Shown here: positions 1 to 64,000 of the stretch, in pieces
How positions within the stretch are numbered: position 1 is the first letter of the stretch
Layout of the letters: every line of letters begins with the position of its first letter
DNA from: Candidatus Poseidoniaceae archaeon
Lineage (GTDB): Archaea > Thermoplasmatota > Poseidoniia > Poseidoniales > Poseidoniaceae
Assembly: GCA_949372645.1 (NCBI GenBank)
Contig: CASIAP010000010.1
Location: 86,404 to 150,403, forward strand
Length of the DNA: 64,000 nt
Reading direction: 5' to 3'
The notes under the pieces: generated by a model
Databases searched by the model: none
Told to the model about the DNA's origin: nothing
What the model saw: only the letters and a program-made list of their open reading frames with translations
Translations under genes and position numbers: made by a program

Positions 1-2
1 GC

Positions 3-821
3 GATTTACAACTCGCAGACAGAATCACCCAATATGCGCCACTCGAAGGCGACCTTGAGAAAACCGCAGAAATCATCTTCCTTGTCCGCCCCGACTTCGT
101 AATTTTTGACGAAGTCCGACGCGCCCGGGATTTCGAAATATTCGCAGATGTTCGCCTCGCAGGCGTTGGTCTTCTTGGCGTAACGCACGCGAATTCCGCA
201 CTTGAAGCCATCCAACGGTTGATTGGAAAAGTCGAATTGGGCCTTGTAAGCCAAGTCCTCGACACCATTATCCACGTTGAAGCAGGCCAAATTCAACAAG
301 TCCTCGAATTACGAATGACCGTTAAACCCCCAACAGGGATGCAAGAAGAACTTGCACGACCAGTGATTGAAGTGGTTGAATTCCCAAGCGGAAAAATTAC
401 CCATGAAATGTTTGCTTTTGGTTCAGAAATCGCCGTAGTGCCGGTTGAAGGGCGCACTGCTGCCGGCGTATCACCACTCAAATCACTTGCTCGAGATCAG
501 TTGGTGCATATCATTCAGCAATGGGTTGGAGTCCAATGCCAAGTACAATTCAAGGGTGAAACCAGTGCAACAATTTACGCACCTCAAAACATGATATCTA
601 CTCTTATCGGCAAAGGTGGGGAAAACGTCCGCCAATTACAAGAAGAATTGGGAGGCATGCACCTCAATATCGAATCATTTGAAGATATGCCTGAAGGCCT
701 ACGAGCTCCTAAAAAGAACAACTGGGAAGAGGAATCGGACCGCCGCAGTAAAGAGAGCCGTTCCTGGGAAAACCAATCACGTGGCTCGAAACCTCGTAAA
801 GGTAAAAAGAATCGAAGATGA
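3..821 (+). CDS. PINc/PilT-type ATPase with C-terminal KH domain, 5'-truncated by window edge
   Basis: Frame of ORF 219..821 stays open to the window start; upstream translation DLQLADRITQYAPLEGDLEKTAEIIFLVRPDFVIFDEVRRARDFEIFADVRLAGVGLLGVTHANSALEAIQRLIGKVELGL resembles archaeal PilT-like PIN ATPases; KH-like IGKGGENVRQLQEELG near the C-terminus. Confidence 0.85.
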   Translation, partial: DLQLADRITQYAPLEGDLEKTAEIIFLVRPDFVIFDEVRRARDFEIFADVRLAGVGLLGVTHANSALEAIQRLIGKVELGLVSQVLDTIIHVEAGQIQQVLELRMTVKPPTGMQEELARPVIEVVEFPSGKITHEMFAFGSEIAVVPVEGRTAAGVSPLKSLARDQLVHIIQQWVGVQCQVQFKGETSATIYAPQNMISTLIGKGGENVRQLQEELGGMHLNIESFEDMPEGLRAPKKNNWEEESDRRSKESRSWENQSRGSKPRKGKKNRR

Positions 822-930
822 GTTCTTTTCTTTGCCCGTTGACGAATCACTTCACTGCCTCCGCTCTCGTTTTTCATAAAGAGGTTAAGCAAGAGAAAGG
901 GTTCATCTATGCGCTTCACCGCCGCATGAA

Positions 931-2532
931 GTGATGGCTCAACGCAATGACGGCTCAGGGCGCGCACCCGTTGCGATTGTCCGTCCAACCACTTCAGTGA
1001 CGAGTGGCCCCGCCGTTACTCAAAAACTGGTGAATGCATCCGTTGCTTTTGGCAATCTACTCAAAGGAACTTTCGGACCAAACGGTCTTGACAAAATGAT
1101 GTACAAAACCAGTGGAGAGACCGCTGTAACCAACGATGGTGCGAAAATCGTTGCTGAACTTTTAGTAAAACACCCAGCAGCTAAGGCCTTTGTGCAACTT
1201 GCAGAATCCCAAGAGAATGCTTGTGGAGATGGAGTGACTGGCTGCCTCATCCTTGCCAGTGAACTGATGCGTGAAGCAGGGCGTCTACTCGAAAAGGGGC
1301 TTCACCCACTTTTGGTCGTTCAAGGCTACCAGGCGGCACTCGAAACCACCCTCAAGGTCTTGGACAATCGAGTCAAACGAATATCTCCCACTGATATCGA
1401 CCAACTTATTCTCGTTGCCAAAACAGCAATGACCGGAACTGCTGCAGAATCTGGCAGCGAACATCTTGCACGTTGTATCGTTGATGCCGCCCAAACAGTG
1501 GCCGGAGAAAGTAATGGTGTACTTCATGTTCGAACCGAAGATGTTCGAATGACAAAGCGCGGAGTTGGAACGCTTGCCGACACAGCGCTCCTACAAGGCC
1601 TTGTTTTAGAACGCCGTTTTGAACTTGATCGCATGCCTCGGAACCTCCCAGCAGGTAAGGTGGCCGTTGTTTCTTGCCCAATTGCTATGGAGCAAACCAC
1701 TCGCGCTGCAGAAATAGAAATATCTTCTCCAGATCAATGGGTTGACTTCATGGAAGCAGAGGAAAAAATCCTCGAAAAGAAAGCCCTTCGAGTTCTTGAA
1801 AGCGGAGCAACAATTGTCGTCTGTGCTGAGGAAATTGACCCACGCACTCTTCATCGTTTCGTTGACGCGGGATTATTTGTTCTCGCTGGTTTTGAACGTG
1901 CTGGGGCCGAGGATGTGGCCCTTGCCTCAGGTGGACAATTAGTTGACCACCTCGACGATCTCGATGCATCCACCTTGGGAAGTTTTGAATCGATGAGTGT
2001 CGAAGTTTTTGAGGGTGACGATGCTCGTAGAGAGCGCATCCATCTCAATTTCGGTAAAAACTCAGGCCTTGCTACAGTTGATGTTGGTGGTGGCGATGGT
2101 GTTGCAACAGAAGAAATCATCCGGGGGTTGTATGATGCATTGTGCTCAGTAACAAGTGCAATGGAAACTGGAGAGATTCTTTTGGGTGGTGGCAGCCTAC
2201 ATATTGCTGCAAGTCTTGCCATCAAAGATGCCGCTGAACAACATGGTGGACGGGAGCGTTTGGCAATGGAAGCATTTGCCCGAGCCCTCGAAGCCATACC
2301 TTCAGTTTTAATTTCAAATTCTGGTAACGACCAACTTGATTGTTTGCTTGAACTACGAGCTCAACATCGACAAGGTAGTACCGACTTCGGCGTAGCTGAA
2401 ACAGGCCTCTGTGAGCCGATTACAGAAGCTTGGGCCAGTGCAGAGACATTGGCGCATGGTATTGAAGCGGCCTGCGAAACGGCTTGTGGACTTTTACGAG
2501 TCGACCAAGTCATCTCGGCCCGGGGCGACTAA
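931..2532 (+). CDS. Thermosome / group II chaperonin subunit
   Basis: FGNLLKGTFGPNGLDKMMY, TNDGAKIVAELLVKHPAAK, GDGVTGCLILASELM motifs. Confidence 0.95.
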   Translation: MMAQRNDGSGRAPVAIVRPTTSVTSGPAVTQKLVNASVAFGNLLKGTFGPNGLDKMMYKTSGETAVTNDGAKIVAELLVKHPAAKAFVQLAESQENACGDGVTGCLILASELMREAGRLLEKGLHPLLVVQGYQAALETTLKVLDNRVKRISPTDIDQLILVAKTAMTGTAAESGSEHLARCIVDAAQTVAGESNGVLHVRTEDVRMTKRGVGTLADTALLQGLVLERRFELDRMPRNLPAGKVAVVSCPIAMEQTTRAAEIEISSPDQWVDFMEAEEKILEKKALRVLESGATIVVCAEEIDPRTLHRFVDAGLFVLAGFERAGAEDVALASGGQLVDHLDDLDASTLGSFESMSVEVFEGDDARRERIHLNFGKNSGLATVDVGGGDGVATEEIIRGLYDALCSVTSAMETGEILLGGGSLHIAASLAIKDAAEQHGGRERLAMEAFARALEAIPSVLISNSGNDQLDCLLELRAQHRQGSTDFGVAETGLCEPITEAWASAETLAHGIEAACETACGLLRVDQVISARGD

Positions 2533-2609
2533 CTACTCCAAAACGCCAAAACTCCTCGGCGCTATGTTCAATATCATCGGACCAATGACTTCGATAATGG
2601 GAATCTTCG

Positions 2610-4253
2610 ATGAGCACTACCTCAACCCCGCAACCCCGTGCCTTGCTCAGTGTGTATGACAAAACCGGGATTGTAGAATTTGCTACATCTTTGTCAAAAC
2701 ACGGTTTCCAACTCGTATCTACGGGAGGAACAGCTCGTACACTTCGTGCAGCAGGTTTGGAGGTTATCGGCGTATCTGATGTGACTGGCCACCCAGAAAT
2801 ATTCGATGGGCGCGTAAAATCTCTTCACCCAGCAATCCATGGACCTCTTCTTGCCCGCCTTGAATCAGAAGAGGACCTGAAGGGTCTGGCAGAACTCGGC
2901 TACCCCCCCATCCAAATCGTCGCGTGTAATCTCTACCCCTTTTCAGCAGCAGCAGCACAGCAACCACCTTTGGAAGATTCCGCTCTTTTGGAAATGATCG
3001 ATATAGGCGGACCAACAATGGTTCGCGCCTCAGCCAAAAACCACCGCAACGTCATTATCGCCTGTAACCCCTCTCGGTATGATGAAATTATTTCCAATCT
3101 TCATTCGGCATCCGGTGTTCACTCGGTGGGGATGGACCTACGGCGTAGTCTTGCTCTGGATGCATACGAGCATACCGCTGCTTACGATTCAGCCATTGCC
3201 GACGAACTCCACGCCCGCTGGGTTGGCCGCCCGGAGCTGAGCGATGACACAGCTGAACAGACCGCCCGTCTACCCGCAACCCTCCTTGCATCAGCAGTCA
3301 AAACCCATTCCTTACGGTATGGTGAAAACAGCCACCAAGCCGCAGCATTGTATACCAATCCGCGTGAATTTGACAATCATTCAACCCTTGTTACTGCGCA
3401 CGTTGAGGGCGAAAAAGACATGTCATACAACAATTATTCCGATGCAGACGCCACACTTCGTCTTTGCAGAGCCTTGTCGACTGATGAATGGCCAAACACT
3501 CCACACGTGTGTGTAATCGTCAAGCACAACAATCCTTGCGGCGCAGCCTTAGGGTCGACACAAAAAGAAGCGTATGAAGCAGCATTAGCAAGTGACCCCG
3601 AATCAGCATTTGGTTCAATAATATGCTTTAATGAACCCCTTGAAGCGGACACGGCCGAAGCAATGGAACCTCTCTTTATCGAAGTGTTAATGGCACCAGC
3701 ATACAGTGAAGAGGCCAAAAAAATAGTGATGCAAAAGAAAAATCGCCGAATCCTCACCATCGAATCTCCAGGGAACCGCTTGGCCTCTCTTGAACGGATT
3801 CTCGTCCGTAAACCAATTGAGGGGGGCTGGCTTGTTCAAACCGAAGAAGCACCAGTGATTGACTGGGATAAAGCCAAAGTCGTGACCGAAAAATCACCAA
3901 GCGAGGAAGAAATAGCAAGTATGAAATTCGCAGTTCGAATTTGTGAACAAGTGAAATCGAATGCGATTGTCATGGTACAAGGCACTGCAACAGTAGGAAT
4001 CGGTCCAGGGCAAACCAGTCGAGTCGAGGCCGTTCGTATTGCGGCCCGCCGCGCAGGAGAACGTGCTAAAGGCTGCGTACTCGCTTCTGATGCATTCTTC
4101 CCGTTCAAAGATGGGCTTGAGCAAGCTGCAGATGCAGGCGCATCATCTATTGTTCAACCAGGTGGCTCAATTCGCGACCAAGAAGTCATCGATGCTGCCG
4201 ACCATCGTGGTATCTCGATGTTGTTCACGGGCCACAGGCTTTTCCGCCATTGA
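2610..4253 (+). CDS. purH: Bifunctional AICAR formyltransferase / IMP cyclohydrolase
   Basis: ALLSVYDKTGIVEFA, VSTGGTARTLRAAG, DGRVKSLHPAIHG, LRYGENSHQAAALY, KHNNPCGAA. Confidence 0.96.
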   Translation: MSTTSTPQPRALLSVYDKTGIVEFATSLSKHGFQLVSTGGTARTLRAAGLEVIGVSDVTGHPEIFDGRVKSLHPAIHGPLLARLESEEDLKGLAELGYPPIQIVACNLYPFSAAAAQQPPLEDSALLEMIDIGGPTMVRASAKNHRNVIIACNPSRYDEIISNLHSASGVHSVGMDLRRSLALDAYEHTAAYDSAIADELHARWVGRPELSDDTAEQTARLPATLLASAVKTHSLRYGENSHQAAALYTNPREFDNHSTLVTAHVEGEKDMSYNNYSDADATLRLCRALSTDEWPNTPHVCVIVKHNNPCGAALGSTQKEAYEAALASDPESAFGSIICFNEPLEADTAEAMEPLFIEVLMAPAYSEEAKKIVMQKKNRRILTIESPGNRLASLERILVRKPIEGGWLVQTEEAPVIDWDKAKVVTEKSPSEEEIASMKFAVRICEQVKSNAIVMVQGTATVGIGPGQTSRVEAVRIAARRAGERAKGCVLASDAFFPFKDGLEQAADAGASSIVQPGGSIRDQEVIDAADHRGISMLFTGHRLFRH

Positions 4254-4311
4254 ATGCCAAATCCGTATTTGAGGCCCGATTGTTTAAGGCAAGAACCGTG
4301 CCGCTTCAAGC

Positions 4312-4494
4312 ATGGGGCACCTCAAGGACATCAACAAAACTTATTTCCAACATTTAGTTGGAGCATGGCGGATGGCTTTTTGGTTCGGTTTTGGCAGCCT
4401 TCGATTAATCATTCACGGCCTTCTTCCAAATTTCGATGCCGAAGCAGGCCACTCTACTGTGCAAAAGTACGAAGGCTCTTCAAACGAGGATTAG
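4312..4494 (+). CDS. Small protein (60 aa), DUF6356-like
   Basis: MGHLKDINKTYFQHLVGAWRMAFWFGFGSLRLIIHGLLPNF resembles the HLK..xYFEHL...IHALFP pattern of DUF6356 small proteins; lies in an otherwise empty intergenic gap. Confidence 0.6.
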   Translation: MGHLKDINKTYFQHLVGAWRMAFWFGFGSLRLIIHGLLPNFDAEAGHSTVQKYEGSSNED

Positions 4495-5006
4495 GCTGCA
4501 GTGGGCACTTTCCAACCCACCCACCAAACACCAATGATGGCGACAACAGCGATAAGTGTCTGGCCGAATCCCGGGTCTCCCGCTTTTGTAATTACCCAAA
4601 TCGAGGCGGTTGAAACTATAGAAATAATGCCCCCAATCACCACTTTAGAGTGGAAAGGCAACGCTTTTCCAGCTCGATAGTATTCTAAAAGGCTGGCACC
4701 AAATATACGATTGGTTAACAACCATTTGAACATTTTTTGACTTGATCGGGCATAACAATAGGCCGAAAGTACTAACCATGAGGTTGTTGGCCAGCCGGGG
4801 AGGAATATACCAATAACGGCGAAGAGAACTCCAAGACTCCCAATAATGATCCATACTCCACGGACAAAGGGGTTACGCGAAGGTTTGTGTTCATTGAGGA
4901 CACGTTGAATTATTTCTTCTTCAGCCAAATTGAGGAAAGGGTTTGAAGCAATTTCGCCGCCTTCTCCAGCACTCGCCGGAGAACTTGATGCCATCACTTC
5001 GCCCAT
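4491..5006 (-). CDS. DUF454 / YbaN family membrane protein
   Basis: GVLFAVIGIFLPGWPTTSWLVLSAYCYARSSQKMFKWLLTNRIFG. Confidence 0.85.
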   Translation of the reverse strand: MGEVMASSSPASAGEGGEIASNPFLNLAEEEIIQRVLNEHKPSRNPFVRGVWIIIGSLGVLFAVIGIFLPGWPTTSWLVLSAYCYARSSQKMFKWLLTNRIFGASLLEYYRAGKALPFHSKVVIGGIISIVSTASIWVITKAGDPGFGQTLIAVVAIIGVWWVGWKVPTAA

Positions 5007-5042
5007 GCCCCTCAGCCAATCCTATCGAGGGGTCCACAAAAA

Positions 5043-5747
5043 GTGATGGGCGCGCTTTTCCGAAGACCTCAAGGCATTTACAGGATAGCCCATGATATGA
5101 CCAGCGGCAAGGGTCCACTTCGCACGGGTCTCTCTTCTACTCCGATTCGCTGTGCCGTTTTTATTTCTGGGGCCGGTTCGGGCATGCACGCGATGGTCAC
5201 GCACCAACAAACACATTCTGAGTGTGGCCATCAGACCGTACTTGTCGTTTCAGACCAACCTGGAACCATTGGACTCAAGAAAGCCGAACATTTTGGCATT
5301 CCGGCGCATTGCATTCCACTCCCAGAAGAAGACAATCGCATTCTGCGCCGCCATCTCCACGAACAACAGATTCAACATCTCTTGGAAGAGTACAAAGTAG
5401 AGTTGATTCTTCTCAGTGGATATATGCGACTTCTATCGGCTGAGTTTGTAGGCCTATGGCCTCGACAAATTATCAACATCCACCCTTCACTCTTACCCGC
5501 ATTTCCCGGCGCACATGCACACCGCGACGTGGTAGCCGCCGGTGTTGAAGTATCTGGCTGCACAGTACACTACGTCGATGCAGGAATGGACTCGGGAGAA
5601 ATTCTTGATCAACGCCGAGTTCCTGTGTTCAATGATGATGATGAATCCTCTCTTGCCAACCGAGTTAAAATCGAAGAACATCAATTGTACCCCGAAGTAG
5701 TTGATAGAATCGCTCGCTCATTCAAGTCCAATCAAGAGGCGTATTGA
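5043..5747 (+). CDS. purN: Phosphoribosylglycinamide formyltransferase
   Basis: VLISGxGSGMHAM-like start, ILLSGYMRLLSAEFV, INIHPSLLPAFPGAHAHRDVVAAGVEVSGCTVHYVDAGMDSGEIL. Confidence 0.93.
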   Translation: MMGALFRRPQGIYRIAHDMTSGKGPLRTGLSSTPIRCAVFISGAGSGMHAMVTHQQTHSECGHQTVLVVSDQPGTIGLKKAEHFGIPAHCIPLPEEDNRILRRHLHEQQIQHLLEEYKVELILLSGYMRLLSAEFVGLWPRQIINIHPSLLPAFPGAHAHRDVVAAGVEVSGCTVHYVDAGMDSGEILDQRRVPVFNDDDESSLANRVKIEEHQLYPEVVDRIARSFKSNQEAY

Positions 5748-6219
5748 AATTTTTCATTTGAGAAGCCAATCCCCCCGGGTCGAGTTCACGAAAAGCCGAA
5801 AAGAGTGATGAGATCTTACCGTCAGACGGACCTAACTCCCATTCAGATGGGCAATGTGCAAGCAAAGGCTGACGAACACCATTTTCATCCAAAGGCACTC
5901 CACCTCCACTCGACAATAAAAAATCTAAACCCTCGCGCTCTAATTGAAACGAGTCACATGAAATCAGTTGAATAGCCCCTTCGATGTTTCCAAAAACCCA
6001 CTCCAATACTTTAGACAACGAGTCACATGATGGTGGGTCTGGCCATGTTTCACCTTCAAACAATGATTGGCGAGCCCCTTCGCCGCATAACGTAACGATT
6101 CGTTCAACTCCGCACTGAGTTGCGAGTGTTCGTAACCGGGCAACACCCCCGCTCATCATCGCCTTATCCTGGCCCATACGGTGGCTTTTCCCACCTGCCA
6201 GGAGCACTACAGTTACCAT
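5722..6219 (-). CDS. MobA-like NTP transferase (molybdenum cofactor guanylyltransferase-like)
   Basis: N-terminal VVLLAGGKSHRMGQDKAMM signature of the NTP-transferase family. Confidence 0.8.
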   Translation of the reverse strand: MVTVVLLAGGKSHRMGQDKAMMSGGVARLRTLATQCGVERIVTLCGEGARQSLFEGETWPDPPSCDSLSKVLEWVFGNIEGAIQLISCDSFQLEREGLDFLLSSGGGVPLDENGVRQPLLAHCPSEWELGPSDGKISSLFSAFRELDPGGLASQMKNFNTPLDWT

Positions 6220-6228
6220 CGAATCACC

Positions 6229-6438
6229 TCAAGTGAGGGTTTCAAGCCCATCTAATGCTGATTCGAGCTCAGCTAAGAGACTCCTTACGCGATCAAGTAA
6301 GGCTTTACGCTCCCTACTCGAACGTGCTTCAGGCAACCATTCCAGCAAACGGCGAACATCTTGTGCATCACGAGCTACTGTCCACTGAAGAACCGCTTCA
6401 AGCACAGGGTCGTCCGTGGGGAGAAATCGTTCACTCAT
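6229..6438 (-). CDS. Hypothetical small protein (69 aa)
   Basis: ORF immediately upstream of and co-directional with the mobA-like gene; spacing fits an operon. Confidence 0.5.
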   Translation of the reverse strand: MSERFLPTDDPVLEAVLQWTVARDAQDVRRLLEWLPEARSSRERKALLDRVRSLLAELESALDGLETLT

Positions 6439-6464
6439 AGACGCACGGTGTCAGAGCAAGGGCT

Positions 6465-7103
6465 TCAATTCTCCTGTGAAAGAATACGGTTACGAATCCT
6501 TTCAAACAATTCTCCACCTGCTGGAGCAGTTGATACAAGGCCACGGATTTCACAGAGTTCTTCTTTTCTTAATGAAAGAATTAATACGGCGACTTGATGC
6601 CAAAGTTTACTTTGCCCAGCCATTGCTATGAGCCACTGGTTGTCGGGTACTTCATGCCCACCGCGAACCAATTCTTCCCCAATCTCAAGTAAAGCCCCTA
6701 AGGGCTCTTGCTTCTTGAATAAATGAATGAAAGCCATCCAAGGGGACTCTCCTAATTCTTCCTCTGACATATTGGCAAGTAGTAATCCAACCAGGACAAG
6801 GTCTTCTTGCCCGTGGCGTTTCCAAAGCGATGGAATTAATTTCGCAACGCGGCGGATATTTCCTTCACCGCTGGTCAAGACCCAAGACGCGATATCGCGC
6901 ATTTCGGGATTAGGGCAGCCGTAGTGAAAGGAATATCCTCCAGAATGCGCCAGCAAGTCTGTTGACGGTTTCGTCATCATGCCTGGGACGCCAGAAACAT
7001 AGGCTCCCTTGAGGAATTTCAACATCTTCCTACGAGATCGAAGGAGTTTTGGTTGTGGCTCACCAAGGTAATGTGCCACTTTTTCATTCACTTCGACCAC
7101 CAT
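6465..7103 (-). CDS. Hypothetical protein
   Basis: ORF 6465..7145; start probably MVVEVNEK at 7103, giving a short overlap with the upstream ORF. Confidence 0.65.
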   Translation of the reverse strand: MVVEVNEKVAHYLGEPQPKLLRSRRKMLKFLKGAYVSGVPGMMTKPSTDLLAHSGGYSFHYGCPNPEMRDIASWVLTSGEGNIRRVAKLIPSLWKRHGQEDLVLVGLLLANMSEEELGESPWMAFIHLFKKQEPLGALLEIGEELVRGGHEVPDNQWLIAMAGQSKLWHQVAVLILSLRKEELCEIRGLVSTAPAGGELFERIRNRILSQEN

Positions 7104-7620
7104 CGGAGGCCTTCTTCCGAACGGTATCAAAAATATCGCCAACAAGCCCTACCGAATCGCGTAGGGTATGGAGCATTTTATCGACAACACTCGGGTCTTC
7201 GAATTTCTCTTTTACAATCTCACGCAACTGCGTCTCGATATTTTGATGCTCAACATCATCGATTTCAAACGTTGAGCGCAGATGGGCAAGAACCCGAAAC
7301 TCGTCTCGTGAAAGAGAAGCATTAACAATAGCTACTTCGAATACCTTGGTGTACACTTCACGCGCTTTTTGCTTGGACACGAGCTCGCCAGGTTCAGATT
7401 CTGTATTGCCCTGTATTGCTTTGTAGATGAGTGCAGGTTGCTCTTCAGTGAGTTCGAGGGCACTGGCCAGCTTGATGGTGAGGCGCTTCTCCTCACGTGT
7501 GAGACGCCCGTCGGCAAGCATGACCTCTACAGTACTGCGAAATACATCCAAGTTTCGAGAGTTGGAGGTCGTCACGTGTAATGGGAGAACGCTTCTGTTC
7601 TTCAAACTCTTGTATGCCAA
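7084..7620 (-). CDS. TerB-like domain protein
   Basis: FRSTVEVMLADGRLTREEKRLTIKLASALELTEEQ ... VAIVNASLSRDEFRVLAHLRSTFEI pattern of TerB-type helical repeats. Confidence 0.6.
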   Translation of the reverse strand: MAYKSLKNRSVLPLHVTTSNSRNLDVFRSTVEVMLADGRLTREEKRLTIKLASALELTEEQPALIYKAIQGNTESEPGELVSKQKAREVYTKVFEVAIVNASLSRDEFRVLAHLRSTFEIDDVEHQNIETQLREIVKEKFEDPSVVDKMLHTLRDSVGLVGDIFDTVRKKASDGGRSE

Positions 7621-7766
7621 ATAAAGAGATTAAGCGCCAAATCCGTAAGAGGATTGAAAAGGAGTCGACAGCTGGAGTAACTATCCACCTCCCTTTCACG
7701 CAGTGTGAATCCGTTCACAATTGCAGCAAATGAGCGATTGGCTCCGGTCAGTCTTTTTGCAATGGG

Positions 7767-9035
7767 ATGTCGATAGAAGGAGAAATTAAAATGGCTCGAA
7801 AACCACACACAGGAGGACGCTCAGGCGGCTCCAAGCAAGGCAAGGCAATGAAATATCAAATCCGTGCCGATATTAAAGTAAATGGAACAGTCCAACGAAA
7901 AGACATCATTGGCGCTATCATGGGACAGACAGAAGGTCTGCTCGGAGACGAACTGGAATTGCGTAAATTGCAACGTACAGCTCGAATTGGCCACGTTGAT
8001 GTAGAAATTGAATCGAAAGGCGGAAAAGTGCATGGGCTCATCCTGATTCCAAGCAGTTTAGATAATGTTGAAACAGCAATTATCGCATCAGCTCTCGAAA
8101 CAATTGACCGAATTGGACCATGCAGCTCAATCATCACGGTTGTCGAAATTCAAGATATCCGTGCATCGAAGCGCACTGCAGTCGTTGACCGTGCAAAAGA
8201 ACTCTTGCTCAACCTCGTTAATTCAGGTGAAGCAGCATCAAAGACAATCATTGAAGAAGTTCGCTCAGTCATGACCACCGGAACAGCAACTGATTACCAC
8301 GGACTCACTTGTGGACCAAACATTGAATCATCTTCATCGTTAATTATCGTTGAAGGCAGAAACGATGTTCGTAATCTTTTGAATTGTGGCGTAAAGAACG
8401 CTATCAGTGCCGATGGCGCTGGAACAATAAAACAGGAACTCGTTGATCTTGCCAATGGTAAGGAAACCGTCATTCTTGCGATTGATGGTGACCGAGGCGG
8501 TGAGATGTTGTTCAGTCAGTTGATGGAAACCTTGAAAGTTGATTTCGTTGCTCAAGCACCAGTTGGTCAAGAATGGGAATTACTCCCTCAAAAGACCGTT
8601 ACAAAGTGCCTCTCTATGAAGGTAGAAGCAAAGAAGTTCGCTCATACCCTTGGAAAGAAGCAAGCAGAAGATGACGAAAAAGCAGGCGTTCAAGATAAAA
8701 ACTGGTCAGAAGGAATGGAAGAAGTTTACGAAGCTCCCGAAGCACCAGCTGAAGTCCAAGAAATGTTCGATCACCTTGACAGCCTTGACAAGAACAAAGC
8801 AGTTTTCGTTATGGTTGACGGAACAGTTTCCGAACCTGTTGGTCCTGCAACGCTTTCGAAAGCAGCAGGAAGTGCAGACGGCGCAGTTGCCATTGTGTTT
8901 AATGGCCCACTGAGCGACCGAACTCTTGAAATTGCATCCGAATCAGCAATCGCAACCGTAATTGGTACGAAAGCAGGTAAAGGATACGCAGAACGCGAAG
9001 ATGTCAAATCTTGGCTAGCTGAACTTCACCGTTGA
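7767..9035 (+). CDS. dnaG: Archaeal DnaG-type primase
   Basis: KYQIRADIKVNGTVQRKDIIGAIMGQTEGLLGDELELRKLQRTARIGHVDVE and Toprim LIIVEGRNDVRNLL ... AIDGDRGGEML; start may be internal Met at 7791. Confidence 0.95.
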   Translation: MSIEGEIKMARKPHTGGRSGGSKQGKAMKYQIRADIKVNGTVQRKDIIGAIMGQTEGLLGDELELRKLQRTARIGHVDVEIESKGGKVHGLILIPSSLDNVETAIIASALETIDRIGPCSSIITVVEIQDIRASKRTAVVDRAKELLLNLVNSGEAASKTIIEEVRSVMTTGTATDYHGLTCGPNIESSSSLIIVEGRNDVRNLLNCGVKNAISADGAGTIKQELVDLANGKETVILAIDGDRGGEMLFSQLMETLKVDFVAQAPVGQEWELLPQKTVTKCLSMKVEAKKFAHTLGKKQAEDDEKAGVQDKNWSEGMEEVYEAPEAPAEVQEMFDHLDSLDKNKAVFVMVDGTVSEPVGPATLSKAAGSADGAVAIVFNGPLSDRTLEIASESAIATVIGTKAGKGYAEREDVKSWLAELHR

Positions 9036-9076
9036 AGACGACTATCTTCATCTAATGCTTCACCCCTGGTCCAAAT

Positions 9077-10384
9077 ATGGGCAAGGATGAATCCACCGAT
9101 TGGCCGGTTGGCGACAACGATCCCTTTGGAGACGTAGAGCCTGAAAACAATCCGCCTTTGGAAATGGAAGATATTGGTTTGGAAAAACCTGAAGAGGAAA
9201 CTAAAGAAGAAGCCGAAGCCGAAGTTGAATCTGAAACGAACCCAGAGAGTTCCGAAGGCGGCTCGGAATGGAGTCTTCCAATCCGTGCGGCCCCTCTTCT
9301 CAGCCAATTCCATAATGAAACCGTTACAGAATACCCACTGCAACAATCTTCTGATGGTCGAAAAGCCACCTCTCTCGTAGTTGACCAAGACCTACTCCGG
9401 ATTATCGACTCAAGACTCGATGATGATGGACAACGTCGATTGAAAGTAACTCTCTCTATGAAGGGGGAAATCACTGGATTCAAACACCAGCACAATGAAT
9501 TGATGCATAAACACCAACTGCTCTGGCTAGGATTCTTTATTTCCGGGCTTGTTCTTTTGTTATTGCCTCCTGTTATCTTTAATTTCATTGGCGTAATTTT
9601 AGTTGCATTAGGCGTTTGGTACTGGTCGGCCATGCACCTTGAAACACACCACCTTGAGTTTTCGAATTCGGGGGGCACTCTCTCACATACCTTGCATGGT
9701 TACGGTACGAACCGACCCTTTTTCCGCGCCAGTATGGCTTTGCTTGGTTCAGAAATGGCAGGCTTATTGAGAAACGGAACCCTTGAAACCGAAACTCTCG
9801 ATCAACTCCACGCATCACTTGCGGCTCCAGCACCGGCTCCAGCACCGGCCCAAACCCCTCTTCCAATTCCTGTCCAGCCCTCTCAAGACCACTTTGAAGC
9901 GCAGCCCTCACCATCCCTCCTCCAACACGTAGTAGCCACTCCAACCTCAATCCCCCCACCCCCAACGAGTCCGCCGCCGGCGGTGCAATTTACTCCCGTT
10001 GAAGAAGCGCCAATGGCTGGCCCTCCTGTAGCATCATCCCTTCCAATGCCGTTACCTCTGCCACCAACAGCAGCCCCAATGCCGTTACCTCCCCCTCCAA
10101 CATCAGCACCGACACCGTTACCTCCCCCTCCAACATCAGCCCCGACACCGTTGCCTCTTCCGCCAGTATCAACTGCAAAACCGTTACCCCCCCTTCCAGA
10201 CCCACTTCCTCCTTTAGGAGCTCCAGCGGGAATGCCTCTACCAGCACCTTTTGGACTACCAGCAGCTCCTTTGTCGCTTGATGCACCTCTCCCAAATGCA
10301 CCGAAAATTGCAGTAATGGCCTCACCCGTTGAAGACACACTGAGTGAAAAAGAACAAAACGAATTACTCAACGAACTCTCATGA
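9077..10384 (+). CDS. Membrane protein with acidic N-terminus, two central TM segments and Pro-rich C-terminal tail
   Basis: 435-aa ORF; LLWLGFFISGLVLLLLPPVIFNFIGVILVALGVWYW; PTSAPTPLPPPPTSAPTPLPLPP repeats. Confidence 0.8.
   Translation: MGKDESTDWPVGDNDPFGDVEPENNPPLEMEDIGLEKPEEETKEEAEAEVESETNPESSEGGSEWSLPIRAAPLLSQFHNETVTEYPLQQSSDGRKATSLVVDQDLLRIIDSRLDDDGQRRLKVTLSMKGEITGFKHQHNELMHKHQLLWLGFFISGLVLLLLPPVIFNFIGVILVALGVWYWSAMHLETHHLEFSNSGGTLSHTLHGYGTNRPFFRASMALLGSEMAGLLRNGTLETETLDQLHASLAAPAPAPAPAQTPLPIPVQPSQDHFEAQPSPSLLQHVVATPTSIPPPPTSPPPAVQFTPVEEAPMAGPPVASSLPMPLPLPPTAAPMPLPPPPTSAPTPLPPPPTSAPTPLPLPPVSTAKPLPPLPDPLPPLGAPAGMPLPAPFGLPAAPLSLDAPLPNAPKIAVMASPVEDTLSEKEQNELLNELS
10076..10170 (+). repeat. 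Proline-rich tandem repeat inside CDS
   Basis: Repeated ccgttacctccccctccaacatcagccccgaca units. Confidence 0.7.
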
Positions 10385-13159
10385 TTCTGCTATGATGCCA
10401 CCCGCAGTGGGGAGGTTCATGCGCGCAATAAGCTGCCCAACTTCATACTCTAATTGTTCGATATCATCAGTGTCGGGTAATTCATATTCATCACCTGTAA
10501 GGGGGAGCGGAAATCCTGGACCCGGTATACGCCGAAGCGCTTTCCCGAGATTCACAGCATCGTCAAGAAATACATCTGATGAACCCGAGTGCCGGTGTTC
10601 TAATCGGGCCCGCATCCATCGTTTCATGGCCTTTGTATTGCCACCTATTTTTGCTAATAATTCAGATTTAAATACATCGTTTTTATTGCCTTGAGGTAAT
10701 AATCGAAGCGATAACTTCAGCATCCGATCTACTCGCGTATCCCTTGGAGTAATTCCGACATGCTTTGCCAACCTACGACGAATATTCGGTAACGCACCAG
10801 ATCCGTGTAGGGCGACCTCATCAACTAAATCGTCGAGGTTTATCGCTCCAAGAAATTGAATAATATTGGTATAAACCACCGGGTTAACAGAATGCTCCAC
10901 AGAAGGGATCAGCTCCTTTTCAGGTTCTAAGCGCTTAGGTTCTGTCAGCGCGAGTTCTTCCAGAGGTGGAGTCACTAGACTCTTGGAATCTTCTTTGACT
11001 TCTGTAATCTCTTCTGAGACAATCGTCTCTTCTTGTACTTTCTCTCTCTTCTCTAAAGGTTCAGCTTCAGACTCAATGATTTCAAGTGCCGTTTCTAAAG
11101 GTTCAGTTTCGGGCTCCATTGCCTCAAGCATCGCTTCATGCGCATCACCTAAGGTATCCTTTGGAATCATTGTTTGCCGATTGTAACTTTCTGGAACAGG
11201 CATCAAAGTTTGACGAACCGGTGCGGGTATCCAAGCTTCAAAGACAAAGGTTTCATCTTCACTTTTTTGTGAAGCGAGATGCTGACTCAATAAAGGAATT
11301 TTCTCGGAAAGAGAACTCAATTGAGTCGGATCTCGTAATTGTTCTTGGACTTCAAGGGCCAACCCTACATCTCTGTGCCATGGGAGAAGGGCGAGACGTC
11401 GAATAAGCCAGGGATAGGAGGTGACATGGGTCCGGAAAGCATTGATTTTTTGTGCAGTTGAAATCACATCACTTTCGACCTCTCGGAGAAGTTGATGAAC
11501 GGCCCAACCCGAAGATTCTAAGATTATCAATTCCTGCCGAGTTCGAGCTTTTAATCGTTGATGAATCTCTCCAGCTACAATTGAGCCCCCCATTCTTGAT
11601 GCGGCAATTGATGTACCAAAACGGCGAATATATCCTATCTCATCTTCAAACTCTTGCAGAGTAAAACTCGAAGTGGAAACAGCATCGTCTGCCTTTCCTT
11701 GGGCGACTAATTGGCGCCAATCTTGCCCTAACATTCGACGATGACGGGCCCCCCGCTTAGCTAAAGTATCAATCATTTCACGCGTATTTTGTAAAACATC
11801 TAAATCGACATCGAGCTCTTTCATCACATCAATGCGTGCATCGACATCATCCTTCCCTTCGAACGAGGTGTCGAGATTCATCAAACCTTCAATGCATTCG
11901 AGACGTTGTTCAAACCTGTGTTCATTCTTTTTCAGTTGTTGTAATGCACTTCTTGGGTCTCGAAGGATTTCATCACTCCAGTCATCCATCACAATGCCCA
12001 TGCCTTCATACCGTTCAACAAGCATCATCGATTTCAATTCATATTGCTTCCATTGCTGATCTAAGTGGTCAACATGATCGATAAACACCTCAGTTTGTTC
12101 CAAAACTCCTGCTGAATCTGCTCCAGAATCAGCCATGTCGGTCCACAAAGATGTAATCTGTTTCCAACGTTCGAGCGCCCTCAAGTGCGTATGTATTGAA
12201 GCCTCGATCTCAGGTAGATTTGTTTCCCATTCAAGTAATTCAATCGGCTGCACGCTGTCTCCATGGGGGAATTGAATCCCTTTCTCCCTCCATTGATTTA
12301 ACAAATCATTGAGGTTCGTAAGTCGTTGGTGTAGATTATCCGCAATTGAATCTATTTGTAATCGAAAATCTCTCAATCCGTCATGGGAAGTCTGATTGAT
12401 CAATTCCAACCTCCGAAGTTCGTGATGGCTGGCCAAATCGGGGTCAAAAAGAGTAATTCGTTCGATGATGAGCAGCCTCAACTCTTCATGTAAATCATGC
12501 AGGTCATGTAATTTAGCAATCCAATCAAGGGCTTCTATGATTGACATTTTCTCAACTTCATCAACATCAAATCCAGCATCGTTCAACATTGTAGCAGCAC
12601 TGCTGATAGCAGTTCTCTGACGATGTTCATCTTCCTCAAGCAGCGAAAGGGCTTGATCCACCTCATCGACATCTGCCGGGTTGGCAAGTAAAGGAGAGAT
12701 GATTGCCGTTGAAGGTAGGGATGAGGAATCTAAAGCATCGAAACGAGCAAGGAATGAGGCATACTCCTCTTCCCGACCAGCATCACGCCAGTCCAATTCA
12801 GAACTGTGAAGAATTAATTCCCAAGGCCGCCAATCCTTCGCCCAAGCATGATATTCCACGAGTATACGTTCAGCATTCATCGGGTCTCGTAACTCCTGCT
12901 CCCACAGTTCGCTCAGATTCAACGATCTTTGGTCGACAGCATCACCGAGATAGCCAGTTCGCTCCAATAATTCCTGCGCCAGTTCTACTGCAAAGTCGAC
13001 GTATACTAACCGGTCTGAAACTAAATCTTCATCTTCGGCAAGAAAATCTTCGATGGAAACCGTTACCCATCCCTCAAGCTCCAAATCCATCAAACGTTCA
13101 TAGTACCAGGGGCGGTTTGAATCGTCATCAACTTCGCCCATGCGCTTGACCCCAATCAC
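10379..13159 (-). CDS. Large (926 aa) acidic helical/coiled-coil-rich hypothetical protein
   Basis: Long ORF, Leu/Glu-rich; ends 6 nt inside the convergent neighbour. Confidence 0.8.
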   Translation of the reverse strand: MIGVKRMGEVDDDSNRPWYYERLMDLELEGWVTVSIEDFLAEDEDLVSDRLVYVDFAVELAQELLERTGYLGDAVDQRSLNLSELWEQELRDPMNAERILVEYHAWAKDWRPWELILHSSELDWRDAGREEEYASFLARFDALDSSSLPSTAIISPLLANPADVDEVDQALSLLEEDEHRQRTAISSAATMLNDAGFDVDEVEKMSIIEALDWIAKLHDLHDLHEELRLLIIERITLFDPDLASHHELRRLELINQTSHDGLRDFRLQIDSIADNLHQRLTNLNDLLNQWREKGIQFPHGDSVQPIELLEWETNLPEIEASIHTHLRALERWKQITSLWTDMADSGADSAGVLEQTEVFIDHVDHLDQQWKQYELKSMMLVERYEGMGIVMDDWSDEILRDPRSALQQLKKNEHRFEQRLECIEGLMNLDTSFEGKDDVDARIDVMKELDVDLDVLQNTREMIDTLAKRGARHRRMLGQDWRQLVAQGKADDAVSTSSFTLQEFEDEIGYIRRFGTSIAASRMGGSIVAGEIHQRLKARTRQELIILESSGWAVHQLLREVESDVISTAQKINAFRTHVTSYPWLIRRLALLPWHRDVGLALEVQEQLRDPTQLSSLSEKIPLLSQHLASQKSEDETFVFEAWIPAPVRQTLMPVPESYNRQTMIPKDTLGDAHEAMLEAMEPETEPLETALEIIESEAEPLEKREKVQEETIVSEEITEVKEDSKSLVTPPLEELALTEPKRLEPEKELIPSVEHSVNPVVYTNIIQFLGAINLDDLVDEVALHGSGALPNIRRRLAKHVGITPRDTRVDRMLKLSLRLLPQGNKNDVFKSELLAKIGGNTKAMKRWMRARLEHRHSGSSDVFLDDAVNLGKALRRIPGPGFPLPLTGDEYELPDTDDIEQLEYEVGQLIARMNLPTAGGIIAES

Positions 13160-13297
13160 TCATGAACTCCGAGAGCCTTTCAATGTGAGCAAAGAAACCA
13201 TCGAATATATGGTGATTTAACAGCCAAAATCGACCAACCATGCAAAGAATTTCACCTGTGTTGGGAAAAACAACAGGGTGCTCAAAACCCCTTCACG

Positions 13298-15640
13298 ATG
13301 TCCAAATCCTCCGCAGACCATAAAGGGGCAAAGTTCGGGTGGACCTCAATGGACCCCCTAACTGCCGTATTTGGACTCGCTTGTATTGGTGTTGGGGGAG
13401 GTGCTGGTTTTTGGCTCAAAAAAGCCGACACTCGGCTTCAACGTCTATCGGAAACAGCTATCGTTCTTCAAGAAGGCCAAGCAGCACATTTCTCTCACCT
13501 GAACACAGAAGTCAATACGCTTCAACAACACCTTTCTCACATGACTGGATTGGTTGAAGCACTTCGCGCCACTCATCCAGAAATTGATGGGGCGTTACTC
13601 GTTCATTCAGTGATCGTTCAATATGAGAGCTCAACAGAATTGGGGCAAGAAGTCTCCCGCTCAGACGCTCTTCAAGCTCTCGAAACCCTCATTTCTCCGA
13701 TATCGACAGAATCTGAAATTGCAGGGGAATCGTTGTTATCTTCTGCAACAGAGAGTTTGTTGAACCGCCTCCTCGATGTGTTTCAAACCCGGGAAATTAC
13801 CGTTGAATCATTAGGACTCAACCCAGTAGCCGCTCATCGCCTCGGACATGCAAGTTTACTTCTCCGCCGATATGATTGGGCGGAGTCATGCTTTGGCGTT
13901 GCGTATCGCTCCTCTCCCGGCAACCAAAACATTCTCGAAGCGTTAGAACACATTGCTTTGCTTCGTGGTGATGAGGAACTACGCCGGCATTGGCTTGAAG
14001 CTCGTATGACGGTGACTCCAGATCAACCAGAACTGTTGCGAGCACATGCGCATTTACTGGCCAAACTTGGTGATGCAGAAGCAGAACGCGATGTTCGGCG
14101 ACTCGAGGCATTGGGTGTTGATACTGCCGCTGACCGCTCCCTCTTGTCGGGACTTCGAGCACGAGCAGGTTCCCGTTCTGAGGCTCTTGAAGCGATTGAA
14201 TTGGCTTTGGCTGATGATCCTGGCCGATCGGATGATTGGTACAGTTATGCGCAATTATTGTATGATGATGGTGAACAAGGTAAAGCCCAACAAGCTGTTG
14301 AACGATGCCTTGACATTGACCGTCAAAACGGTGAGGCTTGGGGCTTGCTTGCCAAGCTCTTGTCACCTATGGCAAATCGACTTGAAGAAGCGCTCAAAGC
14401 AGCAATACATGCGGTTGCTTTGGAAGCCGGCGGCATTCAATTAGTGTTCTTAAAATCAGATTTATTATTGGCAAGCGGCAAGTTTTCAGAATCAGAAGAA
14501 GCCCTTGAACGCGCCTTGCTGGCAAGTCCCGATAATGCAGAATTACGTGCACGGATGGCAAGCCGAAAACTTCTCAACGGTCACATCTCTGAGGCTCAAA
14601 ACTTGCTTGATGAAACTCCACTGGGCATTGACCATGCCTTGCTCCATGTTATTGAAGGTCGACTACACCTTGCTCGAGCCGACAGAGAACGCGACGGAAC
14701 CGGGCAGACTGACGCCACTTTACTTGCAGAATCTCTTGCAGCATTCAACGATGCTTTGCGATTAGATCGAGAATCGGGAGTGGCATGGCTCGGACTTGCC
14801 CGAACAATGCGTCTACTTGGGGATTTACCAGGTGCGGAGGAAGCCATTGGTCGTGCACTCCGTCTTCTTCCCGACGAGGACCCTTCAGCAGCATCAGAAG
14901 CAGCTTTGTTGGCATTAGATCTCGAAGACCTTTCCGCAGCAACCAAACACATCGAAGCTGCTGCAATACATGGGAACTCGGCAACCGTCAGCTATGTCCG
15001 TGGAAATATTGCGGCACGAACAGGCACACTTGACAAAGCCCTCATGCAATTTGATGAAGCGCTTTCTACAGACCCGACCCACATACGTGCGAGATTGAAC
15101 CGATGCAGTATTTTGATGGCCATGGGGGAAGGACGCAAAGTAATCGACGATGCCGAAATATTGCTCGATATGGCCCCCTCCCTCATCCTTGCTCGTCTAC
15201 GACGTGCAGAGGGGTTCATGCTCTTGAGCGAATGGGGGCATGCGCGAGACGACCTCAAGATGGTGCTTGAAGCAGCCCCGCATCATTATCATGCTTTGAC
15301 CCAACTCGGCTCCTGTTATCTTTCACTCGAACGGCCAGAACGAGCAGAAGGTCCGTTGAATGAAGCCATCCGACTCAATCAAAACCACGCACCTGCTTGG
15401 CATCAACGAGGCTTGCTTTATTTGCAATTGAAAGAAATCGATGCCGCATTCGATGATTTCCAAGCGGCGATACGTTGCGACGCAAACCATCTTGATGCAC
15501 GCTTACACATTGCAGCAACATTCCACCAACAAGAACGTCACGAAGAAGCAGCAGCCGCTTGGCGCGCCGTCCTTACCATTGACCCTGATCATGTTGTTGC
15601 TCGAACACGTCTTGGAGCTTGCGAAGTAAATCTCCTCTGA
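13298..15640 (+). CDS. TPR-repeat protein with N-terminal membrane anchor
   Basis: 780-aa ORF with many TPR-like units (ALMQFDEALSTDPTHIRARLNRCSILMAMG, AEGPLNEAIRLNQNHAPAWHQRGLLYLQLKE). Confidence 0.88.
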   Translation: MSKSSADHKGAKFGWTSMDPLTAVFGLACIGVGGGAGFWLKKADTRLQRLSETAIVLQEGQAAHFSHLNTEVNTLQQHLSHMTGLVEALRATHPEIDGALLVHSVIVQYESSTELGQEVSRSDALQALETLISPISTESEIAGESLLSSATESLLNRLLDVFQTREITVESLGLNPVAAHRLGHASLLLRRYDWAESCFGVAYRSSPGNQNILEALEHIALLRGDEELRRHWLEARMTVTPDQPELLRAHAHLLAKLGDAEAERDVRRLEALGVDTAADRSLLSGLRARAGSRSEALEAIELALADDPGRSDDWYSYAQLLYDDGEQGKAQQAVERCLDIDRQNGEAWGLLAKLLSPMANRLEEALKAAIHAVALEAGGIQLVFLKSDLLLASGKFSESEEALERALLASPDNAELRARMASRKLLNGHISEAQNLLDETPLGIDHALLHVIEGRLHLARADRERDGTGQTDATLLAESLAAFNDALRLDRESGVAWLGLARTMRLLGDLPGAEEAIGRALRLLPDEDPSAASEAALLALDLEDLSAATKHIEAAAIHGNSATVSYVRGNIAARTGTLDKALMQFDEALSTDPTHIRARLNRCSILMAMGEGRKVIDDAEILLDMAPSLILARLRRAEGFMLLSEWGHARDDLKMVLEAAPHHYHALTQLGSCYLSLERPERAEGPLNEAIRLNQNHAPAWHQRGLLYLQLKEIDAAFDDFQAAIRCDANHLDARLHIAATFHQQERHEEAAAAWRAVLTIDPDHVVARTRLGACEVNLL

Positions 15641-15674
15641 TTGGCGCACATTAATAACATAAATTCAGAATCGA

Positions 15675-16133
15675 ATGGTTATGCAAGGCTCACCTCCGCC
15701 GCAACAAATCCTCACCCAAACAACGAATGTTGAGGCTCAATACGGCGACGGATCCGAAGTTTGGGGCCCAACTCCAAATCAAGCACACTATCAAGTTCCA
15801 AATCAAGCACAATACCAAGCCCCAAATCAGGCCCACTATCAAATTCCGATTCAGCCCGCTATGGGTATGGGTTACTATCCGACAACAAACGCAACGGTCG
15901 CCCTTGTTCTTTCTATCTTGGGCTTCGTCGGTTGTTCAATCTTTACTGCCATTCCCGGCCTAATAATGGCAAATACAGCTCTTCAAACGACCAACGCAAT
16001 GCCGGGACATCCTGATTCAGGAATTGCAAAAGCCGCCCAAATCGTCGCTTGGATTTGCATCGGTTTATTCATCTTAGGCTTGTTCTTCTATGGTGTCATG
16101 TTCGCAATCTTAATTGCATCTGGTGACTTTTGA
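15675..16133 (+). CDS. DUF4190-like membrane protein with N-terminal PNQAxYQ repeats
   Basis: TNATVALVLSILGFVGCSIFTAIPGLIMANTALQ ... GIAKAAQIVAWICIGLFIL. Confidence 0.75.
   Translation: MVMQGSPPPQQILTQTTNVEAQYGDGSEVWGPTPNQAHYQVPNQAQYQAPNQAHYQIPIQPAMGMGYYPTTNATVALVLSILGFVGCSIFTAIPGLIMANTALQTTNAMPGHPDSGIAKAAQIVAWICIGLFILGLFFYGVMFAILIASGDF
15772..15852 (+). repeat. Short in-frame tandem repeat (about 30 bp unit, PNQAHYQVPNQAQYQAPNQAHYQ)
   Basis: ccaaatcaagcacactatcaagtt repeated about three times. Confidence 0.75.
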
Positions 16134-16134
16134 A

Positions 16135-17052
16135 TCACTCTGCCAAGGAAATCATCCAGTCACCCGGAATTCTTACCTTTTCAAACAAGGCACGAACTTC
16201 GATGGAGCAACTCCCTGAACAGATGCTAATATTGTTTTCTTGAAGAGATATTGTTTCAGACGAGCCCCAAATCCCATCACCGTCTTCAAGAATGGAGCAG
16301 GGCGTAATTTGAATCATCGAGCTATCGACAAGTGCGGGAATTGAAGCATTCTGGAGCGGTGCTGCAAGGATTGTAATGTGTCGAGCTTCACTCTCTGAGT
16401 TGTAATAACTTAAGAATTGGACTTTGAAAAGCACGCCTCTGTCCATAATGATGTAGACCTCCGAGTCAGGAATAATCTGATGACCGACCAAATCGTATTC
16501 GTACCACTCAAGGCGTTGTTCTGAAGATTCATCGAAGACAAAGGAGTCTTGGTATTCGACACCAGCAAAACCCTCTTCGATAGCGATTCCAGTGACATTT
16601 TCACCAAGGAAAAAGTCCGTTCGTGTAAATGATATACTTGCTGGCCCATTACCAGCATCACTCATTGAGAAAAGGTCGAGATATTGCGTTTCTTCATCAT
16701 TGACATCAACATTCACAGTAAACGTTTTGCCGTCCGCATTTAATTTCGATTGAACAGTTCCATTTGAGCGTTCAATAGAACTCATTCCTCCAATCATGCA
16801 TGGAAATTCTTTTCCATCGACTTCCAGGCTCAAGTCGACAGCATTCCAAGAAAGGTTTTCGCCACCGTTCTCAAAGGACATATTGACAAGAATATCTTGA
16901 GTTTCATCAGTTGATCCACCTTTCTCAATTTGAAGAATATTGTCCGTTCCAAGGTGCTGTTCAATATCGGCAATATTGGCATAGAAACCCATCGAGATGA
17001 CAAAAACAACAAAAAGCGAGAGGAGTTTAATCCTCCAATCACCACGTGCCAT
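16135..17052 (-). CDS. Exported/membrane-anchored hypothetical protein
   Basis: N-terminal WRIKLLSLFVVFVISMGFYANI hydrophobic segment; beta-rich remainder. Confidence 0.7.
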   Translation of the reverse strand: MARGDWRIKLLSLFVVFVISMGFYANIADIEQHLGTDNILQIEKGGSTDETQDILVNMSFENGGENLSWNAVDLSLEVDGKEFPCMIGGMSSIERSNGTVQSKLNADGKTFTVNVDVNDEETQYLDLFSMSDAGNGPASISFTRTDFFLGENVTGIAIEEGFAGVEYQDSFVFDESSEQRLEWYEYDLVGHQIIPDSEVYIIMDRGVLFKVQFLSYYNSESEARHITILAAPLQNASIPALVDSSMIQITPCSILEDGDGIWGSSETISLQENNISICSGSCSIEVRALFEKVRIPGDWMISLAE

Positions 17053-17080
17053 GACATTGCGATATTGGTGAACTACATGA

Positions 17081-18231
17081 ATGCAAGGAATTTCTATTCA
17101 AAGTAAATACTTAGCGAGAGTTGATACGCGCTCCGGTTATGTCGGTTCTATGGGCGTGCGAACACATGTGTTGCCGGTCACCTTACTCCTCTTTTTTCTA
17201 CTGATAGCGCGTGAGATTTATCCCTATACCGAACCTCTAAACAGCGAGGTCATTGATGGCTATGTCATTGAGAAAGTGGCCACTGGCTTTGGCGGCCCAA
17301 CATGCCTTGAATGGGCAGATGAACAGCATCTATTGATGTGTGATCGAGACGGCGGGCGCATTCTTTCACTCAATGCTTCTGATAACTTTTCCTCCACAAC
17401 CCTACTTTCAGGCCTCACCCATCCACATGGTCTTCATATCTCTCAAGACTCTATCTTCATTTCAGAAGAAGGTAAACTGACCCGCTATGATTGGACGAAT
17501 TTCTCTTTGAGCAATCCGTCAATTCTTGTTGATGGAGTTCCGAGCGGTAATCACCAAACCAATGCTATCAACGCTTTTCCAAATGGAACTTTGATTTGGC
17601 ACAGTGGCTCAACATGCAATGTTTGTGAAGAAGATGACAATCGCAACGGCGCCTTACTTTGGGTGAACCCAGATACAGGCGAGCATGGCGTTCTTGCTTC
17701 GGGCGTTCGGAATTCTTTTGACGGTGTTTGGATTTCAGGAATGGGATATCTGTTTTCCGATAACGGGCGCGACTGGGACGGTGACCACCCTGATGAGGAA
17801 GTCAATCTCTTGGTCGCAGGTGCATCGTATGGGTGGCCAGATGATGACCCTGAGCACCCAATTCCAACCGGTACTCTTGGCCCCGTTGCCCAATGGACCC
17901 CACATACTTCGTTGAATGGGATTGACGTTCGCCCAAATCAATTCACTCCTCCCCGGACTTCAATTCAAGTGCGGGTGAAGGATATACCGTGTATGCAACC
18001 GTCTATGGCTCTTGGAATACTCTTTTGCCGCAAGGCCATGAAATCGTTCGAATTGATTTTACTCCAAGTTCGACAAACAGTTCGATACCGGATGAACAAT
18101 GGGACAGCAAAGTTACCCGCTTTGCAACGGATTTAGGGACTCCACTCCCTCTTCGTTTTGGACCTGACGGGAATTTGTACTATGCAATCTTCAGTGGTGG
18201 CGGAACGCTCTACAGAATCACAGCGATTTGA
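17081..18231 (+). pseudogene. PQQ-dependent glucose/sorbosone dehydrogenase-like protein, disrupted by a frameshift
   Basis: ORF 17081..18136 carries the N-terminal and central parts (GLTHPHGLHI, VRNSFDGVW, ASYGWPDDDPEHP, LNGIDVRPN); the C-terminal VYATVYGSWNTLLPQGHEIVRIDF...LRFGPDGNLYYAIFSGGGTLYRI is in ORF 17989..18231, another frame. Confidence 0.8.
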
Positions 18232-19369
18232 GCCAGTCACTTAGGCGGCGAACACCTTCATGAATATTTTCGGTTGAAGTCGCATAGGATATTCGAACAA
18301 ATCCTTCCCCTCCATCCATGAGCGAGCCGGGTATCAGTTGCACGTTTGCTTCTTCAAGTGCACGAGTAGCGAATTCGATGTCGTCCATTCCAGTCCCAGT
18401 TACGTCACAGAATGCATAGAATGCACCTTCAGGCTCAGGCACAATAATTCCGGGTAATTCTTTCAAAAGGCCGTGTATGATGCCCCTTCGTTCTTTGAAT
18501 GATGCTGCCATAGCCGCAGTTTCTTCTTCAAGCTCCAAGGCTACCGTTGCAGCAGGCATCATGAAGGTCGCAACATGGGTAGCAGAACTGACGTTGATTT
18601 TCTTGACACCGTCCATCACTTGCTTTGGCCCAGTAATCCAACCTAATCTCCATCCAGTCATGGCCCAACCTTTCGACCAGCCCCCGACAGTAATTGTTCG
18701 CTCAGCCCCTCCTTCAAGCGAGCACGGAGAAGTGTAGGGGTAATCGGTCCACGTTAAATTTGCATAAATCATATCATCAATAATCCACAGATCGTGCTTC
18801 GTCGCAAAATCAACAAGTTGGTGAATTTCTTCTGGCGTGTAAACAGCCCCAGTTGGGTTATTTGGGGAATTAAGGAGGATGGCCTTGGTTTTCGACGTTA
18901 CCGCCGCTTCCAGTGCGTCAAAATTCGGATGGTAATTCTCTCGAAGTACCGGGACGTGAACTGGTTTGCAATTGAGGAGTTTGAGCATTCCATCGTACGA
19001 TGGCCATGCAGGAGAAAGCAACAACACTTCATCGCCAGCATCGAGGGTTGCCATCATTGAATAGAGAAGAGCTTGCTTACAACCTGGCGTAATGAGGACA
19101 TCGAGTGGATCCACTGGAATATTGTATTTTGAAAGGTGGAGGGCAACTGCATCACATAATTCGACCGAACCTTGCGTCCGAGTGTAGGTTGTTTCTCCAC
19201 GGTCGAGCGCTGCTTTGGCTTCATCAACGATTGGCTGTGGGGTGGCGAAATCAGGCTGCCCGACACTAAAGCGAATCACCTCAGGACCCGGAGGCGCAAG
19301 GAACGCAGCAAATCCAGTACCGACATTTTCCAACGAACGATTGATTTCCGGCATAGCCACTTCCCCCAA
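18218..19369 (-). CDS. Class I/II pyridoxal-phosphate aminotransferase (aspartate aminotransferase-like)
   Basis: RFSVGQPDFATPQPIVDEAKAALDRGETTYTRTQG, LNSPNNPTGAVY, VGGWSKGWAMTGWRLGW. Confidence 0.93.
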   Translation of the reverse strand: MGEVAMPEINRSLENVGTGFAAFLAPPGPEVIRFSVGQPDFATPQPIVDEAKAALDRGETTYTRTQGSVELCDAVALHLSKYNIPVDPLDVLITPGCKQALLYSMMATLDAGDEVLLLSPAWPSYDGMLKLLNCKPVHVPVLRENYHPNFDALEAAVTSKTKAILLNSPNNPTGAVYTPEEIHQLVDFATKHDLWIIDDMIYANLTWTDYPYTSPCSLEGGAERTITVGGWSKGWAMTGWRLGWITGPKQVMDGVKKINVSSATHVATFMMPAATVALELEEETAAMAASFKERRGIIHGLLKELPGIIVPEPEGAFYAFCDVTGTGMDDIEFATRALEEANVQLIPGSLMDGGEGFVRISYATSTENIHEGVRRLSDWLKSL

Positions 19370-19448
19370 CTAGACAATGTCTATGTGATAAGTCAAACCA
19401 ATCTGTCTTTCGATATCAAGACTCGCGTTGAAACAAAGTTCGAACAGT

Positions 19449-19462
19449 GTTTTTTTAAAAAG
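19449..19462 (-). terminator. Poly-T stretch downstream of tRNA-Cys
   Basis: Plus-strand gtttttttaaaaag reads tctttttaaaaaaac directly after the tRNA on the minus strand. Confidence 0.4.
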
Positions 19463-19533
19463 AGCACAGACTGGGATTTGAACCCAGGTAAGAGGATTTG
19501 CAATCCCCGACGTAGCCGCTCCGACACCCGTGC
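19463..19533 (-). tRNA. tRNA-Cys (anticodon GCA)
   Basis: GCACGGG...TCTGTGC acceptor pairing, T-arm CTGGGTTCAAATCCCAG, anticodon loop TTGCAAA, discriminator U as expected for tRNA-Cys. Confidence 0.9.
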
Positions 19534-19751
19534 AGTATTCCATCGCATCGACTGGTTCTATTTCAACGCGACCGAAGCACAGATGCCCACTTCGTTACCG
19601 GCATTGAAAATCGATTCAGTTTCTACAGGAGAGCTTACAACCTCCTTCCAAGTTTTAAGCCACTCAAGTAGGTTCCACAATTCCAATTTTGAATTTAAGA
19701 AAGGGTATATTTCTAAAAACCTCCATCCGAAGCATACATCGAGGTGCCTGT

Positions 19752-20276
19752 ATGGAACATGTCTTGATTCCACCCGCAATACCTACTACAGCGTACTACG
19801 ATTGCAGATATGCAGTGCTCCGTGAGCCGATTGGGTTCCCTAGAGGTGCAGAAATCCTCACCGATGACAATCAAGCCATTCACGCCTGGGTTGAACATGA
19901 AGCTGAAGTCGTTGCCGTTGGCAGGGCGCACCTTATTGAGGCGAACAGCGATGGTTCCGCAGCAGATCATGCGGGGCCTGATGCTACAAAGTGCCCTGGA
20001 TTTGGGCCATTGGCCGACCCATCCACTCGACCAGCCATTCAAATCAGGCAGATGGGAACGCGACAAGAAGCGCGACGACTTGGATACGCAGCAACTGTTT
20101 TACGGGCTCTTGAAACTACTTCAAAGCACCACTTCGGGGCGAAAACTGGCCTTTTACAAGCGAGAGCAATCGCCATTCCATTTTATCAATCGCAAGGTTG
20201 GAAGCTCATCGACGAGCCCTACACGATTGATGGAATCGGGCCACACCGTTCGATGATGAAAAAATTCGATGCATGA
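19752..20276 (+). CDS. GNAT-family N-acetyltransferase
   Basis: QIRQMGTRQEARRLGYAATVLRALETTSKHHFGAKTGLLQARAIAIPFYQSQGW; start chosen at MEHVLIPP within ORF 19689..20276. Confidence 0.82.
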   Translation: MEHVLIPPAIPTTAYYDCRYAVLREPIGFPRGAEILTDDNQAIHAWVEHEAEVVAVGRAHLIEANSDGSAADHAGPDATKCPGFGPLADPSTRPAIQIRQMGTRQEARRLGYAATVLRALETTSKHHFGAKTGLLQARAIAIPFYQSQGWKLIDEPYTIDGIGPHRSMMKKFDA

Positions 20277-20401
20277 TTAGTCAACACTTTCCGGTATTTT
20301 TTTCAGAAGAAGAAGTATAATGTTAATATCTACCGCCCTATATTTGAATCCAACTCTCAAGTATATACACATGAGTGGTCATCGAAACACTGCATCGCGC
20401 C

Positions 20402-20413
20402 TTTCATATAGGG
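20402..20413 (+). promoter_or_regulatory. Putative TATA-like element (TTTCATATAGGG)
   Basis: AT-rich TATA-like box; its surroundings resemble the region upstream of the giant gene at 23066. Confidence 0.4.
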
Positions 20414-20730
20414 TCGGTGTATTCCAATATGTAGAGGGAACGTTGGGTTCCCTAGAACTAACCCGTGAAATACGATGCATTTGGAGGAACACTACAAGGA
20501 ACTAAACAAGAGACAAAAAAGCATGACTGCGAGCCAGTCATCATCAACCGCAACCAGAGAAGTTGCCGGTCAAAAGTCTCTTGTTACTCCCTTGAATACT
20601 ACCCGCATTCAGTGCGCAGCATCGCTAGCATCCCAAAACCCCCCTCCCACCATGTGGGCTGGGCGTTTGGAAAGAGAGAACAGCGGGTTCTCTATGTAAC
20701 AACAACCAAAAATATAGGAAGTGAAAAAAC

Positions 20731-22476
<1,746 letters not shown>

Positions 22477-22531
22477 ATTTAGTGACGAAACTATCGTAAG
22501 TTAATCACCGATGCTTTGGTATCGGGGCGCC

Positions 22532-22563
22532 GGATTTCTAGGGGGTTCGCCCCCTGGAAATCC
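22532..22563 (+). terminator. Strong UUCG-capped hairpin followed by pyrimidine/T-rich tract
   Basis: ggatttctaggggg-ttcg-ccccctggaaatcc: 14-bp stem (one G-U), then ctttactcttctttcttttttt. Confidence 0.7.
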
Positions 22564-22640
22564 CTCTTTACTCTTCTTTCTTTTTTTGTTCACGAATTTA
22601 TCGATATCGTATAAGAGTTGATAACAAACTGTCAACTGGA

Positions 22641-22904
22641 ATGTTCATGTCTGAGAAACGAGTTCTACGTAAGATGAAAAAACTCGCTTCACGTATCGGT
22701 GAAAAAATGGAGACTGTCCGAGACGTCATGGAAGACTTGGAAATTGAATTTGAAATACTGCAAAAGCAGATTATTAAGCTTGAATCCAAGAAAGGCATTG
22801 AAAGTGCAGATGGGCAGAAAGACGAACTCGACTTCGAAGATGAAGCCGACGAGATTATCGATCTGGAAAACACTTCCGTAGTTACGGTTCGGCCAAAGTT
22901 TTGA
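22641..22904 (+). CDS. Small coiled-coil hypothetical protein (87 aa)
   Basis: ORF with heptad-like ETVRDVMEDLEIEFEILQKQIIKLESKKGI. Confidence 0.6.
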   Translation: MFMSEKRVLRKMKKLASRIGEKMETVRDVMEDLEIEFEILQKQIIKLESKKGIESADGQKDELDFEDEADEIIDLENTSVVTVRPKF

Positions 22905-23020
22905 AGATTCGATAGGCTTAAGAAAAATCCCAACAGTTTTCATCTAGAGGATGAGAACTTTAATGGCAGATGATACACAACCACTTCTGTGATACCAAAA
23001 CACGCAACCGCGCCACGGCC

Positions 23021-23031
23021 TTCAAATAGGG
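23021..23031 (+). promoter_or_regulatory. Putative TATA-like element (TTCAAATAGGG) for the giant TSP3 gene
   Basis: 45 nt upstream of ATG 23066; context resembles 20385..20418. Confidence 0.45.
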
Positions 23032-23065
23032 TATGTCGGTGGGAAATTGAATCCGAGGTGCCCAC

Positions 23066-26000
23066 ATGCTCTCCAAAATACAATTAGAAACCATCAGCCA
23101 ACGCCAAAAGCTCACAATGTCAATGACAATCATCATTTTGTTGTTGACCAGTACAATGCTTGGTATTGTACAAGACTTTAGTGCAGAAGAAACAACGCCG
23201 ACTCTCCTCTTCAGTGAAGGTGAACAAATCACCCAAGCGTCAGCACAATTGGCAGTACAAACCGGACAAGGCTCATTCAATGGAGACCAAGATATGTGGC
23301 AATTGGAAGACCATCCAGTTCTTTCCGACCTCATGTGGGCTGACCCAGGAGTTGCTGCAGGAATTATTAGCGATCAATCAGCAATAGCGGCTATTATGCC
23401 ATACTATTCGACCCTTCTCGAAGAATCGAATAAAGAAGATCACGACAATGACGGAATCAACGATCTTAACGATTTAGACGATGACAACGATGGAATTTAC
23501 GACCTCCTCGAACGTTTCGATGGATGCTATGGGACTGACCCATTCGATCATGACAACGATGGAATCCCCGATGCTGAGGATTGGGACGACGACAACGATG
23601 GAATTCTCGAAGGACCGATTGATATTGAAGCCCTTGAGGCACTCGGGCTTGACCCAAGAAACGTGAGCACAGACCGCCGACTTGACCCAAGCATCATCCA
23701 TCCATGGACAGGACAAGCTGTTGGCGGAAACTACTATGCGGACCAAAACCCAATGGATCACGATAACGATGGCGTCACCGATGAAGACTCAGATGGTTCC
23801 GGGCCAGGAAGTTACGATGAAGACGATGATAACGACGCCCGAATTGACCAATTTAAGTGGCCATGCGACCTCGACAGTGACGGAATCCAAGATTACTTCG
23901 ATGCCGATGATGATGACGATGGCGTAGACGACATCACCGATTCTCATCCTTACGACGCATCAGTGACTACGACACACGCCCAAGCAGGCAACCTTTACGA
24001 CGACCCAGTCAACTGGGATTTCAATTCATATCGCGTTTATTCTGGCGGCATCAATTTCCTTACCTGGGAGTTAAACCGTGTTAACGCAGTAAACGCTCCT
24101 TCAGTGACTTCACTCGCCCCAAATGGAGTTCCAGCATTTACAACCATTATCGATGGAGACCTTGACGGTGACGGAATTCCAAATTTCCTCGATCCCGATA
24201 ATGATAACGACGATACACCAGACAGTTCAGATACCGATGATGACAATGATGGAATTCTCGATATGTCTGACCCCGATGACGACAACGACGGAATACCTGA
24301 TACATGTTCTAACATCGACGTAAATGGTGACATGCTAAACGATTACACGCGCGCCAATTCTTCACCATATCAAACCCCTGGTGGAGACACTGACGGTATT
24401 GCAGGAATTGACTGCGAAATGGATTACGACCAAGATTTGGACGATGATCGATTGCGGCCATTTGATCAGAATTACAACGCTATTTACGATTGGTTGGATA
24501 CAGACATGGGTGGCACCCAGTCTCCAGATAACCTCGGCGATATCTCTGTGAGCGGGGATGCAAACAATTTCGAATACGATACCGATAACGACCAAATCTC
24601 CAATGAAAACGATTCTTTCCCACTTGACAAATCCTCTGACGTGGTCTTATGGAATTGTCCTACAATCGCAAACCCTAACCCAATTGCTCCTGATTCACGC
24701 TGTAACACTCAGCGAGCCTCCTATTCCCAATTCAACGATTGGGATGGTGACGGCATCAACAATTGGATTGACGTTGATGATGACAACGATGGCATCATCG
24801 ACCCACTCGATATTGACTGGGACTGTGACTTTGACAACGATGGTGACCTTCATGCCATTAACGGCGCACTCTACCGAGACGATGGGCCAAACTCAGTTGA
24901 CTCCGATATTGATGGAGACGGTCTTGAAAACGACATCGATTGGGATGATGACAACGATGGAATCTCCGATCTTTATGACCCCGATGACGGTAATTGCGGA
25001 GTTGTTGACTATGACGCTAATGATAATTTTGCCAACCCTTACTACCCTGTAGCAGATGGCGGATCACTCGATGGGAGCCAAGACAGCACCCCTTACTCAG
25101 ATAACGCAACAGATCACTGGAACCTCGTGTTCTGGCACAATCCTTTCTCGGACGTTGTTCTTGATTACAACGGCTACGACTCCACTACAACCCCGGCAAC
25201 GCCTGGAACAGTTCCAGAATACTATTGGTTCCTGTTTGCCCGCTGGTCGCCTTACAACGGCGGTAACGACTGGGATATTGATACGGACGGTGACTCGCTT
25301 TCCAATGGATTAGATATCGATCAAGATGCCGACGGAATGCCCGATTGGTGGGATCAAGACGAAGGTAATGACGGTTTACTCGATACTGATGACCTGAAGA
25401 TGGGAGGGACATTCAATATGTCCCAATGCGGCTGGTCTGCAGGAAACTCTGGTGCAGGATTTGTTTGTGGATACAACTATGCAACCCTTTACCACATGCC
25501 ACTCAATGGCGTGAACGCCCAATTCGGCTCCCCCTATTCTACTCGCCCTGACGCTTTTATCAATCAAGGCGCTACAACCGGCGGCTCCAGTGGCAACTGG
25601 AGTTGCACACCCGGCGCTCAAGGTGGTTGCTATCACTATGACTTCGGTGGAGACGACACCATTGAATCGGGAATTACTCACTTCCAAATGCTCAACAACC
25701 GAGATGCTTTCATAACTTGGATTGGATTGGAAGTAGGAATATGGCAATGGACTTCTGACAATGGAGTTGTTGCAGATTTCCCCGATGAACTTGGTGCAGA
25801 TTTAATCAATAATTCTGTTGATGGAGACATCGATGGCGATTTCACGAATTCGACGATTGATCTTGATGACGATTATGACTCTGTATATGATTGGTATGAT
25901 GTTGACGACGACAACGACGGTATCTGGGATTTCTTTGAAATTGATGTCGATGACGACCTTGACAACGATGCAAATCAAGAAAATTCTAATTTCTTCAGCG

Positions 26001-29000
26001 GAACAAATTGTATGGATAATGATGATGATGGAAACGACGCAGATGTTGATGATGACGGTTATTTCCAAGCTGTCTGGGACCGGGGAATTCTTTCACAAGG
26101 TTTGATTCAACCGACTCTGTATGACGTGGACAACGATAACGATGCAGTTCCTGACGCAGAAGATCCCGATGACGACAACAATGGAATCCTCGATTCAGTC
26201 CAAGAGACACTACCAAATTGTTTCTGGGGAGAAGAGCAATCACCATTTGATAATGATAACGATGGAATCGTTGATTGGGCAGATGATGATTGGGACGCAG
26301 ACGGCCTCCTCAATGCTGACGAGTTAGCAATAAGTCTGACTGCAGCCTTCGATCACGATAACGACGGTCAACGTGACGATATCGATACGGACGATGATGA
26401 AGATGGAATGCTCGACGACGACGAAGTTCTACTTTGGCCGACTCGATTTAATCGAAACTCAACAAACCCTTGGGACCATGATGATTTCGGAGACGGTGAA
26501 GGGCTTGCAAATCTCTTGGACGCTGGAACTGGGCCGGATGCAATCGACAACGATGATGACAACGACACCCTTGTTGATGCAGACTTCGACCATCTTGAAG
26601 AAAATGAAACCGGGTTTGCATGCTACGGCGGTGCAGAATCAAGTGATTGGGATCACGACAACAACTGCGTGCTCGACCGAGACGACAAGGCACCGACATT
26701 CATCACTCTCAATCTCCCAGATACTCTGTGGATTGACGCTCAATCGCCTTCAATATTCAGCGGCCATGTCGATTGGATTAATCCAATCACTGGCGCGTTA
26801 GAGTCAGCTGTTGGAATGCCAGTCCAAGTTCAGATTGAATGGGCCGACAACGGAACAACAGCACTCGAAACGATCAACGTTTTGACCACCGTAACGGGCA
26901 ATTTCACTGTTGGGCAGTTCATCTACCCCGAAGATTTGACTGTGGGCGATAACACGACTTACCGAGTCTATGCAATTGTAACCGAAATGTTTGCATTCAA
27001 TGGCAACGAATCTCAGTCCTATTATTTGGGTGCTGAAGCTAACCTTACTGCCGACATTTACCTCGATAGCTATTTCCGAAGCGATGAACAACCATTTTGG
27101 ATTGATATGTGGTCGTATTATACTGCTGACTTGCAACGGGGCATCTTTGATAATTTAGTGCCAAACGTTCCGTTCACATTCTCCGTACGCGGTGGAATTT
27201 TTGGCAACTATACTCACCCTACTAATTTCACCGGACTTGGCGGAAATGGTTACCGAGCCGGAAGTAATGGATTGGTTTCAGTTACCTTTGTTCAAAACAT
27301 CGGCATTAATGGGTTGTGGAAGCAAATTCAATGGAATTCAACTCGAGACAATGGAATTGGGCAAGTGCCTGGCGGATATGAAGAAGTTGCTTGGGATGAA
27401 AACGACAAGGAACTCAAACCTCTCCTGGATGGAAGCGGTGAAATCATATCGTATGATTACACAAATACAAGCCTCCCTGCAGGCGAGTATCAAGTCACTG
27501 TACATGCGCAACCAGAGATCGCAACAGAGTGGCCATTCCCTTACCTTCATGGCGACAGCACCGAACCCCAAGGAATCCGCGTTATGCATCGCATGAACAT
27601 TGAAGCACAAATGATTCTTGATGGAGTCAACCCAGTGTATTGGTATAACTCTTCAATCAATAACGGAGATGGGACTTTTGGTAACTGGGCTACATTATTC
27701 CATGCAGAAGCCCTCAACGGGGCGGGACTGGATTTCAACGATTACACAAAACTCCACATCCAGTCAAAGAATTGGGATGGAAACGCCTCAAACCTTACGG
27801 GGCCAGAGAGTCAATTGCGTAATTTCATTACCACCAATTCCACTCACTGGTTCATTAGTCTAGTGAACGGTGGAGACAGTGATTTACCACCTTGTGGTGC
27901 AGTAGATCCAACTGACCCTGACAGCTTGATTCGTTGTGAAATCGTTCCACAAATGAATACAGGCGAGGAGCTCGTGGTTACAGGTTCTGTGACAAACCGA
28001 ACCTATGTGCCTTGGGATACTGACAGAATTGCATTCCAAGTTGACTCCGACTTTAATGGCCAATTTTCCCCTACACCAACTGAAACACCATACAACGAAC
28101 TGCCGAAAAAGGCTTGCGCTTCGTGTGATGCAGCATTCACTTACAACTTCTCTTGGTTCAATCAGTACTCATCGGGGACTTATGGGATGCGTGCTGACTT
28201 CTCAAATTCAGTGAATTACTTTACTGGCAACAGTTCGGTTTTGGCTGAAACAGGCGCTTACATTAACGTTACAGTGGTAGGGACAACCGCGTTCCAAACC
28301 ACCTCAGTACCTCGCTTATATCGAAACACGAGCACAACTGTCCAAGCGCAATTAGTTGACAATTCAGGCCAACCAGTTCGTAATATGCCGGTAAATTATA
28401 CGTGGTCGGCAGATGGCCGTTCAGGCGTCAATTATACCGACGATAACGGATATTTCGAGATACCCTTCAACATCACTGCTACAGACTCTCTGGGTAATTT
28501 CAGCCTCCAATTTGAATTCGCAGGAACTCCGCTGCTCAAGGGTAACAGCAAGACTCAACAGGTTTGGGTCGTTTCACGAACGTATCTTTCCGTTGTATCA
28601 ACAGATCCAAACTTACGTCAATCTGGTGATTTATGGTCTTTTACAGCGCAAGTTACCGATGACAATACCACGCAAATACGTGACGCTGGAGGCGCTTCAT
28701 TAGACGGAGCCTCTGCACCAAACGGGGGATTAGTGGATGTGATTTTCGAAGGAATCGATTTCAATGGAGTCACTTACCGACAAATCGTTGCTACAGTTCG
28801 ACCATCAGCAGGATCGATTACTCTACCCGATGTTCAACCAGACAAAGCCCATATGTGCTATTATGATGGAAATGGGGACGGAATCTGGGATCGAGACCTC
28901 AACTTAGACGGAACGCTCGATCGCTTTGAAGCCAGTGGAATATTCAACGGACAAGCTGGATGTCTCCAAGCAGATATCGCTCCATTGAACGCTACAGCAC

Positions 29001-30955
29001 TCAAAGAAGACCCAGCATCTTTCCTCCCGGATGGATTCGGACCAGTGAACGTCATTCTACGGTTTGAGGAAACATTGCCGAACGAAGGCTGTGGAGAACT
29101 TGACCCAGCCGCTCTTGGAATCCAAGGTTCTTGGGACTCTTGCCTCAGTGTGCCTGGAAATGATCACTTTAGATTGAAGATGACCAACAACGCTAACGGA
29201 TTTTCCTTTATTGGGCGAACCGCTTTGTCAGTCGACGACCAAATCGTCTACACGAGTGAAGTTAGCCCAATTACAGGCGAAATCATTCCAAAGCCGATGG
29301 TCGTTACCGGACAATTACAAGATGAATTGGGCACCAATTTATCTAACCGCAAGATCCGCGTCAACTACGAGATGGTAAACAGTCAGTCAAACCCAACATC
29401 ATGTTCTGCTGGAATGACTGACCTTGATGGATACTTCTCCATTCAATGTCCCCTTTCAGACGTTTCAGCTGGAAAGGCAAAGGTCATCGTTACCTATTCA
29501 TCCTATGATAACAATGATGCTTATCGATACCAGAACGACACCTATGAAACAGAATTTGATGTCTTTTCGAATTCAACCCTTGCTTTGAGCGAAGTAGGAC
29601 CTTTCAAGGCCAGCGTCGAGACCTGGACTGCACCGAACACGACTGAATACCCTGTGCTTTACCTCAAGGAATCATTCCACATCGATGCAAAATTGATGCA
29701 ATCGAATGGCCAGTATGTTGGTGGAAAGTGCTTGAACATCTACCTCGACCCCGAGCAGAACATTCGCCCTATTTCCACAATCCGTACCAGTGAGATTGAT
29801 GGTACGATCGAATGGTTCAGTGGCGACCGAAGTCAAAACTCGAACGGGCGCGGTGTCGAAACTACAGGTGGTAAATTGGAAGGCTTCCGCACACTTCGTA
29901 TTGCCTTTGAACCAGATCTCAACGTCCCTGGTGGCTGCGATAAAGACTCCTCGAACGTCTTGAACGGCTCACATGTCGATCAACTTGTTCTGGTTCGTTC
30001 TCGAATTGATTTGCAAGTTAAGCAAACATGGAGCCACACAGGAGATAACGGACTGGACAACGATGACCCTGTAATTGGGTCCATCGCCCTTTTGCGTGAC
30101 CGACTCGATCTTGCTGTAGAAAACGAAGAGGTTTGGTTCGTACGCCAATATTGGTCTGAAGAACTCAGTGAATGGGTTGTTGAAGGGACCAATAAGTCGC
30201 AAACGAATGAGCAAGGTATTGCAAACTTTGAATGGCCCTTCGGTGGCCAAACCTGTGATGGAGTACCATGTGCAGGTAAATGGAGAATTATTGCATATTA
30301 TCCTGGTTCGACATACTTTGAAGAATCCCTCGATAATGTAACGCATGATGTCATTTGGTCGGAAGCGAAGATAATTGATGCTAAGTCAGGGTTCTTCACT
30401 CCAGCGAAGACGATGGCATTCGTATTGATCGCAATGGCGTTATTGATCGCTGGTGCAATCTACTACCAGCGCGCACAAGCTCGACGTCAAGTACAAGCTC
30501 TCAAGGGGATTTTGACCGACACGATGATGCAACTTGAAGCGAGTAACGAATACATCGCAGCCATTTTCGATTGCTACAAGAATCTAGTCAAGCACTTCAA
30601 GCGCTATGGTTTTATGAAGAAGGTCTACGAAACCACTCGTGAATTCGAAACTGCAGTCCGTACTGCATTCAACATGGTGCCTTCAGATCAACTGAACCTT
30701 TTCTTATCGGTCTTTGAAGAAGCACGCTATTCAGATCACAACATCGATGCAAGCCACCGAGACCGAGCATTGCAAACTTTGGATGCTATCGTTCGTTCAC
30801 TCACCGTCGCCTTAGGCGAAGGTGGTATGGTTGAACGCAAAGATTTGGTGAACCTGTATGACAAGCAAACAAAGGCTGGCGAATTCGTCGCAGCTGATGG
30901 AACAGTTCGTCAAGCAGGAATCGTTGAAGGCGAAGGAACAGATTTCAAAATCTGA
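23066..30955 (+). CDS. Giant (2629 aa) exported TSP3-repeat surface protein with C-terminal TM and cytoplasmic DUF4129-like region
   Basis: Many DxDxDGxxD / DHDNDGI repeats in the N-terminal half; Ig-like/carboxypeptidase-regulatory-like middle (MPVNYTWSADGRSGVNYTDDNGYFEIPFN); TM FVLIAMALLIAGAIYY; C-terminal TTREFETAVRTAFNMVPSDQLNLFLSVFEEARYSDH. Confidence 0.9.
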   Translation: MLSKIQLETISQRQKLTMSMTIIILLLTSTMLGIVQDFSAEETTPTLLFSEGEQITQASAQLAVQTGQGSFNGDQDMWQLEDHPVLSDLMWADPGVAAGIISDQSAIAAIMPYYSTLLEESNKEDHDNDGINDLNDLDDDNDGIYDLLERFDGCYGTDPFDHDNDGIPDAEDWDDDNDGILEGPIDIEALEALGLDPRNVSTDRRLDPSIIHPWTGQAVGGNYYADQNPMDHDNDGVTDEDSDGSGPGSYDEDDDNDARIDQFKWPCDLDSDGIQDYFDADDDDDGVDDITDSHPYDASVTTTHAQAGNLYDDPVNWDFNSYRVYSGGINFLTWELNRVNAVNAPSVTSLAPNGVPAFTTIIDGDLDGDGIPNFLDPDNDNDDTPDSSDTDDDNDGILDMSDPDDDNDGIPDTCSNIDVNGDMLNDYTRANSSPYQTPGGDTDGIAGIDCEMDYDQDLDDDRLRPFDQNYNAIYDWLDTDMGGTQSPDNLGDISVSGDANNFEYDTDNDQISNENDSFPLDKSSDVVLWNCPTIANPNPIAPDSRCNTQRASYSQFNDWDGDGINNWIDVDDDNDGIIDPLDIDWDCDFDNDGDLHAINGALYRDDGPNSVDSDIDGDGLENDIDWDDDNDGISDLYDPDDGNCGVVDYDANDNFANPYYPVADGGSLDGSQDSTPYSDNATDHWNLVFWHNPFSDVVLDYNGYDSTTTPATPGTVPEYYWFLFARWSPYNGGNDWDIDTDGDSLSNGLDIDQDADGMPDWWDQDEGNDGLLDTDDLKMGGTFNMSQCGWSAGNSGAGFVCGYNYATLYHMPLNGVNAQFGSPYSTRPDAFINQGATTGGSSGNWSCTPGAQGGCYHYDFGGDDTIESGITHFQMLNNRDAFITWIGLEVGIWQWTSDNGVVADFPDELGADLINNSVDGDIDGDFTNSTIDLDDDYDSVYDWYDVDDDNDGIWDFFEIDVDDDLDNDANQENSNFFSGTNCMDNDDDGNDADVDDDGYFQAVWDRGILSQGLIQPTLYDVDNDNDAVPDAEDPDDDNNGILDSVQETLPNCFWGEEQSPFDNDNDGIVDWADDDWDADGLLNADELAISLTAAFDHDNDGQRDDIDTDDDEDGMLDDDEVLLWPTRFNRNSTNPWDHDDFGDGEGLANLLDAGTGPDAIDNDDDNDTLVDADFDHLEENETGFACYGGAESSDWDHDNNCVLDRDDKAPTFITLNLPDTLWIDAQSPSIFSGHVDWINPITGALESAVGMPVQVQIEWADNGTTALETINVLTTVTGNFTVGQFIYPEDLTVGDNTTYRVYAIVTEMFAFNGNESQSYYLGAEANLTADIYLDSYFRSDEQPFWIDMWSYYTADLQRGIFDNLVPNVPFTFSVRGGIFGNYTHPTNFTGLGGNGYRAGSNGLVSVTFVQNIGINGLWKQIQWNSTRDNGIGQVPGGYEEVAWDENDKELKPLLDGSGEIISYDYTNTSLPAGEYQVTVHAQPEIATEWPFPYLHGDSTEPQGIRVMHRMNIEAQMILDGVNPVYWYNSSINNGDGTFGNWATLFHAEALNGAGLDFNDYTKLHIQSKNWDGNASNLTGPESQLRNFITTNSTHWFISLVNGGDSDLPPCGAVDPTDPDSLIRCEIVPQMNTGEELVVTGSVTNRTYVPWDTDRIAFQVDSDFNGQFSPTPTETPYNELPKKACASCDAAFTYNFSWFNQYSSGTYGMRADFSNSVNYFTGNSSVLAETGAYINVTVVGTTAFQTTSVPRLYRNTSTTVQAQLVDNSGQPVRNMPVNYTWSADGRSGVNYTDDNGYFEIPFNITATDSLGNFSLQFEFAGTPLLKGNSKTQQVWVVSRTYLSVVSTDPNLRQSGDLWSFTAQVTDDNTTQIRDAGGASLDGASAPNGGLVDVIFEGIDFNGVTYRQIVATVRPSAGSITLPDVQPDKAHMCYYDGNGDGIWDRDLNLDGTLDRFEASGIFNGQAGCLQADIAPLNATALKEDPASFLPDGFGPVNVILRFEETLPNEGCGELDPAALGIQGSWDSCLSVPGNDHFRLKMTNNANGFSFIGRTALSVDDQIVYTSEVSPITGEIIPKPMVVTGQLQDELGTNLSNRKIRVNYEMVNSQSNPTSCSAGMTDLDGYFSIQCPLSDVSAGKAKVIVTYSSYDNNDAYRYQNDTYETEFDVFSNSTLALSEVGPFKASVETWTAPNTTEYPVLYLKESFHIDAKLMQSNGQYVGGKCLNIYLDPEQNIRPISTIRTSEIDGTIEWFSGDRSQNSNGRGVETTGGKLEGFRTLRIAFEPDLNVPGGCDKDSSNVLNGSHVDQLVLVRSRIDLQVKQTWSHTGDNGLDNDDPVIGSIALLRDRLDLAVENEEVWFVRQYWSEELSEWVVEGTNKSQTNEQGIANFEWPFGGQTCDGVPCAGKWRIIAYYPGSTYFEESLDNVTHDVIWSEAKIIDAKSGFFTPAKTMAFVLIAMALLIAGAIYYQRAQARRQVQALKGILTDTMMQLEASNEYIAAIFDCYKNLVKHFKRYGFMKKVYETTREFETAVRTAFNMVPSDQLNLFLSVFEEARYSDHNIDASHRDRALQTLDAIVRSLTVALGEGGMVERKDLVNLYDKQTKAGEFVAADGTVRQAGIVEGEGTDFKI

Positions 30956-31016
30956 GATTGAAGTTCCAGGCGAATTCGCCTTAACCTTCAAGGGGCCGGT
31001 GTGCTGTGGCTTGTCC

Positions 31017-31460
31017 ATGGAAGACTGGAAGCAACTCATCGACCAAGCCATGCAAACTGAAACAGACGACACTATTGGAGCTCATGCAACCTACGGGAAA
31101 GCCGTGCGCGCAGCACTTGCACAATCGCAAATGTTGTTGGGTGACCTTGAAGCTGCCCAGATCATCGAATCGATTTATGGAGCTCTTGTTGCCTATTCTC
31201 AGCAAGTAATGCTACGGATGAAGGCTGAAGACCCTGAAATCGGCGGTGTTGACCATGCATTCCGTGCAGGTCAAGCCTACGGCGTCTCATGTGTTCTCAA
31301 CCACCTCATCGATCAGTTAACCGATGTTGCAGGAACTACAGCACTTGGCGCTCTGGACGATTTCTCCGATACACTTCATGAAGAAATCATTATCCAAGGT
31401 CGAGCAGCTGGATTAACCGTGGAATTGCTTGACGCAAAGGGCGAGATACTCTACGAGTGA
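31017..31460 (+). CDS. Hypothetical helical protein, start uncertain
   Basis: ORF 30858..31460 overlaps the giant gene; ATG at 31017 (MEDWKQLIDQAMQTE) avoids the overlap, upstream alternatives exist. Confidence 0.6.
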   Translation: MEDWKQLIDQAMQTETDDTIGAHATYGKAVRAALAQSQMLLGDLEAAQIIESIYGALVAYSQQVMLRMKAEDPEIGGVDHAFRAGQAYGVSCVLNHLIDQLTDVAGTTALGALDDFSDTLHEEIIIQGRAAGLTVELLDAKGEILYE

Positions 31461-31611
31461 ACCTTTTCAGAAGATTTATGGCGAACGCCAGAATCTGTCA
31501 TCGAATCGAGAGTTTCGGTGCACTGCGACGCGAATGACACGGCGCCCGCGTCGGTGCATTGATAATGGGATGGCCGGTCGGCGAATTGCTTCAAAGCATC
31601 GAGGGAGTCAA

Positions 31612-31977
31612 ATGAGTAATCCGATACGTAAGACAAACGCAAGATTGGTTGATGTAATCAGCCAGTTGAAAGCCCAGTCTCGCGACACCGGTGCCGCTGT
31701 TTGGCGAGATGTGGCCATGCGACTCTCTAAGAGTCGCAAGAATTGGGCACAGCCGAACTTGAGCCGCGTGAGTCGCTACGCCCCAGAGGGTGCAACCATC
31801 CTCGTACCAGGCAAGCTACTCGGCTCAGGTGAACTGTCCGCAAACCACACGATCGCCGCCTACAGTGTCAGCAATGGTGCACGTGAGAAGATAGAAGCCG
31901 CTGGTGGTCGAGTTATGACCTACAGCGAGCTGATGAACGAAAACCCATCTGGAACGGGGGTTGTTATCCTTGGATGA
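31612..31977 (+). CDS. rpl18e: Ribosomal protein L18e
   Basis: MSNPIRKTNARLVDVISQLKAQSRDTGAAVWRDVAMRLSKSRKNWAQPNLSRVSRYAPEGATILVPGKLLGSGEL. Confidence 0.93.
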   Translation: MSNPIRKTNARLVDVISQLKAQSRDTGAAVWRDVAMRLSKSRKNWAQPNLSRVSRYAPEGATILVPGKLLGSGELSANHTIAAYSVSNGAREKIEAAGGRVMTYSELMNENPSGTGVVILG

Positions 31978-32455
31978 AACAACCTATGTTTTTGATGCGA
32001 ACGAACTGATTCTCGGTCGTCTCGCTTCAGCAACAGCAGATATTCTGCTCAAAGCAGCCCGTGACAACCGTGATGACAAAGTAATCATCATCAACGCAGA
32101 GCATGCAATTGTCTCTGGTCGCCCACGCTCAGTTCTCAACAACTATCACGCCAAGTATAAGTTGAATCACGCACGTAAAGGTCCGTTTTTCCCACGTATG
32201 CCTGACATGATTCTCAAGAGAGCAGTCCGTGGAATGTTACCTTACCAAAAGATCAGCAGTGGTCGCCGAGCACTCCGCAATTTGCGTGTTGAAATCGGTT
32301 GTCCTGCCCATTTGTCTGGTGACCTTCCTGAAGGCCACGTTCATGGTGATACCACAAAATTCCGCAAAGACCTTCCAGAGCGATTCATTACTCTTGGAGA
32401 TATTAGCGCCGACCTTGGCGCACCATCCCACCGTTGGACCGGAGGTGAGCAATGA
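31961..32455 (+). CDS. rpl13: Ribosomal protein L13 (archaeal uL13)
   Basis: VFDANELILGRLASATADILLKAA...FFPRMPDMILKRAVRGMLPYQKISSGRRALRNLRV; start may be TTG near 31970. Confidence 0.93.
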   Translation: MLSLDETTYVFDANELILGRLASATADILLKAARDNRDDKVIIINAEHAIVSGRPRSVLNNYHAKYKLNHARKGPFFPRMPDMILKRAVRGMLPYQKISSGRRALRNLRVEIGCPAHLSGDLPEGHVHGDTTKFRKDLPERFITLGDISADLGAPSHRWTGGEQ

Positions 32456-32889
32456 TGGCTCGTAAAAAGCAAAAGTCAGTACAATCCTCTGGTAAGCGTA
32501 AGACTGCAGTTGCCCGTGCTTCACTTAAAGCAGGCAAAGGCAGAGTTCGTGTTAACAGTTCACCTATCGAAATTCTACAACCGTCTCTTGCACGCCGCAA
32601 GTCAATGGAACCATTGATTATTGCAGATGCCATGAACCGATTGAGCAAAGTCGACATTAACATCACCACCCTTGGTGGAGGAATAATGGGTCAGACTGAC
32701 GCTATTCGTACCGCAATCGCCCGTGGCCTTGTTCTCTACAATGGCGGCGCAGAAGGTATCGATGAAGAACTTCGAGAAGAATACCTTCGCTTCGACCGTA
32801 GCCTTTTGGTTAACGATCCACGACGCAAGGAAGCCAAGCACCAACTCGGACGTGGTGCTCGTCGTAAGAAGCAAAAGTCCTATCGATGA
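32452..32889 (+). CDS. rps9: Ribosomal protein S9 (uS9)
   Basis: SGKRKTAVARASLKAGKGRVRVNSSPIEIL ... GGGIMGQTDAIRTAIARGLV ... DPRRKEAKHQLGRGARRKKQKSYR. Confidence 0.96.
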   Translation: MMARKKQKSVQSSGKRKTAVARASLKAGKGRVRVNSSPIEILQPSLARRKSMEPLIIADAMNRLSKVDINITTLGGGIMGQTDAIRTAIARGLVLYNGGAEGIDEELREEYLRFDRSLLVNDPRRKEAKHQLGRGARRKKQKSYR

Positions 32890-32895
32890 GGTGAA

Positions 32896-33102
32896 ATGAT
32901 GATTATACCAATACGATGTTTTAGTTGCGGGGGCGTTATTGCCCACAAGTGGGAAGAATTCAGTGAATTGACAGCAGCAGGTGTCGAAATGGCAGATGCA
33001 CTGGACCAAGTTGGTCTGATGCGCTACTGTTGCCGCCGTATGTATGTCGGTCACATTGACCTCATCTACGAAATCGCTCCTTTCAGCACTTCCATTCAGT
33101 GA
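32896..33102 (+). CDS. rpoN: DNA-directed RNA polymerase subunit N (Rpb10)
   Basis: IIPIRCFSCGGVIAHKWEEF...LGLMRYCCRRM-type zinc motif. Confidence 0.94.
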   Translation: MMIIPIRCFSCGGVIAHKWEEFSELTAAGVEMADALDQVGLMRYCCRRMYVGHIDLIYEIAPFSTSIQ

Positions 33103-33115
33103 GACGAACCAACCC

Positions 33116-33190
33116 GGGCCCGTGGGTTAGCTTGGCCTATACTTGGCGGCTGGGGGCCGTCAGACCCCAGTTCAAATCTGGGCGGGCCCA
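33116..33190 (+). tRNA. tRNA-Pro (anticodon GGG)
   Basis: GGGCCCG/CGGGCCC acceptor; GGCGG-CTGGGGG-CCGTC anticodon arm; CCCAG-TTCAAAT-CTGGG T-arm. Confidence 0.9.
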
Positions 33191-33252
33191 CTCAAAACCA
33201 TTGTGAATACTTTCGTCGATAAACTCAATTTTCCGAGACCTGTAACCTTTGG

Positions 33253-33264
33253 TTTGATATGGGG
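33253..33264 (+). promoter_or_regulatory. Putative TATA-like element TTTGATATGGGG
   Basis: 30 nt upstream of ATG 33283; near-identical element at 53359 upstream of another start. Confidence 0.45.
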
Positions 33265-33282
33265 CTTTGATGAGTAGGCCTC

Positions 33283-36200
33283 ATGCGAACTGTTCGGGCA
33301 CTGGGTTTGGCCATTCTTCTCTTGTTGACTCCCTTGTCACTTCTGGCAACACCGGCAATGGCTACAGACTCTTCAGTGAGTTCTGATACAACGTGGTCTG
33401 GAGCCGTTATTCTTCCGGGAAACGTCACCGTCATGAATGGCTCAACTCTTACGCTTTCTCCAGGGACAACGGTCGATGGTGGAGACGGATACTGGATTCG
33501 TGTAGAGGGAACGCTCCATGCATCACAAACCGACTTTTTTTCCAACCAAACCCCTCTCACAAGCGGCTCCCATGGGGCCGGATTATGGACTGGAATTCAT
33601 ATCGCTACTAAAGGCCATGCGGTTTTGAATGAGGTGACAATTGAGAATGCGAAAACAGCAATCAAAGTCGAAGGTCAACTTTCAGCCCACAAAGTCACCA
33701 TCAGAGATGCCTATATCGGCATCAATGTGATCGGCTCTGCAGAGGTTGAATCACTTACTGCCCAACATATTGATTACGAAGTTGTTCGAAATTCCGGAGA
33801 TTTGAATCTCTCCACAGGTATATTCAGCGATATTGCCGGTGGCCTTTGGTCAACGGGCACGAGCACCGTCGACACTGTGACTATTTCTCAAGCTGGAACA
33901 GGTTTGCGGTCGTCAAGCGGCACCCTCTCAGCAACAGGAATTGGATTCTTCGATACAACGGTAGCCATTGCAAGCCAACAAGGAGCATCGACAACGGTAG
34001 AAAGCATTAGTGGCGAAAACATCGCACTCCTCGTTGATGCTGCTGATAGCGATGATTTGACCATCTCTAACGGCGCTGTTTCAGGACACCGCCTCCTTCT
34101 TGCGAATGGAGCAAGCGCTTTTTCAATGAACGACCTTGAATTTGAAGGAAGTCTATCTGAATCATTGCCTATCGTCGACCAAAGGTGTACCGGTACGTGC
34201 AGTTGGAATGACATCACCGTCTCGAACATTACGAATGGATTCATCCTATCGGGCTCAGGCAACCATTCCATTTCCAGCCTCAACCTTTCTGCCACAGAGC
34301 GAGGAATCGAAGGAACAGGGACCGGCCAAATCACCCTTGGTTTCATCAATCTAACAGCCGGAACCAAGGGGATAGAGTTCCGTAATCCAGATAGCACCCT
34401 CAACGAGGTTTCTGTTGATATGATGTCATCAAACACTTCAATAGCCTATGATCTCCTTGATGGAGACCACCATTGGACTTCCGTCAGCGCGTCGAAAACA
34501 TATGCAAATCAAGACACGACTTCAATCGCCCTCAATGCCTGGTATGCAAACATCGTATTCACCTCCTTCTCAACGCTTCACTTTGGCAACGGAGTGCAGG
34601 CAAATCATGCCGAGATATCTGGTAGCTCCTTCACTGTTCAAGATGGAAAGGGTGTTGGAATTCATTTGGAGCACAGCTCCTTCACAGCCGATGCATTACA
34701 TACACGAGCATATTCTGATGGCGTCATTTTAGACAAATCATCACAACTCCATGTTTCTGATTGGATTGCAGCTACCCATACAACTCCACTCTACATTAGT
34801 ACCTCTTCCACAGCCACGATTCGAGACTTCCAACCTCAAAACACCCCAACATCTTCTTCCGATGCTCTCGGCGATGGCACCCTCATCTACGGGGGGTCAA
34901 CAACAGCAAGCATTTCCGTCTCTTCAGCTTCATATCTCAAAGAAACACCGGTAACGTTCAGCGACTTATCGGGGAATCCAGTTCAAGCCATGATCAGTGT
35001 CCATGGCTTCTCTATGCAAAGCGACGTCAACGGAGCGGCAACACTGCCACTTCTCAGCAGCGGTTCTTCGGTTGATGTTACACTTGCAGGCGCTGGCGTC
35101 CGCGTCATACTCTACGGTTCCCAAATGGGTCAGTCAGTACAGGTTCCAGTTATCCCTCAAGGAGATTGGACTATTTCTACAGGCCAATTCGTATTCCTCG
35201 GCCCTCGACCCGATGGATCACCTCACGTAATGTCTGGAGACCTCACCGTATCATCTGGAAGCGGCTTAGAATTGTCTGGAACTTCACTTGTTCTTCCTGC
35301 GGGAGGGAATGCCGACATTCAAGGTTCAGGAGAATTGACTGGCAGCAGTGCATCCCTTCTTTCGGACAGCCTTACTCTTGGTTTTGATTCAGTGCTTACG
35401 CAATCGGATGGCGGGCAAGGAATGACGATTGACTCCAACCTCACTTGGGCCTGTCAAACAACTCGGAGTGTTTCAAATATCAATATCCTTGGTTCTTTCC
35501 TGCTCCAACCCGGATGTAAAGTTGAGATGCTTGAAGGAAGTGTAGAGGGGGCAGTTACAGCACGTACCAGTGCTGAACTCACCATTTTATCTTCTCTCCA
35601 ACTCACCGTTCTCGATAAAGGGGATCCTGTTGAAGGCGCATCGATTTCGATTGATGGAGCATTCACGACAACTGATGCTAACGGCGAAGTTTCAACCACA
35701 GCGACCGCCCGCCATGTCGACGATGCTTCCCAAACAGTCGGTGGTGTCAAAAATATCAATTTACAAATTGGATCATTCAGGGATTTCATCACATGGGATT
35801 CATCGACTTCGTTTGAACACAAGTTCATGGCCTCAACAGTCACACCAGGGTCCCTCTCCAACTGGCTTGTTCTCGAAGCCCAATGGAGTCCTTATTTCCT
35901 CGATGGCGACCTTGCTGTTGAAGCATTAGGAACGCTCACCATTGATGACGGAGTTTCTCTACGTATTTCTGAAGGAAGTCACATTAGTGTCGATGGTCGG
36001 ATTGATGCAGGAGCTGCAACGCTCTCCTCTACTGGCTTCGGCTCTCGTTGGGGCGGTTTTATTATGGGCGGTGCAAGCTCAACTCTCGACTTGTCACAGA
36101 CCAGTATTGTCGAAGCTTCACCGGCTCTAAGCGTTGAAAGTCAGGGGACCTTCATCGGGGACGGAATAACTATGGCACGGTCTTCGGGATCGGATCCTTT

Positions 36201-37977
36201 AATTGTCATCAGCAGTAACAGTAATGCCAACATCACTCTCAAAAATTCACACATGTATGATGCAGGAAATGGATGCATCAAGGCATTCCCATCATCGAGT
36301 CATTTGACCCTCACCCAAGTCACCCTCGAATCATGTAATGGCATTGGGGTATGGGCTCGCCAAACATCCCTGAATTTCGATACGATAGTAGTCGGAGAAG
36401 ATGTATCGGACGGATTTGATTTCACTGCAGTAACAGGGGCACTGGCGAACGTCGATGCATCCATGTTCAATGGTGCAGGAAATATCCTCGCTCTAGATTC
36501 AATTGATGGAGACTTTACAGTTTCTAATTTGAACGGAACAGTCGGGGCAGCTGCCGGGATTACCGTGGCAAACAGCCGAGCGATTCTGATGAACCATATC
36601 CGACTCACCGGATCGCCAGGACTTGATTTTGATAATTCAGCAGGAATGCTTCATGACGTTATATTGAACGGCCCGGGGTCAGGAACTGCATTCATCAGCC
36701 ACCATGGTCGCGCCTCTGGCTCACTCATCATCGAAGACTTGGTTGCTTTTTCATATTCAGTTGGCATTGATTTACACGGAGACGGCGGCGATGGCTCAAT
36801 TGCTCCATTGATTGCCCGTAACCCCGATATTTTCGCCCCTACAGTACTCTCTTCAGAGAATTATCCCGCTCGTCTTGAAGGCGGCACCACCACTGGAGTT
36901 GTTGCTGCTTCAGGAGCGATTCTCATCGACCTCATTGATACATCGACAGAAAACCCTTCGATGTATGATGGTGCAGAATTGCGGACTTGGAAGACATTCA
37001 CACTCAATGCTGAACTGAATGGAGCGCTCCATGATGTTGAATTCACAATCAACACCCTCGGTCTTGAACCTTCCTTTTCAACATCAGTGTATGGTAATTC
37101 CCTGCTCATCGAGATACCGGTATCATATGCGGGCAACCAAACAAATTCCGTACTCACATCCTTCACCGTAACCACTCAGGCAGCTGACCTTCCAGATACC
37201 ATCCATATTACGAATTACTCAGAGACAACATCTGCACTCATTGAAATTACACTGCTTTCGAACAATCCACCAACTGTTGAGATTACTGAACCGTATTCTG
37301 GTGAACGGGTGATGGAATCTATGCCTTTACTTGCAGCAGCTGAACTTTCAGATGATTTAGACGCAATACAGGATTTGACCTTTGAATGGATCATCAGTGA
37401 TTCCAGTGGTGATGTAGAGATGCGTGGGCCGAATGAACCACAATTCAACATTACCGATTTAACATACGGATTGTACGTGCTTGAACTGCGAGTAACGGAC
37501 ACACTCGGTGCAACATCAAGCGACGCAGTCGACTTCGAAGTGACTGAACTTGACAGTGATGGAGATTGGACCAATACCTGTATTTTCACATTGAATACCG
37601 GCGTGTGGTTCGATAACACCATTGGTTATTCTTGCGGTCCAGACAGTGAAGACGTCGACGATGATAACGACGGACACCCAGACAGTAGAGACGCATGGTC
37701 ATTTGACCCATGCGCCTGGCAAAACACTGACGGAGATGAAAAACCTGACGTCATCAATTGTCCTGAAGGAAAAACGACCTCTCTTATTGAAGATCAAGAC
37801 GATGATGGTAACGGCGTACTTGATACATTGGAAGCAACAAGTGACAGCGCAAGTGGCGATTTCTCAACAGGCACGTTATTGCTGATTGTTCTCCTTCTTG
37901 CAGGCATTGGCCTTTTCATGGCGAGAGTGAAGCGCGGTGGTGGCGAACTTGGCCCGATTAACGAGAAACATCTTTGA
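33283..37977 (+). CDS. Large exported protein (1564 aa), beta-helix-like repeats, C-terminal TSP3-like segment and TM anchor
   Basis: Signal peptide MRTVRALGLAILLLLTPLSLLATPAMA; SGAVILPGNVTVMNGSTLTLSPGTTVDG parallel-beta-helix style; DSEDVDDDNDGHPDSRDAW; C-terminal TLLLIVLLLAGIGLFMARVKR. Confidence 0.88.
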   Translation: MRTVRALGLAILLLLTPLSLLATPAMATDSSVSSDTTWSGAVILPGNVTVMNGSTLTLSPGTTVDGGDGYWIRVEGTLHASQTDFFSNQTPLTSGSHGAGLWTGIHIATKGHAVLNEVTIENAKTAIKVEGQLSAHKVTIRDAYIGINVIGSAEVESLTAQHIDYEVVRNSGDLNLSTGIFSDIAGGLWSTGTSTVDTVTISQAGTGLRSSSGTLSATGIGFFDTTVAIASQQGASTTVESISGENIALLVDAADSDDLTISNGAVSGHRLLLANGASAFSMNDLEFEGSLSESLPIVDQRCTGTCSWNDITVSNITNGFILSGSGNHSISSLNLSATERGIEGTGTGQITLGFINLTAGTKGIEFRNPDSTLNEVSVDMMSSNTSIAYDLLDGDHHWTSVSASKTYANQDTTSIALNAWYANIVFTSFSTLHFGNGVQANHAEISGSSFTVQDGKGVGIHLEHSSFTADALHTRAYSDGVILDKSSQLHVSDWIAATHTTPLYISTSSTATIRDFQPQNTPTSSSDALGDGTLIYGGSTTASISVSSASYLKETPVTFSDLSGNPVQAMISVHGFSMQSDVNGAATLPLLSSGSSVDVTLAGAGVRVILYGSQMGQSVQVPVIPQGDWTISTGQFVFLGPRPDGSPHVMSGDLTVSSGSGLELSGTSLVLPAGGNADIQGSGELTGSSASLLSDSLTLGFDSVLTQSDGGQGMTIDSNLTWACQTTRSVSNINILGSFLLQPGCKVEMLEGSVEGAVTARTSAELTILSSLQLTVLDKGDPVEGASISIDGAFTTTDANGEVSTTATARHVDDASQTVGGVKNINLQIGSFRDFITWDSSTSFEHKFMASTVTPGSLSNWLVLEAQWSPYFLDGDLAVEALGTLTIDDGVSLRISEGSHISVDGRIDAGAATLSSTGFGSRWGGFIMGGASSTLDLSQTSIVEASPALSVESQGTFIGDGITMARSSGSDPLIVISSNSNANITLKNSHMYDAGNGCIKAFPSSSHLTLTQVTLESCNGIGVWARQTSLNFDTIVVGEDVSDGFDFTAVTGALANVDASMFNGAGNILALDSIDGDFTVSNLNGTVGAAAGITVANSRAILMNHIRLTGSPGLDFDNSAGMLHDVILNGPGSGTAFISHHGRASGSLIIEDLVAFSYSVGIDLHGDGGDGSIAPLIARNPDIFAPTVLSSENYPARLEGGTTTGVVAASGAILIDLIDTSTENPSMYDGAELRTWKTFTLNAELNGALHDVEFTINTLGLEPSFSTSVYGNSLLIEIPVSYAGNQTNSVLTSFTVTTQAADLPDTIHITNYSETTSALIEITLLSNNPPTVEITEPYSGERVMESMPLLAAAELSDDLDAIQDLTFEWIISDSSGDVEMRGPNEPQFNITDLTYGLYVLELRVTDTLGATSSDAVDFEVTELDSDGDWTNTCIFTLNTGVWFDNTIGYSCGPDSEDVDDDNDGHPDSRDAWSFDPCAWQNTDGDEKPDVINCPEGKTTSLIEDQDDDGNGVLDTLEATSDSASGDFSTGTLLLIVLLLAGIGLFMARVKRGGGELGPINEKHL

Positions 37978-37980
37978 GGC

Positions 37981-38559
37981 ATGACGATGGCTGAAAACTT
38001 GCTTTTGTCTGCAAACATGGTCGCAGCTACAGCGGTTTGTATTCTCGGCCTCATCGTAGCTTGGGACGCCTTTTGGCTGACTCGGCAAAGAAGCGACATC
38101 CCCGTACTGGGTGAATTGAAGAATGGCGGTTTCGCTTGGCAGAGTGAAGGGCCGCAAGAAGTTATTCGCCAGTGGGGAAATCTCGCTTCGATGGCTGCCA
38201 TGATCGCCCTTCCTTGGGCGCTTATTGGGGCATCAAACACCAGTTATTGGTACGCCATTGTCTGGGACGCTCTCTTGTCTCTTCATATTATTTCATTATT
38301 AATTCCTAAACGTTATGCCATCACCCGCACACATCTTTTTGCCGACGGTCAGCGGTATGCTTGGCCTCGATTACGACTTGCACGCCGTCAACCGGCCCGC
38401 CGGATAATGCTTTTACGAAAAGGCTGGGGTATTTTCGGGCCTCTGCCATTGGGCGGTGTCCAAAATGACTTGTCAGTGGCCCGTTCTCGCATCGCTTTGG
38501 CGCTTAATACTGATGCTGATTGGCCTCAAAACGGGCGAAAAGATACCGAGGAAGAGTAG
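37981..38559 (+). CDS. Multi-pass membrane hypothetical protein
   Basis: Hydrophobic segments LLLSANMVAATAVCILGLIVAW and ASMAAMIALPWALIGA. Confidence 0.7.
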   Translation: MTMAENLLLSANMVAATAVCILGLIVAWDAFWLTRQRSDIPVLGELKNGGFAWQSEGPQEVIRQWGNLASMAAMIALPWALIGASNTSYWYAIVWDALLSLHIISLLIPKRYAITRTHLFADGQRYAWPRLRLARRQPARRIMLLRKGWGIFGPLPLGGVQNDLSVARSRIALALNTDADWPQNGRKDTEEE

Positions 38560-38595
38560 CGTTATTCTCAATAGTCGTCTTGCTTTGGGCGGAAC

Positions 38596-39024
38596 ATGGA
38601 ATGGACACGAAGCGGCGACGATGTATTTTTGCGACTTGACCCCGGTGAAGAAATTCACACTTCTATCCGAGCTCTTGCAGATGAAGCGGGTATTGATGCT
38701 GCGGCAATTACCAGCGGTATTGGCCGAACTCGAATGAACGTGCATGGATTCATGGATGAGTCCCACAAATATCAGCAATGGTCACTCGAAGAAGCCAGTG
38801 AATTGGTAAGTATGCAAGGCAATTTGGCACGCCATGAAGATGGGAGCGCTTTCACACATATTCATGCGACCTTTACAGCAAACGACAACACCGTTCATGC
38901 TGGACATTTGTTTGAAGCAACCGTTCACGTTGTAGCAGAAATACACTTGAGAATACTTTCTCAAGCCATTATGACGCGCTGTCCAATGGCGAACAGCGAT
39001 TTTGTTGCGCTTCGTTTCAGTTGA
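38596..39024 (+). CDS. PPC/DUF296 domain protein
   Basis: FLRLDPGEEIHTSIRALADEAGIDAAAITSGIGRTRMNVHGF ... HIHATFTANDNTVHAGHLFEATVHVVAEIHL. Confidence 0.85.
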   Translation: MEWTRSGDDVFLRLDPGEEIHTSIRALADEAGIDAAAITSGIGRTRMNVHGFMDESHKYQQWSLEEASELVSMQGNLARHEDGSAFTHIHATFTANDNTVHAGHLFEATVHVVAEIHLRILSQAIMTRCPMANSDFVALRFS

Positions 39025-39052
39025 CCGTAAAGGGAGCCTTAAGAACTCGTGA

Positions 39053-41293
<2,241 letters not shown>

Positions 41294-41367
41294 GCTCAAG
41301 GTGTTTTCAAAGCCACTCTTCATTAACTGTCGGAAACCACGAAAAAGAGGGGATAGAATTGACGACG

Positions 41368-42597
41368 ATGACTTCCCAACAATTCATCAACTCAGTTCTT
41401 GATTATGATGAATTTGGTTCAGCCACCCAACTGGAACCCTTCGAATGGGAAGTCGATGGCAAAAAGGGCATGACGATGAAGGCGACCAATGAATATTGGA
41501 CAAGCCGTCAACGTCAAGCACATTCATTACATGAAATCTCATATCGTGCTTGTTACAAACCACAACTGCCACGATTTTTCATCGAACGTTTATCTAGACC
41601 TGGTGATGCGGTTTATGACCCGTTCATGGGCCGTGGCACGACTCAACTCGAAGCCTTTCTACTTGGAAGAAAACCCCTTGGCAACGATATCAACCCCTTG
41701 AGCAAAGTCCTCCTTGCTCCACGTCTTTCACCTCCACTGATTAGTGACATCGAACGGCGATTGGGGGGGATTGATTTGAGCGAATCAGCGGAAAACAATA
41801 CCGAACTCCTCGCTTTTTATCATGTTGACACACTCAAAGAAATCATTGCACTAAAGGAATACTTTCTCAAAAGAGAACAACTCGGGACACTCGATTCAAT
41901 CGATGCTTGGATTCGTATGGTCGCCATCAATCGTCTTTCGGGGCATTCACCGGGATTTTTTTCAGTCTACACCCTTCCACCAAATCAAGCAGTAAGTGTA
42001 AAACGCCAATTGAAAATAAATGAAACCCGAGAACAGATTCCTGAATACAAGGACATACGCTCTCGAATCATCAAGAAGTCAAAGAGCCTCCTCAAAGACT
42101 GGAACGGAGCACGCCTCAATGAATTCACCCACGATTTATCATCTCAGCTCACTAATTCGAATGCTGAAAGCGTCTCAAGAATTGCAACCAGTTCAACCCA
42201 ACTTGTAGTCACTTCTCCTCCTTTTTTGGACGTCGTTAATTATCAGGCTGACAATTGGCTGCGATGCTGGTTCATTGGCATTGATTCTTCCGAAATCAAT
42301 ATCAGTCAATTCAAGAAAATTGCGGACTGGGAAAGCACAATGACTGCAGTTCTCAAAGATCTCAAGCGAATAATCAAGCCAGGAGGATACATTGCGTTTG
42401 AGGTTGGAGAAGTGAGAAATGGAACGGTTTTACTCGAAGAAAATGTGATTCGATGTGGAGTTAAAGCAGGCTTAGAGCCCGTCATCATCCTCATTAATTC
42501 TCAAGAATTCACGAAAACAGCAAACGCTTGGGGCGTAGATAACAGTAAGAAAGGCACAAATACGAATCGAATAGTCGTTTTTGAACAGAGAAGATAA
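41368..42597 (+). CDS. DNA methyltransferase (TSPPF motif, amino-methyltransferase type)
   Basis: DPFMGRGTTQLEAFLLGRKPLGNDINP (motif I) and VVTSPPFLDVVNYQADNWLRCW (motif IV); ORF open from 41290, start chosen at MTSQQF. Confidence 0.88.
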   Translation: MTSQQFINSVLDYDEFGSATQLEPFEWEVDGKKGMTMKATNEYWTSRQRQAHSLHEISYRACYKPQLPRFFIERLSRPGDAVYDPFMGRGTTQLEAFLLGRKPLGNDINPLSKVLLAPRLSPPLISDIERRLGGIDLSESAENNTELLAFYHVDTLKEIIALKEYFLKREQLGTLDSIDAWIRMVAINRLSGHSPGFFSVYTLPPNQAVSVKRQLKINETREQIPEYKDIRSRIIKKSKSLLKDWNGARLNEFTHDLSSQLTNSNAESVSRIATSSTQLVVTSPPFLDVVNYQADNWLRCWFIGIDSSEINISQFKKIADWESTMTAVLKDLKRIIKPGGYIAFEVGEVRNGTVLLEENVIRCGVKAGLEPVIILINSQEFTKTANAWGVDNSKKGTNTNRIVVFEQRR

Positions 42598-42599
42598 TT

Positions 42600-43073
42600 T
42601 TATACATCTTCGATTAGATTGAAAAACTTCTGATTCGAAATCTTACTTGAGTTGCCCAGCAGGCCCTCGTGCCACCAATTTTCAACAACATTTGAGGAAA
42701 TAGTCCAGTATGGCATCTCAGGGAATTGGGTGACGTCTGTCACAAAGTATCCCTCGATATTGTCTAACTTCTCAAGAAAACCATCTTCTTCGAAACTTCT
42801 TCCAGACCCGACCATTTTCGAAGGGCAAAAATAGATTCCACCTTTGGTAAGACTCCTTACCTCCCAATAGCCCCCTTCACTATCGATTAAATCATAACCG
42901 GAACCTTCGCTTGGAGCTAGTTCAGAACCGGGCATTGCTTCAACAGCCCTTCTTTCAATAAGAAATGAAACCCTACGACCATCGGTGAAATAGGTCTGAA
43001 CATCTTCTACATTAATTTCCAGTGCAATTGCAATACGATCTACATCAAACTCGAGCCATCCGGTTGGATCCAT
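42600..43073 (-). CDS. Hypothetical protein, candidate PD-(D/E)xK-like restriction endonuclease partner
   Basis: 157-aa ORF convergent with the methyltransferase; GYDLIDSEGGYWEVRSLTKGGIYFCPS has D-x9-ExR spacing. Confidence 0.5.
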   Translation of the reverse strand: MDPTGWLEFDVDRIAIALEINVEDVQTYFTDGRRVSFLIERRAVEAMPGSELAPSEGSGYDLIDSEGGYWEVRSLTKGGIYFCPSKMVGSGRSFEEDGFLEKLDNIEGYFVTDVTQFPEMPYWTISSNVVENWWHEGLLGNSSKISNQKFFNLIEDV

Positions 43074-43180
43074 GATTCAACTAGTGGCTGGTAGTTTATG
43101 ACTGTTTTTCGAGGCCTGAATCAACTTTTGTCCAATCACTTAACCAAGCCTTTGATAACCACTTGTGCAGTGGTGTAAAC

Positions 43181-45718
43181 ATGAATCGAATGTTCGTTGC
43201 CATGGGGTTAATTCTTCTTGTCTTACTTGGCAGTTCTCCTTTGACGCAAGGAAAATCAAATGGAATGTACAATCAAAGTTCGGGTTGTAACTGCCATTCC
43301 CAATCCGGCTCAACCGCTACAACAGTTGTAATGACCGGTCAACCTGCCCAATATACGGCAGGTGCAACTTCGACGCTGACTATTACAGTGAGTAACGGGA
43401 TTAGTGGTACAACCGGTGGTTTTAGCCTTGAAGTCGATAAGGGCTCTCTGAACGCAGGAATGGGATTTGCCGTGAATGTGAACGGCGCTCAAGACAGCGC
43501 AACTCATTCCATTACCGGCAGCAGCCAACGATCTTGGAGTGTTGATTGGACCGCACCCTCCACTGGATCAGGTATAGCGACTCTTTCTCTTGCAGGTTTG
43601 ACTTCAAACAACATGAATGGGAATTCCGGAGACCGATGGGCCACTGTGTCCTATCAAATTTCAGAAACAGGTGCAGTTGCAAATACCCCCCCGAGTGTTT
43701 CGAATGTCATGTTGGGTCCAAATGGAGCAACGACCACTTCGTCACTGACGCTCAGTTATACCTATTCAGATACAGATAATGACCCTGAATCCGGGACGCA
43801 AATTCAATGGTTCAAAGACGAGGTTGAGCAAATAGGTCTCCAAGGCCTTACCATTTCAGCATCATTAACTTCGAAGGGTGAAGAGTGGAAGGCAACTGTA
43901 ACGCCGTCCGATGGCTCAGACTCGGGCACCCCACTGACGAGCAATACATTGACCATTGCCAATTCCATCCCCTCTTTGACAACGCCAACAATTCAGCCGG
44001 CCAATCCAACCTCCGATGATGACTTAACGTTCAGTAGCACTTCTTCTGACGATGATGCAGACCAAGTTCATTTTGATATTCATTGGTTTCTTGACGGCAT
44101 CCTCGTTCCTGAATTGAACGGTATGGAAACGCTTCCTTCCTTCGCAACACGTGATGGAGAATCATGGACTGTTGAAGTCCGAGCCAATGACACAGAAGAC
44201 ACTTCGCAATGGCAAACTTCCTCCACTGTTATGATTGGAGGTGGGCAAACAAATACTGCACCGGTTGCGTCCGCCGTTGAATTGAGTCCGGCTACAATTT
44301 ACACGACCGATGATTTTTCGGTCAGCTATATTTTTACTGATTTTGATGGAGATCTTGAAGTCGATTCCGAAATTAGTTGGTTCCTCAACAATGCACCGTT
44401 TGCTTTTGCTGAAAACAGCATGATGATCCCCTCGAGTTTTACCGAAAAAGGCCAAAATTGGTTTGCGAAAGTACGCGTGAATGATGGAGTAGAATGGTCG
44501 CCATGGACTTCAAGTAACACCCTTTTTGTTCAAAACACCCTGCCGATCACAGAATCACTTTCGCTGAGCCACACGGAAGCGAAAACAACCGATTCCATAA
44601 CAGTCGAGTTCACCCAATCCGATCTTGATGGGGATGGAAAATCAGGCTCGGAGGTAACTTGGTGGAGAGATGGAGTGCAGAAGTCTTCCCTCACCGGGCT
44701 GACGACTCTTCCTGCCGAATCTACTTTGAAAGGTGAAATATGGACAGTAATGGTGAAAGCGGGTGATGGTACTGAAGTTAGCGCCACCGCTCTTTCCGCA
44801 AACGTTACGATCGTAAACAGTGCTCCAACAGCAAGTGTGATACTTTCTTCGAATGTAACGGCCCTTGGACCATTGAATCTTGCCATCTCTACTGACGATG
44901 CGGATGGAGATGATGTAGAAACAGATATTAGGTGGTACCGTAATGGATTTCTCGAAGGCTCTCTTACCGGTGAAATCAACGTCCCGAATCAATTACTTGG
45001 CCCAGGCCAAACATGGGCAGTGCACGTCACGCCAATCGACAGTAATTTGACATCAGGTCCTACAGTTATTGAGGCAATTACAGTCCTTAATATTGAACCC
45101 GAAGCCCGAATCGAAGTCCAAAGCGAATCGATTTGGATTGGAGAATGGGCGACACTCGATGCTACACAATCGAGTGATACGGATGGGCGAATCGTAGAGG
45201 CAACATGGGGATGGGTCGATACTGCAGGCACTATCGGTTCAGATTCAGGTTTCGAAATTCAAATGATTCCACTTGCGAATACGGTTATTACACTCACAGT
45301 TACCGATGATATGGGGGCAACTGCAACAGCAAATGTACAACTCTCAGCAGTTCAAGGACCAGTCGTTACCGAATTCAATACCGAATCAGAGGGTAAGTCG
45401 GTTGTTTTAGAATGGAGCTGGGAGGGGCCAAATGCAACCTTCAATATTCTGCGAAATGGTGTCTTGGTTGGATCAACTACCTCTGAATCATACACAGATA
45501 CTCCCCTCTTTGCCGGTGAGACATCCTACACCATTCAACCGCAAATTGGAGATATGCCATTGGTCGCAGGAACTTCAGATGCTCAATCAATCCTGCTTGA
45601 ACCCGCCGCAGTTGAGGCGCCAGGCCCCTCTTCATTCGGAGGGCTCATCTCTGGAATTATTTTCCTCTTGATTGGGATTGCTGCAATTGGCTTTGCATTG
45701 ACGGGGCGGAGGGATTGA
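43181..45718 (+). CDS. Exported protein with CxCH motif, Ig/PKD-like repeats and C-terminal TM
   Basis: Signal peptide, then YNQSSGCNCHSQSGSTATTVVMTGQP; C-terminal GGLISGIIFLLIGIAAIGFALTGRRD. Confidence 0.85.
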   Translation: MNRMFVAMGLILLVLLGSSPLTQGKSNGMYNQSSGCNCHSQSGSTATTVVMTGQPAQYTAGATSTLTITVSNGISGTTGGFSLEVDKGSLNAGMGFAVNVNGAQDSATHSITGSSQRSWSVDWTAPSTGSGIATLSLAGLTSNNMNGNSGDRWATVSYQISETGAVANTPPSVSNVMLGPNGATTTSSLTLSYTYSDTDNDPESGTQIQWFKDEVEQIGLQGLTISASLTSKGEEWKATVTPSDGSDSGTPLTSNTLTIANSIPSLTTPTIQPANPTSDDDLTFSSTSSDDDADQVHFDIHWFLDGILVPELNGMETLPSFATRDGESWTVEVRANDTEDTSQWQTSSTVMIGGGQTNTAPVASAVELSPATIYTTDDFSVSYIFTDFDGDLEVDSEISWFLNNAPFAFAENSMMIPSSFTEKGQNWFAKVRVNDGVEWSPWTSSNTLFVQNTLPITESLSLSHTEAKTTDSITVEFTQSDLDGDGKSGSEVTWWRDGVQKSSLTGLTTLPAESTLKGEIWTVMVKAGDGTEVSATALSANVTIVNSAPTASVILSSNVTALGPLNLAISTDDADGDDVETDIRWYRNGFLEGSLTGEINVPNQLLGPGQTWAVHVTPIDSNLTSGPTVIEAITVLNIEPEARIEVQSESIWIGEWATLDATQSSDTDGRIVEATWGWVDTAGTIGSDSGFEIQMIPLANTVITLTVTDDMGATATANVQLSAVQGPVVTEFNTESEGKSVVLEWSWEGPNATFNILRNGVLVGSTTSESYTDTPLFAGETSYTIQPQIGDMPLVAGTSDAQSILLEPAAVEAPGPSSFGGLISGIIFLLIGIAAIGFALTGRRD

Positions 45719-45719
45719 G

Positions 45720-46853
45720 TTGAAGATGAAATCTCGAATTCATACCGTACTTGTTCTTTCACTGCTTTTGGTTTGTTCTGCTTTCGGGGCTGCTGAGCCG
45801 GGTGGTAACGGCGATTCGATTCAAGACATGCAATGTGGAGGGGCCTGCCACGGAGATGCATCGATCAATGAAACGTCGAGTGCCATTCTCTCTCTCACAT
45901 CACCGGCAACAATCTATGTTGGAATTCCAACAACGCTTACACTTACTGCAACAAATCTTGAACCAAGCTCGACGCGATTGATTGGTTTATTTTTGCTAAC
46001 TGACATGACTGGACATTCAGATACGCCCCAGGATGCAGGATGGGAAATCCTCTCTGATGTGAATGGAGGGGCAATGAATTACATTGAACAAAAACTCAGC
46101 CCGGGACAAAATGAAACCAGCATCTCATGGGTGATCCGAGCCTCAACTTTGGGCTCAACTACTTTTCATGCAGCAATTCATCACGGCGGAGGCTCTTCGT
46201 CTCCTTTCTTCGGAACAACTGCCATGGGCTTCGAAGTTTCAGTCGAACCAGTCCCCGAAAATCTACCAAGGCTCGCAGCCGACTTCACCCCCCCAACCCT
46301 TCGAGAGCTTGACACTTCAACTGAATTAAACATTCAAACTCAATTTACCGACTCAATGCAATTTGAATGGAAATCAGAAGATGGATTCATTACCACCTCA
46401 CTTGTTAATTCTACTGGAGACAACAGTTGGACAGCTACTCTCCCCGCAGCATTGCAACCAACGACCGTTCAATGGCGCGTTATTCTTGAAGGCGAAGGGC
46501 CTCAACAAACAACTCCATGGTTCACCCTCGCTGCTGAAGAAAGCAGCTGGGAAGTCTCAGAAAATGCAGTCTACCTCCAAGCCTTTGCTCTTTTGTTCAT
46601 GACTGCTGGAATCGTGATCACGCTCCAAACTCGCCTCACCCCTAAGTCGACTCCTTCGAAGTATGACGAAACACCCGTTGTTTTGGAAGAACTTGCTTTA
46701 GAGACTCCCCCTTCTCCAACCCATGCCACCATTTCCGATTCCACCCCTCCGCCTCTGCCTGCTGCAGGGTTACCAATCGGCTGGACAGAGGCGCAGTGGA
46801 ACACGTATGGCCATGACTATCTTGCCGGAAAATATGGAGGTGGGCAGCTATGA
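45720..46853 (+). CDS. Exported membrane-anchored protein with CxxxCH motif
   Basis: Signal peptide; IQDMQCGGACHGDASINE; TM YLQAFALLFMTAGIVITLQT. Confidence 0.82.
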   Translation: MKMKSRIHTVLVLSLLLVCSAFGAAEPGGNGDSIQDMQCGGACHGDASINETSSAILSLTSPATIYVGIPTTLTLTATNLEPSSTRLIGLFLLTDMTGHSDTPQDAGWEILSDVNGGAMNYIEQKLSPGQNETSISWVIRASTLGSTTFHAAIHHGGGSSSPFFGTTAMGFEVSVEPVPENLPRLAADFTPPTLRELDTSTELNIQTQFTDSMQFEWKSEDGFITTSLVNSTGDNSWTATLPAALQPTTVQWRVILEGEGPQQTTPWFTLAAEESSWEVSENAVYLQAFALLFMTAGIVITLQTRLTPKSTPSKYDETPVVLEELALETPPSPTHATISDSTPPPLPAAGLPIGWTEAQWNTYGHDYLAGKYGGGQL

Positions 46854-47425
46854 TTTCGCCTGAAACCTTTCATGTTGTGAGCACGGAACTTGTCGTTGGC
46901 GCCTTTTCGGTTGCAGGGTTGAGTTTTACGCTTTGTCTTCTTCTTCACTTGGGTATTTTGAAGCAACCGTCATGGTCGCCTGTGTTTGATCATGTGGCCC
47001 ACTTCACACTTGCCTTCGGACTTGCAGCAACTCCATTTGCAATTTTGAGCGGCCTTTCATCTGCCCCAGGAGAGGGATTGAATAGTCCTATTTTAGTCAA
47101 CAAAATGTTCCTTTCGATGACAGGATTTGGATTTGCACTTGGCTGTTTAATCACACGTTGGCGGCTTGGAAATAATGTATGGTCTACCACGAAATCGACT
47201 ACCCTTCACAGCGCATCTGGTCTCGCAGCAGTCGGTTCAATGTTGTTGACGGCTTCAGCGGGAGGCACTTTTGCACGAGGAGAATCACTCCTCGATATAC
47301 TCCATTTGCCTTACGAAAACGTCTTGTTGTTCCCAATGATCGTAAGTGCCACTGCACTCTTGCTTGGCATCTCTATGCTGGTGTTGAGTTGGAAACGAAT
47401 GAACGCACTCTCATCCGTACATTGA
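46850..47425 (+). CDS. Multi-pass membrane protein, DUF2231-like
   Basis: Four hydrophobic helices; His residues in or near helices (FDHVAHFTLAFGLAATPFAILSGL, STTLHSASGLAAVGSMLL); 4-nt overlap with upstream gene. Confidence 0.68.
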   Translation: MISPETFHVVSTELVVGAFSVAGLSFTLCLLLHLGILKQPSWSPVFDHVAHFTLAFGLAATPFAILSGLSSAPGEGLNSPILVNKMFLSMTGFGFALGCLITRWRLGNNVWSTTKSTTLHSASGLAAVGSMLLTASAGGTFARGESLLDILHLPYENVLLFPMIVSATALLLGISMLVLSWKRMNALSSVH

Positions 47426-48208
47426 ATTGTTGGTTGGAGTAACATCACTTGTCTCAGCGCCTTCCATCATCGATTTGATCTGACTTTCAAGTAATTCAGC
47501 TTCTTCAAGAAGAGGTTGGTGTGGTAAGTCGATGGTTGGTAACAATTTGTTGAGTGTTTCAATAAGTGTTGCAGCAGCACGAGCATCAGGCCATCGTGGG
47601 TCAGCCTCAACCATGATGGACATCAAATCGAGTCCACGACGTCGAGCTTCACTCAAAATAGCGGCGTTAATACCCTTGATAACGCCTTGATTGAGAAGTG
47701 TGATTTCCATTGATTTCAGCATGTCTCTTACTTTTTGGTTTGCTCCGATTCCAACAACATCGATCCCTTCAGTGTCTTCGTATTCAACCGTTGGTTCGGC
47801 GCCGTTGAGGTTGCCCTTCATGCCCTCTTTGGCAAAGGCATCAATGACGACACCGTGAACGATTTTATTTTCTTTTGACCATTCAAACATAGCCCAAACA
47901 ATGTCATTCACTAAAGGTTCAGGAATGACAAGTTCACTCATCAAAAGAATCACTTGGTCGCATCCTTCAATGGTGCATTGAGGCTTACCGGCATAGGCTC
48001 GAATGACCGGCAATGGTTCACCATCTTGGACTAAAGTAATCACTGGAAGGCGGGGGTCGACAACTGCGCCGACAAATTCTAAATCCAAATGATCAATCAA
48101 AAAATGAGCAACGACGCTCGAGACCATGCCGATGCTTGGAAAACAGGCGACAACCATAGCATTCTCAGTTTCAATTTTGGTATTGAGTCGGACACTTGGG
48201 CGTTCCAT
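47411..48208 (-). CDS. PAC2-family protein (proteasome assembly chaperone-like)
   Basis: MVVACFPSIGMVSSVVAHFLIDHLDLEFVGAVVDPRLPVI ... EARRRGLDLMSIMVEADPRWPDARAAATLIETLNKLL. Confidence 0.88.
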   Translation of the reverse strand: MERPSVRLNTKIETENAMVVACFPSIGMVSSVVAHFLIDHLDLEFVGAVVDPRLPVITLVQDGEPLPVIRAYAGKPQCTIEGCDQVILLMSELVIPEPLVNDIVWAMFEWSKENKIVHGVVIDAFAKEGMKGNLNGAEPTVEYEDTEGIDVVGIGANQKVRDMLKSMEITLLNQGVIKGINAAILSEARRRGLDLMSIMVEADPRWPDARAAATLIETLNKLLPTIDLPHQPLLEEAELLESQIKSMMEGAETSDVTPTNNSMYG

Positions 48209-48296
48209 GTTGGTGTGCTGTTGCTCTTAGTCTTCAACACTTTGCATCTTTCGGAATCATCGGTGGATTGATGTTTGTTAGAGGCAAGGAGGCGTT

Positions 48297-49481
48297 ATGG
48301 CGGAGCAATCAACTTCAGAACCGCGCCCCCACATGCTCTCCCCATCAGCTTGGAATCGTTACGAAACTTGCCCGCGTATGTATTGGTTAAGTCGTCAAGG
48401 TTTGCCCCGTAAAGCAGGCATGGCCGCTTCGCTTGGAACAGCCGTCCACGCCTCTGTCGAAGACTTGCTCCTTCACGATATTTCGCATATTGGTGATGCT
48501 GAAAGCGGGTGGCTCCCTGAACATGCTGAACGCGTTCTCAAAGTACGGTGGGAGGAAGAAAAGGCCATCTTCGACGCAACTCCTCGCCGCCCTCAATGGA
48601 AAGAAGACAAATGGAAAGATGCGGTAAAAAATCAACGCGGAGCAGTCATGATGTTGCTCGACCACGTCGGCGTTCGTAGTCTAGAGCAAGATCGTATTAC
48701 AGGGGCATTATGGCGACGAATTCAAAAACTTGCCATAGCAGTTGAAGGAGAATTGAAAACTTCAGATGGCCGGCTGATGGGGCGCCTTGATTTGCTGATG
48801 GGCGACATCAACGAGGCCGGTGAATTAGTTGGTTGGTTGGTCGCCGATCTCAAAACAGGCCGAACTCCTGAAACAGAATTGAAGACCGATGTCAATCGTC
48901 AACTTCGCATGTATCGGGACATCCTTCTTGCCAATAATCCGAATGCTCCAACGGTCCGAACCGAAGGATGGTACACTCAAAACTCTTCCAAATGGGCAGC
49001 ACATGGAGAGAGTGTCCTCGAAGCGGCCTATGCTGCGTGGCAGGCTACAGTTCCAACGCCTCTCCCGATGGAGCCGACCATTGGGGACGCATCATGTGGA
49101 GGTTTCTGTGACTGGAAAGCATGGTGTCCGCATTGGTGGAATTGGAGAAACGACAACGGTACACTCCACAAGTCAGATTTTTCAGACGCAGTCGTTCTTC
49201 TGCAAGACTATGATTCTAACACGGGATCTGCTGTTCTTGAACTCTGTGAACCCGCTGATGCCAACGGGCGGGCAATGCCCACAGGTGTTCGCCAGTCTGC
49301 ACGTTTTGACAACCGGGGCAAAGATGCGCTTGATGAAGTCCTTGCAACAGGACACCAAGGGCCGATTTATCTCGGCTCTATCATGACCCAAGCAAGGGCT
49401 TGGAGAATTGGGCATTGGTGCGATGTCCTACCATGGAATCCGTTACCAGATGGAATGGAATATCATCGAGAGAACAAATAG
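48297..49481 (+). CDS. RecB/Cas4-like PD-(D/E)xK nuclease, candidate Fe-S
   Basis: LSPSAWNRYETCPRMYWL; GTAVHASVEDLL; GRLDLLMGD...VADLKTG; C-terminal CGGFCDWKAWC. Confidence 0.85.
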   Translation: MAEQSTSEPRPHMLSPSAWNRYETCPRMYWLSRQGLPRKAGMAASLGTAVHASVEDLLLHDISHIGDAESGWLPEHAERVLKVRWEEEKAIFDATPRRPQWKEDKWKDAVKNQRGAVMMLLDHVGVRSLEQDRITGALWRRIQKLAIAVEGELKTSDGRLMGRLDLLMGDINEAGELVGWLVADLKTGRTPETELKTDVNRQLRMYRDILLANNPNAPTVRTEGWYTQNSSKWAAHGESVLEAAYAAWQATVPTPLPMEPTIGDASCGGFCDWKAWCPHWWNWRNDNGTLHKSDFSDAVVLLQDYDSNTGSAVLELCEPADANGRAMPTGVRQSARFDNRGKDALDEVLATGHQGPIYLGSIMTQARAWRIGHWCDVLPWNPLPDGMEYHRENK

Positions 49482-49585
49482 CTCGAAGGCTGAGGTCGAA
49501 GAAAGGCTCGACTTCAGGGGCAGTCTCCCATTATTTGCTGAATTCCGGAGTAATCTCTTTATCTAATGCGAAAAAATGAACGATT

Positions 49586-50263
49586 ATGGTTGAAATTCTC
49601 TGCCCCCACTGTGATGAAGAAATTGAGTTGGACGATGATGCCCAAGGAGAATTCTCGTGCCCATATTGTGATGGTGAATTTGAGTGGGGCATGGATGAAG
49701 TTACTGCCCCCGAGGCCTCCGAATTTGGAGAATTCGAAGACATGGCTGCATTTTCACGAAACGACGTCTTGCACGAATATTCGGATATTCCGGCTTTGAG
49801 AATAACCGCTGGTGTCATTTTTTCGATCTGGATGGGTATTCATGCAATAGGCTCTATTTTCATAATTTTTGCTGGGATGGTAGTAGATAGCGTAGAGAGT
49901 GTAGTTGAATCTGACACGACCTTTGGCGCTATAGTCATCTTAATCGGAATAGCAATGCTCGTCCTTTACAGCATGGGTATATTTTTCGGAATAAAAATGG
50001 CCATGGGTCGACTCCATGGCCTCATCGGGTCTACTATAGTTGCTGGATTGGGACTCGTCTTGCTCATTATCAACTGGTTGACTGATGAATCCGATGAATG
50101 CCTTTCTTACGATTCTAACCAGTCTGATTGGGGCATGATAGAATCGTGTTCTGAATGGGGGCCAGCCCCGTTCCCAATTGTTAGCCTTATTCTTTGGCTC
50201 ATGGTGGTCGGTGGGCTATGCACAATGATTTTTATTCCCAAAGTTAAAGCTATATTTTATTGA
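49586..50263 (+). CDS. Membrane protein with N-terminal zinc-ribbon-like motif
   Basis: LCPHCDEEIELDDDAQGEFSCPYCDGEFEWG followed by several TM segments. Confidence 0.78.
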   Translation: MVEILCPHCDEEIELDDDAQGEFSCPYCDGEFEWGMDEVTAPEASEFGEFEDMAAFSRNDVLHEYSDIPALRITAGVIFSIWMGIHAIGSIFIIFAGMVVDSVESVVESDTTFGAIVILIGIAMLVLYSMGIFFGIKMAMGRLHGLIGSTIVAGLGLVLLIINWLTDESDECLSYDSNQSDWGMIESCSEWGPAPFPIVSLILWLMVVGGLCTMIFIPKVKAIFY

Positions 50264-50338
50264 TCTTGAAGTAATGCTGAATCTGAAATCAAACGGTTTG
50301 TGATTTCAAAGGGCTTTCATTGTATTCCGAGACGGTCA

Positions 50339-51163
50339 TTACTCATCAAGGCCAATATAGGACCGAATCACTTCTCTCGCCGAGTCATCCCCGGCACCTT
50401 TCGCAGATAGAAGCCAATGGATATAGCGCGGGTCTTCAACATGAATTTCCTTTACATCCCGGCCCTTATGGCGTCCGAAGGCAAGGATTATTTGCTCGCC
50501 ATCTCTACGAATTTTACCTAATTGATCAACTAATTCAAGATCACCTAAACCCCTTCCCAATTTCGTGGCATCCGAAGAAATATTTCCATGAACCGCCCAC
50601 CGTTCTAATTCTTCAAGAGAATGCCGAAACGAAGGAGCGTGGTCGATTGAAAGTCTCCAGAACAGTAACAGGGAGGCAGCAGCATCAGCAGCAGCAGTAT
50701 GTGCATTCTCCAAGGAAATACCATGGCGCGTGCACAGTGCGCCGAGGTTATGGGGGCGTGGGACATTGAGCCTGCGAACCAATTCAAGAGTGTCCATGAC
50801 TGCTTTAGGGCGCGGCATTCTTTTTCCTAGGCGTAAGAATTCAGCCTCAAGTAAGTCCAGGTCGAACCGACGGACGTTATGGCCGACGATGACTGAACCC
50901 TCAATCAGTTCTGTAACTTGGTCAGCAACAGTTGAAAAATCACCTTTCCCTCGCACATCTTGGTCAAAGATGCCGTGTACATTACTCGCTCCATAAGGAA
51001 TCGGGCGACGTGGATTGATGATTCGCTCAAAATGAATAGGGGTGCCATCTGGTGCAGCTCCAACCAAGGCAATTTGCACAATACGGTCCGATGATGTCGA
51101 GACACCAGTCGTCTCCAAATCAAAGGCGAGCACACGCTCACCATCGAGGACATTCGGGGCCAT
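50339..51163 (-). CDS. DEDDh 3'-5' exonuclease (DnaQ-like)
   Basis: VLAFDLETTGVSTSSDRIVQIALV, VHGIFDQDV, VIVGHNVRRFDLDLL, NAHTAAADAAASLLL; start taken as MAPNVLDGE. Confidence 0.9.
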   Translation of the reverse strand: MAPNVLDGERVLAFDLETTGVSTSSDRIVQIALVGAAPDGTPIHFERIINPRRPIPYGASNVHGIFDQDVRGKGDFSTVADQVTELIEGSVIVGHNVRRFDLDLLEAEFLRLGKRMPRPKAVMDTLELVRRLNVPRPHNLGALCTRHGISLENAHTAAADAAASLLLFWRLSIDHAPSFRHSLEELERWAVHGNISSDATKLGRGLGDLELVDQLGKIRRDGEQIILAFGRHKGRDVKEIHVEDPRYIHWLLSAKGAGDDSAREVIRSYIGLDE

Positions 51164-51254
51164 ATCCGAACAACACCGCTGACCCCCTTTCAATATCACC
51201 CATCAGATACAAGCAATCGCAAACCCCTTACTCGTCCGGTCTGTGCATTTGATT

Positions 51255-51629
51255 ATGGGCTTTTTGAATCGTTTGAAAAAGGTTTTTTCTTCTAAGCCAG
51301 AAGAAGTAGAAGCTGAGGAAGTAGAATTTCATGACCCTCACCAAGAACAGCTCACTGAAGCATTTGTTCAACGCCAACAAAGCGTTATTGACGATGCTAT
51401 GAATGAATTAGAATCCAATGTACAGAAGGTTAAGCAAGCGCTAGAGCCTACCGCAGCACCTGCTTATGATGCTGGTGAAGTTGAGGTTATGGACCTCCTG
51501 TCTCCTGATGAGCAACCAGAAGACCATTCAATACTGAATATCGTTGAATATCAATCGGTTGAAGAAATGGGCGACCATCTTGAATCAGCTGCTATTGTCG
51601 GAGACCTTCCCGAAGAAGTTGAATTCTGA
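51255..51629 (+). CDS. Acidic hypothetical protein
   Basis: MGFLNRLKKVFSSKPEEVEAEEVEFHDPHQEQ within ORF 51243..51629. Confidence 0.6.
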   Translation: MGFLNRLKKVFSSKPEEVEAEEVEFHDPHQEQLTEAFVQRQQSVIDDAMNELESNVQKVKQALEPTAAPAYDAGEVEVMDLLSPDEQPEDHSILNIVEYQSVEEMGDHLESAAIVGDLPEEVEF

Positions 51630-51691
51630 ACATCCGACTTTTCAGACGATGCTTTCGAATACGAAGCAAACCGGAAATAACCCCCCAAGCA

Positions 51692-51701
51692 TTAGATAGG
51701 G
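51692..51701 (+). promoter_or_regulatory. Putative TATA-like element TTAGATAGGG
   Basis: 30 nt upstream of ATG 51722. Confidence 0.4.
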
Positions 51702-51721
51702 TGAGGATTCAGCATATTTCC

Positions 51722-52906
51722 ATGTGGCAAATAAGGAGTACGGGGACATTACGTTCTTTCTTCATGGTTGCACTCATGGTCTGCTCGAGTTTTGTTGCTG
51801 GATGCACAGATGCGTTAGATTTCACAGTAGACCCAAGAGCAAACCTCTTAGCATATCCAGATCGCATTCAAGAAGGTGAAACCGTTACCTTTGACGCCCG
51901 AGACTCAGACCCGATTGAAGGAGTCATCACTGAATATCTTTGGGATTTCGGTGACGGTCAAACAGGTGATACGACCACAGGTTTCACCTCTCATCGGTAT
52001 GCCACGTTTGGGATTTTTACCGTAGAATTGACGGTAATCAACGACCAAGGCGGAGAAGACAAAGCGACGGCATTGATTAATGTTAACGGCGCACCCCTTC
52101 TCAATTTGACGTATCCCGAATCAATTCGCTCAGGTGACTCTGTGCGCTTGGATGCGAGCGGCAGTGTAGACCCAGAAGGGGATGAATTGAACTTTGAATG
52201 GGATTTGAATTGGGGTGAAGACTCAAATGGCGACGGAGATATGAGGAATGACATCGACTCTACAGATTCCACAGTCTTGTTGCCCACGAACCGTTCAGGA
52301 ACGATTCAAGGTAGTGTAACAGTTACCGATTCAGCAAATGCCAGTCTGAAGCAATTGTTCTCTCTTGAAATAAACCCTCGGCGCTATGAAGTGACATGGG
52401 AGGCGAAAGAAATAGAATATTCGTGGGACGAATACCTCGACCAAGGCCAACAGTGGGAGGGAAATATCACTCCTGGTGAAGACGGCCGTGTGACCGCTTT
52501 CCTCGGAGTTCTGGAATTACAGCAAGATGTACTTGCGCCCGAAGATAATTTCACCTTATCAATTTTGATCGTCGACGACGGGTATGAGAAATCTGCTCAA
52601 ACTGAGGATGGCAATATCACGGCCAATGAATCAACATCAGCCTCTTTGTCAGCAGACACTATGAATCCTGCTGGAGAAGACGGCATCTATGATTCAGATT
52701 CAGAAGAAGCATTACTCCAACAACTCCTCACAGCCTCAGGTACTCGTTCAGGTCAAGGCACATGGGTTTGGTCAGTTTTTGCAAAACAAGCAGACCCTGA
52801 CCCTTTGATTGAAGGCATGCCAGACCTTGATGAGGGCAACGACTGGACACTGACCGTAACCGTGACCGTTTTAATTCCAAAACTTACTGAAATTGCTTAT
52901 GAGTGA
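51722..52906 (+). CDS. PKD-domain lipoprotein
   Basis: Lipobox-like SSFVAGC; VTFDARDSDPIEGVITEYLWDFGDGQTGDTTTGFTSHRYATFGIFTVELTVINDQG is a PKD repeat. Confidence 0.85.
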   Translation: MWQIRSTGTLRSFFMVALMVCSSFVAGCTDALDFTVDPRANLLAYPDRIQEGETVTFDARDSDPIEGVITEYLWDFGDGQTGDTTTGFTSHRYATFGIFTVELTVINDQGGEDKATALINVNGAPLLNLTYPESIRSGDSVRLDASGSVDPEGDELNFEWDLNWGEDSNGDGDMRNDIDSTDSTVLLPTNRSGTIQGSVTVTDSANASLKQLFSLEINPRRYEVTWEAKEIEYSWDEYLDQGQQWEGNITPGEDGRVTAFLGVLELQQDVLAPEDNFTLSILIVDDGYEKSAQTEDGNITANESTSASLSADTMNPAGEDGIYDSDSEEALLQQLLTASGTRSGQGTWVWSVFAKQADPDPLIEGMPDLDEGNDWTLTVTVTVLIPKLTEIAYE

Positions 52907-52964
52907 CCACTTTGTTCGATGGGAAGATGTATGAAGCGGGAGCACTTCGGATGAGTTGATTGCC

Positions 52965-53318
52965 ATGGTCAATACTGTAGAAATCAGCCGCCTCAATATC
53001 CGCGATTCCCTTTCCGTTGATGTTTCAGTTTGGATGGAGCATCCAAACGATATGGATTTCCGACCATCACTCTCGGTATCTGGGACAACCTTCACAATTA
53101 CCAGTCATTCGAGCGGTGAAACCCTTGCCTCCGTGGAATTAGATGATGCACAGATGGAAGCAGTTGTCCGAGATCAAGCTGCTGAATTACGAGTTAAATT
53201 CCAAGTCCAAGGTATGCACGGACGTCTCAAAGACATTCACCCGATTATTGCTGATGGAAAGGCTAAGAAATTAGCAACTGCAAACTGGAAAACAACTCAA
53301 AGCGTCTCGTTTGAGTGA
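52965..53318 (+). CDS. Hypothetical protein (start probably MVNTVEIS)
   Basis: ORF 52956..53318. Confidence 0.6.
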   Translation: MVNTVEISRLNIRDSLSVDVSVWMEHPNDMDFRPSLSVSGTTFTITSHSSGETLASVELDDAQMEAVVRDQAAELRVKFQVQGMHGRLKDIHPIIADGKAKKLATANWKTTQSVSFE

Positions 53319-53358
53319 TATTTCAAACACTTCGACCTTATGGGACCCCCATGGTTTC

Positions 53359-53370
53359 TTTGATATGGGT
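53359..53370 (+). promoter_or_regulatory. Putative TATA-like element TTTGATATGGGT
   Basis: 31 nt upstream of ATG 53390. Confidence 0.45.
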
Positions 53371-53389
53371 TAACCGAGATTTTCGTGTT

Positions 53390-53677
53390 ATGCCACCCAG
53401 AAGAGAAGGAAAAGGTTCACAAAAGCAAGCAAGATTTGAACGATTGAAAATAGAAATCCTTAGCTTTGTTGGCGCGAATCCCGGATGTTCAGCCCAATCA
53501 ATTGTGGCAAATTTAACCCATGAGCGTGCAATGCGAAACCATGGGCTTACGCCACGTAAAGTTGGCTTTTTCATTCCACGTCATCTCGCCCAATACCTCG
53601 TATGGTGGCAAGACCATACTGCAGGTCGACGAGTCTATGGCGAAGCAGGTTGCTCTGAAGTGCCTAAAAAACATTGA
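53390..53677 (+). CDS. Small winged-helix-like hypothetical protein
   Basis: RLKIEILSFVGANPGCSAQSIVANLTHERAMRNHGLTPRKVGFFI; start MPPRREG supported by the upstream TATA-like element. Confidence 0.6.
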   Translation: MPPRREGKGSQKQARFERLKIEILSFVGANPGCSAQSIVANLTHERAMRNHGLTPRKVGFFIPRHLAQYLVWWQDHTAGRRVYGEAGCSEVPKKH

Positions 53678-53732
53678 AATCAGGCAATTGAAGAGGGGGA
53701 AACTCATGTACATTGAGGCTTGAGGAGAGGCT

Positions 53733-54404
53733 ATGCGGGAAGGTGTTGCGGCGTACTTTGACCTTGACGGCACCCTTTTGGATGCATCGAGTGAAAAAAC
53801 GTTAACAGCAGTACTTGGTAAAAAACGCCCATGGCGAATCCCGTATGGAGTCACAGCATGGTGTGTTGGTTTCTTTGTGAATCTCTTACGTCTACGGGCT
53901 CCGTATGATGCAGCGCGAAACCGAGGGCACTTTTCACTCGCTTCCTGGGAGGTTCTTGAGAAGATGTCCAAAGAAATCGCTGAACAAAAACTCGTCCATA
54001 AGGTCACCCAGCAAGCCCGCGACCAAATCGAATGGCATCGAGCCCAAGGCCATCGTTTAGTTTTGGTTTCAGCAACCATTGCCCCCATGGCGGAAGCAAT
54101 GGGGGAAGTGCTTGGAATGGACGCAGTATATGGCTGTGGCCCAGCAAATCGAACAGGTATACTCAGCGGCTCAGAACGCGGCTGGTCTGTACCTCGTAGG
54201 AAGGGAAAAGTTCCAATCATTCAAACAGACGCTCATGAGAATGGACATAACCTTGCTGAATGTTATGGGTATGGCAATACGATGGCAGATTCCTGGTTTA
54301 TGCGTATTACAGGACATCCAGTAGCCATTAATTCCAAAGGCGCATTCAAGCAATTCGCTCAAGAAAACAATTGGGAAATGCATGATTGGAAAACCCAATC
54401 ATAG
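53733..54404 (+). CDS. HAD-superfamily (SerB/HAD-IB-like) phosphatase
   Basis: AAYFDLDGTLLDASSEKT ... HRLVLVSATIAPMAEAMGEVLGMD ... CYGYGNTMADSWFM. Confidence 0.87.
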   Translation: MREGVAAYFDLDGTLLDASSEKTLTAVLGKKRPWRIPYGVTAWCVGFFVNLLRLRAPYDAARNRGHFSLASWEVLEKMSKEIAEQKLVHKVTQQARDQIEWHRAQGHRLVLVSATIAPMAEAMGEVLGMDAVYGCGPANRTGILSGSERGWSVPRRKGKVPIIQTDAHENGHNLAECYGYGNTMADSWFMRITGHPVAINSKGAFKQFAQENNWEMHDWKTQS

Positions 54405-54432
54405 ACAGCGGCTGCACTACAAAGAGACAAAG

Positions 54433-54506
54433 CGGCCCCACCGCGATTCGAACACGGGTTGCTGGCTCCGCAAGCCGGCGTGATATCCAAGCTACACTAT
54501 AGGGCC
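54433..54506 (-). tRNA. tRNA-Arg (anticodon GCG)
   Basis: RC GGCCCTA...TGGGGCC acceptor; CCGGC-TTGCGGA-GCCAG anticodon arm; CCGTG-TTCGAAT-CGCGG T-arm. Confidence 0.85.
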
Positions 54507-54528
54507 TTGTAGTCGGCCCACTAACCGA

Positions 54529-55038
54529 TTGGATATAAGCGCAACGGGTTGCTTTTTGCAACTTTTTATGACTTCGAATACAAGGCTTCATCATGACCGA
54601 GCATGTGGTACAACTATGGCGGTTCAATTGGCACGGCGCGTCGATTATCCAATGCTGGATAATGCCAACATTGCTTACTTCCCCCGAATCTATGATCTTG
54701 CGCACCGGTTTTTTGAAGAATGCTGGGAGCCAATGTGTGGAATAAGCTATCCAGAAATGATAGGTGTGCGAAGAATTGGTTTTCCAGTGGTCCACATTGA
54801 AACTGATTTTGTTGCACCGCTTTGCTATGGGGACACGGTTCATGCTACAATTTGGCTCACGAAAGTGGGAACCACTTCATGCACATGGGCATATGAGTTT
54901 CATAACCAAAAGCAAGAATTGTTGTGGACATCTTCACAAGTGACCGTATGCGTCGATATGGATTCATTGCAATCACAAGAGATTCCCGGAGATATTAGGG
55001 CAGGTTTGCTCAATCATATAATGGAGGCAACAGCATGA
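54529..55038 (+). CDS. 4HBT-like acyl-CoA thioesterase
   Basis: RVDYPMLDNANIAYFPRIYDLAHRFFEECWE ... FPVVHIETDFVAPLCYGDTVHATIWLTKVGTTSCTWAYEF; true start probably internal. Confidence 0.82.
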   Translation: MDISATGCFLQLFMTSNTRLHHDRACGTTMAVQLARRVDYPMLDNANIAYFPRIYDLAHRFFEECWEPMCGISYPEMIGVRRIGFPVVHIETDFVAPLCYGDTVHATIWLTKVGTTSCTWAYEFHNQKQELLWTSSQVTVCVDMDSLQSQEIPGDIRAGLLNHIMEATA

Positions 55039-55796
55039 GTGATTCAAATTCAAAATCTACCTCACCGGTAAAATCAGAATCGGTATGGGGGGATGCAATC
55101 ACGGGTGAGGACTCTGAACAGGATACAGTTCTGCCTGATTCCAAAGGGTCCGACGTCGACCTTGGGTTTTCAATGCGCATGAATGAGAGCCAACCCGAAT
55201 CGGAAATTCCCCCGTACATCTTCACCGTACGACCAGACACCAAAGGGCCGAGAACCGTCGGAGTTCTTCTCATTATCGGGGCTTTGTTGTTATTCTTCCA
55301 GGCTTATGGGGACGTAGGGTTCCATCAAGCGGAAGACCTTTCCGATGAAGATGTCCAAATGATTTTGGATGTTCCTAATAGCCAAGGAGACGGAACAGAA
55401 GACATTTCGGTAGAACAATATCAGAAGTTTCATGATGCTGCAAGAGATTCTGGCGGATATGCAGTTCGCGGTTATGGGTTGGGTATTGCGAGTATCATGC
55501 TTTTCCTTGGGGGGGGCATGTTGCTTTTTCTCAAGGGCTCAGGTGCAAAAATTGCACTTGGGGGTGCAACGCTTGGCATGGGATCTGGCATCACAGGCAG
55601 TCTTCTTGTCAAAGGAGCGGCTGATGAGCATTTAGTTGGTATTTTATTACTCAATTACGAAATTTATTCCTATCTTTGCGGCGTATGCATGTTCATGTGT
55701 GCCGGAGTTGCTGCTTTACCGCTGATTAATGCCCGGGCCCGTTTGGCGCTTTATCCTGAAAACCGAGTGGTTTTGAAAGCAGACAGTGAAGAATGA
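55035..55796 (+). CDS. Multi-pass membrane hypothetical protein
   Basis: TVGVLLIIGALLLFFQAYG and further Gly-rich hydrophobic segments; overlaps upstream stop (ATGA). Confidence 0.72.
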   Translation: MSDSNSKSTSPVKSESVWGDAITGEDSEQDTVLPDSKGSDVDLGFSMRMNESQPESEIPPYIFTVRPDTKGPRTVGVLLIIGALLLFFQAYGDVGFHQAEDLSDEDVQMILDVPNSQGDGTEDISVEQYQKFHDAARDSGGYAVRGYGLGIASIMLFLGGGMLLFLKGSGAKIALGGATLGMGSGITGSLLVKGAADEHLVGILLLNYEIYSYLCGVCMFMCAGVAALPLINARARLALYPENRVVLKADSEE

Positions 55797-56246
55797 TCAG
55801 TCTGAACTCGGCTGAGGCCATTTTTTGGAAAGGGCTTTTCTCAAATCATCATCGATAACTGCATTCCACCAATCACTGCCTTGCCAAATAGCGTATCGTC
55901 CACGAATGCCGCGAAGGTCAGCTCCAGAAAATTGACAGTTTCTAAAATTCGACAAATTCAATCTCGCCTTTCGAAGGTCAGCATTTCGAAAATCAGAACC
56001 ATCAAAGGCGGATTTCATCAAGTCGATCTGAACCATGGATGCTTTTCGAAAATCAGAGTTTGAAAAATCTCCTTCTGTAAAATCTGCATTGTCTAGAATT
56101 GCTCGACGAAACGTCGACCCTGCATGCCTTCCTTTGCGAAGAATAGCTTCTGTATGATTTTGAAAAGACCAGTCCAACGGTATTGATTCCTCACCATTCG
56201 CCTCACGGGGGTCATTATCGCCCCCCCCTGACATGACCATGTTCAT
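55797..56246 (-). CDS. Pentapeptide-repeat protein
   Basis: AILDNADFTEGDFSNSDFRKASMVQIDLMKSAFDGSDFRNADLRKARLNLSNFRNCQFSGADLRG. Confidence 0.88.
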   Translation of the reverse strand: MNMVMSGGGDNDPREANGEESIPLDWSFQNHTEAILRKGRHAGSTFRRAILDNADFTEGDFSNSDFRKASMVQIDLMKSAFDGSDFRNADLRKARLNLSNFRNCQFSGADLRGIRGRYAIWQGSDWWNAVIDDDLRKALSKKWPQPSSD

Positions 56247-56249
56247 TCC

Positions 56250-56750
56250 TCAATTTGTTGAGCGTTTGTCGAGGTGGGCGCGGCCTTCTGCACTCAAAAC
56301 TGCAAATCGGTTCTTATCCTCATTCCCACTTGGAATGATTAAAAAATTTCGTTCTCGTAACCGGTTAAGGTAAAGCGAGAGATTGCCGGGTGATTCCATT
56401 CCAGCATCTTCAAACAATTGATTAATGACGCGTGGGGGGCTATCTTTGATGCCTTCGACTTCCCTGAGATAATGAATCGCGCCAAGAACTTGGTCAGGCT
56501 TTCTTTTCAAAGAACATGTTTCAACTAACGTGTGGAAAGCACCTCCTCGTTCAGGTAAGCCCGATGCTTTTGCAGCGGCTATGGCAGCCTTCATTGCAGC
56601 ATCACGGGCGACCTTCAAACGGTCAACCATGAGGCCCCAGGAATCATCTTGACGAAGTAATGAAAGCATCTCATCTAATTCTGAAGTCGACCCATCGAGA
56701 TCGATCTCAACATCTCCCGCAGTAACAGAAATCTTAACTGTTCTATCCAA
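56250..56750 (-). CDS. Hypothetical protein with C-terminal winged-helix-like region
   Basis: PDQVLGAIHYLREVEGIKDSPPRVINQLFEDAGMESPGNLSLYLNRLRERNFLII. Confidence 0.6.
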   Translation of the reverse strand: MDRTVKISVTAGDVEIDLDGSTSELDEMLSLLRQDDSWGLMVDRLKVARDAAMKAAIAAAKASGLPERGGAFHTLVETCSLKRKPDQVLGAIHYLREVEGIKDSPPRVINQLFEDAGMESPGNLSLYLNRLRERNFLIIPSGNEDKNRFAVLSAEGRAHLDKRSTN

Positions 56751-56914
56751 TCAAACACCTCAACTTGATTCTTGCATCGGCCTACTGCTCTTAACCCTTT
56801 AGCGACTCTGCATCCAGTGTTCTCTTTGGAATATTTGAACAAAGGCTTGAAAACCCAAGACACATCCCTTTATTCTGTAAGGGGCTTTGTGCCTCAAGCC
56901 TTGAGGCCACTCGA

Positions 56915-59900
56915 ATGAATCAAAATCGGATTTCAACGGTGATCGTGCTTTCACTCCTTATTCTCTCTCAATCCAGCACTCTCTTTTTGGCCAGTGCAAA
57001 CGGGCAAGGAGGGACAATTAATCTCTTCTCAGGCGGCTCTGCCTCACTTTCTCTCTCTTTAACCGCTAACCAACTCGACACAAATCATTCGATCGAAGTT
57101 CCCCGGAACGTGACATTTGAATCGGGCCAATTCACTATTCACGCAATGGATGAATTAGCCACTCCAGGCCAAGTTTCTCTCGACATTGGGCAAGATGGAA
57201 TCACTGAATGGGAATTTAGCGGTCTTGGCTTTGGAGACTTAGGCCATCAAAACACCTTTACCAATAACATGTCTTCACAATCCATTTTTTCGAACGGTTC
57301 CGCACAATCAGCTGAATTTCTATTACCACACGATTCTACAATCAAAAACGCAATAATGAGCACGACATTCACTCCTCAAGTTCCCGCTGGATTGTTCGAA
57401 ATTGATAACCTTTTGACGTATGAAGTTGGAGACCTTGACAACGACACTCGCCACGAAATAGTCGTCAAAGCTAATGTAAACATCTCAGGCATTCCTGTAG
57501 GGCCTGCATTGGGCACTCTTGATTGGAATACAACATCCGGCATCACTCTTTCATCCTGGGTCCCGACATGTGGTGCTGGAGGCGATATCACCGTAGTCGA
57601 TGTGAATGGTGATAATTTTAGCGATGTGATTTCAATTGCCCCCGATAATGATAGCGTATGTTTCCATCAAACAAGCCCAGTAAATGGGACCTTGAGTTCT
57701 GGGATGCCAATTAACCTTTCAGCCGACTTGATATCTGCCAGTGTAGGCGACATCAATGGCGATGGATATGCCGATATCTTATCGATTCATCAAGGTGGAA
57801 TCGTATCTTTACGCCTTTACAATGATAAGTTGAGTACTTTTGATGAGAACAGTACCTTGGTAGTTAATTCGAATGGTACAATTTTTCCAGCCATGTTGGC
57901 AAATCTCTATGCTGGGCATTTGAATGGGACGCTGGGACCTTTCTCAGCAGTCGTGACGGACAATTCAGGTCATTCAAGTCATATTCAATGGGTGAATAAC
58001 GCCCTAACTACGGCAGTGGACACATTCGATGGACTTGGTTCTGAAGTGATTGGAGGTGACATTGATCAAGATGGCGACATCGACTTTTTGTCCTCAACTC
58101 AGCTAGGTGTCGTCATTGCTGAAAATACAGGATCGACCTGGACGACAACTACAGTGATTGCATCACTGAATCTTGTTAATGGCACAATTGCAGACTATAA
58201 CGGCGATGGCAACCTTTCTCTCATCGCCCCCCAATTCGCTTCGAGTGATGGAAGTTCTCAAACTCTGGAAGGAAACCTTACTCTGTATAATATTACGACT
58301 ACTTCTATCTCAGTGACCCAAACAATTCTCGAACCATGGTCGCACCCAACCAATTCAATATTTGCAGACATAGATGCTGATGGCCTACCGGAACACATTG
58401 TTTCTGCTGGTGAAGGAAACACCTTTGGTTTGTTTATTGGATCATGGAATTCAATCGGCATGGACATAGACCAAAACGGTCAAAATGATTTATTCGCATC
58501 TGGGTATGCCGGAAATGGGCAGAATGGGACCCCCCCCCTTCAATTTCAAGATCCGAATGGAGAACTAAAGAATCTCCTCTCCCCATTGACTTTCAATCCC
58601 TCGTATACATTACACAGTTTCGGCATCAAAATGAACCATTTCGCCTATGATTTTACCAGTTCAGGATATGGTGACTTCAATATTACGAGCATGGACATTG
58701 GGTATGACTTTGCATTCCTTGTTGAAAGCAATCTCTTTGGAGGAGTTATTGCCGATGCCATCAATCAACAGCAAACAGCAGGGAATGGAGTAATTAGTAT
58801 TGTCTTGCCATTCCTCTCAACGAAAAGTGGTACATTGCCAATTTCTAATCTCCAAGCAGATTATATTCCCGGCGCGCCGAATTTGGATTCACTACCAGAC
58901 CCTATCTTGAAAATAGACTCACTTACTTCCGAGGCCCTTGTGTTCTCATGGCAAGATGAAACTGATTTCGGAATAGAGTTGATTTCCTTTGAAATCTTCA
59001 AAGCGAATGGTAGTGACCCGTTTGATCTCAATACCCCCTCCACTATCTCTCTGTTTAATTCATCATTAGATGCCGATATTTCCCCCGGGCAGATGTATCG
59101 CTACGCCGTTCGCTCGCTGCATTCATATGGAGTGAGGGGCAATCTCTCTGCAACCCTTTCAATCACCGTACCCTTCCCTTCCCCCCCTCTAGCGGTTCAA
59201 GGCCTCAATGTCATCGATACTGCAAATGATAATGGCAGTTCGCTTAGTGTCACATGGAATGCTTCACTCGACTCTATTTCAGGATACAACCTTTTTGTCA
59301 ACACTGAGGAAATCACGACACTCCAATCTTTGACTTCAGTTGCTACCTTTGCACCGTTCACAAATCAACTCACCACGAATATTACTGTGGATGGTAATGG
59401 AAATACATTGGTTGATCGGACCGATTACTGGGTCGCTGTCGTGGCCTACGATTCCTTCGGAAACCTCTCAACAAACTTCTCCTCCTTTGGACCAGTACAA
59501 TCACAAAACAATTCTCTCCGATCAAGCGTTATTACCTTTGAAATGTCTTCAAGCGGATTTTTGAACGCGAGTTGGTTTGAACTGAGCGCATTGGATTCTT
59601 TAACCCTGAACCTCACTCTTTCGAGCGCAGGAGAAGGTATCCCGTCTCAAGATTTAATCCTCCATTTCATTGCTCTCGATTATGATCATACCCTCACTGG
59701 TACGACTGATGGAAATGGTGTTTGGTCTGCTGTCCAAGTCGAAGACTTGACGGATTTATCAGCAACTTTTTCTGACTTTATAGGCACCGTTTCTATTGTA
59801 GCGGAATACAGTGGAACAACCGGCACTCCTACTCTTCAGCCAACAGAGATGAGCACTGCGACCTTGAATGGAATGGGCGTCTTGCGCGCAACAACATCCA

Positions 59901-61186
59901 CCTCTTCAGAATCGATTGAACTCGACGAATCCCAACAATTCTCGATTGCTGCATCCATTACTCCCGAACTCCCTACACAGATCGCGCGACTTGCTAACGT
60001 TGTATATGATTGGGAACTTTTGAATTCAGCAGGAACTCTCTCGGACTCCGGTACTGTCGAAATTAAAGGCGGAGAAATCACACTTGACGGAACCGCCTCT
60101 TCAGGCGACGAGCTGACGTTCTGGCCTTCAGCTAACCAACCATGGTTTTCACCAACACCAGATACGTTTAGTTTCACTTTCCACAACTCTTTGAGTAATG
60201 AAACGGGTAACGAAACCGGTAATGAAACGGGTAATGAAACGGGTAATGAAACCAATCAACCAACATTCCCAGATGTGACGCTTGCTGGTTCCCTTTCTTG
60301 CCAAGTAATAACGTATGCATGGGAGCAAAACTCTTCCGACGCACCGTTGACATGCACCATCACCAACCCAAATCCCTTTGAGGTTCAAATTGCCTTTAGC
60401 TGGGCAGTCATTCCGGCTACACCTCCGCCACTTTCTTTTGAGCCCGACCCTCTGCCCAGTTCGGGGCCAATCCTTACAATGAACGCCAATGAAACGCTCG
60501 AGGTCACGTTTACTCCAATACGAAACGGCCCATCCGATGGATTGTTCCCAGGTCTACAAGGAGTCGGTTATGTGTTAACACTCACTTGCATGGATGACGG
60601 CACAGATCGCTGCTCAGCAATGACGACGCCTTCCGCCACAACCGAGGGTGAAATCCAATGGACGCTTGCAGCCCAACTGGAAGTGGATGAGCCAATTGAC
60701 ACCGATCCTACAGAAACCAAGGGTGGTTCTGGCGCACTGATTGGTGGAATCATTGCGGTACTGGTTCTTGGCGGCTTAGGTGCCGCCTTTGTCTTACTAC
60801 GAACTCGAACAGATGAAGACGATTGGTCTGAACAATTTGATGATGAACAAGAATTCGAAGACGACAGCACCCCCGCTCCAATTACTAAACCAAATCGCAG
60901 TTTAGATGAAATCAAATCGGAAGGTGGTCAGATTTCGGACGAAGAACCTCCCGAAGAACGTCGCTCTTCACTCTTTGATGAAGTTGATGGCCGTGGTGAA
61001 ATCGAAGACTTTGACACTCATGAAGATGAGATTGAAGAAGTTGAAGCAGAAGTTGAACAAGAATCAGCGTCTGAAGGCGATGGAATAACGGTCGATGAAG
61101 AAGGAACTGAATGGTGGGAAGACGAAGAGGGCGTTTGGTGGTACCGTGAAGACGGTTGGGAAGATTGGGCAGTCTGGGAAGATTAA
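56915..61186 (+). CDS. Large exported protein (1423 aa): FG-GAP/VCBS-like and FN3-like repeats, sequon-rich stalk, TM, acidic Trp-rich cytoplasmic tail
   Basis: Signal peptide; DINGDGYADILSIHQGG, DIDQDGDIDFLSSTQLG repeats; TM GSGALIGGIIAVLVLGGLGAAFVLLRTR; tail EGTEWWEDEEGVWWYREDGWEDWAVWED. Confidence 0.88.
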   Translation: MNQNRISTVIVLSLLILSQSSTLFLASANGQGGTINLFSGGSASLSLSLTANQLDTNHSIEVPRNVTFESGQFTIHAMDELATPGQVSLDIGQDGITEWEFSGLGFGDLGHQNTFTNNMSSQSIFSNGSAQSAEFLLPHDSTIKNAIMSTTFTPQVPAGLFEIDNLLTYEVGDLDNDTRHEIVVKANVNISGIPVGPALGTLDWNTTSGITLSSWVPTCGAGGDITVVDVNGDNFSDVISIAPDNDSVCFHQTSPVNGTLSSGMPINLSADLISASVGDINGDGYADILSIHQGGIVSLRLYNDKLSTFDENSTLVVNSNGTIFPAMLANLYAGHLNGTLGPFSAVVTDNSGHSSHIQWVNNALTTAVDTFDGLGSEVIGGDIDQDGDIDFLSSTQLGVVIAENTGSTWTTTTVIASLNLVNGTIADYNGDGNLSLIAPQFASSDGSSQTLEGNLTLYNITTTSISVTQTILEPWSHPTNSIFADIDADGLPEHIVSAGEGNTFGLFIGSWNSIGMDIDQNGQNDLFASGYAGNGQNGTPPLQFQDPNGELKNLLSPLTFNPSYTLHSFGIKMNHFAYDFTSSGYGDFNITSMDIGYDFAFLVESNLFGGVIADAINQQQTAGNGVISIVLPFLSTKSGTLPISNLQADYIPGAPNLDSLPDPILKIDSLTSEALVFSWQDETDFGIELISFEIFKANGSDPFDLNTPSTISLFNSSLDADISPGQMYRYAVRSLHSYGVRGNLSATLSITVPFPSPPLAVQGLNVIDTANDNGSSLSVTWNASLDSISGYNLFVNTEEITTLQSLTSVATFAPFTNQLTTNITVDGNGNTLVDRTDYWVAVVAYDSFGNLSTNFSSFGPVQSQNNSLRSSVITFEMSSSGFLNASWFELSALDSLTLNLTLSSAGEGIPSQDLILHFIALDYDHTLTGTTDGNGVWSAVQVEDLTDLSATFSDFIGTVSIVAEYSGTTGTPTLQPTEMSTATLNGMGVLRATTSTSSESIELDESQQFSIAASITPELPTQIARLANVVYDWELLNSAGTLSDSGTVEIKGGEITLDGTASSGDELTFWPSANQPWFSPTPDTFSFTFHNSLSNETGNETGNETGNETGNETNQPTFPDVTLAGSLSCQVITYAWEQNSSDAPLTCTITNPNPFEVQIAFSWAVIPATPPPLSFEPDPLPSSGPILTMNANETLEVTFTPIRNGPSDGLFPGLQGVGYVLTLTCMDDGTDRCSAMTTPSATTEGEIQWTLAAQLEVDEPIDTDPTETKGGSGALIGGIIAVLVLGGLGAAFVLLRTRTDEDDWSEQFDDEQEFEDDSTPAPITKPNRSLDEIKSEGGQISDEEPPEERRSSLFDEVDGRGEIEDFDTHEDEIEEVEAEVEQESASEGDGITVDEEGTEWWEDEEGVWWYREDGWEDWAVWED
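60197..60253 (+). repeat. 12-bp tandem repeat encoding (NETG)5
   Basis: aatgaaacgggt x5 with silent variation. Confidence 0.9.
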
Positions 61187-61241
61187 CCCTACCGCATGAC
61201 TTTTCATTGACTGGCATCACGCTCAATTAAGGGGGCATGAC

Positions 61242-62012
61242 ATGGAACACGAATTCAAAGGATATGCTCTGGTTCTTCAAGACGGTGCAGACCCTCGAAC
61301 AACAGGTGGCGTTGCTGTTGCTGGATTTACAACAGCGGGTATGGTTGGCGTGATTGCCGCATCCCATATCATTCAAACACTCAAGCTCAAGCAATTAGGT
61401 ACGGTGCTAAATGCAACATTCCCCGCAGTGGCCCTGATTCACAATGAGGTGCCAAAGCACCCGGTTCGAGTGTACCAAGGTGATGGCATTGGCGTATTCA
61501 CCTCAGAAATACAATTCAAAGATGAACAAGACATCATGTTTGCATCTACTGTTTTGGAATGGTTCACACGTGGTGGTTTTGACCGACTCATTATCATCGA
61601 TGGACTGGTTCAATCCAGTAAGGATGCCTCCTCTGGTAATTTGTTCGGTGTCGGCTCGTCGCAATTGGCACGAGACCGTCTTCACCGCGCTGGTATCGAG
61701 CCAATCCAGCAAGGTATTGTTGCCGGTATTACTGGCTTTCTTCTTGGAGAAGGCGATCGTCTTGGAATCGATGTGACCGCTTTACTCGCAGAGGCCAGTC
61801 CAATGTACCCAGATGCACGAGCCGCTGCTTTAGCGGTTGAAGCCGTTGCCGAGTTGACAGGTATTGAAATCCCTCTTAGTGAATTGCTTGAAAATGCTCA
61901 AGATATTGAAGACAGTGTTCGAGAAGTCATTGAAAACACTCAGACACTCTTGCCGGGGCCTGAAACTCAAACGTTCACATCAGAACAAGATACTGACCCT
62001 TCATTCGGCTAA
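61242..62012 (+). CDS. PAC2-family protein (second paralog)
   Basis: VAGFTTAGMVGVIAASHIIQTLKLKQLGTVLNATFPAVALIHNEVPKHPVRVY ... LLAEASPMYPDARAAALAVEAVAEL. Confidence 0.88.
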   Translation: MEHEFKGYALVLQDGADPRTTGGVAVAGFTTAGMVGVIAASHIIQTLKLKQLGTVLNATFPAVALIHNEVPKHPVRVYQGDGIGVFTSEIQFKDEQDIMFASTVLEWFTRGGFDRLIIIDGLVQSSKDASSGNLFGVGSSQLARDRLHRAGIEPIQQGIVAGITGFLLGEGDRLGIDVTALLAEASPMYPDARAAALAVEAVAELTGIEIPLSELLENAQDIEDSVREVIENTQTLLPGPETQTFTSEQDTDPSFG

Positions 62013-63365
62013 AGGGGAATTCTTCCTCACGTGTTGCAAAACCGTTTCGAACGGAGCATCTGTAACCAGTAACGGTTCCAAATCTGGCAATCGTGCAGCA
62101 CAGTGCCCATCTGCGAGAATACTTGCAATTAATTTCTCAAGTTTCGGCGCCCCACCGATACCAGCCCAACGCGGTAATGAATCCAGATTCAGCAGCAAAT
62201 GTTCACGGCTCATGAGGTCAGCTGCTTCGGAAATATACCGTACACTGCGCCTTAGTTCTCGAGTTGAATATTCAACATCATCGGCACTCCATTCGAGCCC
62301 TGCCGTTTTCATTCCTTCAATTTCTTCCGGTGAAGCTTGGCACAGTTCAAGCACCTTTTCTTCAGTCATACGACTTGCAACATCTTTGTCCCACAAAGGC
62401 CCAACCCATAACGGGCCGCTTGCACGCTTGACTTGTTCTGGAGTTGGATGTCGAACAAATCTGTACGGTACATCCTCTTCTCGAACTCTCCATCCGATCA
62501 TGTCACCAATTTTACTCGCCTTTTCCCGACTTGTTTTGACTAAACAAGAAATTCGAACATGGTGGCCATCAAAGAGGGCCATCAACGGTGTAATGGATTT
62601 GTCCAAGCGTGCAGCACTGGTGGCAACCGTTGCAAGAAGCAGACGTACAGCATCATCATGTGCATAGACATCGACGATTCCTTTCGCTCCATACCGTCGA
62701 GCTTGACTGGATGCAGATGAACCGGTGAGGGCTGCAGTATCTGTTGCTGTGATTTCCAAAACGCCAGTTCTGGACAACCCTTGGAGGGCAGCGTCAAGAA
62801 ATTGAACTGGTGAGCCGAAAGGGTCGAGGTCAATCCATTGATATCCGTTTTCCATCATTGCAATACGTGCATCGATGTTTCGAAAATCCAATCCATTGAC
62901 AAAACGTTGCTCTGAATTCTTTCCGTAACGGTCATCTTCAGGCTCATGTTCAATGTTTTGAACTGGTGGGTGTGTCGAATGTGATATTTTGGCCCAGTCT
63001 AACGCAAACTGATCTAAATCGTTAGCCGTTATTCTCAAACGTTGTTGAACATGAGCAGGGATTTCATTCCTCCATCGACGAATTCGAACCCCAGTTGCAC
63101 ACAATGCATCTAATGCCCGAATCGTTTGGTCGGGACGTACTAACCAATCATGCTCAAGTGCGTCGTTGAGTAACAGTATGCTACGGGTTCGGGCTGGAGC
63201 CATAGCTGGATTGAGAAAACCGGGGCCAGTCCTTTTTGCTGGCCCTCTTGGCATATGCGTTGGACGAGTTTGTTCAGCCAACAAGTGTACCAAAGTTCGG
63301 CCTTCAAGCCATATTTGGCCAGGCCAACCATCTGGGCCTAAGTCCCCATTTGCGCCTTCGGCCAT
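62001..63365 (-). CDS. trm1: tRNA (guanine26-N2)-dimethyltransferase
   Basis: GPGFLNPAMAPARTRSILLLNDAL, ALDALCATGVRIRRWRNE, WIDLDPFGSPVQFLDAALQGLSRTGVLEITATDTAAL. Confidence 0.93.
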   Translation of the reverse strand: MAEGANGDLGPDGWPGQIWLEGRTLVHLLAEQTRPTHMPRGPAKRTGPGFLNPAMAPARTRSILLLNDALEHDWLVRPDQTIRALDALCATGVRIRRWRNEIPAHVQQRLRITANDLDQFALDWAKISHSTHPPVQNIEHEPEDDRYGKNSEQRFVNGLDFRNIDARIAMMENGYQWIDLDPFGSPVQFLDAALQGLSRTGVLEITATDTAALTGSSASSQARRYGAKGIVDVYAHDDAVRLLLATVATSAARLDKSITPLMALFDGHHVRISCLVKTSREKASKIGDMIGWRVREEDVPYRFVRHPTPEQVKRASGPLWVGPLWDKDVASRMTEEKVLELCQASPEEIEGMKTAGLEWSADDVEYSTRELRRSVRYISEAADLMSREHLLLNLDSLPRWAGIGGAPKLEKLIASILADGHCAARLPDLEPLLVTDAPFETVLQHVRKNSPLAE

Positions 63366-63499
63366 GTGGGTGGGTTGAACTGCTCATTCAAGACCGCACC
63401 GCTTGTTTAGTACGGCGTTGTGCAAATGGTTCCATTCTTGCACTTTAGTGTTGTAAACTACACCAACTGTTATGTGCTATGAGAATCGGTTGAGACTTT

Positions 63500-64000
63500 A
63501 TGTCAATGATGACGACTAAAACGATGCTTGCTGCAGGACTTGTATGCTTACTTCTGAGCGGTGGGCTTTCCGTGCTCTCTACAGGTGCCGTAGAAGACGC
63601 AGTAATTGAAGCAACAAAGACCACACCATTAGATAACATTTGTTCCGACGATGATTGTACAGAATTTGAAGAAGACTGGGTGACCTCGACAACTGACCGA
63701 GACTTCTATGGATGGACGGTAACCAATGCAGCAGAAGTTGCAAACGGTAGTGCCCCAACTCATAAAATGATTGGACCGGTCACCTACACCATCACTTCTG
63801 ACCGAACCTTTACTTCTCACAATTCAACCGCTGGAACAGTCACCTATCATGAGAACACATCCTATGCATGCTCTGTTGATACTGATACTCCTTGTGACGT
63901 TCAAATCACACAACTCAACATCGGTTTCACCCCTCAAGTTATTGGAGCAACCGGACTTGCTATTGATGGAATCATGGAATTGACCAAAGTTGGCTTCTCA
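63500..64000 (+). CDS. N-terminus of an exported CD36/LIMP-2-like protein, truncated by window end
   Basis: Open frame from ATG 63500 to window end: MSMMTTKTMLAAGLVCLLLSGGLSVLSTGAVED...FEEDWVTSTTDRDFYGWTVTNAAEVANGSAPTHKMIGPVTYTITSDRTFTSHNSTAGTVTYHENTSYACSVDTDTPCDVQITQLNIGFTPQVIGATG. Confidence 0.6.
   Translation, partial: MSMMTTKTMLAAGLVCLLLSGGLSVLSTGAVEDAVIEATKTTPLDNICSDDDCTEFEEDWVTSTTDRDFYGWTVTNAAEVANGSAPTHKMIGPVTYTITSDRTFTSHNSTAGTVTYHENTSYACSVDTDTPCDVQITQLNIGFTPQVIGATGLAIDGIMELTKVGFS

Follow-up and report, generated by a model that had tools for sequence, protein, structure and literature searches.

A CD36/LIMP-2 family protein in Poseidoniales archaea, with an apex domain of its own and an inferred role in lipid capture

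The window analyzed here, a stretch of 64,000 nucleotides from the genome of a Candidatus Poseidoniaceae archaeon (C10:86404-150403), closes on the 5' part of a CD36-type gene. Its reading frame is cut because contig C10 of the assembly ends there, window position 64000 being the final base of the contig (150403). The genes that precede it encode a large FG-GAP-repeat surface protein, a PAC2-family protein and a TRM1-type tRNA methyltransferase (Table 1). The FG-GAP protein is 1423 residues long, and its C-terminal membrane helix is followed by a tryptophan-rich acidic tail (GTEWWEDEEGVWWYREDGWEDWAVWED) that is nearly identical in the orthologs at loci L075, L083 and L073.

Table 1. Coordinates of the CD36-type gene fragment and its conserved neighbors in the window
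Feature	Position	Strand	Basis and remarks
CD36-type gene, 5' part, 167 codons	63500..64000	+	Open from ATG to window end; PF01130 6.7e-9
Codons of predicted N-terminal membrane helix, about residues 6-28	63515..63583	+	Homology to ortholog AlphaFold model (helix 6-28); hydropathy scan of relatives
Codons 54-144, Pfam CD36 match (model 37-133), first long barrel strands (predicted)	63659..63931	+	Pfam; profile alignment with LIMP-2
TRM1-type tRNA (guanine-N2) dimethyltransferase, conserved upstream neighbor, outside system	62001..63365	-	PF02005 1.4e-47; order kept in L075, L083, L073
PAC2-family protein, conserved neighbor, outside system	61242..62012	+	PF09754 4.6e-34; order kept in L075, L083, L073
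Large FG-GAP-repeat surface protein, conserved neighbor, no evidence of system membership	56915..61186	+	PF13517 1.4e-16; order kept in L075, L083, L073

CD36 and LIMP-2 are lipid-binding scavenger receptors of animals. A first-pass annotation of this DNA had read the truncated frame as a CD36/LIMP-2-like exported protein in an archaeon, on the strength of a series of features (FEEDWV, FYGWTVTNAAEVANGSAPTHKMIGPVTYTI, NSTAGTVTYHENTSYA) that it likened to the start of the CD36 ectodomain. All of these are present in the translation, and the parallel with the family holds residue by residue, the archaeal TEFEEDWVTSTADRDFYGWTVTNLDDVMANGTAPTHEKVGPVTYTI block being placed on LIMP-2 TEAFDSWEKPPLPVYTQFYFFNVTNPEEILRGETPRVEEVGPYTYRE by profile alignment. 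The Pfam CD36 model (PF01130) matches the 167-residue fragment with 35.2 bits, above its curated cut-off of 26.5 bits; a Pfam scan of the fragment returned no other significant family, and the same CD36 family search gave no match in 14 control genomes.

A family profile search located a 475-residue, 5'-truncated frame reaching the end of contig C8 of the same genome. Over residues 1-168 the 884-residue L075 ortholog shares 86% identity with the window part, and over residues 388-857 it shares 74% with the C8 part. Beside the C8 frame lie counterparts of the PurM-like, esterase-like and MCM-like neighbors in related genomes (names judged from the sequences, without a domain scan). In L083 and L073 the order runs FG-GAP, PAC2, TRM1, one intact CD36-type gene, PurM, esterase, MCM, and L075 keeps this order up to the esterase, where the contig sequence examined stops. 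Because of this synteny and the identity to the L075 ortholog, we infer that a single gene most probably spans the ends of C10 and C8, about 219 of its codons being unassembled; its C-terminal 475 residues would then be those at the C8 end, in matching gene order. The same genome also encodes a complete CD36-type paralog of 901 residues on contig C9, about 45-47% identical to the window part.

A TctA-family transporter gene and an unnamed gene of ~530 residues precede the CD36-type gene on the same strand in seven Thalassarchaeaceae loci (L040, L041, L043, L044, L045, L046 and L050), forming a possible operon. The CD36-type gene is split into two frames in a copy of the single-contig MG-II genome CM001443.1 (L074, 6001..8690), and its 3' end is seemingly frameshifted in L036/L072; these seem to be assembly errors or decayed copies.

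Full-length relatives, mostly 840-990 residues long, match PF01130 in one or two stretches with up to 73.1 bits (cut-off 26.5), the alignments spanning only part of the 463-position CD36 model; no NCBIfam model was found that recognizes the archaeal CD36-type proteins. When a profile of 65 archaeal sequences was compared with all PDB sequences, only LIMP-2 (2.2e-5) and CD36 (2.2e-4) were returned, and this search placed the archaeal 'pYltqsvnnWLlGWhDpv' on LIMP-2 LFVTHTVDELLWGYKDEI, a stretch that is not significant alone. The human comparison sequences agree with the PDB chains over the LIMP-2 ectodomain, except for one residue, and over all of CD36. In profile alignments with LIMP-2/CD36, the N-terminal part reached 1.4e-8, the C-terminal part alone was weak (0.005) and the insert between them gave 0.5. 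The conserved blocks of the archaeal proteins and of LIMP-2/CD36 follow the same order, interrupted by this one large insert, and with the insert cut out the archaeal profile is collinear with LIMP-2 residues 47-432 at 7.8e-10.

Structure prediction leads to the same family. AlphaFold models were obtained for the 884-residue L075 ortholog (mean pLDDT 86.3, pTM 0.75) and for a Thalassarchaeaceae protein of 839 residues, about 30% identical to it (pLDDT 80.4, pTM 0.70). In a PDB fold search at E<=0.001, the full-length predicted folds matched CD36/LIMP-2 and no other fold (12 of 12 and 13 of 13 matches for the two models, probability 1.00). TM-scores normalized to LIMP-2 were 0.60 in two full-length alignments and about 0.4 in partial ones, at a structural identity to CD36/LIMP-2 of 8-13%; the next match, for both models, was the mycobacterial protein LmcA (E 0.004-0.03). 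The models therefore predict, without a solved structure, the asymmetric beta-barrel fold of the CD36/LIMP-2 type. Terminal helices occur at both the N- and C-terminus of each model, both terminal hydrophobic segments were detected by a simple hydropathy scan in 58 of 61 full-length sequences (47 of which have only those two), and the C8 fragment of the window genome likewise ends in a hydrophobic terminal segment. The second membrane helix that the first-pass annotation had expected near the C-terminus is thus found in the models, the fragment and the relatives alike. Its description as an exported protein needs refining, as the protein is not simply exported: a large ectodomain lies between two membrane helices that anchor it at both ends. 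Since the CD36 HMM scores significantly against both the fragment and its full-length relatives, and since the fold matches CD36/LIMP-2, the homology claimed for this archaeon is supported. The window gene is a member of the CD36/LIMP-2 family by computation, its function, including the uptake of lipid or particles that the annotation had raised, being a matter of inference.

Roughly 400 residues separate the N-terminal block from the 'GWhDP' segment, and about 350 of these have no CD36 counterpart. In the models this insert, mostly helical, sits at the membrane-distal apex, where it enlarges the apex helices into the largest and most variable part of the archaeal proteins; metazoan CD36 has no such insert. 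One Thalassarchaeaceae member of 618 residues (L051, 4027..5880, minus strand) is without most of the insert, which brings it near the usual length of CD36. In eukaryotic members the apex recognizes ligands and has undergone independent helical expansions (PMC10715195).

The archaeal proteins resemble CD36, LIMP-2 and SR-BI (class B, PF01130) in an HMM score over the cut-off, collinear blocks, a predicted beta-barrel, and helices at both ends with short tails. They differ in an ectodomain about twice as long as that of CD36, owing to the ~350-residue apex insert, which has no detectable similarity to these receptors. They also meet the operational definition of class B scavenger receptors (SR-Bs), an ectodomain flanked by two membrane helices (PMC10715195). 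Eukaryotic SR-Bs with lineage-specific apex expansions, such as Dictyostelium LmpA and those of oomycetes and ciliates, likewise keep the barrel conserved, enlarge the apex at this position by many helical residues and have ectodomains of more than 500 residues (PMC10715195), a likeness in layout rather than one drawn from insert sequences; that study covers eukaryotes alone and does not mention archaea. Among prokaryotic proteins, LmcA/MSMEG_0317 (DUF3068/PorA) is reported to resemble CD36 in structure and possibly to bind lipid (PMC8972800). It shares the asymmetric beta-barrel and a proposed lipid role and is the next-best fold match, but it has only ~320 residues, lacks the apex bundle and matches the archaeal proteins much more weakly than CD36 does. 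Membership in the LmcA/PorA family was rejected on this weaker fold score and on Pfam scans of the full-length archaeal proteins, in which CD36 was the only significant family and DUF3068/PorA gave no match.

PF01130 matches were found in 103 of 392 Thermoplasmatota genomes, all of them in the order Poseidoniales, an assignment that rests on each of the 103 carrying a label that puts it in the genus, family or order of the window genome. The family profile matches 262 of the 341 genomes of the class, in 19 of 25 genera; many genomes without a match are incomplete, and the order is unresolved for 59 of them. A contig scan yielded 80 loci, Poseidoniales-like throughout, which says little about other phyla because the query was a Poseidoniales-type peptide. 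One bin among them is labeled Rhodobiaceae (L090, uncultured bacterium), yet its protein groups among Poseidoniaceae-type proteins, and it is probably a misplaced contig or a mislabeled bin. In an unrooted quick tree, the rows of the two families fall on opposite sides of one branch (rows without a family label being counted as Poseidoniaceae), as would be expected of vertical descent with duplications. Judged by this tree and by named relatives, the window organism belongs to the Poseidoniales and probably to the family Poseidoniaceae. The L003-like copy in the L037/L067 genome (Thalassarchaeaceae) departs from the pattern of vertical descent; it shares 60% identity with L003 and was too short for the tree. 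At L037 two CD36-type paralogs, only about 30% identical, lie head-to-head (1993..4509, minus strand; 4629..6752, plus strand). The plus-strand one is the copy with 60% identity to the L003 type of Poseidoniaceae; from sequence comparison alone, this suggests either that the gene passed between the two families or that it duplicated long ago.

Contamination of the bin with eukaryotic DNA was rejected, because several independent assemblies show the orthologs within a conserved archaeal gene order and the single-contig genome CM001443.1 also has the family. A viral origin was likewise rejected, as a protein search for phage relatives gave no match and a fold search against predicted viral structures gave none that was significant. 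The present data do not distinguish an archaeal branch that predates eukaryotes from one taken over from them.

Superfamily members of known role are largely lipid-linked. Starting from the computed features (homology, fold, two terminal helices, apex insert and near order-wide presence), we propose, with middling confidence, an archaeal protein of the class B scavenger receptor type that captures long-chain lipids at the cell surface and transfers them. A CD36-type beta-barrel ectodomain would face outward between an N-terminal membrane helix and a C-terminal one, the latter followed by a short cytoplasmic tail; the apex insert (about 350 residues, mostly helical) would recognize lipid-bearing particles, vesicles or free long-chain lipids; the barrel would bind the acyl chain and pass it to the membrane; and lipid from the membrane would be activated by an acyl-CoA ligase for beta-oxidation or membrane building. 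Outward orientation, ligand, tunnel, transfer and use are all inferred here, with no ligand, tunnel or transport data. In eukaryotic members an intramolecular tunnel carries fatty acids or cholesterol (PMC10715195), and fatty-acid degradation is reported to be encoded in all Poseidoniales genera (PMC6461757). These degradation genes and the lipid links of the superfamily make lipid capture and transfer the best-supported reading.

The window genome itself carries acyl-CoA dehydrogenases, 3-hydroxyacyl-CoA dehydrogenases (3HCDH) and thiolases, together with a single acyl-CoA ligase; its best matches are long-chain models, at scores under the strict NCBIfam cut-offs. In six loci that form one syntenic group, the CD36-type gene has a 3HCDH/enoyl-CoA-hydratase gene two genes away, and in L063 a 3HCDH-like gene adjoins it. 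The lipid link drawn from these seven loci is suggestive only and may reflect chance, since most neighbors are housekeeping genes (TRM1, PAC2, PurM, PheS). LIMP-2 is also a sorting receptor, so the CD36 fold does not by itself dictate lipid uptake.

The same architecture could serve adhesion, with the barrel as a stalk that transfers no lipid and the apex insert as the part that binds other cells, algal surfaces or particles. Particle attachment has been proposed for Poseidoniales (PMC6461757), the apex that varies most is the ligand-recognizing end in eukaryotic homologs (PMC10715195), and the conserved neighbors of the window gene include one for a large FG-GAP surface protein; but what is conserved is the barrel, which carries the lipid in eukaryotes, and Pfam detects no known adhesin domain in the insert, so that we consider an adhesion receptor unlikely without dismissing it. 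We find it improbable that the protein serves envelope-lipid traffic of the sort proposed for mycobacterial LmcA/PgfA, moving the cell's own lipids or lipid-linked sugars out of the membrane or to its other side, with no import of foreign lipid. The CD36/LIMP-2 match is far stronger than that to LmcA, the best prokaryotic fold match, and the presence of at least two paralogs per genome with diverging apices fits several ligands better than one internal lipid, even though an LmcA ortholog coordinates lipid trafficking (PMC9678360), a glycosyltransferase gene adjoins the CD36-type gene in six loci and near order-wide presence would fit a housekeeping role. An unrelated surface protein with a chance likeness to the start of CD36, for which only the low structural identity and the partial Pfam coverage could be cited, is scarcely credible and was rejected: sequence, profile and fold searches agree on one family, the blocks are collinear and both terminal helices are present.

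The literature collection searched contained no description of archaeal CD36-family proteins, and automated databases may already attach the Pfam CD36 name to some of them. A CD36-like fold was previously known in Actinobacteria from structure; what is new is an archaeal branch recognizable by sequence, anchored by two helices, spread across an order and bearing its own apex domain. Poseidoniales (Marine Group II) are among the most abundant archaea of the surface ocean. That this order-wide SR-B protein, with a recognition domain of its own at the apex, captures and imports exogenous long-chain lipids in them, and that the family also connects archaeal and eukaryotic lineages through pre-eukaryote common descent or gene transfer, is a joint proposal that we put forward only tentatively. 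If true, this would be the first such lipid-uptake receptor recognized in Archaea, as far as we have found. The published history of class B scavenger receptors takes them back to the last eukaryotic common ancestor and connects them with phagocytosis (PMC10715195); an archaeal branch spanning a whole lineage would shift the starting point of that history and open it to testing, the family being older than eukaryotes or its genes having crossed between eukaryotes and marine archaea. It would also provide a concrete candidate for possible lipid uptake by uncultured archaea that have fatty-acid-degradation genes. Full-length copies in most genera of these ocean archaea suggest, without showing it, that a CD36-type protein serves them in capturing lipids or moving them at the cell surface.
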